Positions 1 through 64,000 of a stretch of 64,000 bases of DNA are shown here, one piece after another. The stretch's first letter is position 1; each line of letters opens with the position of its first letter. The stretch is from Alphaproteobacteria bacterium (lineage in GTDB: Bacteria; Pseudomonadota; Alphaproteobacteria; RF32; CAG-239), in assembly GCA_017467515.1 (NCBI GenBank), contig JAFUSU010000026.1, positions 1 through 64,000 on the forward strand, written 5' to 3'. Position numbers and translations under genes: made by a program. The notes under the pieces were generated by a model. That model was not told the origin of the DNA. It saw nothing but the letters and a program-made list of their open reading frames with translations, and searched no databases.

Positions 1-170
1 ACCGCCGCATACTTTTGATAAGACGATTTTGGCTCAGCTGAAGGTTTGGTTTGGTTTTGGTATTCTATAAGGAGGTTGGTGCTATAATGATTGCTTATAA
101 CATTTGCCTGTGCTGTTTGACCATAGGGAAAAAAACACATACACATCAACAAATAATAAATAGCCCTCAT
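1..170 (-). CDS. Probable secreted protein, N-terminal part only
   Basis: An open frame on the minus strand starts with ATG at 170 and runs off the left edge of the window, giving 56 codons without a stop. The start follows a strong Shine-Dalgarno sequence (GGGAGGTG, about 175-182) and a good promoter lies just upstream (210-238). The first 22 residues look like a signal peptide: a short positive start, a hydrophobic Tyr/Leu/Cys/Phe core and a probable AQA cleavage site. The part after it is polar and rich in Asn, Gln and Ser. I recognise no family. The start region lies inside a long inverted repeat that could fold over the ribosome-binding site. It could be a spurious frame, but promoter, ribosome-binding site and signal peptide agree with each other. 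Confidence 0.5.
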   Translation of the reverse strand, partial: MRAIYYLLMCMCFFPYGQTAQANVISNHYSTNLLIEYQNQTKPSAEPKSSYQKYAA

Positions 171-202
171 TACACACCTCCCAGATAGGCTGAGCCAAAA
201 TC
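25..202. repeat. 178-bp imperfect palindrome with 14-bp perfect ends
   Basis: The arms GATTTTGGCTCAGC (25-38) and GCTGAGCCAAAATC (189-202) are perfect reverse complements. Further in, GGAGGT (71-76) matches ACCTCC (about 174-179) and TAATGA (85-90) matches TCATTA (166-171). The inner pairs are the ribosome-binding site and start codon of the minus-strand gene on one arm and part of its coding sequence on the other. Because of the symmetry the plus strand also shows a Shine-Dalgarno plus ATG (33-codon frame, 87-188). The element could be an RNA fold regulating the minus-strand gene or a small palindromic mobile element; no clear target duplication is visible. Confidence 0.6.
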
Positions 203-209
203 TATACTC

Positions 210-238
210 ATTCTATCACACTCAAATCCTTGTGTCAA
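210..238 (-). promoter_or_regulatory. Sigma-70 type promoter for the left-edge gene
   Basis: On the minus strand TTGACA (233-238) and TAGAAT (210-215) are separated by exactly 17 bp, five of six and six of six consensus bases in the -10 and -35 respectively. The predicted start of transcription is near 203, so the 5' end of the RNA would begin almost exactly with the 14-base arm that can pair with codons 45-49 of the gene. Confidence 0.7.
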
Positions 239-296
239 GCTATTTTTAGGGTGCTCGTTATTTTTGTGATAACACTAATTTTAGGATAATTTTTCT

Positions 297-1466
297 TTAT
301 TTTTTTACTTTAATCGGCTTTAATAACCGATGATAAGAGAAAGCTATTCCCATTCCGCAAACACAACATCCTATCAGTATTCCTCTGATAGAATAAAAAT
401 CAGCAATGAGTCCTATCAAAAAGCTCATTAAAGCCGTTCCTATACAGGCAAACAAACCAATCATAGAATCAAGCGTTGCTCTCAAACTATTGTTATACTC
501 CTGCTGTAATAACGTTATTGAAGAAGATTCTGCCGGTCCGTAAAACAAATTTTGCATTGCAACAACAAAAGGCGCTATTGTGTTATTCATAATCAGACCA
601 ATGAGTCGTACCAAAGAATTTCCCATTGCTGAATAAAAAATAATTTTAATTAAATTTCGCTTATCAAGCATTGCTGCAAGATGAAAGCTGAGACACCCTA
701 AGGCGTGTTGTAAAATTCTTACAATACTGATCCAATAAATTTGCAATAATTGCTCAAAATAGGCCGCTTCAAAACGAAATACGGAAGTCGACAAGGAGGT
801 ATTTAAAATGGTTAGCATTGCATATTTTCTTAATTTCTTCTTTCTAAAGAATAATAAAAGGCTCTTTTTGAGTTGTTTTTGCAGAGTCATTTCCTTTTCA
901 AACTGATGTTTCGGATTAACCATCAGTGATACAACCAATACATTAAGAAAAGCAGGAACAACAGACAGCCAAACAAGAGTCTTTAAAGAAAAATAGAAAG
1001 TAATAACCGTTGCTGTTAACGCCGCTAATAGTAATCCCAGTTGATGAAATGATGTAATTTTTGCCAAAACAACCATAAAAATTTTTCTTTTTCTGATTTG
1101 TTTCAATGTTTCATAAATCATCGCCGTTTCTGTTCCTGATTTAAATGCTAATCCGGATCCTCTCAGACAAGATCCCAGAAAAAGAAGAATTGGTAATTGA
1201 TAATATCCTGCCAAAGCCCAAAAAAGCATATTCAGAAACAAACAAGATTCACCCATAACAAGCGTTGCTTTTCGGCTGTATCTGTCTGACAACATACCAC
1301 ACGGAATTTCCATTAAACACTGAGATATATTTACAAAAGAAAAAGCCAACATAGCAAGGGCATACGAATGACAAACCTGTTCAAAATAAATAACGGCCAT
1401 TGCCGAAAACAGCCACAATCCGTTAAACATAAACATCAGTTTGAATAAAAGAATATTTCGACGCAT
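297..1466 (-). CDS. MFS transporter
   Basis: A 389-residue protein with about twelve hydrophobic segments, the usual length of the major facilitator superfamily. The loop between segments 2 and 3 carries the family motif A in the form GMLSDRYSRKATL (residues 57-69), where the Asp-Arg and following basic residues are characteristic of proton-coupled antiporters. Substrate cannot be read from the sequence; drug or metabolite export is a guess. It is the last gene of the lptF-lptD-surA-rsmA block, starting 9 bp after rsmA stops, so it is probably co-transcribed. Cysteine-rich segments and the position after rsmA are not typical of a conserved housekeeping role, so it may be a lineage-specific addition. 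Confidence 0.85.
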   Translation of the reverse strand: MRRNILLFKLMFMFNGLWLFSAMAVIYFEQVCHSYALAMLAFSFVNISQCLMEIPCGMLSDRYSRKATLVMGESCLFLNMLFWALAGYYQLPILLFLGSCLRGSGLAFKSGTETAMIYETLKQIRKRKIFMVVLAKITSFHQLGLLLAALTATVITFYFSLKTLVWLSVVPAFLNVLVVSLMVNPKHQFEKEMTLQKQLKKSLLLFFRKKKLRKYAMLTILNTSLSTSVFRFEAAYFEQLLQIYWISIVRILQHALGCLSFHLAAMLDKRNLIKIIFYSAMGNSLVRLIGLIMNNTIAPFVVAMQNLFYGPAESSSITLLQQEYNNSLRATLDSMIGLFACIGTALMSFLIGLIADFYSIRGILIGCCVCGMGIAFSYHRLLKPIKVKK

Positions 1467-1475
1467 TGGTAAGCC

Positions 1476-2330
1476 CTATAATAAATTTTCAGCCAAAAGA
1501 AGAAATTGTTGCGGTGTTATTTCTTCCGGTCGCATAGTCAGCAGAATATTTGCTTTTTGTGCCGCACTTTCTAAAGTTGCAAACCCTTTCAAACTTTGAC
1601 GGATCATCTTGCGCCTCTGAGCAAAAACAATTTGAGTTAATTTTTCTATTTTGACAATTTGATCCTCTGTTAAAAGTTTTTCCAACGGACGAAACAATAG
1701 AACACTCGACCAGACTTTCGGTGCAGGAACAAAGCAATCCGGACTGACATCCATTAACTTTTCAACAGAACACTGCAACTGGCTCAAGATAGAAACTCGA
1801 CCATAGTCTTTCGTTTTTATCGGCGCTAAAATTCTATCTGCAACTTCCTTTTGAAACATCAAAGTTAAACTTTGAAAACAACCCATACTTTTCAGCCACC
1901 CGAAAAGCAAAGGAACAGACACATTGTAGGGCAAATTACTGATAATATGGCGCGGCGTATGCCCTATTGTACTAAAGTCGACTTTTAGCGCATCTCCGTT
2001 GATAATATCCATTCTGTCAGGTGCAAGACTTTGAATATCTTGTGCTATTGCAATACAGCGCTCATCCATTTCCACAACGGTTAAATGATTTGGTTCCGCT
2101 GAGAAAATAGCTCTGGTTAACCCACCGGGGCCTGAACCAACCTCAAAAACATCGGATCCTGAAAAATCTGACAATTTTTGAGCGCCCAAAGAAAGACGTA
2201 TGATTTTATCTGTTATATTTCTATCTAGTAAAAAATTTTGCCCGAGCGCTTTTTTCGCAATTAAGCCATACGCCTCTACAGTCGTGCGTAATGAGGGCAA
2301 TTTCTCTATTTTTTCTTTTAATAACGTCAT
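1476..2330 (-). CDS. rsmA: 16S rRNA adenine dimethyltransferase RsmA (KsgA)
   Basis: RsmA dimethylates two adjacent adenines in the 3'-terminal hairpin of 16S rRNA during small-subunit maturation, using S-adenosylmethionine. The 284-residue protein shows the family start KALGQNFLLD (residues 27-36), SAM motif I VFEVGSGPGG (61-70) and catalytic motif IV NLPYNVS (132-138). The length is normal. The gene starts one base after surA stops. In most proteobacteria pdxA (pyridoxal phosphate synthesis) sits between surA and rsmA; here it is absent. A RIRQSL-type motif near the end (RRKMIRQSLKG) is also typical of KsgA. Confidence 0.97.
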   Translation of the reverse strand: MTLLKEKIEKLPSLRTTVEAYGLIAKKALGQNFLLDRNITDKIIRLSLGAQKLSDFSGSDVFEVGSGPGGLTRAIFSAEPNHLTVVEMDERCIAIAQDIQSLAPDRMDIINGDALKVDFSTIGHTPRHIISNLPYNVSVPLLFGWLKSMGCFQSLTLMFQKEVADRILAPIKTKDYGRVSILSQLQCSVEKLMDVSPDCFVPAPKVWSSVLLFRPLEKLLTEDQIVKIEKLTQIVFAQRRKMIRQSLKGFATLESAAQKANILLTMRPEEITPQQFLLLAENLL

Positions 2331-2331
2331 T

Positions 2332-3423
2332 CTAGTTCTTAAATTCTATGATAGATTTTTGACGCAAGTTCTGTAAATATTTTGAAGAAAAACTTTCTAA
2401 TCGTTCTGTTTCAAGCACATTTTTCATATCATCGTAAGATATTTCTTTTGCTTTACCGTTAGGAATAAATTTATCATCAAGCTTTAGAATGTAATAGTTA
2501 TTTTCATACTTAATCGGAGCAGAAACCTGTCCTACTTTCATTTTTTTCACCTTTGCTTCTAAAGGCGACGGTAACTGACCTTCTTTCAGCCAACCTAAAC
2601 TGCCTCCGTTTGCCGAACTCGGACTCTGGGAAAATTGAGCGGCATACATATTGAAAATGCCATCACGACGAATATTATCAACCAACACATCAATATTTTT
2701 AGCATTTTTAACAGGAATAACAATCTCTGAAACATTATATTTAGGGCTTTTCATATCCTCTTTAGATCGCATAATGGCGTCTTCTATCTCACGCTGTGTT
2801 ATATAAGAATCAGCAAGAACTTTTCTTCTCATCAGCCTTGCCCATAAAATTTCTGTTTTCATTTGTTGTTTAAAAATTTCCGGATTTATTTTTCTTTTAT
2901 TGAGCGCCTTCATCAAACCACCACGAGAAAGTCCTCTTGCTTTTTCATATTGGGAAATTGCTTCATTTAATTCTTTATCGCTTAGAGTCAGATTATTTTT
3001 TTTAATTTCGGCATCTTTAATTTTTTCATCTATAGCGGTTTTTAAAACACGATTTATAATCATCGGCTTTGTTTTATTGTTAAGCGGAACACCTGTATTA
3101 AAAATAAAAAGCTTTGCATAACTGTCAACATCTGATGATGATATAGCCTCGCCGTTAACAACAGCCATAATTTTAGCATCACCGGATTTAAAAAGGCGAA
3201 CATTAAGCGGCTCTGCAGATTTTGTCGGTAAAACTCTTGGTTTTCTCTGCGGCTGTATTTTTTGTTTTTTAACAGGAATAGCTTCTTGCTCTTGCTGTTC
3301 ATTTGACTGAAACATTATGGAATGAGAAGCTGCCGGCGCTCCTATTTTTTCAACATCTATAAACTGTGCCAATGCCGGAAAAGCAAATACAACAGAACAC
3401 ATAACCAAAAATAATTTGCGCAT
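2332..3423 (-). CDS. surA: Periplasmic peptidyl-prolyl isomerase, SurA type
   Basis: SurA is a periplasmic chaperone and parvulin-type isomerase that helps outer-membrane beta-barrel proteins fold. The 363-residue protein starts with a signal peptide (residues 1-19, cleavage after ALA), followed by a basic, low-complexity stretch to about residue 80, a helical SurA N-terminal chaperone region (about 85-220) and one parvulin domain (about 225-325) with the typical GGSLGWLKEGQLP segment. Gammaproteobacterial SurA has two parvulin domains; one is usual in alphaproteobacteria. It sits directly after lptD, whose product is a known SurA client. Confidence 0.9.
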   Translation of the reverse strand: MRKLFLVMCSVVFAFPALAQFIDVEKIGAPAASHSIMFQSNEQQEQEAIPVKKQKIQPQRKPRVLPTKSAEPLNVRLFKSGDAKIMAVVNGEAISSSDVDSYAKLFIFNTGVPLNNKTKPMIINRVLKTAIDEKIKDAEIKKNNLTLSDKELNEAISQYEKARGLSRGGLMKALNKRKINPEIFKQQMKTEILWARLMRRKVLADSYITQREIEDAIMRSKEDMKSPKYNVSEIVIPVKNAKNIDVLVDNIRRDGIFNMYAAQFSQSPSSANGGSLGWLKEGQLPSPLEAKVKKMKVGQVSAPIKYENNYYILKLDDKFIPNGKAKEISYDDMKNVLETERLESFSSKYLQNLRQKSIIEFKN

Positions 3424-3437
3424 AGGAATTTCCTTTC

Positions 3438-5738
3438 TTATTTTGAACCTAAGCCACCGATTGTTTTTAACAAAAACGAAAAACTGAATTCATAATTATT
3501 TTCAACTTCCGGATCATTTGAGTTATAACGCAGGACATTAGCCGATAACGAAAAACATTCATCTTCATAAATTAAATTACCACCGTGTTCCAAAGAATAA
3601 TCCTGTTTTTCAGACAAATCCTGTCGATTATAAATACGTAAAGACCAATCTCGAGAAAGCTTTGCCGACAAAGAGGTATATAACTCTTTACGCCCTTTAC
3701 TATTCCCCTTACGAGAAGCTTCAGAATAGCCGTCATCGTTCAAAAAGATATATGAAACATAAGCTCTTAACATTTTCGGACCAATGCTCATTCCCAACTC
3801 ACTGTACTTCAGTTCAAAGTCGTTTCTATCCAAACGATAACGATAATTCAAATCAAAGAAATCACTGGGAGCTGCATTAATACGACCGACATAATCGCTT
3901 AAATGATCTTTTTCACCTAAACTGCGAGAAAAACTTGCATCATCCTGAAAATAATAGCTTTGCGCAATAAAGGCCTGCGTTCTTCCCAAAATGTTTCCAT
4001 AAGAACTCCAGTTAAAACCATAACTGACACGACTTCCCGTATCATTCCGATCATAACCGCTGTAACGATCGATATCCAAAACATTCGTATCGTCCAAATA
4101 AGCATTTTCGCTATCCTCATTCGGAATCTTAAATGTCTTATTACTGTCATTCGGAGCTAAAACACCAACGATAATCGGTTCAATAATTTGGCGACTATCC
4201 TCGTTAGCTTTAATAAAAGGCAATTTCCATTCGGCAGCCAGTTGAGGGAAAACACGCGTCGCCGTTCCCGTATAATATGTATTATTGATACGAGGATTCG
4301 TGCTGCTGCGCAGATAATCGTCAACATAATAAAAATCAGACTTAACGGACCCCACAAGTCTTATTTTTTCACCAAACGGACTGGTATAAGGCAAAACTAA
4401 TTCATTTATCATCGTTCCGCGTTGCGTTTTTGATGCTTCCCCATCATAAGCAACAGATGCAAAATTAAATGTATTTTTGGTATATAAACCATAATCCGTT
4501 AAATTATTATATTTTTCATATTCCATATAAGGGAAAACATAGGAACCGTTATACTTGCTTCTTCTTTTTGCCGTTCTTAAATCATAACTGATCATCTTAA
4601 AATAATACGTTTCAATATCCGCATAATCGCGCTTGTCAAAATATTCAAATTTAAGATTCGAAGTTAACCAAGCATCTGTTTTTTGGGGCAAAGACAAATC
4701 ACGCAAATATCTTGTATCCGAAACATATTTAGCATCCAAAGTCGCTAACCACTTTTCATTTATTTCATAGCGACCTTTTGCAAAAAGGTGTCCACGCTTT
4801 TTATCTTTATCGTCATCTTTCATAATGCTGCCGAATAAAGAATATTCTCCTTTTTCAAAAAATCCGTTATATGTAGCAATAGGAATAGCCCCTTTCTTGG
4901 TGGTGAGATAGGGCTTCAAGGTCAAATCAGAATGATCATCAATGGCCCAAAAATAACCGGGTTGAATATATGTGTCCAAATAATTTGACGATCCGTACGT
5001 TGGCATTAAAAAACCACTGCGACGCTTAACGGTCGGATCCGGATGAGAGAGAAAAGGGGTATAAAAAACAGGAACATTCTTAAGTTTTAAGAAGGCATTA
5101 TTATAATAAACATTTTTACCCTCTACGTCGTGCCGCATTTTTGTGGCTGTTATTTTCCACAAGGGTTCTTGTTTGGGATCTTTATCAACACAGCAATCAC
5201 AAGGTGTGTAAACGACATCATACATCACCTTATCTTTATTATCCAATGTCTTAAATTTTTTAGCCCAAATATGGCTTTCATCTCTCATTATTGCTTTGAG
5301 CTTTTTCAAGACACCTTTGCTCATTTTTTCTCGAAGCACCATCTCGTCGGCATACAAAACATTGTCGTTTGCATCGACCATACTGACATTTCCGCTCGCA
5401 ACAACTTCATCTTTATCTTGATAATAAACAACTTTATCCGCCTTTAAAGTTGCGTCATTGCGAATAATATAAACATCACCCAAAGCCGTAATTGTATTGC
5501 TTTTGCTTTCATTCTGCATTTCATTTGCGCTGAAATAAATATCATCTGTCTGACGTTCAATCGGACGAGGTGTAAACAAACCGGTGATTGTCGGATGAGG
5601 ATCAAATTGGACATAAGGAGAAGAAGATGTTTTGGTCCGAACTTCTCCGGCGACAGGCTGCTTTTCACCTGCACTTGAAAGGAGAGGCAACAATACGGCT
5701 ATTGCACTGAGTATGGGGCCTGTTATTTTATTAGACAT
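3438..5738 (-). CDS. lptD: LPS-assembly outer-membrane protein LptD
   Basis: LptD is the beta-barrel that inserts lipopolysaccharide into the outer leaflet of the outer membrane, with the lipoprotein LptE as plug. The 766-residue protein has a signal peptide (1-23), an OstA/LptA-like jellyroll (about 60-170) and a long barrel domain with many alternating aromatic strands to the C-terminus. Conserved cysteines are present: a CDCC cluster near residue 181 and one late Cys in the EDECFSLS segment, fitting the disulphides that LptD needs. It overlaps lptF by 8 bp and is followed by surA, so LPS transport and barrel folding are coupled in one operon. Confidence 0.95.
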   Translation of the reverse strand: MSNKITGPILSAIAVLLPLLSSAGEKQPVAGEVRTKTSSSPYVQFDPHPTITGLFTPRPIERQTDDIYFSANEMQNESKSNTITALGDVYIIRNDATLKADKVVYYQDKDEVVASGNVSMVDANDNVLYADEMVLREKMSKGVLKKLKAIMRDESHIWAKKFKTLDNKDKVMYDVVYTPCDCCVDKDPKQEPLWKITATKMRHDVEGKNVYYNNAFLKLKNVPVFYTPFLSHPDPTVKRRSGFLMPTYGSSNYLDTYIQPGYFWAIDDHSDLTLKPYLTTKKGAIPIATYNGFFEKGEYSLFGSIMKDDDKDKKRGHLFAKGRYEINEKWLATLDAKYVSDTRYLRDLSLPQKTDAWLTSNLKFEYFDKRDYADIETYYFKMISYDLRTAKRRSKYNGSYVFPYMEYEKYNNLTDYGLYTKNTFNFASVAYDGEASKTQRGTMINELVLPYTSPFGEKIRLVGSVKSDFYYVDDYLRSSTNPRINNTYYTGTATRVFPQLAAEWKLPFIKANEDSRQIIEPIIVGVLAPNDSNKTFKIPNEDSENAYLDDTNVLDIDRYSGYDRNDTGSRVSYGFNWSSYGNILGRTQAFIAQSYYFQDDASFSRSLGEKDHLSDYVGRINAAPSDFFDLNYRYRLDRNDFELKYSELGMSIGPKMLRAYVSYIFLNDDGYSEASRKGNSKGRKELYTSLSAKLSRDWSLRIYNRQDLSEKQDYSLEHGGNLIYEDECFSLSANVLRYNSNDPEVENNYEFSFSFLLKTIGGLGSK

Positions 5739-6861
5739 TCATCAAATCCTTAATATCTTTGTGTTTCTTTTTTCTGGCTGGATTATAAAACAACAAAAAA
5801 TAAAAACAAGTAAATAAAGGAAGCAAAAAATTCAAAAACATTAGCGGGCAAAAATATAAATGCTTAACCGTCATACTGGCAAAAGCCAAATCCAAAGATT
5901 GAACACAAACCATTGACATAATGGCAACCGTTATAATTTTTCCCTGACCTCTTCGATTAAAATTGCCAACCAAAAGCCCCGTACAAGCAATCAGCGCAAA
6001 AATTATATTATAAAGAGGAATTAAAATACGCTTAAAACCTTCGGTCATATATCGATTAATTTGAATTTGAGTCAATGCTTTGTTTTTGAAAGAAAACAAA
6101 AGTTCCTTGAGCGTCAATTCTCGAGCACCTGTTTCTTTTTCCTTATTTTTTCCGGAAACACCGAAATCCACCGAATATCGGTCAAATGCCAAAGATGAAA
6201 ATTGTTTTTTACTATCTCGCGTTAATTCATTACGAACCCCATTTACCAAAATTAAACGAGGACCGCTGGGCGTGTAAATGACCCGTCCTCGTTCAGAGGA
6301 AAGTGTCACTTTTTTAGAACGATCTCTTTCATCATTAACTAATATCCCGTAAACGGAACCGTTTTTATCGTATTTAGAAACAAAAACCGTCATCTGATAC
6401 TCAACCGTTGTAAACTCGCCTTCTTTGAACATCATATGAGACATATCATTTTGAGCCTGCCATTGTAATTGTGCCAATTTCTGTTCGGCTACGGGAATAA
6501 CAATATTATTAACATATAAATTAAAAACAGAGATAAAAGAACCGACAAATATTGCGGCTTTTGCCAAGTTTAATGGGCTGATTCCGGCGGCTTTCATAAC
6601 CATCAATTCTCTATCGGCAATCAAACGATTATAAACAAACAAAACCGATACAAACAAGGCTATCGGCGCCATAATAACAAAAATACGAGGCATTAACAAA
6701 GAAGTCATTTCGACAAACATAAAAATAGGCAAACCTTTACTGGTTACCAATTCTACAAAATTTAACGATTGCGTCAGCCAAACAATAGATAATAACGAAA
6801 AGGTCACTATCAGAAAACCGATAATAATCTGCTTGGCTATGTACTTATCTAACTTTTTCAT
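5731..6861 (-). CDS. lptF: LPS export permease LptF
   Basis: LptF and LptG form the inner-membrane permease that, with the LptB ATPase, extracts LPS toward the periplasmic bridge. The 376-residue YjgP/YjgQ-family protein has three N-terminal and three C-terminal membrane segments around a periplasmic beta-jellyroll (about 130-255). The cytoplasmic coupling segment RELMVMKAAGISPLNLAKAA (about 89-108) is typical of LptF rather than LptG. In alphaproteobacteria lptG normally lies between lptF and lptD; here lptD follows directly, so lptG must lie elsewhere or be replaced. A weak -10 (TATAAT at 6895-6900, minus strand) lies about 30 bp upstream of the start. Confidence 0.9.
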   Translation of the reverse strand: MKKLDKYIAKQIIIGFLIVTFSLLSIVWLTQSLNFVELVTSKGLPIFMFVEMTSLLMPRIFVIMAPIALFVSVLFVYNRLIADRELMVMKAAGISPLNLAKAAIFVGSFISVFNLYVNNIVIPVAEQKLAQLQWQAQNDMSHMMFKEGEFTTVEYQMTVFVSKYDKNGSVYGILVNDERDRSKKVTLSSERGRVIYTPSGPRLILVNGVRNELTRDSKKQFSSLAFDRYSVDFGVSGKNKEKETGARELTLKELLFSFKNKALTQIQINRYMTEGFKRILIPLYNIIFALIACTGLLVGNFNRRGQGKIITVAIMSMVCVQSLDLAFASMTVKHLYFCPLMFLNFLLPLFTCFYFLLFYNPARKKKHKDIKDLMNV

Positions 6862-7030
6862 TTGTACTAAAATATTATTATAAATTTTGAGTTGATTATA
6901 ACGATTTTTTTCAAAAATAAAACAATTATTTTCGATTCTTTCAAATTGTAAAACAAAAGAGCAGAATGAGCTCTGCCCTTATTTATTTTTTAGAAACCCA
7001 TCTTAGCTAAAAATATGACATTCTAGGTAA

Positions 7031-7110
7031 ATAGTAGGATTTTGAACAAATTGCGACAGGAGCGTACATAAACGTACGTAACTGAGTAATTGATTTTATT
7101 CCTGCACTAG
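7031..7110. repeat. Nested hairpin repeat, copy A
   Basis: One copy of a dispersed structured element. It shares the core GACAGGAG-CGTAC-loop-GTACG-(t)aACTGA (inner stem 7063-7067 with 7074-7078) with the copies at 7.27, 22.6, 22.7 and 27.1 kb. Outer pairing AGT-AGGA (7033-7039) with TCCT-GC-ACT (near 7100-7109) is kept although the sequence differs from other copies. The segment TAGAAACCCATCTTAGC just upstream (6990s-7006) matches the sequence that ends the other copies. Lies between fabG and lptF, both on the minus strand. Confidence 0.75.
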
Positions 7111-7142
7111 TTTTCAATTTTGCGTGTTTTTTCCTTTAAAGT

Positions 7143-7236
7143 TTGATAAAACCCCATGCTACGCCGCATCTTTTCGACGACATGTACAACTAGCTACATT
7201 AGGAGAAAAGATGCAAGTATGATGGGGTTTTATCAA
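7143..7236. repeat. Long nested hairpin, related element B
   Basis: A near-perfect palindrome: TTGATAAAACCCCAT (7143-7157) pairs with its exact complement at 7222-7236, GCATCTTTTC (7166-7175) pairs with 7205-7214, and an inner ATGTA (7182-7186) pairs with TACAT (7195-7199). The plan (long outer stem, asymmetric internal loop beginning GAC, five-base inner stem containing GTA/TAC) is that of copies A and C but the sequence is different, so it is either a diverged relative or a second family. Confidence 0.8.
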
Positions 7237-7264
7237 GATTTTTTCTAAAAACTTGAAGAATGAG

Positions 7265-7350
7265 ACTAATAGCAGGCGTTGAAAGAAAAATTACCGCAGC
7301 GTACATAGAAGTACGTGAGGATAATTTTTCTTGAAACAACGCACTAGTAG
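7265..7350. repeat. Nested hairpin repeat, copy C
   Basis: Inner stem CGTAC/GTACG around the loop ATAGAA, second stem AAGAAAAATTA (7283-7293) perfectly complementary to TAATTTTTCTT (7322-7332), third stem GCGTTG (7276-7281) complementary to CAACGC (7337-7342), ending in GCACTAG as the other copies do. Stem sequences differ completely from copies A, D and E while the pairing is kept. It lies 20 bp after the fabG stop codon and may end that transcript. Confidence 0.8.
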
Positions 7351-7370
7351 TCCATTATACAAGTTTTTAA

Positions 7371-8108
7371 TTAAATCATGGCCATCCCGCCGTTAATGTT
7401 GATTGTCTGCCCCGTAATATATTGAGCTTCATCGGAAGCCAAAAAGGCGACAACATTGGCAATATCCTGAGCCTCACCGAGTTTAGCTTCCGGAATTTTT
7501 GCAAGCAAAGCGGCTTTAACATCATCAGGCAAAACATCTGTCATCGGGGTGCGAATAAAGCCCGGCGCAATAGAATTAACGGTAATACCGCGAGAACCGA
7601 CTTCCTGTGCCAAACATTTATTCATAGCAATCATACCGGCTTTAGAAGCTGAATAGTTTGCTTGCCCCGCATTACCCGTTACACCGACGACAGAAGCAAT
7701 ACCGATAATACGACCGAAACGACGTTTCATCATACCGCGAACAGCAGCTTTTGCCAATTTGAAGCCGGCAGAAAGGTTAACGTCTAAAACCAATTGCCAA
7801 TCTTCATCGCTCATACGAATAAATAAGTTATCGCGTGTTAAACCGGCATTATTAACCAAAATATCGATTCTGCCCAATTTTTCCTCAACGGCGGCAACCA
7901 AATTTTTAACATCTTCAGGATTAGTTAAATTAGCAACAAAAGTTTCAACATTTGCGCCTAATTCTGCTTTTAATTTTTCCATCGGCTCTGCACGCATATC
8001 TGTCAAAGCAAGAGTAGCACCTTGTGCATGCAAAGTACGAGCAATTTTATCACCGATACCACCTGCGGCACCTGTAATTAAAGCAACTTTACCATCTAAT
8101 CTGAACAT
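7371..8108 (-). CDS. fabG: 3-oxoacyl-ACP reductase FabG
   Basis: FabG reduces 3-oxoacyl-ACP to 3-hydroxyacyl-ACP with NADPH in type II fatty acid synthesis. The 245-residue short-chain dehydrogenase shows the cofactor motif GAAGGIG (13-19), NNAG (86-89), and the catalytic residues Asn111, Ser139, Tyr152 and Lys156. The C-terminal NGGMAM ending is typical of FabG. It follows fabD by 20 bp. The acpP-fabF genes that usually come next are absent; hairpin repeats occupy that position. Confidence 0.96.
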   Translation of the reverse strand: MFRLDGKVALITGAAGGIGDKIARTLHAQGATLALTDMRAEPMEKLKAELGANVETFVANLTNPEDVKNLVAAVEEKLGRIDILVNNAGLTRDNLFIRMSDEDWQLVLDVNLSAGFKLAKAAVRGMMKRRFGRIIGIASVVGVTGNAGQANYSASKAGMIAMNKCLAQEVGSRGITVNSIAPGFIRTPMTDVLPDDVKAALLAKIPEAKLGEAQDIANVVAFLASDEAQYITGQTININGGMAMI

Positions 8109-8128
8109 TATTTTTTTCCTTTCTTTTA

Positions 8129-9073
8129 TTATAAATCTTGAGCTAAGGCCTCAATATCGGCCGGCGTACTGACCGATACGGCATTAATTTCTTTATAACT
8201 TCTTTTCACAATACCGGATAAAACCTTACCGGCACCTAATTCAACAACATCTGTCACACCCTGTTCAACCATATAGGCAACGCTTTCACGCCAACGAACA
8301 GACCCTGTCACCTGTTCAATCAGATGTTGAATAATCTCTTTATGATCCGTAATTGGTGCCGCCAACACATTGGCAATCAGCGGAATTTGCGCATCATTTG
8401 CTCTAACGGCACGCAACGCCTGATCCATCACTTGTGCCGCAGGAGCCATTAACGGGCTGTGGAATGGCGCGCTGACAGGAAGTTTAATGCACCTTTTTGC
8501 CCCAAATTCTGAGGCAATTTCAACAGCCTTTTCGATTGCGTTCATGTGACCGGAGAGAACGACCTGCCCATCAGCATTATCATTTGCGGCCACGCAAATG
8601 CCGCCCGTTTCACGGCAAGCATCAACCAAGGCATCAACATCTTTGAAAGACATTCCGATAACCGCGGCCATTCCGCCAACACCTAAAGGAACAGCTTTTT
8701 GCATTGCCTCTCCTCTTGTTCTCAAAAGCTTTGCTGTATCTGACAAAGAAAAAACTCCTGCAGCACAGGCGGCCGAATATTCGCCCAAAGAATGTCCGGC
8801 AACATACGCCGCCTTATCCGTTAATTTTATACCGAAATCCTGCTCCAAAACACGAACAACAGCCATTGAATGAGCCATTAATGCCGGTTGTGCATTCACG
8901 GTTAAGGTTAACTCACTTTCCGGTCCTTCACTCATCAATTTAAACAAATCTTGGGATAAAGCGTCATTTACTTCCTGAAAAACAAGTCTTGCCGACTTAA
9001 AATTATCAGCCAATTCTTTTCCCATACCGACAAACTGAGATCCTTGTCCGGGGAAAACAAAAGCATACTTCAT
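8129..9073 (-). CDS. fabD: Malonyl-CoA:ACP transacylase FabD
   Basis: FabD moves malonyl groups from CoA to acyl carrier protein to supply fatty acid elongation. The 314-residue protein has the N-terminal FPGQGSQ motif (7-13), nucleophile Ser95 in GHSLGE (93-98) and catalytic His205 in PFHSPLM. Full family length. First gene of a fabD-fabG unit, divergent from ftsK with a 157-bp gap before the likely ftsK start. Confidence 0.96.
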   Translation of the reverse strand: MKYAFVFPGQGSQFVGMGKELADNFKSARLVFQEVNDALSQDLFKLMSEGPESELTLTVNAQPALMAHSMAVVRVLEQDFGIKLTDKAAYVAGHSLGEYSAACAAGVFSLSDTAKLLRTRGEAMQKAVPLGVGGMAAVIGMSFKDVDALVDACRETGGICVAANDNADGQVVLSGHMNAIEKAVEIASEFGAKRCIKLPVSAPFHSPLMAPAAQVMDQALRAVRANDAQIPLIANVLAAPITDHKEIIQHLIEQVTGSVRWRESVAYMVEQGVTDVVELGAGKVLSGIVKRSYKEINAVSVSTPADIEALAQDL

Positions 9074-9230
9074 ACTTTTTTACCTCATATATTTATTTTG
9101 CAACAGTCAGCCTGTTCTATTTTATAAAAAAAGTCAATAAATATTCCGTTCTTCATAAAGATGTGGGTAAAAAATTAACAAACTTTTGAGATTTTATCTC
9201 TATACTGACAGCATAAATAAAGAGGTAAAA

Positions 9231-11636
9231 ATGGCTAAAAAAAAGAAACAAACAATTTTATCAAATATAACAAATATTTTAATGCGCCTTTCAGGTCTTG
9301 CAGTCATCTTCAGTTGCTTTTTCGCTTGGATCAGTTGTTTAAGTTATAATCCCAAAGACAGCGGGATAAATATTATTTCCGATTCTCCGATCAAAAACAT
9401 TTTGGGGATTTACGGAGCAACAACGGCTGATTTCATTATATCGTCTTTCGGACTGGCTTTGCCTTTATTTATGATTCCTCTTTGTCTGTGGGGAAGAGAT
9501 ATGCTTCGTAATCGCGGTTATTATATGGAAACAAACGCAAAACTCCTCTTCTTTTTTTGGTCTTTAGGACTTATTTTTGCCTCAATCGCTTTTAATCTTC
9601 TACCGGCACGCTGGTTTCCGTTTAATGAAGCGGGAGGTCTTGTCGGGCACTTTTTCTCATCAAAATTGATGACCGTTCTTAATACTTTTAACACCTACGG
9701 CTATGGAAAATATCTGCTGTTTTCGGTCTGCTGTCTGTTAACTTTATGGATTTTTGATTTTACACTCGGTATCACACTCAAAAACTGGTTTCATTGGGCA
9801 AAAATCTCCAGCCTTGCTTTTTTCGCCGCGATAGCCTTTGTTTGTAGAGCAATTCAGCGTTTCTTTGCCTTTTTCGGTAATCATCATTACAGTAATGAAG
9901 AAAGAAAAGAAATAAAGCAAAAACAAGAGAAAAAACGCCGGAAAGCGAAAGAAGAACCTCTCGAAAGAATTGAACCGAGTTTTTCCGATAGCGGAATTGA
10001 AACAGCGCCTGCTATTGAAGAAAAAGCAAAAGAAGAACATTTCTCTGAGCAAGAACAACCTCGTCCAATCAAAAAAACAATTTCTCTCAAAAAACAAGAA
10101 AAAACAGAACCTGCCGAAAAAGAAATATCTTCTGATGACGGGTATATCCGCCCGAGTATAGATTTGTTATCTCGTCCTAAAGATAAAACAAATAATTCCA
10201 TCAGCAAAGAAGAACTTGAAAAAATAGCCAAAGAGCTGGAAACAACCCTAGAAGAATTCGGAATTCACGGCAAAATTGTCAAAGTTCGCCCCGGACCGGT
10301 TGTTACTCTATATGAGCTGGAACCGGCTCCCGGAACTAAAAGTGCTCGCGTTATCGGTTTAGCTGATGATATTGCCCGCTCAATGTCGGCTGCGGCCGTT
10401 CGCATTGCCGTTGTCCCCGGCTCTAACACCATCGGCATTGAACTTCCTAATCATACACGCGATACCGTTTGGTTAAGAGATTTGTTTGAGGATCCGACTT
10501 TTATGGAATCTAAAAATGCCTTAAATGTTGTTTTGGGAAAAGACATCGGCGGTCAAAATACTTATGCGGATTTAGCTAAAATGCCTCACTTATTGGTTGC
10601 CGGAACAACCGGCTCCGGTAAATCTGTCGGCGTGAACTCAATGATTTTATCTTTATTGTTCCGTATGAGTCCGGAAGAATGCAAATTGATTATGATAGAT
10701 CCTAAAATGCTTGAATTTTCGATGTACAACGGGATTCCTCATTTATTGACACCGGTTATCACTGATCCGGCAAAGGCTGTTATCGGTTTAAAATGGGCAG
10801 TAAAAGAAATGGAAGACCGCTACCGCGCAATGGCACAAATGAATGTTCGTAACATCGGTGGCTATAACCAAAAAGTTTCAGAATTAAAAAAGAGCGGAAA
10901 GCCCTATATCAGAACAATTCAAACCGGTTTTGACGATGAGGGTAAACCTATCTATGAGGAACAGGAGATGGACTTAAAACCTCTGCCTTACATTGTCATT
11001 GTTGTTGATGAAATGGCTGATTTAATGCTTGTTGCAGGCAAAGAAGTTGAAGCCGCAATTCAACGTTTAGCACAAATGGCGCGCGCAGCAGGATTACACC
11101 TTATTATGTCAACACAGCGCCCGTCTGTTGATGTTATTACGGGAACAATTAAAGCCAACTTCCCGACACGCATCAGTTTTCAGGTAACGTCTAAAATTGA
11201 CAGTCGCACAATTTTGGGAGAACAAGGTGCAGAACAATTACTCGGAAAAGGAGATATGCTCTATATGCCCGCCGGACAAAGACCGATTCGTATTCACGGT
11301 GCTTTCGTTAAAGATGAAGAAGTTGAAGGAATAGTTGAATTTATTAAGTCACAAAAAGAACCGGAATATATTGAGGCCGTTACCCAAGGAGAACTGAATG
11401 AAAAAGACTCAGGTGCTGTCTTTGATAAGGGTAATTTCAGCGGCGGCGGTAAAGATGAAGAATTGTACGCTCAAGCTGTTGATATTGTTCGCAACGATAA
11501 AAAAGCCTCAATAAGCTATGTTCAACGACGTTTAAGAATAGGATACAATCGTGCCGCTTCATTGATTGACCAAATGGAAGAAGAAGGTATTGTTTCCGCA
11601 CCCGACCATATGGGAAAACGTCAAGTCATCGGCTAA
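9231..11636 (+). CDS. ftsK: DNA translocase FtsK
   Basis: FtsK anchors at the division septum and pumps chromosome ends so that XerCD can resolve dimers at dif. The ATG at 9231 is chosen because AAAGAGG lies eight bases upstream and the protein then starts MAKKKK; an upstream in-frame ATG at 9186 lacks a ribosome-binding site. The 801-residue product has about four N-terminal membrane segments (to about residue 190), a charged Lys/Glu-rich linker (about 200-320), the motor domain with Walker A GTTGSGKS (coded near 10,608-10,631) and VVDEMADL Walker B, and a C-terminal winged-helix gamma domain (from about residue 740) that reads KOPS polarity sites. The linker is short compared with gammaproteobacterial FtsK. 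Confidence 0.96.
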   Translation: MAKKKKQTILSNITNILMRLSGLAVIFSCFFAWISCLSYNPKDSGINIISDSPIKNILGIYGATTADFIISSFGLALPLFMIPLCLWGRDMLRNRGYYMETNAKLLFFFWSLGLIFASIAFNLLPARWFPFNEAGGLVGHFFSSKLMTVLNTFNTYGYGKYLLFSVCCLLTLWIFDFTLGITLKNWFHWAKISSLAFFAAIAFVCRAIQRFFAFFGNHHYSNEERKEIKQKQEKKRRKAKEEPLERIEPSFSDSGIETAPAIEEKAKEEHFSEQEQPRPIKKTISLKKQEKTEPAEKEISSDDGYIRPSIDLLSRPKDKTNNSISKEELEKIAKELETTLEEFGIHGKIVKVRPGPVVTLYELEPAPGTKSARVIGLADDIARSMSAAAVRIAVVPGSNTIGIELPNHTRDTVWLRDLFEDPTFMESKNALNVVLGKDIGGQNTYADLAKMPHLLVAGTTGSGKSVGVNSMILSLLFRMSPEECKLIMIDPKMLEFSMYNGIPHLLTPVITDPAKAVIGLKWAVKEMEDRYRAMAQMNVRNIGGYNQKVSELKKSGKPYIRTIQTGFDDEGKPIYEEQEMDLKPLPYIVIVVDEMADLMLVAGKEVEAAIQRLAQMARAAGLHLIMSTQRPSVDVITGTIKANFPTRISFQVTSKIDSRTILGEQGAEQLLGKGDMLYMPAGQRPIRIHGAFVKDEEVEGIVEFIKSQKEPEYIEAVTQGELNEKDSGAVFDKGNFSGGGKDEELYAQAVDIVRNDKKASISYVQRRLRIGYNRAASLIDQMEEEGIVSAPDHMGKRQVIG

Positions 11637-11645
11637 AAACAGTTC

Positions 11646-11674
11646 TTGACAAATTTTACAAAAAAGACTATCCT
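11646..11674 (+). promoter_or_regulatory. Promoter of the ftsK-truA intergenic RNA
   Basis: TTGACA (11646-11651), a 17-bp spacer and TATCCT (11669-11674). A full-consensus -35 and a four-of-six -10, placed nine bases after the ftsK stop codon and facing a region without a coding frame, so it most likely drives the non-coding RNA at 11681. Confidence 0.65.
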
Positions 11675-11680
11675 CTCATC

Positions 11681-11856
11681 AAATATCCGATTAGTATCAC
11701 ATTATTATTAACAAGCAAGAGAGCTTGGAATTTCTTTAGCATTAAATAGCTTTTTCAACAGTGAAACTCTGTGAAGACAAGTAGCCGTTACTACTAAATT
11801 CTTTAAAGTGAATAATGAATGAACCTGTTGGGGCGTGAGCTTCGACAGGTTTTTTC
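11681..11856 (+). ncRNA. Probable structured small RNA, about 175 nt, unassigned
   Basis: The convergent gap between ftsK and truA has a promoter at one end and a strong intrinsic terminator at the other but no convincing reading frame. The transcript could close by CATTATT (near 11,699-11,706) with AATAATG (near 11,811-11,818). Inside are hairpins CAAGC-AAGAGA-GCTTG, ACAG-loop-CTGT and AGTAG-CCGTTA-CTACT, and a longer GAATTT/AAATTC pairing. Size and intergenic position would suit 6S RNA or a regulatory sRNA, but I cannot match it to the 6S, SRP, RNase P or tmRNA consensus by eye. The name is left open. Confidence 0.55.
11822..11856 (+). terminator. Intrinsic terminator of the small RNA
   Basis: AACCTGT pairs with ACAGGTT, with an inner GGGGC/GCTTC stem (G-U pairs) closed by a GTGA tetraloop, followed by a run of Ts at 11850-11855 that reaches the last codon of truA on the other strand. 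Confidence 0.8.
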
Positions 11857-12619
11857 AATACCAAACTTTACTTAAATATAAACCCTCTGCCGGCGCTGTA
11901 ACGCCTGCTTGCTTTCTGTCTTTTGCCTCTAAAATTCTTTTTACGTCTTCAACTGTCAAATGCCCGTCCCCGACCATCTTTAACGTTCCGACAAAATTAC
12001 GAACCTGATGATGTAAAAAAGAACGAGCCTCCACTTCAAAACGAATTTCCTCGCCATCTTGTATGATATCTAATTTATCAAGCGTCTTAATAGGGGATTT
12101 TGCCTGACAGGCCGCCGCCCTAAAAGAGGTAAAATTGTGCTTTCCCAACAAACATTTTGAGGCTTGTTTCATTTTTTCAACATCTAACGGAACCGGTACC
12201 CACCAAACACGATTTTTTAATAATACCGTCGGAGCTCTCCGATTCAGAATACGATAAATATAGCCTCGTCCTTTTGCTGAAAAACGAGCGTGAAAATCAT
12301 CATTAACCTTTTCAACTTCGATAACACTGACCGGCGCTTCTAAATCACGCAAATTAGCATCCAACGCCTCTCGCAATTTCCAATCTTCTATATTCAGATT
12401 TAAGTCAAAATGAGCTACCTGCGCCAAAGCATGGACTCCGGCATCTGTTCTGCCGGCTCCAAAGACCAAAGCCCCTTTATCAGCATCTGCATCAATAAAT
12501 TTTTCAAAAGCTCGATGCAGTGCTGCTTCCAAAAAGCCTTGTGCACTATTCCCATCAGGTTGCCATTGCCAACCTAACAAGTTTGTACCATCATATTCAA
12601 CAACTATCTTGTAACGCAT
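11855..12619 (-). CDS. truA: tRNA pseudouridine(38-40) synthase TruA
   Basis: TruA converts uridines 38-40 of the tRNA anticodon arm to pseudouridine. The 254-residue protein has the catalytic aspartate in GAGRTDAGVHA (Asp59) and the family features RILNRRAPT and SFLHHQVRNFVGTL near the C-terminal part. Normal length. It is convergent with the ftsK-side small RNA and lies after a hairpin that ends the upstream oxidoreductase gene. Confidence 0.96.
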   Translation of the reverse strand: MRYKIVVEYDGTNLLGWQWQPDGNSAQGFLEAALHRAFEKFIDADADKGALVFGAGRTDAGVHALAQVAHFDLNLNIEDWKLREALDANLRDLEAPVSVIEVEKVNDDFHARFSAKGRGYIYRILNRRAPTVLLKNRVWWVPVPLDVEKMKQASKCLLGKHNFTSFRAAACQAKSPIKTLDKLDIIQDGEEIRFEVEARSFLHHQVRNFVGTLKMVGDGHLTVEDVKRILEAKDRKQAGVTAPAEGLYLSKVWY

Positions 12620-12634
12620 TTTTTACCTAAACTG

Positions 12635-12663
12635 AAAATGGAGCGATTCTCTCGCTCCATTTT
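12635..12663 (-). terminator. Strong hairpin between the oxidoreductase gene and truA
   Basis: AAAATGGAGCGA (12635-12646) and TCGCTCCATTTT (12652-12663) are perfect complements around a five-base loop. The T run is only four bases, so it is a moderate terminator for the minus-strand gene ending at 12689; it would leave truA needing its own promoter. Confidence 0.6.
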
Positions 12664-12688
12664 ATAAAAAACTTCAATTTTAGCAACT

Positions 12689-13696
12689 TTATTCAGCAGC
12701 CAAAGCCAATTTTTCAGCAGGAATAGAGCTTGAAGCAAAACCGAGCTTATCTTGAATTTGCCAAACAACACGGAGTGCACTCAAAGCATCTTCACCTGTA
12801 ACACGAGGCATAGCCTCACCTTTAACACAAGAAATAAAGTGTGCCAATTCTGCCTGAAGAGGTTGATTTGTCGGAATAAATAATTGCTCAACACTCCCTT
12901 TCAGACCATAATTCATCCATTCCGGAATTTCTTCTTGATTAACGTATGGCATACGTCCTTGAGAATGAACATTAATGCTCTGATTAATGAAATCCATATC
13001 AATATAGTTTGTATCTGTTGTCACAGTCAAAGTACGAACACGCGCCTGAGTAATACGGCTGGCTGTCAAGTTTGCGGTTGCACCGTTTGCAAATTCCAGC
13101 AATGCTGATATATAATCCTTTCCACCGTTAACGGAAGCGGCATGAACATTAACAACCGGAGATTTAACCAAAGATTGAATAACCTCAACATCGTGAATCA
13201 TCAAATCCATTGCCACATCAACATCCGTAATACGTCCGGATGCGGCGGACATTCTCTGAGAGGTTAATGAACGAATTTTCGAAGTATCAGATAAAATTTT
13301 AGCCATCTGCTCAACAGCCGGATTATAGCGCTCTACGTGACCGACCAATAAAACAACATTATTCTTTTTAGCGGCAGAGATTAATCTTTGGCATTCCATT
13401 TCCGTGGTTGCCAAAGGTTTTTCAATCAAACAATGAATTCCTTTATTTAAGAAAAATTCACCGACACTTGCGTGAGCAACAGATGTCGTAACAACACTGA
13501 CGGCATCAACTTGAGCAGCAACTTCTTCCATTGAAGAAAAAGCTTTAATTCCGAACATATCAGCCGCAGCTTTTGCTGAATCGGCAAAAACATCGTAAAC
13601 ACCGATAAGATCAACACCCTGAAGTGTTTTATACATCTTCAAGTGATTTTTACCCATCATTCCGGCGCCGATAACAGCAACTTTTACATTACTCAT
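12689..13696 (-). CDS. Gfo/Idh/MocA family oxidoreductase
   Basis: An NAD(P)-dependent oxidoreductase of about 335 residues. The start is placed at the ATG at 13696 (MSNVKVAVIGAG) because GAGG lies ten bases upstream and the ATG further upstream (13711) overlaps that site. Residues 5-21 form a Rossmann fold with GAGMMGKNH, and EKPLA about 90 residues in is the family's conserved active-site loop. Members oxidise sugars, sugar nucleotides or inositol; some make UDP-GlcNAc-3-dehydro precursors for lipid A variants. No neighbour fixes the substrate. Upstream gene is divergent. Confidence 0.85.
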   Translation of the reverse strand: MSNVKVAVIGAGMMGKNHLKMYKTLQGVDLIGVYDVFADSAKAAADMFGIKAFSSMEEVAAQVDAVSVVTTSVAHASVGEFFLNKGIHCLIEKPLATTEMECQRLISAAKKNNVVLLVGHVERYNPAVEQMAKILSDTSKIRSLTSQRMSAASGRITDVDVAMDLMIHDVEVIQSLVKSPVVNVHAASVNGGKDYISALLEFANGATANLTASRITQARVRTLTVTTDTNYIDMDFINQSINVHSQGRMPYVNQEEIPEWMNYGLKGSVEQLFIPTNQPLQAELAHFISCVKGEAMPRVTGEDALSALRVVWQIQDKLGFASSSIPAEKLALAAE

Positions 13697-13821
13697 AGTA
13701 CAATACCTCATAAATGTTTATGACTAACTTCAGTTAATCACCTTCAGCCTAATTACTAGTTAATTTAACTTGAAATGTCACATAAAAAGATGTTACAAAT
13801 TGTTACAAGGAGAAAAATATT

Positions 13822-15570
13822 TTGAAAATTTTACGCAAAATAGCCTGTTTTGTAAGTATTTTGGGATCACTGACCGCTTGCCAAACAACAGACACCCCTG
13901 TTGATAATAAACCTGAGGTTAACACCTCTGTTCAAATAGAGCAGCCCAAAGGGCACCTGAATGTTGAAACATCTGTTGCTCGAGCTCTTAAATACAACCA
14001 AAACAACATTAAAAAAGTTATTGAACCGAAATTTTTAGGCGATGAGGCAAGACAAAACGCTTTTGCAAACCTGCGCAAATTGCGTGAAGGCCAAAATCCG
14101 GGCTTGGCCGTATCTCTCAAAGAACTTGATTTTGCCATTCTTTATACAACCACAAACTATGCACAGCATCCCGACAAAGTAGATATGTTGCTTACACAAG
14201 CAACAGCACAAAATCTGACATTGGGAACAATTAAAGCATACAAAAGCGCTCTCTATGCACATAAAAAAAATTTTGAAATTCAGCGAAAAATCAGACAATA
14301 TGAAAAACAACTTGAAACATTAGCAAAAAAACAGCAAAAATCTTTTTCTGACAATGACTTAGCTTACAAAAATAAACTGGAAGAGATGATTGACAATTTA
14401 ACACAAATAAAACAAACGCTTGCTCAAAATAGTGCCGACTTTCGACAACTGGTTAAAATTGATGCGGAAAAAATAGAACTTAACGGAAACAGCTTTTATA
14501 ACAAAATTTCTTTACCGCCGCAAAGCAGTGCTGATCCGTATCTTCAAAACGCTTTCGACAACCGCTTTGAATTAATGGATTTTCCGAATTTTTCGCTAGA
14601 AGATATCGATAAAAAAATTACATCGCAATATCCGGACAACAGCTCTTCCGTTAAAGGGTTTTACATCCAAGATACTGCCTATCAGCAAAATTTGAGCGCA
14701 AGAGCAGATGCACAGGCATCCGTATTACTGCAAACAATGCTTGATTACCAAAAAGCCGGCCGCAGTAAAAAAAATACTTTGCGCCCGAAACTCAGTGAAG
14801 AGTTGCATAAAGCAATTTATTTACAAACCGAAACGGCTTACCAACTCGCAAGTCGAATTTCTGCCGACTATGATATGCAACAAATTAACCTGAAAGAACG
14901 CCGACAAAACATCCGTTCACTCGAGAAAGTAAGCAGACCGACACCAAAACAAAAGCTAGACTTGCTTCAGGCTAAATTAGATTTGCTGATTAATGAAAAT
15001 TTGGCAGACCAAATATTAGCCGAAAAAGCAATGACGATAACCGCTTTGCAATTTTACGGCGGACAAATTTTTATCACACCTGATTTTTCTCAAAAAAATC
15101 TTTCCGATATGAGTGCCGGATTAAATAAAGCCTTTGAAAGCAAATTATCAGCCCGGCAAAAAACAAGCGCCCAAAAAACATTTTCACAAAAGAACAAAGA
15201 ATCTGACCTTTTGGAAACAAATCAAAATGATTGGGCGCATAAAGAAAATTGGCTGGAAGATTTAATGACCTCAAAAGCGGCAACATCTTCTCAAAAAATA
15301 ATGAGCAGGCCAAGAGAAGAATCAACGGATTATAATGCAAAAAAAACATTACAATTGGGGTCTTTTCTGGATAAGGAATCTGCTGCCGAATATTGGCTTA
15401 AAATTTCAAAAGAATTTACCGTTTTACAAAAATACCAACCCTTTTATCAAAAAACAAGCGTTGCCGGTATTCCTCTGTTCAGACTGATTATTACCTCACC
15501 GAATGGTGGCTTTAAGAATATTTGTATTTCTTTACGACGCCGTAATTATGAATGTATCCTGCGTGATTAA
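13822..15570 (+). CDS. Lipoprotein with TolC-like helical region and C-terminal SPOR domain
   Basis: The product has 582 residues and starts at TTG (13822), nine bases after AAGGAG. The first 20 residues are a lipoprotein signal with lipobox LTAC, so Cys20 is likely lipidated. From about 40 to 440 it is helical and carries the TolC-type arrangement (SVARALKYN near the start, then a segment LGTIKAYKSALYAHKK with following coiled coil), as in outer-membrane efflux proteins. The last about 75 residues (LQLGSFLDKESAAEYW...) form a SPOR fold, which binds glycan strands lacking stem peptides, usually at the septum. I know of no standard family with both parts. A role linking an envelope channel-like protein to the division site is inference. 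Confidence 0.65.
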   Translation: MKILRKIACFVSILGSLTACQTTDTPVDNKPEVNTSVQIEQPKGHLNVETSVARALKYNQNNIKKVIEPKFLGDEARQNAFANLRKLREGQNPGLAVSLKELDFAILYTTTNYAQHPDKVDMLLTQATAQNLTLGTIKAYKSALYAHKKNFEIQRKIRQYEKQLETLAKKQQKSFSDNDLAYKNKLEEMIDNLTQIKQTLAQNSADFRQLVKIDAEKIELNGNSFYNKISLPPQSSADPYLQNAFDNRFELMDFPNFSLEDIDKKITSQYPDNSSSVKGFYIQDTAYQQNLSARADAQASVLLQTMLDYQKAGRSKKNTLRPKLSEELHKAIYLQTETAYQLASRISADYDMQQINLKERRQNIRSLEKVSRPTPKQKLDLLQAKLDLLINENLADQILAEKAMTITALQFYGGQIFITPDFSQKNLSDMSAGLNKAFESKLSARQKTSAQKTFSQKNKESDLLETNQNDWAHKENWLEDLMTSKAATSSQKIMSRPREESTDYNAKKTLQLGSFLDKESAAEYWLKISKEFTVLQKYQPFYQKTSVAGIPLFRLIITSPNGGFKNICISLRRRNYECILRD

Positions 15571-15573
15571 ATC

Positions 15574-15602
15574 TTGTCAAATTTAATTTATTAAGATATA
15601 AT
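15574..15602 (+). promoter_or_regulatory. Promoter for the pentapeptide-repeat gene
   Basis: TTGTCA (15574-15579), 17-bp spacer, TATAAT (15597-15602): a near-consensus sigma-70 promoter. The start of transcription near 15609 would leave a leader of about 27 bases. It lies directly after the stop codon of the SPOR lipoprotein gene, so the following genes form a separate unit with rarA. Confidence 0.75.
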
Positions 15603-15635
15603 TGACTCAGTAAAGATAACGGGTATTCGGCAACA

Positions 15636-16805
15636 ATGTCTGATAATGAACAAACAGATTTAACATTAGAACTCAAGAAAGCAAAGATTCTTGAGCAAAA
15701 GCAGAAATTTAATCGTGAAAAAGCGGAGATAAGCTGGAATGCTGTTGCTAAACCGGAACCGCAAACGGCTTTCAACAAGACAACAGGACCCGAAATAAAC
15801 GTTCAGCAAAACAAAAATTCTATGCCGTGGATGCCTCAAACAAAAGAGGATATTAATTTTCACGGTAAAAATCTCCGTGACGGAAATTTTGCCGGAGAAA
15901 ATTTAGAAAATGCCGATTTTTCTTCCGCCGATCTGAGAGGGATCAACTTAGCAGGGGCAAATTTAAGAGGGGTTGATTTCAGCGGGGCTGATTTAACCGG
16001 TGCAAATTTAGAAGGGGCTGATTTAACCGGTGCAAACTTAAGCAGCGCCAAATTAGAAAAAGCCAACCTGAAAAAATGCCGTTTGCACGAAGTTAAATTA
16101 GATGAAGCCGACCTGACAGACGTTATTCTTCTTGAAATTGATATTGATAATTTGACACTCGAAGATATTCAAGCTTTGGTCGAATACTTAGCTACATATT
16201 ATCCGCACAAGTTAAATCTCGCAAAATTTGATTTAACGATGCTCGATTTAAAGAAAATAGATTTAAAAAATGTCAATCTGCGTGGTGTTGATTTTACCGG
16301 TGTTGATTTCACCGGCGTTAACATTTTAGAATTAGACCTGAGTGAATGCATTATCACACCGCAACAAATTGCCCAAGCTTTGGGAAGAACACCTTCTCCC
16401 GAAGAATTAAAAAAAATCTTAGCACCCAAACCTAAAAAGAAAGGAAAAGCCTTCTTTATTGATATGACAGACTTTTTCTTTGATAATGGTATTCCCGCCG
16501 GTGTTTGGGATACCTTGAGAGGAAAAGGAACAACATTTGATCAGATTTTCGGTGCCGTAAAACGCTTTACAAATGCCTTCAAAAGAGATGAAAAAGCTAT
16601 CGCTAAACCCAAAGAAAAAGAGCAAGTTCAAGAATCTTCAAATGATGACTTGCGCCGAGTCATTGAAGAACATAAAAAAAATGCCTTAGAAGAAAAAATA
16701 AAAGAAGGAAATGTTTCTCAAAACATTCCCCAACCTGAAAAAACAAAAGCAAGGACCATAGATCCGATGATATTGCGGAGAGGGGATAATTCCCGAGGAA
16801 TGTAA
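15636..16805 (+). CDS. Pentapeptide-repeat protein
   Basis: A 389-residue cytosolic protein. After a charged coiled N-terminal part (1-70), residues about 72-165 and again about 190-235 carry A(D/N)LXX repeats (for example ADLRGINLAGANLRGVDFSG), which fold as a right-handed quadrilateral beta-helix. The middle and C-terminal parts are Lys/Glu-rich with no recognised domain. Such helices bind varied partners; in some cases DNA gyrase, but nothing here shows that. The nucleotide repeat units are nearly identical for about 90 bp (15,950-16,040), a sign of recent repeat expansion. Its stop codon overlaps the rarA start (TAATG), so the two are translationally coupled. Confidence 0.85.
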   Translation: MSDNEQTDLTLELKKAKILEQKQKFNREKAEISWNAVAKPEPQTAFNKTTGPEINVQQNKNSMPWMPQTKEDINFHGKNLRDGNFAGENLENADFSSADLRGINLAGANLRGVDFSGADLTGANLEGADLTGANLSSAKLEKANLKKCRLHEVKLDEADLTDVILLEIDIDNLTLEDIQALVEYLATYYPHKLNLAKFDLTMLDLKKIDLKNVNLRGVDFTGVDFTGVNILELDLSECIITPQQIAQALGRTPSPEELKKILAPKPKKKGKAFFIDMTDFFFDNGIPAGVWDTLRGKGTTFDQIFGAVKRFTNAFKRDEKAIAKPKEKEQVQESSNDDLRRVIEEHKKNALEEKIKEGNVSQNIPQPEKTKARTIDPMILRRGDNSRGM

Positions 16806-18118
16806 TGGAAGAAACCTTATTTTCAGCTAATATTAAAAGACCTTTAGCCGACAGATTAAGACCCAAAGAATTAAACGAGGTCGTCGGACAAGATCACTTA
16901 GTCGGAACAGATGCCCCTTTAGGGCGTATGATTAAAAGCGGAAAAATAACCTCCTTTATTTTATGGGGTCCCCCCGGATGCGGAAAGACCACCATTGCGC
17001 GGTTAATGGCAGAACATACAAATCTTTATTTTGAACAAATTTCGGCTGTTTTTTCAGGTGTGGCAGATTTAAAACGTGTGTTTCAATACGCCCAAGATCG
17101 TCGAGCAAATCAGGGCAAAGGGACACTCTTATTCGTTGATGAAATTCATCGTTTTAATAAATCTCAGCAAGACGGTTTTCTGCCTTATGTTGAAGACGGA
17201 ACTATCATTCTTGTCGGGGCCACAACGGAAAATCCATCTTTTGAACTTAACGCCGCTTTATTATCGCGCTGTCAGGTTTTTGTTCTTAACCGTCTGAATG
17301 CCGATAATTTTGAAGAATTGCTGCAACGAGCAGAAAAAGAGAGCGGGAAAAAACTTCCCGTAGATGAAGATGCTCGCGAATTTATGAAATCTGTCGCCGA
17401 TGGTGATGGTCGATATATTCTCAATTTAGCAGAAAGCATCTGGTCCTACGCACAAGAAGGAGAAATCTTCAATAAAGAGAATATTATGAACATCATTCGT
17501 TCACGTGCACCGGTTTACGATAAAGGGCGCGACGGACACTACAACCTGATTTCCGCCGTTCATAAATCTCTGCGAGGCTCAGATGTTGATGCTGCTCTTT
17601 ACTGGGTGGCACGTATGATAACAGCTGGTGAAGATCCAAAGTATATTCTACGGCGCCTGACTCGTTTTGCCATAGAAGATGTTTCTTTAGCCGATCCGAA
17701 TGCTGTTTCTCAAGCTATTGCCTGCTGGGAAACGTATGACCGATTAGGTTCTCCGGAAGGTGATTTAGCCGTTATGCAACTGACAGCCTACCTGGCAACC
17801 GCACCAAAATCTGTCGGTGTTTATAAAGCAATGTATGCCTCTTTTGATTTGGCAAAAAAGACCGGATCGCTGATGCCGCCCAAAAATATATTAAATGCTC
17901 CGACAAAATTAATGAAACAACTTGGATACAGTGACGGTTATGAATACGACCCCGATTGTGAAGACGGATTCTCCGGAGCAAATTATTTTCCTGACGGTAT
18001 TAAGCGTACCAAACTTTATCACCCTGTTGACCGCGGCTTTGAACGAGAAATCAAAAAACGTATTGAATATTTTGATAAGCTGCGCGCTGAAAAACAAGCT
18101 CAGAAAAAGCAAAAATAA
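16805..18118 (+). CDS. rarA: Replication-associated recombination protein RarA (MgsA)
   Basis: RarA is a clamp-loader-like AAA+ ATPase that acts at stalled replication forks. The 437-residue protein has the N-terminal start seen in the family (RPLADRLRP, 12-20), Walker A GPPGCGKTT (55-63), Walker B LLFVDEIHRF (108-117) with an arginine-finger sensor region SRCQVFVLNRL, and the C-terminal MgsA tetramerisation domain (from about 330). Normal length. Coupled to the pentapeptide gene by a one-base overlap; rarA followed by rluC and atp12 is a usual alphaproteobacterial order. Confidence 0.96.
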   Translation: MEETLFSANIKRPLADRLRPKELNEVVGQDHLVGTDAPLGRMIKSGKITSFILWGPPGCGKTTIARLMAEHTNLYFEQISAVFSGVADLKRVFQYAQDRRANQGKGTLLFVDEIHRFNKSQQDGFLPYVEDGTIILVGATTENPSFELNAALLSRCQVFVLNRLNADNFEELLQRAEKESGKKLPVDEDAREFMKSVADGDGRYILNLAESIWSYAQEGEIFNKENIMNIIRSRAPVYDKGRDGHYNLISAVHKSLRGSDVDAALYWVARMITAGEDPKYILRRLTRFAIEDVSLADPNAVSQAIACWETYDRLGSPEGDLAVMQLTAYLATAPKSVGVYKAMYASFDLAKKTGSLMPPKNILNAPTKLMKQLGYSDGYEYDPDCEDGFSGANYFPDGIKRTKLYHPVDRGFEREIKKRIEYFDKLRAEKQAQKKQK

Positions 18119-18123
18119 CTTCC

Positions 18124-18153
18124 TTGACAATCTTTTTCTCTTTTTGCTATAAA
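18124..18153 (+). promoter_or_regulatory. Promoter for the small gene at 18185
   Basis: TTGACA (18124-18129), 18-bp spacer, TATAAA (18148-18153). Full -35 and five-of-six -10, just after the rarA stop codon. Confidence 0.65.
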
Positions 18154-18184
18154 GCACACAGTTATTAATTACAAAAAAATTATT

Positions 18185-18529
18185 ATGAACAGAAATTTAA
18201 TTATCCTATTGATTACTTCTTATGCATCATCTTCGATTCCTGAAAAAATAAAGCTTAAAGAGGGGATAGATGCTGAGGAATTTGAAGAACTGAAAAAGGT
18301 TCTAAAAGAAGAATACGGAATTACTGCCGCAAAAGATGCTGAAGCTTCTCGCACAGATACGCAGAAACTTTTAGAAAAAGCGACAATTGAAAAAAAACAG
18401 GTTATGATTCTCCAAAATCGTCCCTTTTTTTCTCCGCCTTCTGACATTTTTAAAACGCCTGAACCCTGCCGATATATTCCTAAAACAATCGGCAAGCCGA
18501 ACAGCAAACCAAAGGGCAAAAGGCGCTGA
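18185..18529 (+). CDS. Small protein of unknown function
   Basis: A 114-residue protein between its own promoter and terminator, so a monocistronic gene. The first about 18 residues are hydrophobic and could be a weak signal or anchor. The segment EELKKVLKEEYGITAA (about 37-52) resembles the N-terminal dimerisation helix of ribosomal protein L7/L12, but the rest does not; this is a local likeness only. The C-terminus is basic and proline-rich (PNSKPKGKRR). There is no clear Shine-Dalgarno sequence before the ATG. No family recognised. Confidence 0.5.
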   Translation: MNRNLIILLITSYASSSIPEKIKLKEGIDAEEFEELKKVLKEEYGITAAKDAEASRTDTQKLLEKATIEKKQVMILQNRPFFSPPSDIFKTPEPCRYIPKTIGKPNSKPKGKRR

Positions 18530-18541
18530 ACAATGTATTTA

Positions 18542-18577
18542 AAGAGAGCTGCCCTAAAAAGGCGTTCTCTTTTTTAT
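18542..18577 (+). terminator. Intrinsic terminator after the small gene
   Basis: AAGAGA (18542-18547) pairs with TCTCTT (18566-18571) and GCC (18551-18553) with GGC (18561-18563), followed by a T-rich tail. Confidence 0.75.
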
Positions 18578-18590
18578 TTTTAAATTTTCC

Positions 18591-18619
18591 TTGTCAAACA
18601 ATTTCTAATATTCTAAACT
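18591..18619 (+). promoter_or_regulatory. Promoter for rluC
   Basis: TTGTCA (18591-18596), 17-bp spacer, TAAACT (18614-18619), 25 bases before the rluC start. Confidence 0.55.
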
Positions 18620-18643
18620 TCCCGCAAGTTAGAAAGGGATAAA

Positions 18644-19576
18644 ATGTCTGGCGTTGAAATCATAAAAGTAAAACCGGAAGATGACGGAATGCGTCTTAAT
18701 CGTTGGTTTTTAAAATACTATCCGGCTTTAAGTTTGAGTCGATTCCAAAAACTTCTGAGAACAAAACAAATTAAAGTTGATAATCAACGAGCCGAGGCCG
18801 GACTTAAACTCTCTGCCGGTCAAGAAATAAGAGTTCCTCCTTTAGAAAAAGAAAAAGCAGAACCTTTGCATATCGGTTTAAGCAGCAAAGACACCAGATT
18901 TATTCAATCTTTAGTTATTTATAAAGATGAAAATATTATCGTCTTAAACAAACCGTCAGGTCTTGCGGTTCAGGGTGGAACAAATACCGTCCACCATATT
19001 GATGCGCTTCTTGACGGACTCCTCTTTAATAAGACGGAAAAACCCAAATTGGTCCACCGCATTGATAAAGACACCAGCGGTATTTTGGTTTTAGCTCGCA
19101 ATCGGATATGGGCCGATAAGCTGACTCAAGCCTTCCGTGAACATACTTTACAAAAAACCTATCTCGCTTTAGTTGCGCCCGCTCCAAAACAAGGAGAGGG
19201 AGAAATAAAAGCGCCTCTTGAAAAGATTGGAGAAAAAATCTTAGTTACCGATTCCGGAAAAACGGCACATTCTTTATATAAAACAATTGATACCGTCGGG
19301 GATAAATTTGCTTTACTGGCCGTTGAACCGCTAACCGGACGAACACATCAAATTCGTGTTCACTTACAATATATCGGCTCACCGATCATCGGTGATGATA
19401 AGTATTTTTTAGGAGAGAAAAGGGAAAAATACACCCTTTTAACCAACAAACTGCATCTTCACGCATACAAAATTGATCTCTCCTCACTATATAATAAAAA
19501 GCTTTTAATCAAGGCTCCCTTACCAGAGTATTTTAAACAGGACTTAGAGCATATCGGAATACATTTTAAAGGATAA
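18644..19576 (+). CDS. rluC: Large-subunit rRNA pseudouridine synthase, RluC/RluD family
   Basis: This enzyme isomerises uridines of 23S rRNA to pseudouridine. The 310-residue protein has an N-terminal S4 RNA-binding domain (about 15-75) and the catalytic domain with HRIDKDTSGIL (138-148), in which Asp141 is the nucleophile, plus the C-terminal GRTHQIRVH motif. Choice of RluC over RluD rests on gene order (rarA, rluC, atp12), which is common in alphaproteobacteria; the exact target uridines are not readable. The AsmA gene follows after 5 bp. Confidence 0.9.
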   Translation: MSGVEIIKVKPEDDGMRLNRWFLKYYPALSLSRFQKLLRTKQIKVDNQRAEAGLKLSAGQEIRVPPLEKEKAEPLHIGLSSKDTRFIQSLVIYKDENIIVLNKPSGLAVQGGTNTVHHIDALLDGLLFNKTEKPKLVHRIDKDTSGILVLARNRIWADKLTQAFREHTLQKTYLALVAPAPKQGEGEIKAPLEKIGEKILVTDSGKTAHSLYKTIDTVGDKFALLAVEPLTGRTHQIRVHLQYIGSPIIGDDKYFLGEKREKYTLLTNKLHLHAYKIDLSSLYNKKLLIKAPLPEYFKQDLEHIGIHFKG

Positions 19577-19581
19577 AAAAA

Positions 19582-21729
19582 ATGAAAACTTTTTTTAAGA
19601 TTATTTTTTCTTTATTTTTAATCATTATCGTTGGTGTTATTGCCGGCGTTTGGTATTTTTTGAATAATTTTGATCTTAACCAATACAAAGGGTTAATTGA
19701 AGAGCAAACTTATAAATACACCGGACGCCAATTAAAAATTAATGGCGATGCACATCTCGGTATTTCTCTTGTTCCGACACTGATTGTTGACGACATTACC
19801 CTTTCAAATGCGGCTTGGGCCGAAAAACCAAATATGGCTGAAATAAAAAACTTAAGTATTCAAATTGCTGTAATGCCCTTATTTGAAAAAAAACTTGTTA
19901 TTAACGATTTTACACTTAATGAAGCTAAAATTTATCTGGAAAAAGCAGCAACAGGAATGGCTAACTGGGATTTCACTCGGCCAAACCAAGAAACTGCTTT
20001 GACTCAAACACTCGGATTTGCTCAGCTTGAGGAAACATCATCTTTCCCCAAACCCGAGCAAACAAGCGATAGTTTTCTTCCTGATTTTCTTAATGAAATC
20101 ACAATCAAAAATATCGGTATTGATAATGGTTTTATTGAATATAACGATGCCTCCTCTAAGCAAAATCACGAGTTAACCATCAATACGTTTGACTTTAATA
20201 TGGATAGCCTCAATTCTCCGGTTAATGCCGTTATTGATGCCGTTTACCAAAACGAACCGATCAAAGCCGATTTAAAATTAGGCTCTGTTAATGACTTTTT
20301 AGCCAATACAAAACCTTTCCCCGTAAATATTGCTGCCGATGCATATAAAGTTAAAGCTTTGGTTGAGGGAACGGTGTTTGACTTAATGGGAGATAATCTT
20401 TCTTATGATCTTTCAACAGATGCAACCTCAGCAAACGGAGCTTTTGACCTTCCTTCTATTACATTTAAAGGAAAGGTTAAAGGGGATCTGTCTAAGATCT
20501 CTGCAAATATTGAGCACCTTAATATCGTCAATAACACCATTTCAGGAACACTTAAGGCTGATATCTCTAAAAAGATTCCGCAAATTAATGCCGATTTAAA
20601 AAGTCCGAAAATTGATTTACGCTCTTTCCAGAAAAAGAAAACTGCTTTCGATTTTGAATTGATTTCTTCTGCCCAAGCATCTTCTTTAGTACCCAACACG
20701 CCTGTTCCTTATGATTTACTGCAAGCATTTAACGGACTCATTAAATTAAACATAAAAAAATTGATTATTGATGACGCTATGACAGCAAATAACGTTGCCC
20801 TTAAAGCGGCCTTTGTCAACGGAACGGTTAATGTTAAACCGCTTGATTTAGACTTTGGAAACGGACATATCAATTTAGACGCCACCATCAACAGTAAAAA
20901 CAAAACCGTTACGGTGTTGCTCAACAGTAAAGACATTTTAATCCAAGACCTTCATAAAGAATTTTTACTTGAAGGAGAAGGCGATTTTGGTGTTCTCAGC
21001 GGGGGTAAAACACTACTTAACGCAAACTTATCTTCGCAAGGAGCGACCTATCGCCAATTGGTTCAAAATATGAAAGGACAGGCTGTTGTTTTACTAACGG
21101 CATCAAAATTCCAGACCGGTAGTTTACAATTTTTAACAAAGGGATTTATCCGTCAATTACTGAGCGCCTTAAATATCAAAACGAATAAAACTTCTAAAGT
21201 TAATTTGCAGTGTGCCGCTATTCGCACAGATATCGCCGGAGGAAAAGCTGATTTTCCGCAAGGCATCGCCATTCAATCCGATAAATTTACGTTATCAAGT
21301 ACCGGAAAAATTAATCTGATAAATGATAAAATTGATTTTAGTCTGGCACCTTCTTTTAATTTTGACACCGGTATTGCGCAAGCTTTAAGCTCTTTCATCA
21401 AAGTAAAAGGGACTCTTAATCAGCCTCAAATAGCCATTGATGATAAACAAACACTTAAGGCGGCCGTCGGCATAGCAACAACCGGCGGACTGGGCTACTT
21501 AGGGGCACAAACCCTCACTTCTGATAATTCGCCGTGTTATTCGGCATTAAAAGGGACAGCTTATCAGAGTATGGTTCCCCAACCTTCTGCGGCCTCTCAA
21601 GCACAACAAAACACGGTTCAGAATGCAAAAGAAGTCTACAAAGAAGGCAAAGCTGCCGTAAAAGAGGAACTTAAAAATCTGGAAAAAAATGCAAAAGACA
21701 TCATCAATATGTTTAAAAGGAAAAAATAA
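19582..21729 (+). CDS. AsmA family protein
   Basis: A 715-residue envelope protein with one N-terminal membrane helix (about 5-27) and a long beta-rich periplasmic domain. The start region (VWYFLNNFDLNQYKGLIEEQ...YTGRQLKINGDAHLGIS) is the signature of AsmA proteins, and repeated short beta segments of the chorein-like type continue to about residue 640. AsmA-like proteins are thought to form hydrophobic grooves that move phospholipids between membranes. The C-terminus is a charged Lys/Glu helix. Its stop overlaps the start of the ATP12 gene by one base. Confidence 0.88.
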   Translation: MKTFFKIIFSLFLIIIVGVIAGVWYFLNNFDLNQYKGLIEEQTYKYTGRQLKINGDAHLGISLVPTLIVDDITLSNAAWAEKPNMAEIKNLSIQIAVMPLFEKKLVINDFTLNEAKIYLEKAATGMANWDFTRPNQETALTQTLGFAQLEETSSFPKPEQTSDSFLPDFLNEITIKNIGIDNGFIEYNDASSKQNHELTINTFDFNMDSLNSPVNAVIDAVYQNEPIKADLKLGSVNDFLANTKPFPVNIAADAYKVKALVEGTVFDLMGDNLSYDLSTDATSANGAFDLPSITFKGKVKGDLSKISANIEHLNIVNNTISGTLKADISKKIPQINADLKSPKIDLRSFQKKKTAFDFELISSAQASSLVPNTPVPYDLLQAFNGLIKLNIKKLIIDDAMTANNVALKAAFVNGTVNVKPLDLDFGNGHINLDATINSKNKTVTVLLNSKDILIQDLHKEFLLEGEGDFGVLSGGKTLLNANLSSQGATYRQLVQNMKGQAVVLLTASKFQTGSLQFLTKGFIRQLLSALNIKTNKTSKVNLQCAAIRTDIAGGKADFPQGIAIQSDKFTLSSTGKINLINDKIDFSLAPSFNFDTGIAQALSSFIKVKGTLNQPQIAIDDKQTLKAAVGIATTGGLGYLGAQTLTSDNSPCYSALKGTAYQSMVPQPSAASQAQQNTVQNAKEVYKEGKAAVKEELKNLEKNAKDIINMFKRKK

Positions 21730-22229
21730 TGACTGACAAGCTTATAAAATCTGTTCCGGAAATAGCTAAAGATCGTAAAATAATTATCGAAAAGCTCGTT
21801 AAATACAGCTTAACAGATATGCTTTTATTTTGGGGAACCAATGAAGAATTATTTAAATGCCAACAAGAAAAATGGACGCCTATTTTAGTGTGGGCAAAAG
21901 AAAATTTAGAAACTAAATTTAAAACAACACAAACACTTGATATTCCGGCACAGGATAGTCATTCCGGTGAAAAATTAAAGCTGTTCTTAGAATCATTGAC
22001 AGATAAGGAATTAACGGCATTCTATTATGCGGCACTTAATATGCGTTCTGTTTTACTGGCAGCCGCTTTTATCAAAGGACGCATATCTGCCAAGGACGCT
22101 TTTGAAACATCTTGCTTGGAAGAACTTTGGCAGGCTCAAAAATGGGGAACAGATGAAGAAGCCTCGGCTCGCCGAAATGAACTAAAGAAAGAACTGGAAG
22201 AAATAGAAAAATTTCTCAAACAAAAATAA
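21729..22229 (+). CDS. ATP12 family F1-ATPase assembly chaperone, short form
   Basis: ATP12 binds the alpha subunit of the F1 ATPase during assembly in alphaproteobacteria and mitochondria. The conserved C-terminal half is plain: LVKYSLTDMLLFWG, QQEKWTPILVWA, and LEELWQAQKWGTDEEASARRNEL correspond to the family's Y..TD, Q...WDPLL.WA and L.E.WQ...WG.DEEA blocks. The protein has 166 residues against about 230-260 for usual members: the N-terminal beta domain is missing and there is no open frame upstream to supply it, because AsmA ends exactly at its start. Either this lineage uses a reduced chaperone or the gene is decaying; the intact frame and coupling favour a working short form. Confidence 0.8.
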   Translation: MTDKLIKSVPEIAKDRKIIIEKLVKYSLTDMLLFWGTNEELFKCQQEKWTPILVWAKENLETKFKTTQTLDIPAQDSHSGEKLKLFLESLTDKELTAFYYAALNMRSVLLAAAFIKGRISAKDAFETSCLEELWQAQKWGTDEEASARRNELKKELEEIEKFLKQK

Positions 22230-22519
22230 TGCAAAAAGAGGTTTTTATTAAGATTCAAGGTCGTGTTCAAGGTGTCGGCTTTCGACGCTGGGCCGTTGCT
22301 GAGGCAGAAAAAATCGGAGGCATTTCAGGTTGGGTTCATAACGAATATGACGGCTCCGTGCAAATTATGATGCGCGGAGAAGAAGAAAACATTGACCGTA
22401 TGATTATTGCTTGCCAAAAAGGCTCTCCCTTCTCTCGCGTTGATAGAGTATCTTTTGTGGTCGGACGGTGGAGTGGCTTTCTTCCCCCCATTGAAGACGG
22501 CGTTTTCAAACGGTTTTAA
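22229..22519 (+). CDS. acyP: Acylphosphatase
   Basis: Acylphosphatase hydrolyses acyl phosphates such as acetyl phosphate or 1,3-bisphosphoglycerate. The 96-residue protein has the signature GRVQGVGFRRW (11-21) with catalytic Arg19 and GWVHNEYDGSV (34-44) with catalytic Asn38. The last 15 residues diverge from the family. The start overlaps the ATP12 stop (TAATG), and a tandem hairpin repeat begins four bases after the stop codon. Confidence 0.93.
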   Translation: MQKEVFIKIQGRVQGVGFRRWAVAEAEKIGGISGWVHNEYDGSVQIMMRGEEENIDRMIIACQKGSPFSRVDRVSFVVGRWSGFLPPIEDGVFKRF

Positions 22520-22523
22520 TCAG

Positions 22524-22810
22524 AAAATCTGCACCAGAAACACATTTAGCTCAGCCGTGATTTTATAAAATGGGATAAATGTTGTTTATAGTAAGATTTA
22601 GAAAGAATTGCGACAGGAGCGTACATTCTGGTACGTGACTTAGCAATTCTTGAAAAATCTGCACTAGAAATACATTTAGCTCAGCCGTGACTTTATAAAA
22701 TGGGATAAATGTTGTTTATAGTAAGATTTAGAAAGAATTGCGACAGGAGCGTACATTCCGGTACGTGACTTAGCAATTCTTGAAAAATCTGCACTAGAAA
22801 TACATTTAGC
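22524..22810. repeat. Tandem nested hairpin repeats, copies D1 and D2 (130-bp period)
   Basis: Two nearly identical 130-bp units (22551-22680 and 22681-22810) preceded by the last 27 bases of a third (22524-22550). The copies differ at only a few positions (for example ATTCTG against ATTCCG in the loop). Each holds the core AAGAATTGC-GACAGGAG-CGTAC-loop-GTACG-TGACTTA-GCAATTCTT, with an outer AGATTT/AAATCT stem and TAGT/ACTA at the base (22589-22667 and 22719-22797). The block fills the space between the convergent genes acyP and the ADP-dependent kinase. Confidence 0.92.
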
Positions 22811-22815
22811 ACATT

Positions 22816-24210
22816 TTATCTTGCTCCGATTAAGGAAATTGATGAAATCGTATCTCCCATTCCGACCAATGTTTTCGGTTTTTCAACCAAAATAGTCGGC
22901 ACGGCAATAATATCAAATCCGGCATACTGAGATATGCCCGTTTTCAACAAATTTTCATCTTCAATAATATCACTGATTGTTTTAAGTTCTTCTAAACCGA
23001 CATCTGAAACATCTTTTCCCAAAGCCCAGAGTAAATTTTCCTTATGGTTAATATCACCGGTGCCGGCTTTTCCTGCCGCTATTGTTGATGCCAAAATCAT
23101 TCCGTTACGATTTTGCTCCGGTGTAATTCGAAAACTTTTATTTTGAACCGTTAAATACAACCCGAAGAAATGAAGTTGAATACGCGGGGTTTTCAAAATT
23201 TCTTTAACTTTCAGCAAGGCTCTGAATAAATTTTCAGCGTGACAGTTTTCTTGGCACTGCCTTGCTAATTTTTCTTCTCCGACAACCTCTAAAATATCAA
23301 TCAATTCTCTTTCGTTAATACCCGTGGAATCACAATTAGTTGCCAATTTCTGCAAAATAGCTTTACGAACTTCAATATCTTGTGTCGAAGCAATTTCTAA
23401 ATGGACAATGGCGCCATACTTATGCCAAGCATTAATAATCGGCAAAACTTTTTCAACCAAAGCAACACCATTATTATTTGCCGTCAAAGCATGCATACCG
23501 GATAAGACAACATAATCCGCTTTAATACTGTTTGTGGCGGCAACAAAATGCTGATCCATTACTAATTTAAGGTTCAACGGATCATAGGTTGCGATAAATC
23601 GATTTGACTTCGGACAAGTAAACGTTTGCCCGTCAATAACTGCCTTATCTCCTTTATCAAATTCAATAATCCAGTGAATTAAAGGCGTGTCTTGAGAACG
23701 ATTAATCTGATAAGACGGCTTTTCCCGCCCGTTTTCATCAAAAGAAACAATATTATCAAGTTTTAAGAATTGCTCAGCCTGCTCTTTCGGATGCGAATTA
23801 GTATGGGCAATAACTTTCTTTACACCTATAATGCCCAGAACATTGGCAACAATACCGCCCTGTCCGCCCATTTGCAAACGATCATAACCTAAATGCTCTA
23901 TCATCCAGTTATAAATAACCTTGTCTTCCGTCAACCATTCTTCGGCTATTCCGGCAGAAAAGCATTTAAAAATACCTTTTAACACATCTTGTGATTCCAG
24001 CAGCTTTGCTTGTCTGATATCTTGCAGCTCTGCCAAAGACATACCGGCGCTTTTTACCAATTCTGACAATCTTTGCCCGCTTATTTTTAAAACGGCATCC
24101 ACATTTACATTAAAGGCTGTTACTGCCGTATCAACGGCCTTAACCCGATCCAAAGTTTGTGGTGCTGTCGCAAATAAATCCCGCCAGTTTTCTTTTATTT
24201 CTTTGAGCAT
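22816..24210 (-). CDS. ADP-dependent glucokinase/phosphofructokinase family protein
   Basis: These ribokinase-fold enzymes phosphorylate glucose or fructose 6-phosphate using ADP instead of ATP, and are best known from Euryarchaeota and animals. The 464-residue protein has all the marks: NVNVDAV (34-40), GGQGG (115-119), GMH (238-240), HLEIAS (270-275), GINEREL (297-303), LHFFGLYL, and the catalytic GMGDT (450-454) with Asp453 as base. Which sugar is used cannot be settled by eye. It is followed downstream by hairpin repeats and lies just downstream of the Mic60 gene, 3 bp after its stop codon, so the two may be co-transcribed. Presence in an alphaproteobacterium suggests horizontal transfer. 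Confidence 0.88.
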   Translation of the reverse strand: MLKEIKENWRDLFATAPQTLDRVKAVDTAVTAFNVNVDAVLKISGQRLSELVKSAGMSLAELQDIRQAKLLESQDVLKGIFKCFSAGIAEEWLTEDKVIYNWMIEHLGYDRLQMGGQGGIVANVLGIIGVKKVIAHTNSHPKEQAEQFLKLDNIVSFDENGREKPSYQINRSQDTPLIHWIIEFDKGDKAVIDGQTFTCPKSNRFIATYDPLNLKLVMDQHFVAATNSIKADYVVLSGMHALTANNNGVALVEKVLPIINAWHKYGAIVHLEIASTQDIEVRKAILQKLATNCDSTGINERELIDILEVVGEEKLARQCQENCHAENLFRALLKVKEILKTPRIQLHFFGLYLTVQNKSFRITPEQNRNGMILASTIAAGKAGTGDINHKENLLWALGKDVSDVGLEELKTISDIIEDENLLKTGISQYAGFDIIAVPTILVEKPKTLVGMGDTISSISLIGAR

Positions 24211-24213
24211 TCA

Positions 24214-25206
24214 CTATTCCTTATTTTTAAGATTATTAACTTTCATCTCTGCCAAACTGTAAGCGGCTATATTTCTTATTGCTTGTTTGAAAGAAAGCAT
24301 ATTTTGAGCATCGACCAACCATTCTTGCAAAGATTGGTTTTGCTTTATAGCATCACTCTCTGAAGATTCTATTAAAAGAACAGCTTTTTTTATTTGTCCG
24401 TCAAAAACAAAAGACGCAACTTTTGCCAAGTCATCCGTATTTTCCTCAACCTGCTCTTTTTCTCCTTTTTTACTAACCTTAATATATTCATTTAATTTAG
24501 CATTAAAGCGTTCTTTCCAATTTTGCGCGGTTTCTTCTGAAGGCTGGTGTGTTTTCTCATAAATTGTTTTAAATTGCTGAATTAAATTTGCTTTTGAAGA
24601 AACACCGTTACGAGCATACTCTTCAATTAAAGAAACGTCTTTTTGTATGGTGGATTCTTTAGGCGTTAACTGATTAAGGATTTCTGCCTCATAAACAAAG
24701 TTTCCACCTTCTTCCGCTGCCTGTTTAACCAACATTGCCGCACTCAAAATTAAAGCGCCGTCATCACTGATTTTTGCCAATTTATCCAGACGATTCTCTA
24801 ATTTATCAACACGCGTCAACATTCCTAATACAATTGCCGCATCCGCTTTTGAATCAATAACATTGAGATTTTGTTTTTCCAGACGTTCTACTTTTTCTTC
24901 AAAACCGGACATATCCGGCTCTGTTCTTTCCAATATCTGAGATTGCAAAACGGCAACCTGATTTTGTAATTGGTTGATTTGCAAAATCAAAGCCTCACTA
25001 TCATTTTCCTGATGAGACTCATTTTTTTGATCAAAACGTTGTAAAACCTGCGGATTCAAATATAACCAATAAGCTCCGCCGCCGATAAGACCGATCAAAA
25101 TCAATTTGCTTAATAAAGATTTTATCATTAACAAAATACTGAAAGAAGTTTTTCCTTGTTTTGCATCTTCAGCAGTTTCTACTGTTTTTTGCTCTTTTTT
25201 GCTCAT
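24214..25206 (-). CDS. Mic60-type inner-membrane protein (COG4223)
   Basis: The bacterial relative of mitochondrial mitofilin/Mic60, which shapes inner-membrane invaginations. The 330-residue protein has a charged N-terminus, one membrane helix (about 33-50), a coiled coil (about 65-140) and a C-terminal helical domain of the mitofilin type (about 150-320). Family members are restricted to alphaproteobacteria. They normally sit in the order hemC-hemD-mic60 divergent from tsaD; here mic60 is directly divergent from tsaD and both haem genes are missing. Confidence 0.8.
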   Translation of the reverse strand: MSKKEQKTVETAEDAKQGKTSFSILLMIKSLLSKLILIGLIGGGAYWLYLNPQVLQRFDQKNESHQENDSEALILQINQLQNQVAVLQSQILERTEPDMSGFEEKVERLEKQNLNVIDSKADAAIVLGMLTRVDKLENRLDKLAKISDDGALILSAAMLVKQAAEEGGNFVYEAEILNQLTPKESTIQKDVSLIEEYARNGVSSKANLIQQFKTIYEKTHQPSEETAQNWKERFNAKLNEYIKVSKKGEKEQVEENTDDLAKVASFVFDGQIKKAVLLIESSESDAIKQNQSLQEWLVDAQNMLSFKQAIRNIAAYSLAEMKVNNLKNKE

Positions 25207-25217
25207 ATCAAAATCCC

Positions 25218-25246
25218 TTTACATTAATGAATATATTCAATATATA
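25218..25246 (+). promoter_or_regulatory. Promoter for tsaD-nth
   Basis: TTTACA (25218-25223), 17-bp spacer, TATATA (25241-25246), in the 72-bp gap between the divergent mic60 and tsaD genes. Confidence 0.5.
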
Positions 25247-25278
25247 TACAATAAAGATTTTTTGAATGGAAGAACCAA

Positions 25279-26355
25279 ATGATAGTTTTAGGCATAGAAA
25301 GCAGTTGCGATGAAACCGCCGCTGCACTTGTTAACGATAAAAAAGAAATCTTAGGACAAAGCTTATTATCTCAGGAAGAACACAAGGTATTCGGAGGTGT
25401 TGTTCCTGAAATTGCCGCACGCTCACACTTAGATCATATTGATGAAATTATCGAAAGTTGTTTGATAAAATCTAAATTAAAATTCAGCGATATTGATGCC
25501 ATAGCCGCTTCCAGTGGTCCAGGGTTAATCGGGGGTGTCGTGGTTGGCGTTATGGCTGCCAAAGCTTTAGCTTTAGCTCTGAATAAACCTTTTGTTGCTG
25601 TCAATCATTTGGCAGGACACGCCCTCTGTGCTCGTTTAACAAGTGATGTTCAATATCCTTATTTGCTGTTGCTCGTTTCCGGCGGCCATTGCCAAATTTT
25701 AATTGTTAAAGATGTCGATAATTTTGAACGCTTAGGAACAACTATTGATGATGCCGCCGGCGAGGCTTTCGACAAGGTGGCAAAAATGTTAAATCTCGGC
25801 TACCCCGGAGGTCCTATGATTGAAAAAATGGCCTCTGTCGGCAATGAAAACCGATTCGTTCTTCCTCGACCTCTTCATAATTCGGGAGATTGCAATTTAT
25901 CTTTTTCCGGCCTTAAAACAGCTGTTCGGAAAATTATAGAATCTTACTCTCGTGACGGAAATATTGCACATACCATTATCAATAAACAAGATACTGCAGA
26001 TATTTGTGCTTCTTTTCAGTATGCCGCTACACGCAGCTTATGTGAAAAACTCGAATTAGCCATTAAAATTTTCAAACAAAAATACCCACAAGGTAAAGAT
26101 TTGGTTGTTTCAGGCGGTGTTGCCGCAAATACGTATCTGCGCACTCATCTCAAAGAATTAGCTGATAAAAACGGTCTGATTTTTTCGGCCCCCCCTATAA
26201 AATATTGCACGGATAACGGTGTAATGATAGCTTGGGCCGGATTAGAGCGCTTTGCAAAAGGTTATACAGATAGTCTGGATTTCAAACCGCGCCCCCGTTG
26301 GCCGCTCGATGAAAATGCCCCAAAAGCAGCAGGCGCCGGAGGAGTTAAGGCTTAA
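25279..26355 (+). CDS. tsaD: tRNA t6A37 threonylcarbamoyltransferase TsaD
   Basis: TsaD transfers the threonylcarbamoyl group to adenine 37 of tRNAs reading ANN codons; TsaE, its ATPase partner, is coded at 57,104 in this window. The 358-residue protein starts with GIESSCDETAAA (5-16), has metal ligands His110 and His114 in NHLAGHALCA and the glycine-rich VSGGH and VSGGVAANT blocks. Normal length. The nth gene starts on its stop codon (TAATG). Confidence 0.97.
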   Translation: MIVLGIESSCDETAAALVNDKKEILGQSLLSQEEHKVFGGVVPEIAARSHLDHIDEIIESCLIKSKLKFSDIDAIAASSGPGLIGGVVVGVMAAKALALALNKPFVAVNHLAGHALCARLTSDVQYPYLLLLVSGGHCQILIVKDVDNFERLGTTIDDAAGEAFDKVAKMLNLGYPGGPMIEKMASVGNENRFVLPRPLHNSGDCNLSFSGLKTAVRKIIESYSRDGNIAHTIINKQDTADICASFQYAATRSLCEKLELAIKIFKQKYPQGKDLVVSGGVAANTYLRTHLKELADKNGLIFSAPPIKYCTDNGVMIAWAGLERFAKGYTDSLDFKPRPRWPLDENAPKAAGAGGVKA

Positions 26356-26990
26356 TGAGGAGCAAACAAGAAGCCTTGGAAATAATGGATATTTTTCGCC
26401 AAAAAGATCCGAACCCTCGCTGTGAATTAAACTATGTCAACGCTTATACTTTGTTGGTTGCCGTCGTTCTTTCGGCACAAAGTACGGATAAAGGGGTTAA
26501 TAAGGCAACCGAAACACTGTTCAAAATTGTTGATACTCCTCAAAAAATGGTCGATTTAGGTTTAGAAAAACTCAAACAACACATCAAAACCATTGGTCTT
26601 TACAACAATAAAGCCAAAAACATCATTGCCTTAAGCAATGAGCTAATTGAAAAATATAAAGGCATCGTTCCAAACAATCGAGAGCAATTGGAAAGTCTTG
26701 CCGGTGTCGGGCGTAAAACAGCGAACGTTGTTTTAAATGTTTGGTTTAATCAGCCAACTTTAGCTGTTGATACCCATGTGATGCGCATCGCTCACCGTTT
26801 AAACTTCAGTCAGGGAAAAACACCATTGGAGATAGAAAAAGATATTATCAATCTTCTCCCGCAAGAATACATTAAAAATACAAATCACTGGTTGGTTTTG
26901 TTCGGTCGTTACATTTGTAAAGCTCAAAAACCTGATTGTACAAATTGCCCGATAAGCGATTACTGCCATAGTCAAGATAAAAAAATCTAA
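26355..26990 (+). CDS. nth: Endonuclease III
   Basis: A base-excision repair glycosylase/lyase for oxidised pyrimidines. The 211-residue protein has the helix-hairpin-helix LAGVGRKTANVVL (115-127) with catalytic Lys121, catalytic Asp139 in VDTHVMRI, and the iron-sulfur ligands Cys188-X6-Cys195-X2-Cys198-X5-Cys204 at the C-terminus. All key residues are present. Translationally coupled to tsaD. Confidence 0.97.
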   Translation: MRSKQEALEIMDIFRQKDPNPRCELNYVNAYTLLVAVVLSAQSTDKGVNKATETLFKIVDTPQKMVDLGLEKLKQHIKTIGLYNNKAKNIIALSNELIEKYKGIVPNNREQLESLAGVGRKTANVVLNVWFNQPTLAVDTHVMRIAHRLNFSQGKTPLEIEKDIINLLPQEYIKNTNHWLVLFGRYICKAQKPDCTNCPISDYCHSQDKKI

Positions 26991-27052
26991 CTTTCACCGG
27001 CAACACACTAATCGACCATTCCCCTCAAAAAACTCAGATAATGCGTCGAGTA

Positions 27053-27178
27053 GCTGATTTTATAAAAAAGAAAAAGCGATAGATGTTGTTTATAGTAAGA
27101 AATAAGGAATTTTGCGAACGGAGTGTACATAGAGGTATATGACTGAGCAAAATATCCTTTATTTCCGCCCTAGAAACA
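27053..27178. repeat. Nested hairpin repeat, copy E
   Basis: A further copy with the same leader (GCTGATTTTATAAAA and GTTGTTTATAGTAAGA) as copies D1/D2. The inner stem is TGTAC/GTATA with one G-U pair, and the outer stem AAATAAGG..TTTTGC pairs with GCAAAA..CCTTTATTT. It sits between the convergent genes nth and aroK and overlaps the last four codons of aroK. Confidence 0.8.
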
Positions 27179-27710
27179 CATCTTGCGCTTTTTCCAACGC
27201 AGCGATAACACGAGCTACGGTATTATCCACCTGTTCCTCTTTTGTTTCTACAACAATATCGGCCTCAGAATAATAGGGATATTCTTCTTGAATGTACGAT
27301 TCGAGCTTGTTTTTCAAATGATCTTCAGCTCCTTCCAAAAACGGACGATGTTTACGTCCCGCCGTACGATTATACAAAATATCAATATCGGCTTTCAGCC
27401 AAATGGTAATTGCGTGCTCTTTGGCTAATTTTCTGGTTTGCTCCGCAACAAAAGATCCTCCGCCCGAAGCTAAAACACAAGGAGATCCCTGCAACAAACG
27501 TTTCATAACGCGGGCTTCTCCGGCTCGATATTCTTTTTCTCCAAAGCACTTTAAAACGTCAATCAAAGACAAACCGGCTGCTTTTTCCATTTCTTGATCT
27601 CCGTCAACAAACGGAAGATTCAATTTTTTAGCCAAACGACGACCGACACTCGTTTTGCCGCTACCCATTAAACCCACTAATAAAATTATTTTATCTTTTT
27701 TTATCATCAT
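27159..27710 (-). CDS. aroK: Shikimate kinase
   Basis: AroK phosphorylates shikimate for chorismate synthesis. The 183-residue protein has the P-loop GLMGSGKTS (13-21), DGDQEME region binding shikimate, and ASGGGSF Walker-B-like block. Length is normal. The last residues (FLGRK and stop) are coded by the end of hairpin repeat copy E, so the repeat has supplied the C-terminus. aroB usually follows aroK; here the repeat and the convergent nth gene take its place. Confidence 0.94.
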   Translation of the reverse strand: MMIKKDKIILLVGLMGSGKTSVGRRLAKKLNLPFVDGDQEMEKAAGLSLIDVLKCFGEKEYRAGEARVMKRLLQGSPCVLASGGGSFVAEQTRKLAKEHAITIWLKADIDILYNRTAGRKHRPFLEGAEDHLKNKLESYIQEEYPYYSEADIVVETKEEQVDNTVARVIAALEKAQDVFLGRK

Positions 27711-27799
27711 CTTTAAATTTTTTATATTACTTTCAAAATTAATATGTTAAATATACAAACAGTTTAATATTTAACAAATCTTTTTTTAGGTTATACATC

Positions 27800-27943
27800 A
27801 TGAAACAAAAAAAATCAAAAATTATCTACTATGTTTTCGGAATCGTTATTCTTGTTGGTTTATTTTATGTTGCAACGCACCAAATTCCTTTGAAAACAGA
27901 ACATGTTGAACAAGTTTTAGAAAACGATTTCCTTGAAAAATAA
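27800..27943 (+). CDS. Small membrane protein upstream of xerD
   Basis: A 47-residue frame from ATG 27800 to TAA 27943: basic start (MKQKKSK), one membrane helix (about residues 8-24) and an acidic tail with TEHVEQVLENDF. The stop codon overlaps the xerD start by one base, the coupling seen between many real genes here. A weak TTAGG lies nine bases before the start. Similar tiny proteins with a T-HVE-VL tail occur next to aroK/xerD in alphaproteobacteria as far as I recall; function unknown. Confidence 0.65.
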   Translation: MKQKKSKIIYYVFGIVILVGLFYVATHQIPLKTEHVEQVLENDFLEK

Positions 27944-28845
27944 TGGTTCAGCAAGCTGTATCCGATTTTATTGAAATGCTCGCCGCTGAAAAAGGGGTTT
28001 CCTTGCGTACGGAAGAAGCTTATCGTCGGGATATTGAACAGTTTTTGGAAACAGAAAAAATTACTGAGCCGGCGCAAATAACTCCGCAAAAAATATCTGA
28101 TTTTCTTTCTTTTTTAGCCGCCCAACCTCGCGCTCAAAAAACGCAGGCGCGTAAGCTATCGGCGCTTCGTGAATTCTGTAAATTTTTATTTTCTGAGAAC
28201 TTACTTTCCCAGAATCCGGCCGCAGATATTGATAGTCCGAAACAACAAAAACCCTTGCCAAAATTTTTAAATGAACAGGAAATGGATCTTTTAATAGATA
28301 CGGCAAAATCCGCTCAAGATCTTCGCCATCGCAGAATTGCCACAATGCTGATTTTAATGTATCACTGTGGTTTACGTATTTCTGAACTGGTCAGTTTACC
28401 GATAAACAATATAAATTTGAATAAAAAGCAAATTTTAATCTTCGGAAAAGGAGCCAAAGAACGCTTACTTCCTGTTTCTGATGCTGCTATAGAAGAAGTT
28501 CAAGATTATCTGAATATTCGTGAATGTTTTATCAAGGGAAAAGAAAGTAAATGGATGTTTCCTTCTCTCACGGCAAAAGAAGGTCATATTACCAGAGATT
28601 CTTTTTATAAACACCTCAAAAACATAGCCGTTAAAGCCGGAATATCGCCAGCACGCGTCACACCGCACGTTTTACGTCACTCCTTTGCAACGCAACTGTT
28701 ACGCCACAATGCAGACTTACGCTCCGTTCAAAAAATGCTCGGACATGAAAGCATTACGACTACCGAAATTTACACGCATATAATCTCTGAAGAACTTATA
28801 AACACCGTTCAAAAAATGCACCCGCTCAGCCGCTTAAAAAGATAA
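27943..28845 (+). CDS. xerD: Tyrosine recombinase XerD
   Basis: With XerC it resolves chromosome dimers at dif, activated by FtsK (present at 9231). The 300-residue protein has an N-terminal SAM-like core-binding domain (about 1-85) and the catalytic domain with Arg in CGLRISELVSL, Lys in FGKGAKER, HVLRHSFATQLL (His and Arg), LGHESITTTEIYTHI (His and nucleophile Tyr). XerD rather than XerC is chosen from its position beside aroK; the alternative cannot be excluded. Confidence 0.92.
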   Translation: MVQQAVSDFIEMLAAEKGVSLRTEEAYRRDIEQFLETEKITEPAQITPQKISDFLSFLAAQPRAQKTQARKLSALREFCKFLFSENLLSQNPAADIDSPKQQKPLPKFLNEQEMDLLIDTAKSAQDLRHRRIATMLILMYHCGLRISELVSLPINNINLNKKQILIFGKGAKERLLPVSDAAIEEVQDYLNIRECFIKGKESKWMFPSLTAKEGHITRDSFYKHLKNIAVKAGISPARVTPHVLRHSFATQLLRHNADLRSVQKMLGHESITTTEIYTHIISEELINTVQKMHPLSRLKR

Positions 28846-28853
28846 TACCTTTT

Positions 28854-30623
28854 TTATTTTTTTTGAATTTCCCATAAATGATTGAAAAGACCGCCTGTTT
28901 TTAGCAATTCTTCAATTGTTCCCTGTTCTGCAATTTTTCCTTTATCCAAAACAATAATTCTATCCATTTCTTTTAGTGTTGAAAGACGATGCGCTATGGC
29001 TATAACCGTTTTATTTTTCATCAAATTTTTCATAGCTTTTTGGATATATTTTTCTGCTTCGCTATCAAGAGCTGATGTTGCCTCATCTAATATCAAAATA
29101 GGGCTGTTTTTCAGAATTGCCCGCGCAATTGCAATTCTTTGGCGTTGGCCGCCGGAAAGTTTAACACCTCTTTCTCCGACCTTGGTTTGATACCCCTTGG
29201 GAAGTTTTTCTATAAATTCATCTGCATAAGCCTGTCTGGCCGCTTTTTCTATTTCTTCCTGCTTTGCTCTTTGGTTACCATAAGCAATATTTTGACTGAT
29301 TGTTCGATGAAATAAACCGGTATCTTGAGGAATAAGGGCAATGACCTCATGCAAACTTGCTTGTTTAACTCTGGAAATATCCTGCCCGTTAATCAATATC
29401 TGTCCGCCCTGAAGATTATAGGCTCGCTGTAATAAATTAATTATTGTGCTTTTACCGCTGCCTGAAGCGCCGACAATACCAACTTTTTCTCCGGCTGCAA
29501 TCTTAAAAGATAAGTTACGAAACACTGTTTTATGTTCATAAGAAAACTTGACATTTTTAAATTCAATTTCATTGCTTTTTATTTTCAGTGTCTTTGCATT
29601 GGGAATATCAAGAATATCGTGTTTGGCTTCAAAAGGCAACATCGCTGCTTTTAAACTGCCAAATGTCGCATTTAAATCAAAAACATCCCCCATTATACGA
29701 ACAACACACATAATAACCGTGTTCAGCAACAACATAACTAAAGTAACATCTCCGACAGATATTGTTTGCCGATACCATAAGCAAACAAGCAAGGATAAGG
29801 CACAAATCTCAAAACCGACAATTGCGGCACTTTGTATTCTTAACATATCTTGTGCTTTATCCAAAGAGGCCAATCTTGCATCTTTTGCCTTCTGATATAC
29901 CTTTTGCACAAAAGAAACTTCATAATTTTCACTGCCGCAAGCTTTAACGGTCAGGGCGTTACCGATACTATCCGCCTTTGTTCCGGTAAACACATCCCAC
30001 ATTTTCTCCACCTCATTGTTCAGCTCGCGAATTTTAAAACTGGACCGATAAGAAAAATAAAAAGATAATCCCCCAAATGTCATAACCAATAATAAAAACC
30101 ACAAACTGATACGCCCGATAAAATAAAAATCAATCAGCACCAAAAAAAGATTACTGTAAATACGGGAAATCGTAAAATGCAAATCTCTTGCCTCGTTAGC
30201 GCAACGAATGACTTTTTGCGACAATTCACCTGTTTTTTGTCCGGCAAAATATCCTTCCGAATGTTTAGAAAGGTAATCAACACCGAATAATTTAATCTTT
30301 GCATTAAGATAATTTCTTACCCTGTTTTCTTCTAAAAGTTCTCTAACCATACGAAAAACGGATTGCATAACAAACGCACCGAAAATACCAACCAGTAAAT
30401 AACCCATTTTTTCCCAAGAAAACTCTTTAGGTGTAATTGTTGAAAAATATTCAATCATATCAGAAAAGAAAACCGGCACATAAACTTTCATCAACTGCAA
30501 ACAAAAGGCTAATATCATACCTATTCCCGCCCATTTTCTGGCCCCATAGAGAGATTCCCACATAAATCGTACAGGATTACCATAAAATTTGCGCATAGGC
30601 TGTATGGTCTCAAAAAGTTTCAT
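28854..30623 (-). CDS. ABC exporter half-transporter, second of a pair
   Basis: A 589-residue membrane-ATPase fusion. The start at 30623 is chosen because GGTGGAGG lies eight bases upstream; an upstream ATG at 30662 is inside the preceding gene. Six membrane segments (about 20-310) precede an ATPase domain with Walker A GASGSGKST, Q-loop, signature LSGGQRQR and Walker B ILILDEATSALDSE. The gene overlaps its paralogue by 14 bp and both have 589 residues, so they probably form a heterodimer. Substrate unknown; position after rodA may hint at a cell-envelope substrate, but that is inference. Confidence 0.88.
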   Translation of the reverse strand: MKLFETIQPMRKFYGNPVRFMWESLYGARKWAGIGMILAFCLQLMKVYVPVFFSDMIEYFSTITPKEFSWEKMGYLLVGIFGAFVMQSVFRMVRELLEENRVRNYLNAKIKLFGVDYLSKHSEGYFAGQKTGELSQKVIRCANEARDLHFTISRIYSNLFLVLIDFYFIGRISLWFLLLVMTFGGLSFYFSYRSSFKIRELNNEVEKMWDVFTGTKADSIGNALTVKACGSENYEVSFVQKVYQKAKDARLASLDKAQDMLRIQSAAIVGFEICALSLLVCLWYRQTISVGDVTLVMLLLNTVIMCVVRIMGDVFDLNATFGSLKAAMLPFEAKHDILDIPNAKTLKIKSNEIEFKNVKFSYEHKTVFRNLSFKIAAGEKVGIVGASGSGKSTIINLLQRAYNLQGGQILINGQDISRVKQASLHEVIALIPQDTGLFHRTISQNIAYGNQRAKQEEIEKAARQAYADEFIEKLPKGYQTKVGERGVKLSGGQRQRIAIARAILKNSPILILDEATSALDSEAEKYIQKAMKNLMKNKTVIAIAHRLSTLKEMDRIIVLDKGKIAEQGTIEELLKTGGLFNHLWEIQKK

Positions 30624-32379
30624 TTTGAGCCTCCACCTGTTGTATTTGCCATAACTTTGCAAATTTTCCTTTGTTCTTTTTCTTCAACTGATCAAAAGTT
30701 CCTTCTTCAACTATTTTTCCGTTTTCCAAATAAACGATTCTATCCATTTCTTTTAAGGTTGATAATCTGTGTGCTATGGCTATAACAGTCCTTTTCCCGA
30801 GTAAATTACTTACAGCTTTTGAAACGATATATTCAGATTCACTATCCAAAGAAGATGTCGCCTCATCTAATATCAAAATAGGGCTGTTTCTCATAACGGC
30901 ACGTGCAATCGCAATACGTTGTCTTTCTCCGCCCGATAATTTACACCCTCTATCTCCGACCTGAGAATTATACCCTTCAGGCAATTGTCGGATAAATTCA
31001 TCTGCGCAAGCTGTTTTTGCGGCTTGAATAATTTTTCTATCACTTACTTTATCAAGACCATACGCAATATTTTCTTTTAAGGAACGATGAAATAAAACAG
31101 CCTCCTGAGGAATCACCGCCATTGATCGATGCAAGCTTTGTTGCGTAACAAATTTTATGTTTTGTCCGTCAATTAAAATTTCTCCATCTTGAATATCATA
31201 AGCACGCTGCAATAAATTCACCAAAGTTGTTTTACCATTACCCGATAAACCGACTATACCAACTCTTTCTCCTGCTTTTATTTTCAAATTAAATTTATCA
31301 AAGAGCTTCTCCCTGTTCGGATAGGCAAAACAAACATCTTTAAATTCTATTTCTGCTTTTTTTATTTTTAACTGTTTTGCTTTGGGCTGATCTTCTATTT
31401 CGTGATTGTCATTAAAAGGTTCCAAACCGGCTTGAATACCGGCCAAATTAACTTGAAATCTCCGAAAATGAATACAGAGTTCCATAAGATACATAAATCC
31501 GCCGTTTACCGTCAATAAAACAAACACTATATCACCGACATTTATCCGCTCACTGCTCCACAAATAAACCGCATACGTCAACATACTCAAAGAACATATA
31601 TGAATAAAACACCCAACTCCCGTATATGATGTAAACCAAGCAATCATTGAGCGCGCTTTGATTTTAATATATTGCCTGAGTAAGACAGACAATCTTTTCT
31701 TTTCGTACTCTGCACGATTAAATTGCTTCACTAAGCGAATATTAGAAATCGCATCAACTAACCAACCCGTATAGATAGAGGAAGCTTTATTTTCCATTTT
31801 TGACAAGCGCTCACTTGTCTTATTGGCATAATAATTAACCAAGGCTGTCAGGATAACGCATAAAACAAACAACAAACCTAAATAAATATTGATGGCAAGA
31901 AGTAAAAACGTTTTAATGCCCATTTCGCAAAGATACTGCCAAAAAACAACAATCAACACGGAAAGAACTTGATCTGTAGCAGAAATTTGCTCAGATTTTG
32001 CCAAAAGAGAACCTGTTTGCTTATTAACAATATAATTTGTTGAATGTCCGAAAAGATAATGCATCGACTTTGTTAAAATTCGCTCGCGTACCGGAAAATA
32101 AAGCTCCTTTTGCCGATACATTAAAACTTGTTTGGGTAAATACACATTAAAAATATCACAAAGAGCAATTGCAGCGATAATCAACAGCGATTGATACAAA
32201 GCCTCTGATGAAACACCTCCTTTGACAACTTCAATCAACTGTGCCATAAACCAATTTAAAATATTTCTTACAAAAGAATCTGCCAAAATTAGCAACATAC
32301 ATCCCAAAAAAGCCCATTTAAACGGCTTGATGCATTCTTCATAAACAAACTTTAATGCTGATTTAGGAAACGGTTGCAT
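30610..32379 (-). CDS. ABC exporter half-transporter, first of a pair
   Basis: A 589-residue half-transporter. The start at 32379 (MQPFPKSAL) has GAGG seven bases upstream; a longer frame to 32418 lacks one. It has a six-helix membrane domain (about 20-310), Walker A GLSGNGKTT, signature LSGGERQR and Walker B ILILDEATSSLDSE. Catalytic residues of both halves look intact, so both sites may hydrolyse ATP. The two proteins are clear paralogues, most alike in the ATPase domains and much less so in the membrane domains. Confidence 0.88.
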   Translation of the reverse strand: MQPFPKSALKFVYEECIKPFKWAFLGCMLLILADSFVRNILNWFMAQLIEVVKGGVSSEALYQSLLIIAAIALCDIFNVYLPKQVLMYRQKELYFPVRERILTKSMHYLFGHSTNYIVNKQTGSLLAKSEQISATDQVLSVLIVVFWQYLCEMGIKTFLLLAINIYLGLLFVLCVILTALVNYYANKTSERLSKMENKASSIYTGWLVDAISNIRLVKQFNRAEYEKKRLSVLLRQYIKIKARSMIAWFTSYTGVGCFIHICSLSMLTYAVYLWSSERINVGDIVFVLLTVNGGFMYLMELCIHFRRFQVNLAGIQAGLEPFNDNHEIEDQPKAKQLKIKKAEIEFKDVCFAYPNREKLFDKFNLKIKAGERVGIVGLSGNGKTTLVNLLQRAYDIQDGEILIDGQNIKFVTQQSLHRSMAVIPQEAVLFHRSLKENIAYGLDKVSDRKIIQAAKTACADEFIRQLPEGYNSQVGDRGCKLSGGERQRIAIARAVMRNSPILILDEATSSLDSESEYIVSKAVSNLLGKRTVIAIAHRLSTLKEMDRIVYLENGKIVEEGTFDQLKKKNKGKFAKLWQIQQVEAQNETF

Positions 32380-32500
32380 AAATAAACCTCTGTCAAAACC
32401 ACTTAACAACGTTAGCACGGTTTTTATTAAGATTATGCTAAAAAACTTCTATATCGGAATATTACTCCGTAATCTGAGAAAAACCTTCTTTTTTGAATAT

Positions 32501-33640
32501 TTAATCTTTGCCTATTTGAACATTTCTGTTTATATGAACACATAAGATAATGCCGAATGACGCCATAATTGAGAGCATAACCGTTCCACCGTAAGAAATC
32601 AAAGGCAAGGGAACACCAACAACCGGAATTAAGCCCAGCACCATCGCCGTATTGATAAAAACATACAAAAAGTAATTCGTTGCCAATCCTATCGCAACTA
32701 ACTTTCCAAAATAATTCGAACTGCGAACGGCAAAAGAATAACTGTAAATAAGAATCAACATATTCAAAACGATAATAACTATTCCACCAATCATTCCAAA
32801 TTCTTCAGAAAGCATTGTAAAAATAAAATCCGTATGCTTCTCCGGTAAAAAATTTAAATGGCTTTGCGTCCCATTCATAAAACCTTTACCGAAAATACCT
32901 CCGGAACCGAGAGCTATTTTAGATTGAATAATATGATAGCCGGCTCCCAGCGGATCCCTTTCCGGATCTAAGAATGTTAAAACACGATTTTTTTGATAAT
33001 CGTGCAAAAAGTGCCATGCAACAGGCATAACACTCAAAGCTCCTGCCCCAACCAACACAAATTTCCAGATTTGTACCCCGACAGCAAAAAAAATAGCTCC
33101 GGTTGTGAAGATAAGCATTAATGATGTCCCTAAATCAGGTTGCATCACAATAAGCCCCGCCGGAATTAAAGCCATTAAAATCGGAATAATAATTCCTCTG
33201 ACAGATTGAATGCTTTGCAAAGATGAAGCGTGAAAATAGCGAGCCAAAGCTAAAACAAGAGAAATTTTCATCAATTCGGATGGTTGTATCTTAAAAATTC
33301 CAAGATTAATCCAACGCTGAGCACCCATTCCGATATGTCCGCCAACTTCAACCATAATAAGCATCAACAGCGTTATAAAATATAAAAGATAGGCATAACG
33401 CATAAAAATACGAATATCCATCAACGCCAGTACAATCATCAAAACAAACCCCATTCCGAAGCGGATAAGCTGATTAACCGACCAAGGACTCCAGTGACCA
33501 TTGGCTGCCGAATACAAAACAACAATTCCTATTATTGCAAGCATTATAATAAACAACACATAACTAAAACTGATATTAAAAAATTTTTCTCCCAGCGTCT
33601 GTGTTTGGTTATTTATTGTCGTTTCATAAGGCTTATACAT
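32501..33640 (-). CDS. rodA: Peptidoglycan polymerase RodA
   Basis: RodA is the SEDS-family glycosyltransferase of the elongasome, working with PBP2 during lateral wall growth. The 379-residue protein has about ten membrane segments and the family motifs GAQRWINLG, QPDLGTSL and the extracellular loop with HTDFIFTMLSEEFG. It follows mrdA by 11 bp, the usual order mreBCD-mrdA-rodA. Confidence 0.96.
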   Translation of the reverse strand: MYKPYETTINNQTQTLGEKFFNISFSYVLFIIMLAIIGIVVLYSAANGHWSPWSVNQLIRFGMGFVLMIVLALMDIRIFMRYAYLLYFITLLMLIMVEVGGHIGMGAQRWINLGIFKIQPSELMKISLVLALARYFHASSLQSIQSVRGIIIPILMALIPAGLIVMQPDLGTSLMLIFTTGAIFFAVGVQIWKFVLVGAGALSVMPVAWHFLHDYQKNRVLTFLDPERDPLGAGYHIIQSKIALGSGGIFGKGFMNGTQSHLNFLPEKHTDFIFTMLSEEFGMIGGIVIIVLNMLILIYSYSFAVRSSNYFGKLVAIGLATNYFLYVFINTAMVLGLIPVVGVPLPLISYGGTVMLSIMASFGIILCVHINRNVQIGKD

Positions 33641-33651
33641 TGCGTTATCCT

Positions 33652-35463
33652 TTATTTGAGAATATTAAGATTTATGGCTTCTTGCAAGATAGCGCTGGCA
33701 ATCGGTGCCGCCACAGAAGAACCACCACCGCCGTGTTCAACCAAAACAGCAATACCGTATTTGGGATTATCATAGGGAGCAAAAGCAATAAATAAAGCGT
33801 GATCACGATATTTCCAAGGAAGTTCATCTTGTCTTAAAATTCTGGTTTGACGCTCCTTCATTGTAATGCGCCGTACTTGCGTTGATCCTGTTTTTCCTGC
33901 CATTTCCATACCGTTAATATTAAAATGTGAACGATAAGCCGTTCCCCCGGGAACATTAACAACATCATACATTCCTTGTTTAACAGTATCCAGATAATCA
34001 CTTGAAATATTTATTTTTTTAATATGACTTTTATCTGTAACTCTGGTAAAGGTCGGTGTAACGGCAAATCCCCCGTTAGCAATACGAGCAACCATTGTCG
34101 CTAATTGCAAAGGCGTTGTCAAAACATAACCTTGACCAATTCCCGCGATAACGGTTTCTCCTTGTTGCCAACTTTCACGAAAATGTTTTTTCTTCCAAAC
34201 CTTATCCGGTATAAGACCGGCTTTTTCATTTTCCAACCCGATATTAAGTTTTTTACCCAGTCCGAAGCGACGAGCCATATTTGCAATACGCTCAATCCCT
34301 ATTCTCTGTGCTGTTTCATAAAAGTAAATATCGCAAGAATGCATTAAAGCTTCTACAACATTTAAAGACCCGTGCCCTGTTCTGCGCCAACAGTGAAAAG
34401 CGTGATTTCCCAAGAACATTTGTCCGGAACAAGAAAATTTCGTTTCCGGGCGAACAATCCCGGACTCTAATGCAGCCAAGGCAACAACTGTCTTAAACGT
34501 TGATCCGGGAGAATACTGACCTGAAATGGCTTTATTAGATAAAGGTTTTCTTTCGTTGTTGACCAGTTCTTTCCATTCCTTACTGCTCAAACCTTTGGAC
34601 ATGGCATTCGGATCATAAGAAGGTGCTGATACAAATGCTAAAATCTCACCGGTATGAACATCTAAAACAACTGCCGCACCACTTTGTTCACCAAACAATT
34701 CATATGCCTTTTGTTGCAATCTTGAGTCAATGGTTAAAGAAAGAGATTTTCCCGGAATTCCATCTATTTTTTCTATCTCTTTCATAACTCGTCCATAAGC
34801 ATTAACTTCTAATTTAAGGCTTCCGCCCTTTCCTCTTAATTCTTTCTCAAATAATTTTTCAATACCGGCCTTACCTATCTTAAATTCCGGTAATTTCAAC
34901 AAAGAATCTTCATCTGCTTTGGCTTCAGCCTCATTTACGGAAGAAACATAACCTAAAATATGAGCCATACTTTCCCCAAACGGATAATCTCTGCTCAATC
35001 CTTCATCAATATAAATACCCTGCAAATCAGGTGCTTTTAGTTGAATTTTCGACACTTCTTCCCACGATAAGTTATCTCTTATTTTAATCGGAACAAAGCT
35101 TCTGTTGCGTTTAATATCTTTTTTTATTTTTTCTTCTTCTTCCTTTGAAAGAGGCATAATTTTTTTAAATTCATCAAGCGTCGCCTGAATATCAGGAGTT
35201 TGCTCCGCAACAATCATCGCTTGAAAATTTTGCCGATTGCTGGCAACCATTACACCGTTACGATCATAAATAACACCTCTCGGAGGAATAAGTAAGCGTG
35301 TTGAAATTCTGTTTTCATCCGCCATCATCTTATATTTATCTGCTTGATAAACTTGTAAATAATACAGACGTAAAACAATGATTAACAATAAAACCAATTT
35401 GGTTATAATCATTGTGTAAGAGCGGTTAATTAAAATTTTTCCTTTATCGTTATCTCTATTCAT
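33652..35463 (-). CDS. mrdA: Penicillin-binding protein 2
   Basis: The monofunctional transpeptidase of the elongasome. The 603-residue protein has a membrane anchor (about 15-35), a dimerisation/pedestal domain (about 50-220) and the transpeptidase domain with the SxxK motif in SPGSTFKT, SCDIYFYE (SxN-like position, here S-C-D as in many PBP2) and KTGSTQ. Partner of RodA, coded next to it. Confidence 0.96.
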   Translation of the reverse strand: MNRDNDKGKILINRSYTMIITKLVLLLIIVLRLYYLQVYQADKYKMMADENRISTRLLIPPRGVIYDRNGVMVASNRQNFQAMIVAEQTPDIQATLDEFKKIMPLSKEEEEKIKKDIKRNRSFVPIKIRDNLSWEEVSKIQLKAPDLQGIYIDEGLSRDYPFGESMAHILGYVSSVNEAEAKADEDSLLKLPEFKIGKAGIEKLFEKELRGKGGSLKLEVNAYGRVMKEIEKIDGIPGKSLSLTIDSRLQQKAYELFGEQSGAAVVLDVHTGEILAFVSAPSYDPNAMSKGLSSKEWKELVNNERKPLSNKAISGQYSPGSTFKTVVALAALESGIVRPETKFSCSGQMFLGNHAFHCWRRTGHGSLNVVEALMHSCDIYFYETAQRIGIERIANMARRFGLGKKLNIGLENEKAGLIPDKVWKKKHFRESWQQGETVIAGIGQGYVLTTPLQLATMVARIANGGFAVTPTFTRVTDKSHIKKINISSDYLDTVKQGMYDVVNVPGGTAYRSHFNINGMEMAGKTGSTQVRRITMKERQTRILRQDELPWKYRDHALFIAFAPYDNPKYGIAVLVEHGGGGSSVAAPIASAILQEAINLNILK

Positions 35464-35466
35464 CCG

Positions 35467-35988
35467 CTATTCCCCGTCATCATTCATCAAATATTTTCGA
35501 GCAGCATCATTGATAAAACTTATCAAAGGATAGCAAGCAATCGTAAATAAAATCGTAAAAATTAATTGTCCTAACGGAACAAATGCCGCATAATAAACAG
35601 AAACTTCAAGCCACTTAACGATTTCAATCAAAATAAGCAGAAAAGAAAAGACGACCCATACAATATTAAACGGTTTATTATAAAAAAATGAAGACATATT
35701 GCTGACAGCCAAATAAATCATCAGATAACAAATAATATTTACACCTAAAGGAACAACAGACATAATATCACAAACAAATCCTAAAAAGAATACCATAAAC
35801 ATATTAAACAAATCAGGCCGGTTTAATACCCAATAAAAAACGCAAATTAAGCCCATTTCCGGACGAATAACATTTGAAAATCCTAAATTTGACGGAATAT
35901 AATTAAACAAAACAAGAAGCAAAGACAATACAAAAGGAACCAATTTTTGGCTCGTTATTTTAATATTTTCTTTTAGTTCTTCCCGCAT
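35467..35988 (-). CDS. mreD: Rod shape-determining protein MreD
   Basis: A 173-residue membrane protein with five to six hydrophobic segments, the MreD pattern. It has the family features RPEMGLICVFYWVLNRPDLF and FLGFVCDIMSVVPLGVN. Part of the elongasome with MreB, MreC, RodA and PBP2. Genes on both sides lie within 3 bp. Confidence 0.9.
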   Translation of the reverse strand: MREELKENIKITSQKLVPFVLSLLLVLFNYIPSNLGFSNVIRPEMGLICVFYWVLNRPDLFNMFMVFFLGFVCDIMSVVPLGVNIICYLMIYLAVSNMSSFFYNKPFNIVWVVFSFLLILIEIVKWLEVSVYYAAFVPLGQLIFTILFTIACYPLISFINDAARKYLMNDDGE

Positions 35989-35991
35989 TGT

Positions 35992-36870
35992 TTATTTACC
36001 TTCTTCCTGAGCCTGATTAATATCTTCCTCATAAGAAACATCTGCAAGATGATAATCAACAATACGAACATATTCTATTCTATCAAGACTGCTGAATGTT
36101 TTGACTTGAATATTATTCTTTTCGGAAGAAATAACTTTACCAATAGGTAAACCTGAGGGAAAAACACCCGCTACACCTGACGTAACAATTTTATCTCCGA
36201 CAGCTATTTCTGATTCTAAAGGTGTAAAGATAAGTTTTGGATTTGATGTATTATTACCAGACAAAATAGCACGGGTCCTCGTCCTTTCAATAACAACGGG
36301 AACCTTTGAGTTAATATCCGTAATCATTAAAATCTTGGAATATACGGAACCGACTTTTTCAACACGTCCTACAACACCCTTATCACTTAAAACAATTTGT
36401 CCTTTTTTAATTGCATCATTTCCGGCTGTATAAACTATCAGAGCCCTTGAAAAAGCATTTCCTTCTTCTGCAACAACCTTTGCCGTTACATATTCAACGC
36501 CTTTCGGAGGAACATAATTTAATAATTTTGCCAAAAGATGATTTTCAACCTCTAAAGAAGCGACGCGACTGCTTTTTATAACCAATTCTCGATTCTCTTC
36601 TCTGAGTTTTTTATTTTCCGCACGAATATCCTTAAAATCATAAAAATAATTCAAAGTACCCGAAACCATTTTAGCCGGAATAGCTAAAAGCTCAACAACG
36701 GGAGAAAAAATATCTGTTGCAAAAGATGATGTTTTATCGATAAGAAGCGCATCTGTTTTATTAAAAAGCATCATTATAAAAGCAATTAAAAACAGCAAAG
36801 CTATGGCAAATTTCTTTACCATAAGACGAATGTGGCTTAAATGCACAAATAAAACTTTACGCCTTTTCAT
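35992..36870 (-). CDS. mreC: Rod shape-determining protein MreC
   Basis: MreC is a periplasmic scaffold that activates PBP2. The 292-residue protein has an N-terminal membrane helix (about 19-37), a coiled coil (about 70-105, RAENKKLREENRELVIK) and the double beta-barrel domain (about 115-275) with the family segment VGRVEKVGSVYSKILMITD. The C-terminal tail is short and acidic. Confidence 0.94.
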   Translation of the reverse strand: MKRRKVLFVHLSHIRLMVKKFAIALLFLIAFIMMLFNKTDALLIDKTSSFATDIFSPVVELLAIPAKMVSGTLNYFYDFKDIRAENKKLREENRELVIKSSRVASLEVENHLLAKLLNYVPPKGVEYVTAKVVAEEGNAFSRALIVYTAGNDAIKKGQIVLSDKGVVGRVEKVGSVYSKILMITDINSKVPVVIERTRTRAILSGNNTSNPKLIFTPLESEIAVGDKIVTSGVAGVFPSGLPIGKVISSEKNNIQVKTFSSLDRIEYVRIVDYHLADVSYEEDINQAQEEGK

Positions 36871-36890
36871 TTTTCTCCAAAATTAACATT

Positions 36891-36935
36891 AAAAAGCCGA
36901 AAACTAACGCTATACGTTATTTTTTTCGGCTTTTT
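36891..36935 (-). terminator. Terminator between mreB and mreC
   Basis: AAAAAGCCGAAAA (36891-36903) pairs with TTTTCGGCTTTTT (36923-36935), with an inner AACG/CGTT pair. It follows the mreB stop on the minus strand, so mreB and mreCD may be made at different levels, with partial read-through. Confidence 0.8.
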
Positions 36936-36951
36936 AGAAAGAAAAGTCTAT

Positions 36952-38010
<1,059 letters not shown>

Positions 38011-38062
38011 TTAAAAATACATATGTAAGAGTTTTATAACCCTTTATAAATTTGTGCAACCC

Positions 38063-38998
38063 TTATATTTGATTTTTAACATTAAAAATAATATTTTTTA
38101 ACAAATTCTCATCTGTCTGATAACACCGGCAAATATCAAAATTCGATTTTAATTTACTCTTAAACCAAGTTAATTGCCGTTTTGCATATTGTCTGGTATG
38201 GAGTTTTGCCAAAGATAAAGCTTCATCTAATTTAATTTCACCTCGTTTATATGATAATAATTCAGGAACTCCCAGAGCTTTCATTGACGGAGATGAATTA
38301 TCTATCCCTTTTGCAAATAAAGTTTCAACTTCCTTCAATGCGCCTTTTTCTATCATCTTATCAAAACGTAAATAACATCTTTCATCTAATTCTGCCTGTG
38401 AAGGAAGCAATCTGATAACAAAAAAACGAGCTTCCGGTATTTTTTTAATCATTTGTTTTTTATGCCATTCCGATAAAGGAATATGTGTATCTGACCAAAC
38501 TTCATAGGCTCTTCTTACTCTTGTTGTATCATTGGGGCTTAATCTTCGGGCTGTTTCTAAATCAACCTCTTTCAATTTCTGATATAATGCGTTAACACCT
38601 ATTTCCGACAATAATTTTATTGTTTCCTTATGCACTTTTTCAGAAGTTTCAGGAACAGGTGTTGTTCCGTTAATTAAATTATCTAAATATAAACCCGTTC
38701 CTCCAACCACAAATGGAATTTTATTTTCCTGCCATACTTTTTTTATTTCAGGAACAATATTATCAAGCCAATTAATGACAGATCCTTTGAAATTATTGTC
38801 ATATAATTCATATAAGCGGTGCTCAACAAGTTGTTTATCCTCAAAACTCGGAACAGCTGAAAGAATAGGTGTTTCTTTATAAATTTGCATAGAATCCGCA
38901 TTTAGAATAACGCCATTTAAAGCCAAAGCCAAATCTATGGCTAACTGTGATTTTCCGGATGCTGTCGGACCGGCTATAACAATAACACCGTTTTTCAT
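38063..38998 (-). CDS. miaA: tRNA dimethylallyltransferase MiaA
   Basis: MiaA adds an isopentenyl group to adenine 37 of tRNAs reading UNN codons. The 311-residue protein begins with the P-loop GPTASGKSQ (9-17), has the family motif NADSMQIYKE and GGTGLYLDNLING for dimethylallyl diphosphate binding. Starts one base after ddl stops. Confidence 0.96.
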   Translation of the reverse strand: MKNGVIVIAGPTASGKSQLAIDLALALNGVILNADSMQIYKETPILSAVPSFEDKQLVEHRLYELYDNNFKGSVINWLDNIVPEIKKVWQENKIPFVVGGTGLYLDNLINGTTPVPETSEKVHKETIKLLSEIGVNALYQKLKEVDLETARRLSPNDTTRVRRAYEVWSDTHIPLSEWHKKQMIKKIPEARFFVIRLLPSQAELDERCYLRFDKMIEKGALKEVETLFAKGIDNSSPSMKALGVPELLSYKRGEIKLDEALSLAKLHTRQYAKRQLTWFKSKLKSNFDICRCYQTDENLLKNIIFNVKNQI

Positions 38999-38999
38999 C

Positions 39000-39914
39000 T
39001 TAGGATTCTATCTTCCTATACGTTGCTGACTCAACCAAAGTTTGACATACTTTTTCATAGCTTATTCCTACATATTTTGCCTGTTCGGGAACCAAAGACA
39101 ACGGTGTCATTCCCGGATTTGTATTAATTTCCAATAAAACAATACCATCTTTCGGATTATATCTGAAATCACAACGTGATACCGTATGACAATGAAGAGC
39201 CGAATGTAGAATTTCAGCGTCCTTTAAGGCTTGCCGGTAAACTTCCTGAGAAATTTCTGCCGGTAAAATATGCTGTGTCATACCATCTGTATATTTTGCT
39301 TCATAATCATAAAAAGCCGTTTTAGACCGCATTTCTGTTACAGCAAGAGCCTTACCGTTTAAAACCGAAACCGTCAATTCCTGACCTTCTATGAATTCCT
39401 CAATCATAACTTCTCTGTTATCGTTTTCATAAAATATTGCTTTTTTATCTTCTTCTTTTTTAATTATAAAGACACCAACCGAGGAACCGTCACTGACAGG
39501 TTTTATAACATAGGGCATTTTAATATGTGTCCCTGTTTGTTTATATTCTTTATAAGTCATTTGTTCAGATTGAGCTACTTTTAAACCGCTTGCTCTTGCA
39601 ACTTCTTTTGTTAAAACTTTATCCATTCCCAAAGCTGATGCTCTTAAACCGGAATGCGTATAAGGAATTTGCAAAATATCAAGTAATCCCTGAATTTCCC
39701 CATCTTCACCAAAATTACCGTGCAAAGCATTGAAAACAACATCAGGTTTTTCTTTTTTTAAAATTTCAACAAAATCAAAACCATTACGCAAATCATAACC
39801 GATAACTTCATAGCCTGAGTTATTAAGGGCTTCAACAATACCTTTACCGCTAATCAAACTAACTTCTCTTTCTGCGGAAAAACCACCCATAACCACCAAT
39901 ACTTTTTTTGGCAT
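39000..39914 (-). CDS. ddl: D-alanine--D-alanine ligase
   Basis: Makes the D-Ala-D-Ala dipeptide of peptidoglycan. The 304-residue ATP-grasp protein has the N-terminal GGFSAEREVSLISG (10-23), ALHGNFGEDGEIQG, KPVSDGSSVGV and the C-terminal metal-binding ININPGMT-type block (INTNPGMTPLSLVP). First gene of a minus-strand ddl-miaA-mreB unit; divergent from the DUF3108 gene with an 87-bp gap. Confidence 0.96.
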   Translation of the reverse strand: MPKKVLVVMGGFSAEREVSLISGKGIVEALNNSGYEVIGYDLRNGFDFVEILKKEKPDVVFNALHGNFGEDGEIQGLLDILQIPYTHSGLRASALGMDKVLTKEVARASGLKVAQSEQMTYKEYKQTGTHIKMPYVIKPVSDGSSVGVFIIKKEEDKKAIFYENDNREVMIEEFIEGQELTVSVLNGKALAVTEMRSKTAFYDYEAKYTDGMTQHILPAEISQEVYRQALKDAEILHSALHCHTVSRCDFRYNPKDGIVLLEINTNPGMTPLSLVPEQAKYVGISYEKVCQTLVESATYRKIES

Positions 39915-40001
39915 AAAAAACTCCTTTTCAATAAAAAATCCTTTATAATTTTAATTTTTATGTTATTTTAGGCGCAAAGTTTAAATAAAGAATGAAAAAC
40001 A

Positions 40002-40784
40002 ATGAAAAAAACAATATTATATTTTATGCTGTTTTTTTGTTTGATAACCTCTGCCAATGCTTATCAAACAACACATTATGCAACGGCTTTTTTAGGGCCT
40101 TTTAATGCCAGTAACGCAAATTTTACGTATAATATTACGCCTCAATCTTATCTGGTGCATACGAATATTGAAACTTTTGGTGTTTTTGGCACACTTTATC
40201 CTTTTAAGGCAGAATATCAAACAACCGGTAACATAAATAAAAATATTTTTATGACAACCGGTTACCGCTCTGCTTCAAAATCTCGTTTTAATACCCGTAA
40301 AAAAGAAATGTTTTATGATGAAAAAGGTAAACCAACTTATCGTATCAGCAATAAAAACGGCTCCAATAAAAAAAAGGTCGAAATTTTACCACCGCCGGAT
40401 AATATCCATACCACAGATTTACAAACTGTTTTAGCTGAGATTATTGTACAATTCACAAAAATGGGTTTTTGCAATGCCAGAATGCATGTTTTTGACGGCA
40501 AGAAAAATTTTGATATTATTTTTAATGATGAGGGTAAAGAAGATATAATATCTAATGAATTTTCACCTTTTTCGGGAAAAGCAATCAAATGCTCTTTTTA
40601 CGCTGATGATTTGGGAAAAAATTATGACGATTTAATTTTTCAAATAACCCCGTCAGATCCCATATATGTTTGGATTCTTAAAGATAAAAAAACAAATTAT
40701 CCATTTATAGCTAAGTTAGAAAAACCATCAACAATCTTAGGTAAATTAATTGTATATACAAATAAATTAGAAATTAAGGAATAA
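40002..40784 (+). CDS. Periplasmic DUF3108 protein
   Basis: A 260-residue protein with a signal peptide (1-20, cleavage after ANA) and a beta-rich body. The pattern (repeated YxxxYxS strands, LPPPDNIHTTDLQTVLAEI and MHVFDGKKNFDIIF) is that of DUF3108 proteins, which are envelope proteins of unknown function. The U32 gene follows after 2 bp, so they are co-transcribed although no functional link is known. Confidence 0.75.
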   Translation: MKKTILYFMLFFCLITSANAYQTTHYATAFLGPFNASNANFTYNITPQSYLVHTNIETFGVFGTLYPFKAEYQTTGNINKNIFMTTGYRSASKSRFNTRKKEMFYDEKGKPTYRISNKNGSNKKKVEILPPPDNIHTTDLQTVLAEIIVQFTKMGFCNARMHVFDGKKNFDIIFNDEGKEDIISNEFSPFSGKAIKCSFYADDLGKNYDDLIFQITPSDPIYVWILKDKKTNYPFIAKLEKPSTILGKLIVYTNKLEIKE

Positions 40785-40786
40785 AA

Positions 40787-42184
40787 ATGTTAGATAAAGC
40801 TGAATTATTACTGCCTGCAGGTTCTCTTGTAAAACTGAAAACAGCCGTTTTATATGGCGCAGATGCCGTATATGCGGGAACACCGGATATGAGTTTAAGA
40901 ACACAATCAAAATTCACGATGGAAGATATTCAGGAAGGTATTAAATTTGTTCACGACCACGGCAAAAAGATTTATCTGACCCTAAATTTATTTATGCATA
41001 ACCGTGATGTTGAAAAGTTACCCCACTTTTTAGATACTCTCAGACAACTTAAACCCGATGGTGTTTTAATTGCTGACCCCGGTGTTTTTCAGTATGTCAA
41101 AGACAATGCGCCGGAATTAAACCGTTTTGTTTCAACTCAAGCAAATATCTGTTCTTGGCAAGCCGTTAAATTTTGGCAATCTCAAGGGGCTAAACTCTGT
41201 GTTCTCGGACGAGAAGTTACTTTTGAAGAAATGAAAGAAATCCGCCAAAAATGTCCTGATATTTTACTCGAATGTTTTATGCACGGCGCAATGTGTATGT
41301 CTTATTCGGGACGTTGTCTGATTTCAAACTATCTGGCTGATCGCAGCGCTAATCAAGGAAAATGCGCTCACTGTTGTCGTTGGCACTATAAATTACATCT
41401 CCGCCTCAAGGACGGCACAATCAAAGAAATTGAAATAAACGAGCAAAACAAAGATATGTTCGAATTTTTGATTGAAGAAGAATTTCGCCCCGGCGAATAT
41501 TTTGAAATTATGGAAGATGAGCACGGCGGATATATGCTTAACTCAAAAGATATGTGCCTTATGCCGAGATTAAAAGACCTGCTCTCTATCGGTATGGATT
41601 CTCTCAAAGTTGAAGGGCGTAATAAAACCGAATATTATGCCGCTATAGTCGCTCGGACTTATCGTCAGGCTATTGATGATTATTACCGTTCTCCTGAAAC
41701 ATGGGATTATCATAAATATATGGATGATTTATATACTTTGCAAAATCGCGGTTATTGTCTCGGATTCCACGATGGAAAATTAACCAATATCAGCCAAAAC
41801 TATGAATATACGCGCACATTAGGCGAATGGTTGTTTGCCGGTTCTATCGTTGAATGGCAGGGTGATGAGGCTGTTTTTGAGGTCAGAAATTACATAGATA
41901 AGGGAGAATTTATTGACTTTTTAATCCCAAACGGTTTACAAAATTTAAGAATTACTTTTGATGAGTTTGAAGATGCCGACACCGGAGAAATAACTCAAAA
42001 AGTTTCCGCCGGACAAGGTAAAAAAATCCGCCTTAAAGCTAAAAATTTTGATAAACCGATTGAGGAAATAAAAAAACTTTTACCTCAATATGTGATTGCC
42101 CGTAAGCCCGCTAAACTCCCTGTTGACCAACAAACCATGCTTGATCACAAAAAAACAGAATTTAATTGCTTGTGCGGAAAGTAA
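40787..42184 (+). CDS. U32 peptidase-family protein, TrhP-like tRNA hydroxylation protein
   Basis: A 465-residue protein of the U32 family. In bacteria the long members (YegQ/TrhP) make 5-hydroxyuridine at tRNA position 34 from prephenate-derived chemistry; RlhA makes 5-hydroxycytidine in 23S rRNA. The N-terminal TIM-barrel-like part begins ELLLPAGSLVKLKTAVLYGADAVY, and the cysteine-rich block CMHGAMCMSYSGRC...GKCAHCC (about 165-205), thought to bind an iron-sulfur cluster, is complete. A C-terminal beta-barrel domain follows. Length fits TrhP better than RlhA. Confidence 0.8.
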   Translation: MLDKAELLLPAGSLVKLKTAVLYGADAVYAGTPDMSLRTQSKFTMEDIQEGIKFVHDHGKKIYLTLNLFMHNRDVEKLPHFLDTLRQLKPDGVLIADPGVFQYVKDNAPELNRFVSTQANICSWQAVKFWQSQGAKLCVLGREVTFEEMKEIRQKCPDILLECFMHGAMCMSYSGRCLISNYLADRSANQGKCAHCCRWHYKLHLRLKDGTIKEIEINEQNKDMFEFLIEEEFRPGEYFEIMEDEHGGYMLNSKDMCLMPRLKDLLSIGMDSLKVEGRNKTEYYAAIVARTYRQAIDDYYRSPETWDYHKYMDDLYTLQNRGYCLGFHDGKLTNISQNYEYTRTLGEWLFAGSIVEWQGDEAVFEVRNYIDKGEFIDFLIPNGLQNLRITFDEFEDADTGEITQKVSAGQGKKIRLKAKNFDKPIEEIKKLLPQYVIARKPAKLPVDQQTMLDHKKTEFNCLCGK

Positions 42185-42208
42185 ATAAAAATTAGTTTAA
42201 TCATTATT

Positions 42209-42910
42209 TTACTCATTTGCTTTTAACCACACCGGTTCTTTTAATTCTTTCTCCATAAACTCCAAATGAGCTTTTTCCTCATCTTCAGAAAGAGCAAAAA
42301 TGCGTGGTTCACGATATTTTCTCTCAATTTGACTTTCATCAATAAACTGTGTTGTTTTAATCTGGTTTTTCTGCTCACCGCCAAGCATTGTCGGCTCTTG
42401 TCCGCCCAATAATTCCAAATATACTTTGGCTAATAAATCAGCATCAAGCAAAGCACCATGCAGGGTACGTGCGCTGTTATCAACATTAAATCTTTTACAC
42501 AATGCATCTAAGTTGTTTCTTTGCCCCGGAAACAATTTACGTGCAATTTTAAGTGTATCTATAACACGCTCATTACCATAAGTAATCCGCCCTAATTCTT
42601 TCTGTTCAAAATTGATAAATTTCATATCAAACGGTGCATTATGAGCTACCAAAACAGCATCACCGACAAAATCTATCCACTCATCAACCTGCTCGGCAAA
42701 AGTCGGATAATCTTTTAATTTATCATAACTTAAACCGTGAACCTTAAAAGCATCATCGGGAACTTCACGTTGCGGATTAATATAACGATGAAATACAACC
42801 CCTGTCGGAATATGATTAATAAGTTCAACAGCCCCTATTTCAACCAACTTATCACCTGTTTCCGGATCCATACCTGTTGTTTCCGTATCAAAAACAATTT
42901 CTCTAACCAT
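42209..42910 (-). CDS. dnaQ: DNA polymerase III epsilon subunit (proofreading exonuclease)
   Basis: The 3'-5' exonuclease subunit of the replicative polymerase. The 233-residue protein has the DEDDh motifs: FDTETTGMDP (7-16), HNAPFDMKF (about 91-99) and HGALLDADLLA (about 155-165). A C-terminal tail for binding the alpha subunit follows. It overlaps coaE by 8 bp, the usual alphaproteobacterial coaE-dnaQ pair beside the origin. Confidence 0.95.
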   Translation of the reverse strand: MVREIVFDTETTGMDPETGDKLVEIGAVELINHIPTGVVFHRYINPQREVPDDAFKVHGLSYDKLKDYPTFAEQVDEWIDFVGDAVLVAHNAPFDMKFINFEQKELGRITYGNERVIDTLKIARKLFPGQRNNLDALCKRFNVDNSARTLHGALLDADLLAKVYLELLGGQEPTMLGGEQKNQIKTTQFIDESQIERKYREPRIFALSEDEEKAHLEFMEKELKEPVWLKANE

Positions 42911-43484
42911 TTATTTCACCCAATATTAATTTTATTTTATTTTCCAATTCTTGCAAACTGCAACCTGTATCAATAATTCTATCTACTAACTGGCATTTTA
43001 AATCTTTACTCATCTGCAAATTATATATATCAAAAAATTCTTTTTCAGTAATTTGATCTCTCTGCATAACTCTTTGTTTTTGAGTTTCTAAATCAACCGT
43101 TACGCCCCATACTTCAGAGCAATATCTGTTCCATCCTTTTTCAAATAAAAGCACAGCTTCTATAAATAAAAATCCTTTTTTTTCAGATACTTCTTTTATC
43201 CTATCCAAAAACCTTTTCTGTAAAAAAGGTTCTATGATATCTTCTAATTTAATAAGTTCTTTCTGATTTGAAAAAACAATGCGCCTTAGCAGCTTTTTAT
43301 CAATAATACCTTGTTTAAAAATACGTGGAAAAATATTTTTTAATTGATTCAAAAAATTATCATCTTCATATATTTTTGCCACTTCCTTATCAGCATCAAA
43401 AACTTCCATCCCATATTTTTTAAGAATATTGGTAATAGTTGTTTTACCACAACCTATAGCTCCCGTAATACCTATAATTTTCAT
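42903..43484 (-). CDS. coaE: Dephospho-CoA kinase
   Basis: Last step of coenzyme A synthesis. The 193-residue protein has the P-loop GAIGCGKTT (8-16), FDADKEVAKIY, and the family's EAVLLFEKGWN and QRVMQRDQITEKEF blocks. Normal length. First gene left of the proposed origin, transcribed away from it. Confidence 0.95.
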   Translation of the reverse strand: MKIIGITGAIGCGKTTITNILKKYGMEVFDADKEVAKIYEDDNFLNQLKNIFPRIFKQGIIDKKLLRRIVFSNQKELIKLEDIIEPFLQKRFLDRIKEVSEKKGFLFIEAVLLFEKGWNRYCSEVWGVTVDLETQKQRVMQRDQITEKEFFDIYNLQMSKDLKCQLVDRIIDTGCSLQELENKIKLILGEING

Positions 43485-43515
43485 TTATTTACTCAACTTC
43501 AAAAGGTTATGTTCT

Positions 43516-43547
43516 TTATCCACAAATCATTAACTTTTTGTGCATAA
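43516..43547. promoter_or_regulatory. Inverted pair of DnaA boxes
   Basis: TTATCCACA (43516-43524) and TGTGCATAA (43539-43547), facing each other with 14 bp between. The first is a perfect high-affinity box. Confidence 0.75.
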
Positions 43548-43617
43548 CTGACCTGTTTTTAAACCTTATAGCAAACAATACTCATTTTGTAAAATTTATT
43601 ATAACGACATACGCACA

Positions 43618-43626
43618 TGTGTATAA
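43618..43626 (-). promoter_or_regulatory. DnaA box
   Basis: TGTGTATAA, the complement of TTATACACA, fits the TTATNCACA consensus. Confidence 0.6.
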
Positions 43627-43701
43627 AAGAATTAACAAATATGAATAAAAATTTTTATTAAACATTTATCATTTTAAAGTTTACAAAATTTATATGTAAA
43701 A

Positions 43702-43717
43702 TTAACGATTCTTTAAC
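43702..43717 (+). promoter_or_regulatory. CtrA-like site with internal GANTC
   Basis: TTAA-N7-TTAAC matches the binding pattern of the alphaproteobacterial cell-cycle regulator CtrA, which blocks the origin in Caulobacter. The spacer holds GATTC, a GANTC site for CcrM methylation. In such AT-rich sequence a single match may be chance, so confidence is low. Confidence 0.3.
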
Positions 43718-43783
43718 TTTTTAAAAACAACTCACAACCTTATAAACAAAAATATAAATGAGCATAATTCTGTGCATATTTTT

Positions 43784-43792
43784 TTATCCACA
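43784..43792 (+). promoter_or_regulatory. DnaA box
   Basis: TTATCCACA, a perfect high-affinity box, with a one-mismatch partner TGTGCATAT five bases upstream (43771-43779) in the opposite direction. Confidence 0.75.
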
Positions 43793-43853
43793 TAATTAAC
43801 AAGAATATACAATAAACAACAATAATTTTTTAAATATATAGAGGTCAGATAAT

Positions 43854-43862
43854 TGTGCATAA
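43854..43862 (-). promoter_or_regulatory. DnaA box near the rho promoter
   Basis: TGTGCATAA, complement of TTATGCACA, 29 bp before the -35 of rho. DnaA bound here could affect rho transcription. Confidence 0.65.
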
Positions 43863-43890
43863 AAAAGCTCTTGCGAATAATAATATTTAT

Positions 43891-43919
43891 TTGACAGTTC
43901 GTAATTTAAATCATATAAG
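43891..43919 (+). promoter_or_regulatory. Promoter of rho
   Basis: TTGACA (43891-43896), 17-bp spacer, TATAAG (43914-43919). The leader to the rho ATG would be about 70 bases. Confidence 0.75.
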
Positions 43920-43994
43920 CAAAGCATAAATATAATATATCTTCTCTATATTTATATATCATCTCTTTTTATCAATCAAACAACAAGGTAATTT

Positions 43995-45251
43995 ATGAAT
44001 TTAAAAGAACTCAAGCAAAAGTCTCCGACTGCCTTATTAAAGCAGGCTGAAGATTTAGGAATAGAAGATGCTTCTTCTATGCGTAAACAAGATTTAATGT
44101 TTGCTATTTTAAAACAATTAACCGATGGTGATGATACGGCTATTTGCGGTGAAGGAACCATTGAAGTTATGCCTGATGGTTTCGGATTTTTACGTTCTTC
44201 GGAATCAAACTATCTGGCCGGACCTGATGATATATATGTATCACCGGCACAGGTTAAAAAATTCGGACTTAGAACGGGCGATACGGTAGAAGGTGAAATA
44301 CGAGCTCCAAAGGATAATGAACGTTATTTTGCTTTAACTAAAATTAATACAATTAACTTTGATGATCCCGAAAAATCAAAACTCAGAGTTAATTTTGATA
44401 ACTTAACACCGTTGTATCCGACAGAAAAGTTAAATTTTGATATTATCTGTGGTGAAAAAGATTATACTTGTCGTGTTATTGATTTAATTTCTCCGCAAGG
44501 TAAAGGTCAGCGTGGGCTTATTGTTGCACCGCCGAGAACAGGTAAAACGGTTATGCTTCAAAATATTGCTCATGCGATAGCCGTTAATCATCCTGAAGCA
44601 TATTTGATGGTTTTGTTGATTGATGAACGTCCGGAAGAAGTAACGGATATGACGCGTTCCGTTAAAGGTGAGGTTATTTCTTCAACATTTGATGAGCCGG
44701 CAGCTCGTCACGTTCAAGTAGCTGAAATGGTTATTGAAAAAGCCAAACGCTTGGTTGAGAGTAAAAAAGATGTTATTATCTTGCTTGACTCAATAACCCG
44801 CCTCGGTCGTGCTTATAACACCGTTATTCCGTCATCAGGTAAAGTTTTAACCGGTGGTGTTGATGCAAACGCCCTGCAACGTCCGAAACGTATCTTAGGT
44901 GCTGCGCGTAATGTTGAAGAAGGCGGTTCTTTAACCATTATTGCTACAGCCTTGATTGATACCGGTTCACGTATGGATGAAGTTATTTTTGAAGAGTTTA
45001 AAGGAACAGGTAACTCAGAAATTATCTTGGATAGAAAATTAACCGATAAGCGCCTGTTCCCGACCATTGATATTACTCGCTCAGGTACTCGTAAAGAAGA
45101 ACTTTTGGTTGATAAAGCAACATTGTCTAAAATGTGGGTATTGCGTCGTGTATTGATGCAAATGGGTATGACTGACGGTATGGAGTTCTTGCTTGATAAA
45201 CTACAGCACAGTAAAGATAACCAAGACTTCTTTGATACCATGAACAGTTAA
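43995..45251 (+). CDS. rho: Transcription termination factor Rho
   Basis: Rho is a hexameric RNA helicase that ends transcription. The 418-residue protein has the N-terminal helical and cold-shock-type RNA-binding domain ([38 protein letters not shown]), Walker A PPRTGKT, the [10 protein letters not shown] block and the R-loop region. Normal length. It is monocistronic, with its own promoter and an intrinsic terminator eight bases after its stop. Confidence 0.98.
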
Positions 45252-45258
45252 AAACAAG

Positions 45259-45281
45259 CCTCTCGAAAGAGAGGTTTTTTT
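45259..45281 (+). terminator. Intrinsic terminator of rho
   Basis: CCTCTC, GAAA tetraloop, GAGAGG and seven Ts. Confidence 0.92.
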
Positions 45282-45295
45282 ATTGCAATTTTTAA

Positions 45296-45377
45296 GTCAT
45301 TTCAGATAATATTTACCGATAGCTAAAGCTAAAAAAGCGTCAGTCTTTTTAGGTAAATATTTAATCTGAAATCCAGG
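45296..45377 (+). repeat. Left hairpin repeat of the GIY-YIG cassette
   Basis: An 82-bp element starting GTCATTTCAGAT and ending ATCTGAAATCCAGG, so its ends pair; ATATTTACC and GGTAAATAT extend the stem. The middle carries GATAGCTAAAGCT and GTCAGTCTTT. It is homologous, in reverse direction, to the element at 45697-45779 on the other side of the nuclease gene. Confidence 0.8.
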
Positions 45378-45390
45378 AAAATAGATCAAT

Positions 45391-45681
45391 ATGAAAAATA
45401 TGTATGTTTATATAATGACAAATAATATAAACGGAACACTTTATATAGGTGTTACAAATAATTTAATAAGACGAGTTTATGAACATAAAAATAAAATAAT
45501 TAAAGGTTTTACAAGTAGATACAATATAGATAAATTGGTTTATTATGAAATTTATGATAACGAAATAATAGCTATAGAAAGAGAAAAAGAATTAAAAAAA
45601 TGGGAAAGAAATTGGAAAAAAGATTTAATAGAATCAAAAAATCCTAAATGGATTGATTTGTATGATTATTTAATAAAATAA
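45391..45681 (+). CDS. Small GIY-YIG nuclease domain protein
   Basis: A 96-residue protein made of a single GIY-YIG domain (UPF0213/UvrC-N type): VYIMTNNINGTLYIGVTNN (6-24) carries the two motif strands, Arg27 or Arg28 is the catalytic arginine, and a glutamate follows in the EREKELKKWER helix. Such stand-alone domains are thought to be structure-specific or mobile-element nucleases. Codons are very AT-rich (many ATA and AAA), unlike rho next door, suggesting transfer. The gene is tightly bracketed by two homologous inverted repeats, with 13 and 15 bp between, so gene and repeats look like one mobile cassette. Confidence 0.88.
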   Translation: MKNMYVYIMTNNINGTLYIGVTNNLIRRVYEHKNKIIKGFTSRYNIDKLVYYEIYDNEIIAIEREKELKKWERNWKKDLIESKNPKWIDLYDYLIK

Positions 45682-45696
45682 AAAGGATTTTTTTAT

Positions 45697-45779
45697 CCTG
45701 GATTCCAGCTCTAACTCAAAACTAGAAAGACTGGCACTTTCTTAGCTAAAGCTAACGTTTTTCGTACGGCTGGAATGAC
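45697..45779 (-). repeat. Right hairpin repeat of the GIY-YIG cassette
   Basis: Read on the minus strand it runs GTCATTCCAGC...TTAGCTTTAGCTAAGAAAGTGCCAGTCTTT...GCTGGAATCCAGG in parts, collinear with the left repeat. Where the left copy has TTTCAG/CTGAAA at the ends, this one has TTCCAG/CTGGAA: both sides changed so pairing is kept. Confidence 0.8.
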
Positions 45780-45804
45780 ATTTTTTTATAAAACAGATTT
45801 TTTA

Positions 45805-45832
45805 TTGCAATTTAGATATTTTTATTTATCAT
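45805..45832 (+). promoter_or_regulatory. Possible promoter of the 45.84-kb small RNA
   Basis: TTGCAA (45805-45810), 16-bp spacer, TATCAT (45827-45832). Moderate match; transcription would begin at about 45840, where the structured region starts. Confidence 0.4.
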
Positions 45833-45839
45833 TGTCTTT

Positions 45840-45990
45840 GTAAGCAAGAGTTTTGCTTATGGAGCTCAACACTCCTTTCAGTAAAATAACTCCTTCTATT
45901 GAAGAGGGAGCCTATGAATATATTGAATAAATAGGGCTGTCTACTGAACAGTGTTGAACTCCCTCGCCTTTTTTATAAGGCGAGTTTTTT
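45840..45990 (+). ncRNA. Structured intergenic RNA upstream of a small HTH gene
   Basis: No frame fits here, but folding is extensive. TAAGCAA/TTGCTTA makes a 5' hairpin (45841-45859). Then GGAG-C-TCAACACT (45861-45873) pairs with AGTGTTGA-A-CTCC near 45950-45962, continued by TTCAGT/ACTGAA, enclosing two hairpins (CTCCTTC with GAAGAGGGAG; CCTAT with ATAGG). An intrinsic terminator follows at once. Several CTCC/GGAG segments could pair in different ways and also with the ribosome-binding site of the next gene (AGGAG, about 46012), so it may be a regulatory leader, or an independent small RNA. I cannot assign a known family. Confidence 0.55.
45963..45990 (+). terminator. Intrinsic terminator of the structured RNA
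   Basis: CTCGCCTT (45963-45970) and AAGGCGAG (45977-45984) around a six-base loop, followed by six Ts. It stands 35 bp before the start of the small HTH gene. Confidence 0.9.
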
Positions 45991-46025
45991 GTTGTTTATT
46001 TAGCAAAAATAAGGAGTTCAAAAAA

Positions 46026-46244
46026 ATGGCAAACTACACGAAAAAAATAACCAGAGAAATATGTGTTCAACTGCGTCTGATCAGAGAACAAAAAGGAATA
46101 AGTATTTATCAGGTAATGTCTGATTTAGAAATTAAAAAGGAATCTCTGGAACAAATGGAGCTTTATTTTTCCGCAAGTCTTAAAAATTGTTACAAGTTGA
46201 TGGATTATTATGGATACTGCTTAAAACTTGTTCCTAAAGAATGA
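46026..46244 (+). CDS. Small helix-turn-helix protein, XRE-like
   Basis: A 72-residue protein. The start at 46026 has AAGGAG nine bases upstream; the frame is open further up but through the terminator. The segment LRLIREQKGISIYQVMSDLEIKKESLEQME...NCYKLMDYYGYCLKLV has the layout of a Cro/C1-type DNA-binding domain, with one short helix pair unusual. It stands alone behind a structured RNA and a terminator and in front of another terminator, so its level may depend on read-through. Target unknown. Confidence 0.65.
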   Translation: MANYTKKITREICVQLRLIREQKGISIYQVMSDLEIKKESLEQMELYFSASLKNCYKLMDYYGYCLKLVPKE

Positions 46245-46252
46245 TAAAAAAA

Positions 46253-46284
46253 GCGCCGCTACTTTAATGTAACGGCGTTTTTTT
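46253..46284. terminator. Bidirectional terminator
   Basis: CGCCG (46254-46258) and CGGCG (46273-46277) with an inner TAC/GTA pair; As on the left and Ts on the right let it serve both the HTH gene and the convergent membrane-protein gene. Confidence 0.85.
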
Positions 46285-47051
46285 CAGTTTTTAATTTCCA
46301 ATCTGTCAAAGAAATTTAAACCGTATTTTTGGTATGGACTACCTATAGGTTTAATCTGTGTACGTGAATTAATATTTCGAATTTTGGGATGATGAGCAGG
46401 ATAAACTCCCACATTTCCCCTACTGCAATTAATGATATAAATAGTATTACCATCAATCGTTTCAGTATGCCAATCTTTAATATTAATCCAAACGGCTTGC
46501 TCGTACTCTTTTTGTTTTGTATATTTTTCCAATTCTCTCCGTTCTCGTCCAAACACACAAATAGAAAAAATGATGCCTATAACAATCAGAAACCAACAGT
46601 TATTAAATTTTGTTTTGCCTATGGACCATAAACTGTAATCTTCTTTTTCATCGTTTAACTTCAATAAATAAGAAATATAAGAAGAAAAACGATACAAAAG
46701 AGTTATAACTGTAAATCCGGCCAAAAAAGGTAATACATAGCTTTTACCTGCTTCATTTTCATTTACTAATAATGAAGCTGTTGTATAAAAAGCAGAAGCA
46801 TTGATAAAAGCCCAACCTAAACAAACTCTGCGACTTTCTATTTGTACTGTTGCTGTCAAATATAAACTGGTAAGAGTATAAACAAAAATACCGACAGCAG
46901 TCCAAAAAATGAAAGTATCACGCTCAAAACACGGAGTAACAAACCAAGTTAGCACCATTGAAAAAACTAAAAATATAGTCTTCAAATAGCCATAATTTTG
47001 AGAGGTAAACCACCTTGTGATTTTGTCTCTCCATAATAATAATGTTTTCAT
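46284..47051 (-). CDS. Membrane protein of unknown function
   Basis: A 255-residue protein with about six hydrophobic segments (about 24-40, 48-66, 78-95, 104-125 and 152-167 being clearest) and a C-terminal soluble tail of about 80 residues with WINIKDWHTETIDGNTIYIINCSRG. No family recognised. It follows the HAD gene by about 50 bp on the same strand. Confidence 0.6.
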   Translation of the reverse strand: MKTLLLWRDKITRWFTSQNYGYLKTIFLVFSMVLTWFVTPCFERDTFIFWTAVGIFVYTLTSLYLTATVQIESRRVCLGWAFINASAFYTTASLLVNENEAGKSYVLPFLAGFTVITLLYRFSSYISYLLKLNDEKEDYSLWSIGKTKFNNCWFLIVIGIIFSICVFGRERRELEKYTKQKEYEQAVWINIKDWHTETIDGNTIYIINCSRGNVGVYPAHHPKIRNINSRTQIKPIGSPYQKYGLNFFDRLEIKN

Positions 47052-47103
47052 ATCTATAAGTTTTAATAATTAATAAAAGTATGGCTATACTATATTATTT
47101 TCA

Positions 47104-47769
47104 TTAAGAATCAAGGATAATTTTCTCAACTTCCGGCATGGTATAGCAGATATGTTGAATGCCTAAATCTTTAACTCGTTGCAAATAAGTATCGTTTTGA
47201 TACATTTCACACCCTAAAAAAGCAATCACATCGATACCGGCTCTTTGGGCTGCCGTCATACCGGCAATTGAGTCTTCTATAACAATGCAATCTGCAGGAC
47301 TTTCTTTCATTTGTCGGGCGGCATACAGAAATAAATCAGGTTCCGGTTTTCCCTTTTTAACCATATCAACGGTAAATGTATTACTTATATTAAAATATTT
47401 ATTCCAAAATACGACAGCTTTTATTTTTTCAAGTGTTTTAGATAAAACACCACCGGTGGCAATGCATTGTTTAGGAATAACAGATAAGGTATCTTCAATA
47501 TTTTTAAAGGTTGGTAAACCTTTGCGAATAATATCCATATCTATTTCAGAAAGATTTTTCCAGAAAGCATCATCTGTTTTATATCCCAATTCTTCTAAAA
47601 TGGTTCTGTTTGTAAAATCACTTAGTCCGCCAAAATATTTAATTGTCGTTTCTAAATCAAAATTTAAATGTAATTTATCATTAAAATAAGATTGTCTGTT
47701 GTACATATAAATTTTTTCACTATCGGCTAAAACACCGTCAAAATCCCAAATAACGAGTTTATATTTCAT
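47104..47769 (-). CDS. HAD-superfamily phosphatase, beta-phosphoglucomutase-like
   Basis: A 221-residue hydrolase with motif I DFDGVLADSE (9-18; Asp9 nucleophile, Asp11 acid/base), an alpha-helical cap, motif II in IATGGVLS (Thr replaces or precedes the usual Ser/Thr), KKGKPEPDLF with the motif III Lys, and motif IV VIEDSIAGM. This pattern is that of sugar-phosphate phosphatases/mutases of the subfamily IA. Substrate unknown. Confidence 0.85.
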   Translation of the reverse strand: MKYKLVIWDFDGVLADSEKIYMYNRQSYFNDKLHLNFDLETTIKYFGGLSDFTNRTILEELGYKTDDAFWKNLSEIDMDIIRKGLPTFKNIEDTLSVIPKQCIATGGVLSKTLEKIKAVVFWNKYFNISNTFTVDMVKKGKPEPDLFLYAARQMKESPADCIVIEDSIAGMTAAQRAGIDVIAFLGCEMYQNDTYLQRVKDLGIQHICYTMPEVEKIILDS

Positions 47770-47902
47770 TTTACAACTTTCAGTATAAAAAAATCAAATC
47801 TCTGAGAAGCTCACAGATAATAATTTCAGGTATTTTATGATAGATAACTTAAGAAAAGATAAAAGAACGCTCCAGAGTCAAAAAAATGGGCTTTATTTTG
47901 AT

Positions 47903-47931
47903 TTGACTATTTTAGAGTCTTTTGCTACATA
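47903..47931 (+). promoter_or_regulatory. Promoter of mnmE
   Basis: TTGACT (47903-47908), 17-bp spacer, TACATA (47926-47931), just upstream of the mnmE start; leader about 15 bases. Confidence 0.5.
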
Positions 47932-47951
47932 AAAAAATAATGGAGAATAAA

Positions 47952-49295
47952 ATGGATAATAAAACAATATATGCTTTATCGACTGTTTATGGTAAATCAG
48001 GTGTAGCCGTTATAAGAATTTCAGGACAGGAAGTTTTACAAGTTGTAAAAAAAATGACAACGCTTGATTATAATAAAATAAAACCACGTTATGCTTATTT
48101 TGTTGATTTAAAAAGTATTGAAACAAAAGAAACATTGGATAAGTGTCTATTGCTTTATTTTAAATCACCACATTCCTTTACGGGGGAAGATATTGTTGAG
48201 TTGCAAATTCACGGTTCTAAAGCAGTTATTTCTCTTGTTATGAAAAATCTTTCTTTGATTAAAGAATTTCGTTTAGCTGAACCGGGAGAATATTCAAAGC
48301 GTGCATTTTATAACGGAAAAATGGATTTAACACAAGCTGAGGGACTGGCTGATTTAATAGAATCAGAAACAGCGGAACAACAAAAATATGCAATGCGCCA
48401 GATGGAAGGTAGTTTAAAAAATTTATATTCCGGTTGGCGAGAAGAATTATTAACCGTTTTAAGTTATTTAGAAGCATATATAGATTTTCCTGATGAAGAT
48501 ATTCCGGAAAACACCGTATTTAAACTTGAAAACACCGTATTTAAACTTTCAAAAGAGATTAAAAAGCATCTTTCAAACGATAATATAGGTGAAAGATTGC
48601 GTGAAGGGTTCAGAGTTGTTATTGTGGGATCACCGAATGCGGGTAAATCAAGTTTGTTAAATGCTATTGTCAATCGTGAAGCTGTCATTGTTTCTGATAT
48701 AGCCGGAACAACAAGAGATGCTGTAGATATTTATTTAGATTTAAAAGGTTATCCGGTTATGTTTACAGATACGGCCGGTTTGCGTGAAGTAGAAGATGTC
48801 ATAGAAAAAAAAGGTATAGAAATAGCTTATAATAAAATAGAAGAATCTGATCTGATAATATGTTTATTTGATAGTTTAACAGATACGATTCAATCTTTTG
48901 ATAATATTAGTAAAAATTTTTCAGATAAAATGATTTTTGTTGCAAATAAATGTGATAAAATATCAGAAAAACAAAAAGAAAAGTTTGAAAAACAAGGTTG
49001 TGTTTGCATATCTGCCAAATATAAGCAGGGAATAGATAATCTTTTAGATAAAATAACAACTCTAATATCCTCAAAATTCACGGCAAATTCTAATTTATTA
49101 ATAACAAGAAGTCGCTATAGTGAAGCATTAAAAGAAACATTGGAAAATTTAGATAATTTTAATTTACAAAAAGAAATAGAATTATCTGCCGAGGATATTC
49201 GTTTAGCAGCCAGAGGGTTAGGTAAAATTACAGGTCAGATAGAAGTTGATGAAATACTTGATAAAATTTTTGGAAGTTTTTGTATAGGCAAATAA
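47952..49295 (+). CDS. mnmE: tRNA modification GTPase MnmE
   Basis: MnmE with MnmG installs the carboxymethylaminomethyl (or aminomethyl) group on wobble uridine 34. The start at 47952 has GGAG six bases upstream; a longer frame begins at 47922. The 447-residue protein has the N-terminal formyl-THF-binding domain, a helical domain interrupted by a G domain with GSPNAGKSS, DTAGLRE and NKCD, and the C-terminal catalytic CIGK. Residues about 186-199 are an exact duplication of seven codons (48507-48548). An unassigned gene separates mnmE from mnmG. Confidence 0.96.
   Translation: MDNKTIYALSTVYGKSGVAVIRISGQEVLQVVKKMTTLDYNKIKPRYAYFVDLKSIETKETLDKCLLLYFKSPHSFTGEDIVELQIHGSKAVISLVMKNLSLIKEFRLAEPGEYSKRAFYNGKMDLTQAEGLADLIESETAEQQKYAMRQMEGSLKNLYSGWREELLTVLSYLEAYIDFPDEDIPENTVFKLENTVFKLSKEIKKHLSNDNIGERLREGFRVVIVGSPNAGKSSLLNAIVNREAVIVSDIAGTTRDAVDIYLDLKGYPVMFTDTAGLREVEDVIEKKGIEIAYNKIEESDLIICLFDSLTDTIQSFDNISKNFSDKMIFVANKCDKISEKQKEKFEKQGCVCISAKYKQGIDNLLDKITTLISSKFTANSNLLITRSRYSEALKETLENLDNFNLQKEIELSAEDIRLAARGLGKITGQIEVDEILDKIFGSFCIGK
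48507..48548 (+). repeat. Exact 21-bp tandem duplication inside mnmE
   Basis: The unit GAAAACACCGTATTTAAACT+T occurs twice in a row with no difference, adding seven residues (ENTVFKL) in frame to the helical domain. Lack of divergence points to a recent event. Confidence 0.95.
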
Positions 49296-49401
49296 TTTAT
49301 GTTTGACTTTTAAGAGAGTTGATTTATAAAAACAGTATAAAAGTATTATTATAAAATAATTAAAACCATTGCTTATGAATAAAAATGTTTATGAGGACTA
49401 T

Positions 49402-49809
49402 ATGACTCAAAATCATATTAATGTCCTTTCAATTGAGGAATTATGCTCGGAAACAAAAGACGTGAGCAAATTTTTTGGTTATTCTTCTCTTTCTCTTATG
49501 GATGAAGTCAGTCAGAATTTCAAAAAAGTTTACACTTTATTTGATAAATCAAGGGAAAATCTACTTGATTGTCACGCAAGAAATGCCTATGAGGAGGCGG
49601 CTTTGCATGATTTACGTTATGCTATGGAGAAACTTTTTTATCAAATAAGAGAAGACTATCCGGGAAATGATATGTTTGAACACGGTGCACTTTGTGACGC
49701 TGCAAAATTACTTATTTCAATTTTTATTGTTTTGCCGAACATTATGCATGAAAAGGCAAAAGAAAACACTTTTAATTGTATTGTTAAATACAATCTTCTT
49801 AAAAAATAA
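49402..49809 (+). CDS. Hypothetical protein between mnmE and mnmG
   Basis: A protein of 135 residues if started at the ATG at 49402, which has GAGG five bases upstream; in-frame starts at 49369 (TTG) and 49375 (ATG) lack one. It looks helical and soluble, with DVSKFFGYSSLSLMDEVSQNF and a hydrophobic helix near residue 110. No family recognised. A terminator follows directly, so it separates mnmE and mnmG, which are usually adjacent or near one another in this gene order. Confidence 0.65.
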   Translation: MTQNHINVLSIEELCSETKDVSKFFGYSSLSLMDEVSQNFKKVYTLFDKSRENLLDCHARNAYEEAALHDLRYAMEKLFYQIREDYPGNDMFEHGALCDAAKLLISIFIVLPNIMHEKAKENTFNCIVKYNLLKK

Positions 49810-49833
49810 TCCGCTGTAAAAGCGGATTTTTTT
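49810..49833 (+). terminator. Intrinsic terminator before mnmG
   Basis: TCCGCT (49810-49815) and AGCGGA (49821-49826), five-base loop, seven Ts, directly after the stop codon. Confidence 0.88.
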
Positions 49834-49912
49834 GTTTTAAATGAGAGGCTATTAATAGCTTGCTAATCTTTTGGGTACTATAAATAATAAAAAATATAAT
49901 AAGGTAATTAAA

Positions 49913-51763
49913 ATGACAAATGAATATGATGTTATAGTCATCGGTGGTGGACATGCCGGATGTGAAGCATGCGCCGCCGCAGCAAGAACAGGTGCTAAAA
50001 CGGCACTTATAACACATAAGATTGCAACAATCGGTGAAATGTCTTGTAATCCGGCTATTGGTGGTCTTGGTAAAGGTCATTTAGTCAGAGAAATAGATGC
50101 CCTTGACGGATTAATGGCAAAAGTTATTGATAAAGCAGGTATTCAATTCAGAATGTTGAATTTATCAAAAGGCCCTGCTGTCAGAGGTCCTCGTGCACAG
50201 GCCGATAGAGATTTGTATAAAAAATATATGTTAGAAGCTCTGCAAGAGCAAAAAAATCTTGATTTAATTGAAGGTGCCGTAGAAGGATTGCTTTTTGACG
50301 ATAATAAAATAACCGGTATTACTCTTTCTGATAACACTGTATTTAAAGCAAAAGCTGTTGTTTTAACTTCCGGAACTTTTTTAAATGGAATAATGTTTGT
50401 CGGACATAAAACTTCTATAGGAGGAAGAATAGGAGATGTTTCTTGCACGGGTATAACACCGTATTTAAAGCAAATGGGATTAAAAGTAGGCAGATTAAAA
50501 ACGGGAACCCCTGCCCGATTAAACGGAAAAACCATTCATTGGGAAAAATTAGAAACGCAAGAAGGAGATAATCCTCCGCAACCTTTCTCTTATTTAACAA
50601 AAGAAATAAAAAATCCGCAAATTAAGTGCTATGTAACCCATACAAACGAGAAAACACATAAAATAATAAGAGATAATTTTTCTAAATGTGCTCTTTTTTC
50701 AGGATTAATAAAGGGTGTCGGACCGCGCTATTGTCCGAGTATTGAAGATAAACTGGTCAAGTTTGCAGATAGAACCAGTCATCAAATTTTTCTTGAACCG
50801 GAGGGCTTAAATACGGATGTTGTCTACCCGAACGGAATATCAACATCTTTACCGGCCGATGTACAGGAACAATTTATTCATACAATGGAAGGATTGGAAG
50901 ACGTTGAAATTTTGCGCTACGCTTATGCCATAGAATATGATTATGTTGATCCTCAGGAGTTAAATCACAACTTAGGATGTAAAAAAGTTAAGGGTTTATA
51001 TCTTGCCGGTCAAATAAACGGAACAACAGGGTATGAAGAGGCGGCTGCTCAGGGTTTAGTTGCCGGCATTAATGCCGCATTATATGCCGAAAATAAAGGT
51101 CGAGAATTTGTTGTTGATAGAAGTGAAGCATATATAGGTGTTATGATTGATGATTTAATCACAAAAGGTGTTGATGAACCCTACAGAATGTTTACTTCAC
51201 GTTCAGAATATCGCTTACTTTTGAGAGCGGATAATGCTGATGCACGACTGACGGAAAAAGGCTACCAAACAGGTTGTGTCGGAAAAGAAAGATACAGTGT
51301 ATTTAAAGAAAAATATGAGCAAATAGATAAATATAAACAGATATGCGATAATCTGTATATTTCGCCAAATGAACTAGAAAAGTACGGAATTAAGACTAAA
51401 AAAGACGGAACAAAGAGAACCGCTTTTAATGTTATGTCTTATGACACTGTTTCACGTGAAACAATAAACACGATTTGGCCGGAACTGAAAGAAATGCCGG
51501 CCGATGTTTATGAAGAAATTGAAATAGAAGCAAAATATGCAGGATACCTTAAACGTCAATTGGCAGACATAGAAGTTTTTAAGAAAGACGAAAATCTCAA
51601 AATAAGAGAAGATATTGATTATAGCAAAATAGGCGGTTTATCACGTGAGATGGTTCAAAAACTATCTAAAGTCAGACCGATAACTGTTGGTGAAGCTTCT
51701 CGTATTCCGGGAGTAACACCGGCAGCAATAACAGCAATTTTAGGATATATAGAAAAAAAATAA
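49913..51763 (+). CDS. mnmG: tRNA uridine-34 modification enzyme MnmG (GidA)
   Basis: FAD-dependent partner of MnmE. The start at 49913 ([16 protein letters not shown]) has TAAGG upstream; a TTG at 49871 is possible but lacks support. The 616-residue protein has the dinucleotide fold [13 protein letters not shown] (8-20), the two GidA signatures (GPKYCPS-type here [11 protein letters not shown]; and [17 protein letters not shown]), and a C-terminal helical domain. The codons for DTVSRETI near residue 515 contain a perfect parS palindrome. Confidence 0.97.
51448..51463. promoter_or_regulatory. parS site 1, inside mnmG
   Basis: TGTTTCACGTGAAACA, a perfect 16-bp palindrome matching the bacterial parS consensus. 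It codes for part of VSRET in MnmG. ParB (coded at 54,725) would bind here. Confidence 0.92.
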
Positions 51764-51764
51764 A

Positions 51765-52376
51765 ATGTTGAAACTGAAAGATATCATCACATTAAGTCGA
51801 GAATTTTACGACAAAGTAAAACCTTTTGACAGTTATTATGGTTATGAAGAACATGTCGTTACCGTTGGTGCCTGTGCTTCTATAATCTCGGCAGCTTGCG
51901 GTTTAGATGTTATGAAAGCCGGCATTATGGGCTATGCACACGATATAGGAAAGCTGATCAGTTGCGAAAAAAAAGATAAAACATTTCACGGTCTGACAGG
52001 ATATGAATACTTTAAATCAATCGGAGAAAATGAACTGGCACAAGTCTGCTTAACACACAGTTTTCCTAATATTAATTTCAAAATTGAGGAATATATAAGT
52101 TACGGAAAAGAAAATATAGAAAAATCCAAATCTATTTTACAAACAATAAATATAACTGATTATGACAGAGTGATACAGTTATCTGATTTATTGGTTAATT
52201 TTGATGGAAGAAATGTTTTATATGATAATATAAAAGGAAGAATGACTTACATAGAAAATGCATATAATGTTAATCATAAAAATATAAGAATAAAATACAA
52301 AAATGCCATAAGGTTAAAATTATATCTGGAGAGAAAATATAATATTAATATATATAAGCTGTTAGGGGTTAAATAA
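51765..52376 (+). CDS. HD-domain phosphohydrolase
   Basis: A 203-residue protein with the HD-superfamily metal ligands: His30 (YGYEEHVVTV), AHDIGK with His59-Asp60, the helix GLTGYEYF, His in CLTHSF, and a late Asp in QLSDLLV. Members hydrolyse nucleotides or phosphate esters; substrate cannot be read. It starts one base after mnmG stops and its stop overlaps the next start, so it is part of the operon. It is very rich in ATA and AGA codons. Confidence 0.75.
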   Translation: MLKLKDIITLSREFYDKVKPFDSYYGYEEHVVTVGACASIISAACGLDVMKAGIMGYAHDIGKLISCEKKDKTFHGLTGYEYFKSIGENELAQVCLTHSFPNINFKIEEYISYGKENIEKSKSILQTINITDYDRVIQLSDLLVNFDGRNVLYDNIKGRMTYIENAYNVNHKNIRIKYKNAIRLKLYLERKYNINIYKLLGVK

Positions 52377-53197
52377 TGCAAAACTTCTCTTATCATATGC
52401 ACACCAATAATTTAGGTATTTTTGACGGTCAAAACACACCTATAGAGATGATAAAAAGATCAGAGGAAATAGGATTTAAAAAGATAGGAATAAGCAATCA
52501 TTTGGCTTTTCATCCCAATATGCCCTCACAATCAAAAATGTTTTTCTCTGATTTTAATAAAGCATGCGACATATATAAAAGTGTTATTGAAGATATTAGA
52601 ACAGCGTCTTTAAAGGCAAAAATAGATGTACGTGTCGGTTTTGAGGTTGATTTCTTTTCCTCTTATCAATGGCGATCTCTGTTTGAAAAAATAAAAAAAG
52701 AAATAAAAGCAGATTACTATATAGGAGCAACACATTATTTACGCGACGAATCTGAAAATTATATAATGAACCTTTATTATATGAAAAGAAACCCGCAAAT
52801 TAAAATAAGTGAAAAAGATTTAACAGTGTATTTAAACATTTATTGGGACAATATAATAGAATCGATAAAGAGCGGATATTTTAATTTTATAGCACATCTT
52901 GATGTTTGCAAGTTGTTTGGTTTTTGTCTTGATAAAAAATGGGATGAGAAAAAATATGAGGTTATAGAAACACTGGAAAAATACAAACAACCTTATGAGT
53001 TAAACACTAGTGGCTGGACAAAGGTTGGAGAACAACACCCTCATACGTGGATGATTGAAGAACTCAATAAAAGAAATGTTCCTGTTATTGTGAGTGACGA
53101 TGCGCATTCCGTTATTATGCTTGCACAACATTTTGAACAAGCAGAATCGTTTTTAAGTAAAATGAACTATAAATGCAGATATTGTCCTGAATTTTAG
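52376..53197 (+). CDS. PHP-domain phosphoesterase, histidinol-phosphatase-like
   Basis: A 273-residue protein with PHP metal-binding motifs: HMHT (7-10), ISNHLAF (His42), FEVDF with a metal-binding Glu, AHLDVCK and VSDDAHS. Resembles HisK histidinol phosphatase, but no other histidine genes are near, so another phosphate ester is as likely. It overlaps the HD gene by one base; together they form a two-gene insert between mnmG and rsmG, which are neighbours in most bacteria. Confidence 0.8.
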   Translation: MQNFSYHMHTNNLGIFDGQNTPIEMIKRSEEIGFKKIGISNHLAFHPNMPSQSKMFFSDFNKACDIYKSVIEDIRTASLKAKIDVRVGFEVDFFSSYQWRSLFEKIKKEIKADYYIGATHYLRDESENYIMNLYYMKRNPQIKISEKDLTVYLNIYWDNIIESIKSGYFNFIAHLDVCKLFGFCLDKKWDEKKYEVIETLEKYKQPYELNTSGWTKVGEQHPHTWMIEELNKRNVPVIVSDDAHSVIMLAQHFEQAESFLSKMNYKCRYCPEF

Positions 53198-53325
53198 ATT
53201 TTTTGATTCAAAAAACGTTGTTTATCTATCTGAATTTAAAAAATAAATAGAATTAAAGTTTAAATGTGTTTATAACTTAAAATTTTTTATTTTAAATTTT
53301 TTTTGAAAAATGTATAAATTTTTCT

Positions 53326-53952
53326 ATGGAAAATTTAATAGAAAAAATGAATGTTTCACGTGAAACAATTACAAAACTGAAAGCTTATGAAAAATCTCTA
53401 AAAGAGTGGCAAAATAAGTTTAATTTAGTTAGTAATAACTCACTGAACGACGCTTGGAACAGGCATTTTTTGGACTCTCTGCAACTAATGGAATATATTC
53501 CGGATGATGCAAAAACATTACTCGATTTGGGATCGGGGGCTGGTTTTCCGGCAATGGTTATCGCAATAGCTTCTGCTCAAAGACTGCCTGATTTAAAAGT
53601 AAGTTTGGTTGAGAGTGTCAAAAAAAAGACACTGTATTTAAACGCTGTTCGGGATCTATGCGGAGTTAATGTCAATATTGTGAACGATCGCATTGAAAAT
53701 ATTGATCAGCAAAAAGTTGATGTTATTACCTCTCGAGCAATGTGCAATTTAACAGATTTATTAAAATACGCATATCGCTTTACAACAAAAAAAACTACTT
53801 TAATTTTTCCAAAAGGAAAGAGTTATCAAGTTGAACTTGATAATGCAAAAAAATACTGGCACTTTGATTGTAAAATTAAACAAAATAAAATTTGCAGTGA
53901 AGGTGTTATCCTGTTAATCACTGATTTATCACCTCTTAAAGGAGTTAAATAA
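53326..53952 (+). CDS. rsmG: 16S rRNA 7-methylguanosine methyltransferase RsmG (GidB)
   Basis: RsmG methylates G527 of 16S rRNA. The 208-residue protein has the SAM motif LLDLGSGAGFPAMVIAI and the family's FNLVSNN and DAWNRHFLDSLQL blocks. The codons for NVSRETI (residues 9-15) contain the second parS site. The gene overlaps parA by one base. Confidence 0.96.
   Translation: MENLIEKMNVSRETITKLKAYEKSLKEWQNKFNLVSNNSLNDAWNRHFLDSLQLMEYIPDDAKTLLDLGSGAGFPAMVIAIASAQRLPDLKVSLVESVKKKTLYLNAVRDLCGVNVNIVNDRIENIDQQKVDVITSRAMCNLTDLLKYAYRFTTKKTTLIFPKGKSYQVELDNAKKYWHFDCKIKQNKICSEGVILLITDLSPLKGVK
53352..53367. promoter_or_regulatory. parS site 2, inside rsmG
   Basis: TGTTTCACGTGAAACA, identical to the site at 51448. 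It lies 1.4 kb before parB's partner gene parA, and within 10 kb of the proposed origin. Confidence 0.93.
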
Positions 53953-54731
53953 TGCCAAGAATAATTGCAATAGCAAACCGTAAAGGCGGTGTAGGAAAAA
54001 CAACGACAACCGTTAATATTGCCACGGCAATGGCTGCTACGGGAAAAAAAGTTCTCGTTGTTGATTTGGATCCTCAAGGGAATGCGTCTACCTCAATGGG
54101 AATCAATAAAAGAGGAAGAATGGCTTCTTCTTATGAGGTTTTATTAGGGGAAAAATCAGTTTCTGAAGCTGTTGTATGGACTGAAGTACGCAATTTTTCA
54201 ATTATACCTTCATCTCCTGATTTGGCAGGTGCTGAGGTTGAATTAATAGACTTGGAACACAGAGAATTTATGCTTAAAGAAGCTCTTGTAAAGGGTGCCT
54301 TAAATTATGATTATGTGTTAATCGACTGCCCGCCGTCACTGAGCTTGGTTACAATCAACGCATTAGTTGCGGCAAATGCCGTGATTGTTCCTCTGCAATG
54401 TGAGTTTTTAGCACTTGAGGGAATTACAGATTTAATAAAGAATATCAATATAATAAAGAAACGTTTTAACCCAACACTTGAACTTCAAGGTGTGGTTTTA
54501 ACAATGTACGACAAACGCAATAATCTTTCACAAATGGTTGAAGATGATGTAAGAAATTACTTTGGTAAAAAAGTCTATCAGACTGTTATTCCAAGAAATG
54601 TCAGAATTTCCGAGGCCCCATCACACGGAAAACCTGTACTGTTGTATGATTTCAGATGTCCGGGATCGCAGGCGTATATAAGCCTCACCGGTGAAGTTTT
54701 AAGAAGAGAAAAGGAATTGTTGGCATGCTAG
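53952..54731 (+). CDS. parA: Chromosome partition ATPase ParA
   Basis: ParA binds DNA in its ATP form and pulls ParB-parS complexes apart. The 259-residue protein has the deviant Walker A KGGVGKTTTTVN (10-21), DLDPQGNAS and DCPPSLSLVTINA. Short ParA without an N-terminal HTH, as in chromosomal types. Overlaps rsmG and parB. Confidence 0.97.
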   Translation: MPRIIAIANRKGGVGKTTTTVNIATAMAATGKKVLVVDLDPQGNASTSMGINKRGRMASSYEVLLGEKSVSEAVVWTEVRNFSIIPSSPDLAGAEVELIDLEHREFMLKEALVKGALNYDYVLIDCPPSLSLVTINALVAANAVIVPLQCEFLALEGITDLIKNINIIKKRFNPTLELQGVVLTMYDKRNNLSQMVEDDVRNYFGKKVYQTVIPRNVRISEAPSHGKPVLLYDFRCPGSQAYISLTGEVLRREKELLAC

Positions 54732-55729
54732 ATAACGAATTTGACATAAAAACAAAAGAAGAAATCAATCCGCATAAAAGGAAAAGTTTAGGGAGAGGCT
54801 TAGGTGCCTTGCTCGGTGATGATGATTTAGAAGAAGAAATATCCCTGACAGAGAACAAGAAAAACAACAATCCGACTTTGATTGATGTCAGTTTAATTAA
54901 ACCAAGTCGTTTTCAGCCAAGAACAGAGTTTGATGAAACAGCTCTTGATGCTCTGGCTCAGTCAATAAAAGACAAAGGCGTTTTGCAACCTTTATTGGTT
55001 CGCAAAACAGAATTCGGATATGAACTTATTGCCGGTGAAAGACGGTGGAGAGCGGCACAAAGAGCCGGATTGAACAAAGTTCCCGTTATAGAAAAAGAAC
55101 TTAAAGATGAAGAAGCATTAGAAGTTGCGTTAGTGGAAAATTTACTGCGTGAAAACCTGTCAGCAATAGAAGAAGCCGAAGCTCTGCAAAGATTAATGAA
55201 TGAATTTTCACACACACAGGAAGCTTTATCACAGGTTATCGGTAAATCCCGAAGCTACATAGCAAACACACTTCGTTTGCTTAATTTACCGGAAAAAATA
55301 AAAAATTACATTAAAGAAGGCAAATTAACTGCCGGACACGCCAGACAATTAATAGGTTTTGATAATGCAGAACAACTTGCGGAACAAATCATAAAAAAAG
55401 ATTTAAGTGTCAGAAAAGTTGAGGATTTGGTTGCTAAAATCAAAGCGGGTAAACCGGAAGAAAAGAAAAAAACACGATCAGAAGATGTTATAGACATTGA
55501 AAAAAGCCTTAATAAAAGTTTGGGATTAAGGATAAAGATAACCCCCAGCAAGCAAGGCGGTGGAAAAGTTGTTTTACAGTATGCATCTCCGGCAGAACTT
55601 GATATGATAATCGATATCTTAGAGCAAAAAAGAAATGTTCAAAGCACTGCAACTGTTGCGCCTGTTCCATTACAGGCATCGGCAGCTCCGGCAGGAAATG
55701 AAAAATTTTCAATTAAAATAGTAGACTAA
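54725..55729 (+). CDS. parB: Chromosome partition protein ParB
   Basis: ParB is a CTP-dependent DNA clamp that loads at parS. The 334-residue protein has an N-terminal GRGLGALLGD ParA-interaction segment, the CTP-binding ParB/Srx domain with IAGERRWRAAQRAG, the HTH (about 170-210, TQEALSQVIGKSRSYIANTLRLL) and a C-terminal dimerisation region (KVVLQYASPAELDMIIDIL). Overlaps parA by 7 bp. Confidence 0.97.
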   Translation: MLDNEFDIKTKEEINPHKRKSLGRGLGALLGDDDLEEEISLTENKKNNNPTLIDVSLIKPSRFQPRTEFDETALDALAQSIKDKGVLQPLLVRKTEFGYELIAGERRWRAAQRAGLNKVPVIEKELKDEEALEVALVENLLRENLSAIEEAEALQRLMNEFSHTQEALSQVIGKSRSYIANTLRLLNLPEKIKNYIKEGKLTAGHARQLIGFDNAEQLAEQIIKKDLSVRKVEDLVAKIKAGKPEEKKKTRSEDVIDIEKSLNKSLGLRIKITPSKQGGGKVVLQYASPAELDMIIDILEQKRNVQSTATVAPVPLQASAAPAGNEKFSIKIVD

Positions 55730-55742
55730 TAAGGAATAAAAA

Positions 55743-55997
55743 ATGACAATACTTGAGAAAATGAAGGAAAAATGTGCAGCTGCAGGCTATGTTCCAACCG
55801 CAAATATTGAAAAAATAGCAAAAGCAAAAACAATGATGTTTGGCGATACGGAATGGAGCCGATGCCCTTGTGATGGAAATAATCCGGCCCGTTATTGTAT
55901 TTCCGAGCTGTGTCGGAGTGATATTGAAAATAAAGGTATTTGTCATTGCAATTGTTATACAAAAGCAGATAACAGCAAAATCAAAAAAGCAGAATAA
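55743..55997 (+). CDS. Ferredoxin-thioredoxin-reductase-like small cysteine-rich protein
   Basis: An 84-residue protein with seven cysteines in its second half: CPC (41-43), Cys52, Cys57 and CHC-N-C (67-71). The order CPC ... C ... DIE-x-x-G-x-CxC resembles the catalytic beta chain of ferredoxin-thioredoxin reductase, where such cysteines hold a 4Fe-4S cluster and a redox-active disulphide. The middle motif is C-X4-C rather than CPC, so activity is unsure. It follows parB by 13 bp and ends at a terminator, making it the last gene of the mnmG-parB operon. Confidence 0.6.
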   Translation: MTILEKMKEKCAAAGYVPTANIEKIAKAKTMMFGDTEWSRCPCDGNNPARYCISELCRSDIENKGICHCNCYTKADNSKIKKAE

Positions 55998-56020
55998 TCT
56001 TCACTTTTTATTTATAAAAA

Positions 56021-56050
56021 CCGTCTACTATATGGTGGACGGTTTTTTTT
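56021..56050 (+). terminator. Terminator of the mnmG-parB operon
   Basis: CCGTCTAC (56021-56028) pairs with GTGGACGG (56035-56042, one G-T pair), followed by eight Ts. Confidence 0.9.
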
Positions 56051-56118
56051 ATATTTATTTTTATTTGCTTTTAGAGAAAAGAGCAAATATACTGTAAGAA
56101 AAATAAAAGGATATGGCC

Positions 56119-57099
56119 ATGAGTTTTTTCAAAAAATTGTTTTTAGGAAGCATCGCGCTGAGCTTTATTTTAATAGGGGGAAGCGGAACACAAAGTTCTA
56201 ATATGCTCTTGCAGGGCGGAGGTTTTATAGGCCTGATTATAGGTTTGGTTGCGCTGTATCTTTTTACAAAAATGGCGTGGAAAGCAATGGGATGCCTGCC
56301 GTCATTTATCGTTATTATGAGTATTGTCTGTTTTATAATTTATGCTATTGGTGGTTTTAATAACGGTTTAGGCGGTGTCATTCAAAATTTAAAAACATTT
56401 GTAAATGGCCAAAATACCTTGGCAACGCCTCAATTAAAAGCACCGGAACCGAAACAATCTTCAACACCTAAGCTAAGTGAGAATTTTACGGAAGAAACAC
56501 AACAGGAACAAACGATTCCCCAAACGCAGGGGCAAAAAGATAATGGCGGTTTTATGGGGTTATTAAATAGTATAACGGGTGGAAATAACCAGCCCTCGCA
56601 ACCCAGCTATGATTCTTTGCCGAGTTTTACAAGTCAGGTGTCTGTTATAACGGCAGATACGCTGAATGTTCAAGGATATAAAGTAAAGTTGTACGGTATT
56701 GCTGCACCGGATTTAACACAAACTTGCGCAAACAAGACAGGAGCCTCATATAATTGCGGACAGCAAGCAGCCTTATGGCTAAGCAGTTGGTTAACGACAA
56801 ATCCGGTTACTTGCAGAGTAATGAAAGAGTTTGGTAATGGAAATATGGTTGCCGTATGTTCTTTAGGACAATATGATTTAGGGGCGGCACTGGTTAATGC
56901 GGGATGGGCAGTTGCAGACCCGAAAGAAGGTGAAATTTATAGGCCTTACGAAGATAATGCCCGTCAAAAAAGAAACGGTTTATGGCAAGGTAAATTTTAT
57001 AAACCATGGGATTGGAAAGCAATTCAGAAACGCAAACCGCAATATAAAGTTAAAATAATTCAGGATAATCCTAATCGAAAAAGTTTTTTTAAGTTTTAA
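56119..57099 (+). CDS. Membrane-anchored thermonuclease-like protein
   Basis: About 326 residues. The ATG at 56119 has AAAGG eight bases upstream; the ATG at 56113 is too close to it. Three hydrophobic segments (about 7-24, 32-52, 58-78) lead to a Pro/Gln-rich linker (about 95-170) and a C-terminal staphylococcal-nuclease-type OB fold: VITADTLNVQGYKVKLYGIAAPDL, CGQQAALWLSSWL, NAGWAVADP, ARQKRNGLWQG. Two of the usual catalytic arginines cannot be clearly identified, so it may bind rather than cut nucleic acid. Cysteines in the domain suggest a periplasmic location. Confidence 0.75.
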   Translation: MSFFKKLFLGSIALSFILIGGSGTQSSNMLLQGGGFIGLIIGLVALYLFTKMAWKAMGCLPSFIVIMSIVCFIIYAIGGFNNGLGGVIQNLKTFVNGQNTLATPQLKAPEPKQSSTPKLSENFTEETQQEQTIPQTQGQKDNGGFMGLLNSITGGNNQPSQPSYDSLPSFTSQVSVITADTLNVQGYKVKLYGIAAPDLTQTCANKTGASYNCGQQAALWLSSWLTTNPVTCRVMKEFGNGNMVAVCSLGQYDLGAALVNAGWAVADPKEGEIYRPYEDNARQKRNGLWQGKFYKPWDWKAIQKRKPQYKVKIIQDNPNRKSFFKF

Positions 57100-57103
57100 A
57101 TAA

Positions 57104-57574
57104 ATGAATGAATTAAAGCTTATATTTTATTGTAACAGCGAAGAAAAAACATCAGAACTTGCAAAAAGAGTCGCCATTTTAAGCCGCAAAGGAGATGTTT
57201 TTGCACTCTATGGAACATTAGGGATGGGAAAAAGCGTTTTTGCGCGTGCTTTTGTGCAAGAACTATGCGGACAAACAGATGTTCCAAGCCCTACTTTTAC
57301 ATTGGTTCAAATGTACGATGCGCCGGATTTTGAAATATATCATTTTGATTTATATCGCCTCAAAAGTCCGGAAGAAATTTTTGAATTAGGTATGGAAGAA
57401 GCCGTTTATGAAGGTGTTTGCTTAATTGAGTGGCCTGAAAAAATGGGTGGCTATTTACCTAAAAAGACCATAAAAATAAATATAACAGCTCAATCAAACG
57501 GTCGCCAAATAGAATTTATTTTTAATAATCAAGAAACATACAATCGATTTTCAGGGATTAAGGAAAATCAATGA
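57104..57574 (+). CDS. tsaE: tRNA t6A biosynthesis ATPase TsaE
   Basis: TsaE is the ATPase that resets the TsaD-TsaB complex during t6A formation. The 156-residue protein has the P-loop GTLGMGKSVFARAF (38-51), PSPTFTLVQMY and EWPEKMG. Overlaps the next gene by 4 bp. TsaD is at 25,279. Confidence 0.93.
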   Translation: MNELKLIFYCNSEEKTSELAKRVAILSRKGDVFALYGTLGMGKSVFARAFVQELCGQTDVPSPTFTLVQMYDAPDFEIYHFDLYRLKSPEEIFELGMEEAVYEGVCLIEWPEKMGGYLPKKTIKINITAQSNGRQIEFIFNNQETYNRFSGIKENQ

Positions 57575-57990
57575 ACAATATCTATGCCACCTGTGTTTCC
57601 TTAAATAAAAAAGGGATTTTATTGCTTGGCAAATCCGGTTCCGGAAAATCTGATTTGGCTTTAAGGTTAATAGAACAGTGCGGAGCAGTATTGGTTGCCG
57701 ATGACAGAACAAATTTATTTGTAAAAAACGGAGAATTATGCGCAAGTTGTCCGGATAACATTAAAGGATTACTTGAAGTTAGAGGAGTCGGAATTGTTAA
57801 GAAAAAACATTTAATCAACACAAAAATAAAACTTGTTGCTGAGTTGTCTGAAAAAGAAGAACAGATTGAGCGTTTACCAACAAAGGAATATACAGATATT
57901 GAGGGCATAAAAATACGAAAAATAAAGGTGTATCCTTTTGAAATCAGTGCGGCTTATAAAGTAAAATTAGTTTGTGATGAATTAGAATAA
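57571..57990 (+). CDS. hprK: HPr kinase/phosphorylase C-terminal domain protein
   Basis: A 139-residue protein equal to the catalytic domain of HprK: P-loop LLGKSGSGKSDLALRLI (15-31), VADDRTNLF, and the signature LEVRGVGIV. The N-terminal domain of the Firmicute enzyme is absent, as in other alphaproteobacteria, where HprK regulates the nitrogen-type phosphotransferase system. No HPr or EIIA gene is in the window. Confidence 0.88.
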   Translation: MNNIYATCVSLNKKGILLLGKSGSGKSDLALRLIEQCGAVLVADDRTNLFVKNGELCASCPDNIKGLLEVRGVGIVKKKHLINTKIKLVAELSEKEEQIERLPTKEYTDIEGIKIRKIKVYPFEISAAYKVKLVCDELE

Positions 57991-58066
57991 GGCGGTTGAT
58001 TTTTTTGCTGGTTCAGCTAATATACAGACAAGTATTTTAAATCTCAGGTTGTGAAAGTTAAGATAA

Positions 58067-58855
58067 ATGATAAAGTTTATGGAAAAATTTTTACGTCGCT
58101 TAGGTAAAACAGGCGTAACTTTTATTTGTCGTCTGGGTGAATTATCATTATTTATCGGTCGAGCTTTGTATAATTGTATGACACCACCGTTTTATTTTAA
58201 ATTGCTTGGTCGTCAATTTTTGGATATTGGTTTTTACTCTTTACCGGTTGTTGCTCTAACAACAATTTTTGCGGGTATGGTTATTGCATTGCAGACATAT
58301 TCAGGGTTTTCGAGCTATGGAGCAGAAAGCGCTGTTGCTGCTGTTGTTTTAATTTCGGTAACCCGAGAATTAGCCCCTGTTTTTTGCGGATTAATGGTTG
58401 CCGGACGAATAGGTGCCGCAATGGCCGCAGAAATAGGAACAATGCGCGTTACAGAACAAATTGATGCCTTAACGACATTATCAACCAATCCTTTCAAATA
58501 TCTTGTTACACCCAGAATTTTGGCAGGAATTATTGTATTACCTTTGTTAGTGATTGTTGGGGATATCATTGGTATTTTCGGTGGCTATGTTGTTAGTATT
58601 TATCAGCTTGATTTTAATCCGGCAAACTACATTAATTCGACAATTGATGAACTTCAAACAATTGATATTGTAACAGGTTTGATAAAAGGGGCCGTTTTCG
58701 GATTTATTATTTCATTAATGGGGTGCTATAACGGTTACAAATCTCGCGGTGGTGCTCAAGGTGTCGGTGAAGCGACAACAAATGCAGTAGTGACATCTTC
58801 AATCCTTATTTTAATTTTTAACTACATTATTACCGGTATGCTGTTTACCAAATAG
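58067..58855 (+). CDS. mlaE: MlaE-type phospholipid transport permease
   Basis: Inner-membrane permease of the Mla system, which moves phospholipids between the membranes. The 262-residue protein has five to six membrane segments, an amphipathic N-terminal helix, and the family blocks FAGMVIALQTYSGF, RELAPVFCGLMVAGRIGAAMAAEIGTM and GCYNGYKSRGGAQGVGEATT. A second ATG at 58079 is possible. Followed by mlaF after 11 bp; mlaD is not present nearby. Confidence 0.94.
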   Translation: MIKFMEKFLRRLGKTGVTFICRLGELSLFIGRALYNCMTPPFYFKLLGRQFLDIGFYSLPVVALTTIFAGMVIALQTYSGFSSYGAESAVAAVVLISVTRELAPVFCGLMVAGRIGAAMAAEIGTMRVTEQIDALTTLSTNPFKYLVTPRILAGIIVLPLLVIVGDIIGIFGGYVVSIYQLDFNPANYINSTIDELQTIDIVTGLIKGAVFGFIISLMGCYNGYKSRGGAQGVGEATTNAVVTSSILILIFNYIITGMLFTK

Positions 58856-58866
58856 GAGTTTCAAAA

Positions 58867-59631
58867 ATGACAGAAAATAAAATAGAAATTCGCGGTCTTC
58901 ATAAGGCGTTTGGTAAAAAGAAAGTTTTGGACGGTGTTGATATAGATGTTAAAAAAGGAGAATCTTTGGTTGTTATCGGCGGATCCGGTACGGGAAAATC
59001 TGTTTTAATCAAATGTATTCAAGGTATTTTAACACCGGATTCCGGTTCTATTAAAATAGATGATGTTGATATCACGCAAATTTCTCATAAAGAAGCAGAG
59101 CAAAGCTATGCTAAAATGGGAATGTTGTTTCAGGGCGCGGCTTTGTTTGACAGCTTAAAAGTTTGGGAAAATGTAGCATTCGGACTCATTGAAAATCAAA
59201 AAATGCCTCGTCGTGAAGCAAAAACGGAAGCAATACGCGTTTTGAGGCAGGTTGGTTTGGCGCCAGATGTGGCAGATTTGTCCCCATCAGAATTATCCGG
59301 AGGTATGCAGAAACGTGTTGGTTTGGCGCGCGCCATAGCCACAAAACCGGAAATTATTTTCTTTGATGAACCGACAACTGGTCTTGATCCTATAATGTCA
59401 GACGTCATTAATGATTTGATTATAGAGTCTGTTAAAGGAATTGGGGCTACGGCTTTAACAATTACGCACGATATGGCTTCGGCGCGCAAAATTGCCGATA
59501 AAATAGCTATGCTTTACAAAGGGAAGATTATTTGGCAGGGAACCGTTAAAGAAATGGATAAAACAGATAATCCGTATGTAAAACAATTTATTAAAGGAAG
59601 TTCTCAAGGACCTATCAGTGTTGAGGTATAA
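58867..59631 (+). CDS. mlaF: MlaF-type ATP-binding protein
   Basis: ATPase partner of MlaE. The 254-residue protein has Walker A GGSGTGKS (40-47), Q-loop, the signature LSGGMQKR characteristic of MCE-system ATPases, Walker B IIFFDEPTTGLD and the C-terminal extension typical of the group. Confidence 0.95.
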   Translation: MTENKIEIRGLHKAFGKKKVLDGVDIDVKKGESLVVIGGSGTGKSVLIKCIQGILTPDSGSIKIDDVDITQISHKEAEQSYAKMGMLFQGAALFDSLKVWENVAFGLIENQKMPRREAKTEAIRVLRQVGLAPDVADLSPSELSGGMQKRVGLARAIATKPEIIFFDEPTTGLDPIMSDVINDLIIESVKGIGATALTITHDMASARKIADKIAMLYKGKIIWQGTVKEMDKTDNPYVKQFIKGSSQGPISVEV

Positions 59632-59633
59632 AA

Positions 59634-61007
59634 GTGGCAAAAAAAGGAGCAACAGAATTTATATGTCAAACCTGCGGTGCGGCCTATCCTAAATGGCAGG
59701 GCCGATGTGATTCTTGCGGAGAATGGAATACAATTGTTGAAGAAAAAGTAACAGGTGAAGGTTTTTCAAATTTTGCTCCGAAAAAAAAAGGTCAAATGCT
59801 TGAGTTCGTTCCTTTGAGCGGTGTTCAGGAAAAATTAGTCAGACTGGAAACAAGTATCAAAGAATTAGATCGTGTCAGTGGCGGCGGATTAGTTCCCGGT
59901 TCTGTTATTTTAGTTGGCGGAGATCCGGGAATAGGTAAATCAACTTTATTACTGCAAACCTGCGCAAAAATAGCGGATAAAGATACCGATTATGAATGTT
60001 ATTATATTTCAGGAGAAGAAGCGATTGATCAGGTCAGAATCAGAGCAAAACGTCTGGGTTTAGAGCAATCTCCGGTAAAATTAACAAGCGCCACGGATGT
60101 TAAAAACATAATAACAACACTTGAAAAATCAAAAGCAACCGTTGTCATCATAGATTCCATTCAAACAATGTATTTGGAGGAAGTTGAATCCACTCCGGGA
60201 AGTGTGGCTCAAGTTCGAGCTTGCGCTTATGAACTGATAAAATTGGCAAAAAAGAAAGGATTCGTGCTGTTTTTGGTAGGGCACGTTACCAAACAGGGAT
60301 CTATCGCCGGACCTCGTGTTTTGGAGCATATGGTTGATACGGTGCTTTATTTTGAAGGCGAAAGAGGACATCATTTCAGAATTTTACGAGCGGTTAAAAA
60401 TCGTTACGGAGCGACAGATGAAATCGGTGTTTTTGAAATGCAGGATAAGGGCTTGGTAGAAGTCGAAAATCCATCAGCTTTATTCTTAGCGGAAAGGCAG
60501 GGGAATATTTCCGGTTCATGTGTTTTTGCAGGGATAGAGGGATCAAGGCCTGTTTTGGTGGAAATTCAGGCATTGGTGAGCCCGACCGGATACGCAAGTC
60601 CCAAAAGAGCTGTTGTCGGGTGGGATTCCAACAGATTGGCGATGGTTTTGGCTGTGTTGGAAGCGCGTTGCGGTATGAATTTATCTTCTCAAGACGTTTA
60701 CTTAAACATAGCGGGCGGATTGAAAATATCAGAACCTGCGGCTGATTTGGCGGTAGCCATGGCTGTTATTTCTTCGCTGACCAATAAACCATTACCGGCA
60801 GATGCCGTTATTTTCGGAGAAATAGGATTATCCGGAGAAATTCGTTCAGTCGGACAGCCTAATGCTCGTTTAAAAGAAGCGCACAAATTAGGGTTTAATA
60901 ATGCGATAACGCCGCCAACACACGGCAATGAAAAAAAGAACACCTCATATGATATGAATATCTATGAAATAGGCAATGTTCAGAGATTAATTAATTGGTT
61001 TAACTAG
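59634..61007 (+). CDS. radA: DNA repair protein RadA (Sms)
   Basis: RadA is a DnaB-like branch-migration helicase in recombination. GTG start at 59634 with GAGG eight bases upstream, two bases after mlaF. The 457-residue protein has the zinc finger ICQTCGAAYPKWQGRCDSCG (about 10-29), Walker A GGDPGIGKST, the KNRYGATDEIG motif and a C-terminal Lon-type domain. Confidence 0.97.
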   Translation: MAKKGATEFICQTCGAAYPKWQGRCDSCGEWNTIVEEKVTGEGFSNFAPKKKGQMLEFVPLSGVQEKLVRLETSIKELDRVSGGGLVPGSVILVGGDPGIGKSTLLLQTCAKIADKDTDYECYYISGEEAIDQVRIRAKRLGLEQSPVKLTSATDVKNIITTLEKSKATVVIIDSIQTMYLEEVESTPGSVAQVRACAYELIKLAKKKGFVLFLVGHVTKQGSIAGPRVLEHMVDTVLYFEGERGHHFRILRAVKNRYGATDEIGVFEMQDKGLVEVENPSALFLAERQGNISGSCVFAGIEGSRPVLVEIQALVSPTGYASPKRAVVGWDSNRLAMVLAVLEARCGMNLSSQDVYLNIAGGLKISEPAADLAVAMAVISSLTNKPLPADAVIFGEIGLSGEIRSVGQPNARLKEAHKLGFNNAITPPTHGNEKKNTSYDMNIYEIGNVQRLINWFN

Positions 61008-61016
61008 GACATAACA

Positions 61017-61769
61017 ATGACAAACTTAAATAATCTTGATGTAATCATTTTAATCATCGTCTGTATTTCAGGTATAATCGCTCTGAGTCGCGGCTTAATC
61101 AAAGAAGTTTTAAGCATTGTTGGCTGGGTATTAAGCGGTTTTGCCGTTGTATGGTTATTACCTCTCTTTACGCCTGTTGTTAAAGAATATGTCGATAGCG
61201 GATTGCTGGCGGGGATTATCAGTGCAATTTTCATTTTAATTTTATTTATGGTAGTTTGGATTTATTTGACGGAAAGTTTAATCGGAAAAATCAGAGGAAG
61301 CAAACTAAACGGAATTGATCGCATATTAGGTTTATTTTTCGGATTGATGAGAGCCTTTTTACTTGTAATTTTGGTTAATATACTCACCAGTTGGTGTATT
61401 CCTCCGGAAAAGCAACCGGAATTTATGCAAAAATCAAAATATTTTCAAAAAGCCGGAGAGTTTGCTAAACCGATAGAAGGCTTAATTCCTCAAGAAACGT
61501 TGGATATCATCAAAAAGAAAACAGATGAATATATGGCAACGGATAAAGAAAAAGACAACAAAGAAGAAACAACAAAAGAGGAAAAAAAGAAAATAGAAGC
61601 CGATGAGTTGTTCAATCGTCTGGCAAAGCCTGAAATAGAAAAGAAAACGGACAAGAAAGGTGATGACAACAAAAAGGAAGAAACCGCCAAAAAAAGTACA
61701 GAAAACTTTTCCGGTTATAATAACAGCGAAAGAGAAAATCTGGATCGCTTAGTGGATACGGTTGACTAA
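61017..61769 (+). CDS. cvpA: CvpA family membrane protein
   Basis: A 250-residue protein with four membrane segments in the first 125 residues and the CvpA pattern (DVIILIIVCISGIIALSRGLIKEVLSIVGW; GIDRILGLFFGLMRAFLLVI). The C-terminal 100 residues are a Lys/Glu-rich tail. CvpA is needed for envelope integrity in several proteobacteria; radA followed by cvpA is a common alphaproteobacterial order (usually with purF next; here purF is absent). Confidence 0.88.
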   Translation: MTNLNNLDVIILIIVCISGIIALSRGLIKEVLSIVGWVLSGFAVVWLLPLFTPVVKEYVDSGLLAGIISAIFILILFMVVWIYLTESLIGKIRGSKLNGIDRILGLFFGLMRAFLLVILVNILTSWCIPPEKQPEFMQKSKYFQKAGEFAKPIEGLIPQETLDIIKKKTDEYMATDKEKDNKEETTKEEKKKIEADELFNRLAKPEIEKKTDKKGDDNKKEETAKKSTENFSGYNNSERENLDRLVDTVD

Positions 61770-61772
61770 AAA

Positions 61773-63029
61773 CTATCTTCCCCGATAAGGAATAGGCACA
61801 TTTTGTCGCGTACTCAGAGCGCGTTTTAAGTGATTACGCGTTTCAAGAGAAAGCTTATTTAAGAAAACATCGTCAACTTTAGGATTGTTGCGCATTTTTA
61901 AGGGGATAGGCTTAGCTTCTAAGCAAGCAATCATCAAACGGGCATTAAATTCAGGATTGTTGTCTTTTCCGAAAGACATTCCGCTGTTTTTAGACTGCGC
62001 ATATTTAACCAAATCTTTCATATCTTTCAAAGAAGGAGTATCTTCAGCTCCGTCTTTATCGGTAGCGCCGAGAGCAACGTGATATTCATTATTGGCTTCA
62101 ATAGATAAAGAAGATCCATCGGTACGAACAACTTTAGCTAAATAATTTTCAGCTCGCCGATCTTCTTTATAGGTAAAACCATCGCGCTGAGCAACAGACT
62201 GATAAAAGGCTCTGAGATCACGTTTCCATTCTTTATCATTATGCGGTTCAACGGGTAATGATAAAGAAAATTCTTCAGTAATGACTTCTTTGGTTAAATC
62301 GGGCATATTGGCCATACATTCACGAATAGCAGCTATGCAATCGTTACAAAAAGGAGATTTTCCGAGGGATCGTCTTTGTTTGTATTCCTGAGCTAACAGA
62401 TCATAATTATCATCCCCCATAAGACAAAGGGGATCTGAAGGGTTTTTACAGTGAACCCCTTTTTTGGCGTCCTCAATAATATTTGCTCGCCCGCTGTGTG
62501 TAGCGTTGAAAATATGACCGGATTCGTGAATAAAGATAGCTTTGAATAAATCCTCATCGGCACAGGCTTCTGCAGAAATGGAAAAACAGTTGCCGATTGT
62601 TAAACCGTAAAGGGTTTCTTTAGGTGTATCCGTTCTGAATTTTTCTTTAACCAAGTTAATAACAATATCCGATGAATTTTGTTCTTTTAAATAATCAGAG
62701 CGTAGTCTGGTGAGTTTATCGGCATCAATTTTTTTATCGGCAGAGCCTTCTGTTGCTTGAGAAACAAACCATTCCATAGATTCATAAGGAACAAGCCAAT
62801 GACCATCGGCGGTTTTAACAAACAGTTTTTTGTAATTATCGTCCGGAAGGGCGTCATATTCGGCCTGAGAAATTTTTTTATGGGTGAGATGTTCATCATC
62901 ACGATGCTCAATAGTAAAAGAATTTTTATATTCGGGAAACATCTCCAAAAATTCACGAGCAGCATCTTCAGCGGCTTTTTTCATCAAAGGAGAAATGCCG
63001 TTTTGAGAATGAATAATGATTCTTTTCAT
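61773..63029 (-). CDS. Archaemetzincin-like zinc metalloprotease
   Basis: A 418-residue protein without a signal peptide. It contains HESGHIFNATH (168-178), the long zinc motif HExxHxxxxxH of metzincins, then Cys194, CLM (202-204) which could be the Met-turn, and FCNDC with Cys228 and Cys231. Spacing C-x7-C-x-M-x23-C-x2-C recalls archaemetzincins, whose second structural zinc is held by four cysteines, although the usual Gly after HExxH is Asn175 here. The C-terminal half (about 250-418) is not recognised. It is an isolated minus-strand gene between cvpA and gyrB, convergent with cvpA with a gap of only 3 bp. Confidence 0.6.
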   Translation of the reverse strand: MKRIIIHSQNGISPLMKKAAEDAAREFLEMFPEYKNSFTIEHRDDEHLTHKKISQAEYDALPDDNYKKLFVKTADGHWLVPYESMEWFVSQATEGSADKKIDADKLTRLRSDYLKEQNSSDIVINLVKEKFRTDTPKETLYGLTIGNCFSISAEACADEDLFKAIFIHESGHIFNATHSGRANIIEDAKKGVHCKNPSDPLCLMGDDNYDLLAQEYKQRRSLGKSPFCNDCIAAIRECMANMPDLTKEVITEEFSLSLPVEPHNDKEWKRDLRAFYQSVAQRDGFTYKEDRRAENYLAKVVRTDGSSLSIEANNEYHVALGATDKDGAEDTPSLKDMKDLVKYAQSKNSGMSFGKDNNPEFNARLMIACLEAKPIPLKMRNNPKVDDVFLNKLSLETRNHLKRALSTRQNVPIPYRGR

Positions 63030-63142
63030 TTCATAAATCCTAAATTTTACTTAATCACAATATATCACAAACAACTCTTTTTGTCTATATCGAAAAAGGA
63101 TAAAAATTGTCCACAAAAGAGGATATTTTTTAATAAAAAAGG

Positions 63143-63171
63143 TTGGTGATTTTTGATAAATGTTGTACTAT
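63143..63171 (+). promoter_or_regulatory. Possible promoter of gyrB
   Basis: TTGGTG (63143-63148), 17-bp spacer, TACTAT (63166-63171). TTGATA/TATCAA around it forms a short palindrome, which could be a regulator site. Confidence 0.45.
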
Positions 63172-63208
63172 CAACCCAGCTTAAAATAAAGGAATTAAGG
63201 ATATTGTA

Positions 63209-64000
63209 ATGAGTGAAATGACAAACGAAGAAATTCAAAAAGAAGAGTCTGAATATAATGCCGATTCAATCAAAGTTTTAAAGGGGCTTGACGCTGTCCG
63301 TAAACGTCCCGGAATGTACATTGGTGATACGGATGACGGATCCGGTTTGCATCACATGATTTATGAAGTTTTGGATAATGCTATTGATGAAGCATTAGCC
63401 GGTTACTGCGATAAAACCGAAATCATTTTAAATCCGGACGGTTCTGCAACCATTCGCGATAACGGGCGCGGAATTCCGGTTGGGATGCATAAGGAAGAGG
63501 GAATTTCTGCCGCAGAGGTTATTATGACGGAATTGCACTCCGGCGGTAAGTTTGATAATAACTCATACAAAGTTTCCGGTGGTTTGCACGGTGTTGGTGT
63601 GTCTGTGGTTAATGCATTGTCAGACTGGCTGGTTTTGCGAATTTGGCGCGAGGGAAAAGAGCATATTTGTAAATTTGCTAACGGAAATGTAACCGAACAC
63701 TTGAAAGTTGTCGGTGATGCTGTTGGTAAACACGGAACAGAAGTAACTTTTCTACCGTCTAAGGAAACATTTACACAGACAGAATTTAATTTTGAAACAC
63801 TGGAGCGAGCCATCAGAGAAAAAGCTTTCTTAAACTCCGGTGTTTATCTTAAATTAATAGACCGCCGCGGTGCAGAGCCGAGAGAAGTTGATTTTCACTA
63901 TGAGGGTGGTTTAAGCGCCTTTGTTACACACATTAATAAATCAAAAGCTCCTTTGCACGAAAATATTATTGCGTTTACCGGAGAAAAAGACGACATTCAG
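63209..64000 (+). CDS. gyrB: DNA gyrase subunit B, N-terminal part
   Basis: The ATPase subunit of DNA gyrase; 264 codons are visible before the window ends, with no stop. The start at 63209 ([10 protein letters not shown]) follows AAGG. The GHKL ATPase fold is clear: [25 protein letters not shown] with the Mg-binding Asn, the [10 protein letters not shown] block, and the ATP lid [28 protein letters not shown] position near the origin is usual for gyrB. Confidence 0.98.

Follow-up and report, generated by a model that had tools for sequence, protein, structure and literature searches.

The chromosome origins of Caulobacter and Rickettsia lie between hemE and COG1806/ppsR (PMC1914354), and those predicted for Rickettsia, Wolbachia, Ehrlichia and Anaplasma have few DnaA boxes and a variable number of CtrA sites, being mostly AT-rich, 383-620 bp long and, in some of them, set among rearranged neighbour genes (PMC1914354). 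In the 80 rho loci of named genomes from which the gene order of the class was taken, the usual arrangement, where the contig was long enough, is dnaQ-coaE-aroE-maf-ppsR, origin gap, hemE-(hemH)-rho-mnmE-mnmG, the gap measuring roughly 300-550 bp and lying at the divergence point between ppsR and hemE. No paper on the origin of the family studied here was among the matches listed in the open-access literature. The stretch of DNA analysed (the window) comprises 64,000 nucleotides of contig C19 in the draft genome of an uncultured alphaproteobacterium, one of 1,668,684 bases in 36 contigs. Its coaE-rho intergenic gap (43485-43994) is, as judged from sequence comparison, almost certainly a DnaA-dependent chromosome origin homologous by position to those of Caulobacter and Rickettsia; it is of an ordinary type and occupies the ancestral site, but its usual neighbours have been lost.

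The gap is bordered on the left by coaE, for dephospho-CoA kinase (42903-43484, minus strand, TIGR00152), beyond which lies dnaQ, for DNA polymerase III epsilon (42209-42910, minus strand, TIGR01406), and on the right by rho, for the transcription termination factor (43995-45251, plus strand, TIGR00767). The NCBIfam cut-offs were passed by coaE, dnaQ, rho, mnmE and ParB. From their starts at 43484 (minus) and 43995 (plus), coaE and rho diverge around the 510 bp of the gap, the AT content of which (79%) is above that of the genome and of the surrounding kilobases (mostly 58-70%). No open reading frame of at least 100 aa was found in these 510 bp, and the Rfam search of the gap returned no RNA matches, in agreement with the first-pass annotation, made from the sequence alone, which had described the gap as AT-rich and non-coding.

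Five exact TTATNCACA DnaA boxes are present, all within 347 bp (43516-43862). Two of them, TTATCCACA at 43516-43524 (plus strand) and TTATGCACA at 43539-43547 (minus strand), form the left and right halves of a conserved convergent pair with a spacing of 14 bp; the others are TTATACACA at 43618-43626 (minus strand), TTATCCACA at 43784-43792 (plus strand) and TTATGCACA at 43854-43862 (minus strand). The count of five exact boxes in the first-pass annotation was right, and the single near match that it added falls short of the five one-mismatch boxes found in the gap (43640, 43740, 43759, 43771 and 43872), of which the one at 43771-43779 (minus strand, ATATGCACA) is exact in three relatives. The rest of the 64-kb window contains no exact TTATNCACA box. 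Since 2.8 exact boxes turn up, scattered across the 64 kb, when the entire window is shuffled, the excess is one of clustering and not of number; the shuffled gap contains a mean of 0.09 boxes and at most 2 in 2000 trials. Genome-wide, 70 exact boxes were counted, as against 56 matches to the reversed pattern, so lone boxes are mostly background, and at the genome-wide density the Poisson expectation for a cluster of five boxes in 347 bp anywhere is about 1e-7. No equally dense cluster was found elsewhere in the 1.67-Mb draft genome.

The coaE-gap-rho arrangement, with coaE on the opposite side, is shared by 27 relatives, 26 from the family of the window and one (G032) from another family of the same taxonomic order, the gap measuring 418-624 bp. 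In the 28 gaps, the window's included, there are 85 exact boxes compared with 1.2 expected from shuffling, a count that, like every other made across the relatives, comes from related, non-independent sequences, in which counting by genus lessens the effect of kinship and does not remove it. The convergent pair is retained in 22 of the 28 gaps when up to one mismatch per box is allowed, and the loci L046 and L047 have only one exact box each. In the alignment, the left half of the pair (43516) is exact in 20 of the 28 genomes and the right half (43539) in 26, the boxes at 43784 and 43854 are exact at the same place in 13 and 14, respectively, and that at 43618 is not generally conserved, occurring at the same place in fewer than three. 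Because the coaE sequences of these genomes are mostly only about 40% identical, the conserved box pattern does not reflect mere recency of descent. As a separate observation, the coaE beside the origin evolves unusually fast, with 67% identity to that of the nearest relative and about 37-46% to the rest, and this low identity extends to genomes of the same genus, whereas their rho genes are 88-99% identical.

Other elements of the gap include a predicted sigma-70-type promoter for rho (43891-43919, plus strand, TTGACA-17 bp-TATAAG), both hexamers of which are strongly conserved in the alignment, and a conserved AT-rich stretch between two boxes (43800-43853), which is a candidate unwinding element from the alignment; local duplex stability across the relatives revealed no common least-stable stretch, and 43800-43853 is not uniquely the least stable. 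The IHF motif is absent from the gap of the window and occurs 30 times in the 28 gaps, compared with 13.1 times in shuffles.

Neither of the borders typical of Cori, hemE or COG1806/ppsR, adjoins the gap, and its position is syntenic via the outer genes. Like the Cori of Caulobacter crescentus, the gap lies between a dnaQ-coaE side and a rho-mnmE-mnmG side (as seen in Brevundimonas, L140), and it also has DnaA boxes, TTAA-N7-TTAA sites of the CtrA type, AT-rich sequence and a length of about 400-600 bp. Unlike Cori, which is bordered by hemE and ppsR, the gap in the family of the window is bordered by coaE and rho, and in none of the 28 gaps does a CtrA motif overlap an exact DnaA box. The traits listed above for the predicted Rickettsia, Wolbachia, Ehrlichia and Anaplasma origins are shared with the window's origin; however, those origins keep the hemE border, whereas the window's genome has no hemE. 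None of the 32 genomes searched in the family, many of them with an estimated completeness of 99-100%, has hemE or ppsR, and the origin has therefore most likely stayed in place while its neighbours disappeared one side and the other, so that coaE and rho now adjoin it. States resembling intermediates are found in Bartonella (L102), where hemE is missing, and in SAR116 (L081) and Caedibacter (L085), where the interval from coaE to the gap shows no ppsR, maf or aroE; these three are reduced on one side only, whereas the family of the window is reduced on both. The first-pass view that the flanking genes are of the kind seen beside alphaproteobacterial origins thus agrees with the class order, in which the origin usually lies between ppsR and hemE, the inner genes being the ones lost here. 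The absence of hemE, which extends to G032, suggests that haem synthesis may have been lost in the lineage.

The GC skew, followed contig by contig in this draft, is -0.117 on C19 to the left of the gap and +0.108 to its right, and the best single change point of the contig is at 44041, with a support interval (three log units) of 43739-44165 that overlaps the gap. A skew minimum elsewhere had been named beforehand as an observation that would speak against an origin, and the contig-level skew instead turns at the gap itself. Change points were also placed on two contigs of other family genera, each analysed over its full length: that of G028:C1 (347 kb), at 89751 (88863-90614), overlaps the homologous gap, and that of G019:C4 (392 kb), at 189558, lies about 4.2 kb off the gap at about 193748-194222. 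The parS sites and parAB genes that the first-pass annotation had noted nearby are on the rho side, the parS sites 7.5-9.4 kb away (parAB 53952-55729, plus strand; parA 53952-54731, parB 54725-55729). The ParA-type ATPase scores below the NCBIfam cut-offs, and its assignment is based on its matches and on the adjacent parB. The two parS sites are exact 16-bp copies of TGTTTCACGTGAAACA on the plus strand (51448-51463 and 53352-53367); both lie within reading frames and not in intergenic DNA, the former inside mnmG and the latter inside the frame just upstream of parA. The gene gyrB is on the same side, although the "close" of the first-pass annotation amounts to about 20 kb, gyrB extending past the right end of the window to about C19:65.6 kb.

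That the boxes might instead form a DnaA-regulated promoter or a DnaA-titrating site for rho and coaE, with replication starting elsewhere, draws on the conserved, promoter-like stretch ahead of rho, which adjoins the 43854 box within the gap. This reading is very unlikely given the sign switch of the skew at the gap and at the same locus in the two related contigs, the match to the gene order of class origins, the nearby parS sites and parAB, and a genome devoid of a competing box cluster. The best competing group comprises three boxes in 616 bp (C17:29613-30228) and, since it adjoins phage terminase genes, probably belongs to a prophage and is not a second origin. The probable prophage region itself (G000:C17:27334-30603; L171 7334-10603) has large- and small-terminase-like genes, with two tandem DnaA boxes 21 bp apart beside it (C17:30199 and 30220). 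An origin next to dnaA, as in many other bacteria, with the gap as its relic, has in its favor that dnaA (TIGR00362, 557 bits), the source of the genome's DnaA, sits at one end of contig C27, beyond which nothing is assembled. Nevertheless, the contig includes the region upstream of dnaA, in which the first exact box, at 4649, is more than 2.5 kb away; there is no marked skew minimum near dnaA, and a relic is unlikely to hold boxes at fixed positions in 27 relatives, so that this second reading is extremely improbable. Around 110 kb on C27 (G000:C27 near 110000, L169) the skew falls from positive values to just below zero, marking a possible terminus-side or inversion boundary. Equal box density at another place had likewise been named as evidence that would count against the gap, and neither the three-box group on C17 nor the 2.5 kb upstream of dnaA provides it. 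The call of a chromosomal origin, made at first from the boxes and flanking genes, is now supported at the sequence level by the box cluster, the skew change point, the synteny and the conservation in 27 relatives.

The gap also has an unusually clear set of predicted CtrA and CcrM control sites, which the first-pass annotation had missed. A full CtrA-type site, TTAA-CGATTCT-TTAA, is located at 43702-43716 (plus strand), where a CtrA motif is aligned in nine genomes, and contains a GANTC (CcrM) site at 43707-43711, where GANTC is aligned in 17. The TTAA-N7-TTAA motif occurs once in the gap of the window and 56 times in the 28 gaps, compared with an average of about 8 for the other spacings between 2 and 14 and 7.2 in shuffles, and GANTC occurs 67 times in the 28 gaps, compared with 17 expected. 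N7 sites common to at least three genomes fall at six alignment positions, and are therefore not one inherited copy. The genome of the window encodes CtrA (NF045991, 402 bits, cut-off 350), GcrA, and CcrM (N6_N4_Mtase and RAMA; best structure match CcrMI, 6pbd, E 1e-157). In 46 other origins of the class the N7 excess is weak, with 10 sites vs about 4 at other spacings, and CtrA motifs and binding have been reported as lacking at the Sinorhizobium meliloti origin (PMC4433202). In the rho tree, the deep branches of which have weak support, the family stands apart from Caulobacterales and groups among Rhodospirillales-like and sphingomonad lineages.

There is an even chance, in our judgement, that CtrA directly gates the origin through TTAA-N7-TTAA, with CcrM sites alongside, in this small-genome family outside Caulobacterales. 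The N7 excess could also come from another constraint, for example the phasing of AT-rich DNA with the helical turn or the binding of a different protein, a reading that is doubtful and yet has some weight, as the 11-bp period nearly matches one helical turn and site presence does not follow CtrA presence neatly. Exact N7 sites are missing from five of the 28 gaps, among them that of G031, which has neither a good CtrA match nor an N7 site, and those of G014, G017, G020 and G024, which have a CtrA match; because four of these five siteless genomes have a good CtrA match, gating is offered as a prediction. Against the other constraint, few of these genomes lack a good CtrA match, and the excess persists when each genus is counted once (27.2 vs about 3.8). 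Moreover, the N18 spacing, at the next helical turn, is not enriched (10 sites), by which helical phasing is not supported as the cause, and N7 is not enriched in stretches of 80-390 kb of the same genomes, so that the excess is not well accounted for by either helical phasing or base composition.

With the gap as the origin, DnaA would bind the boxes, especially those at 43784 and 43854 and the convergent pair on the coaE side, with the AT-rich DNA opening between or beside them. Bidirectional forks would then leave through coaE-dnaQ on one side and rho-mnmE-mnmG-parAB on the other, and segregation would come next, with ParB acting at the two parS sites, which lie 7.5-9.4 kb off. Less surely than the origin itself, phosphorylated CtrA probably blocks firing via TTAA-N7-TTAA, and methylation of GANTC by CcrM probably marks the replication state.

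The locus would fix the replication start for a whole family known mainly as drafts, a start from which growth rates may be estimated from metagenome reads and gene orientation read against the forks. It also indicates that an origin can persist in place while its landmark genes, hemE and ppsR, disappear around it, and annotation rules based on those genes would therefore miss it. CtrA has been hypothesized to have controlled motility first and the cell cycle later (PMC8116508); if the predicted gating is true, CtrA control of the origin would predate this proposed late cell-cycle role or would have arisen more than once. This family now offers a way of testing whether CtrA acts directly on the origin only in Caulobacterales and some intracellular groups or more widely.
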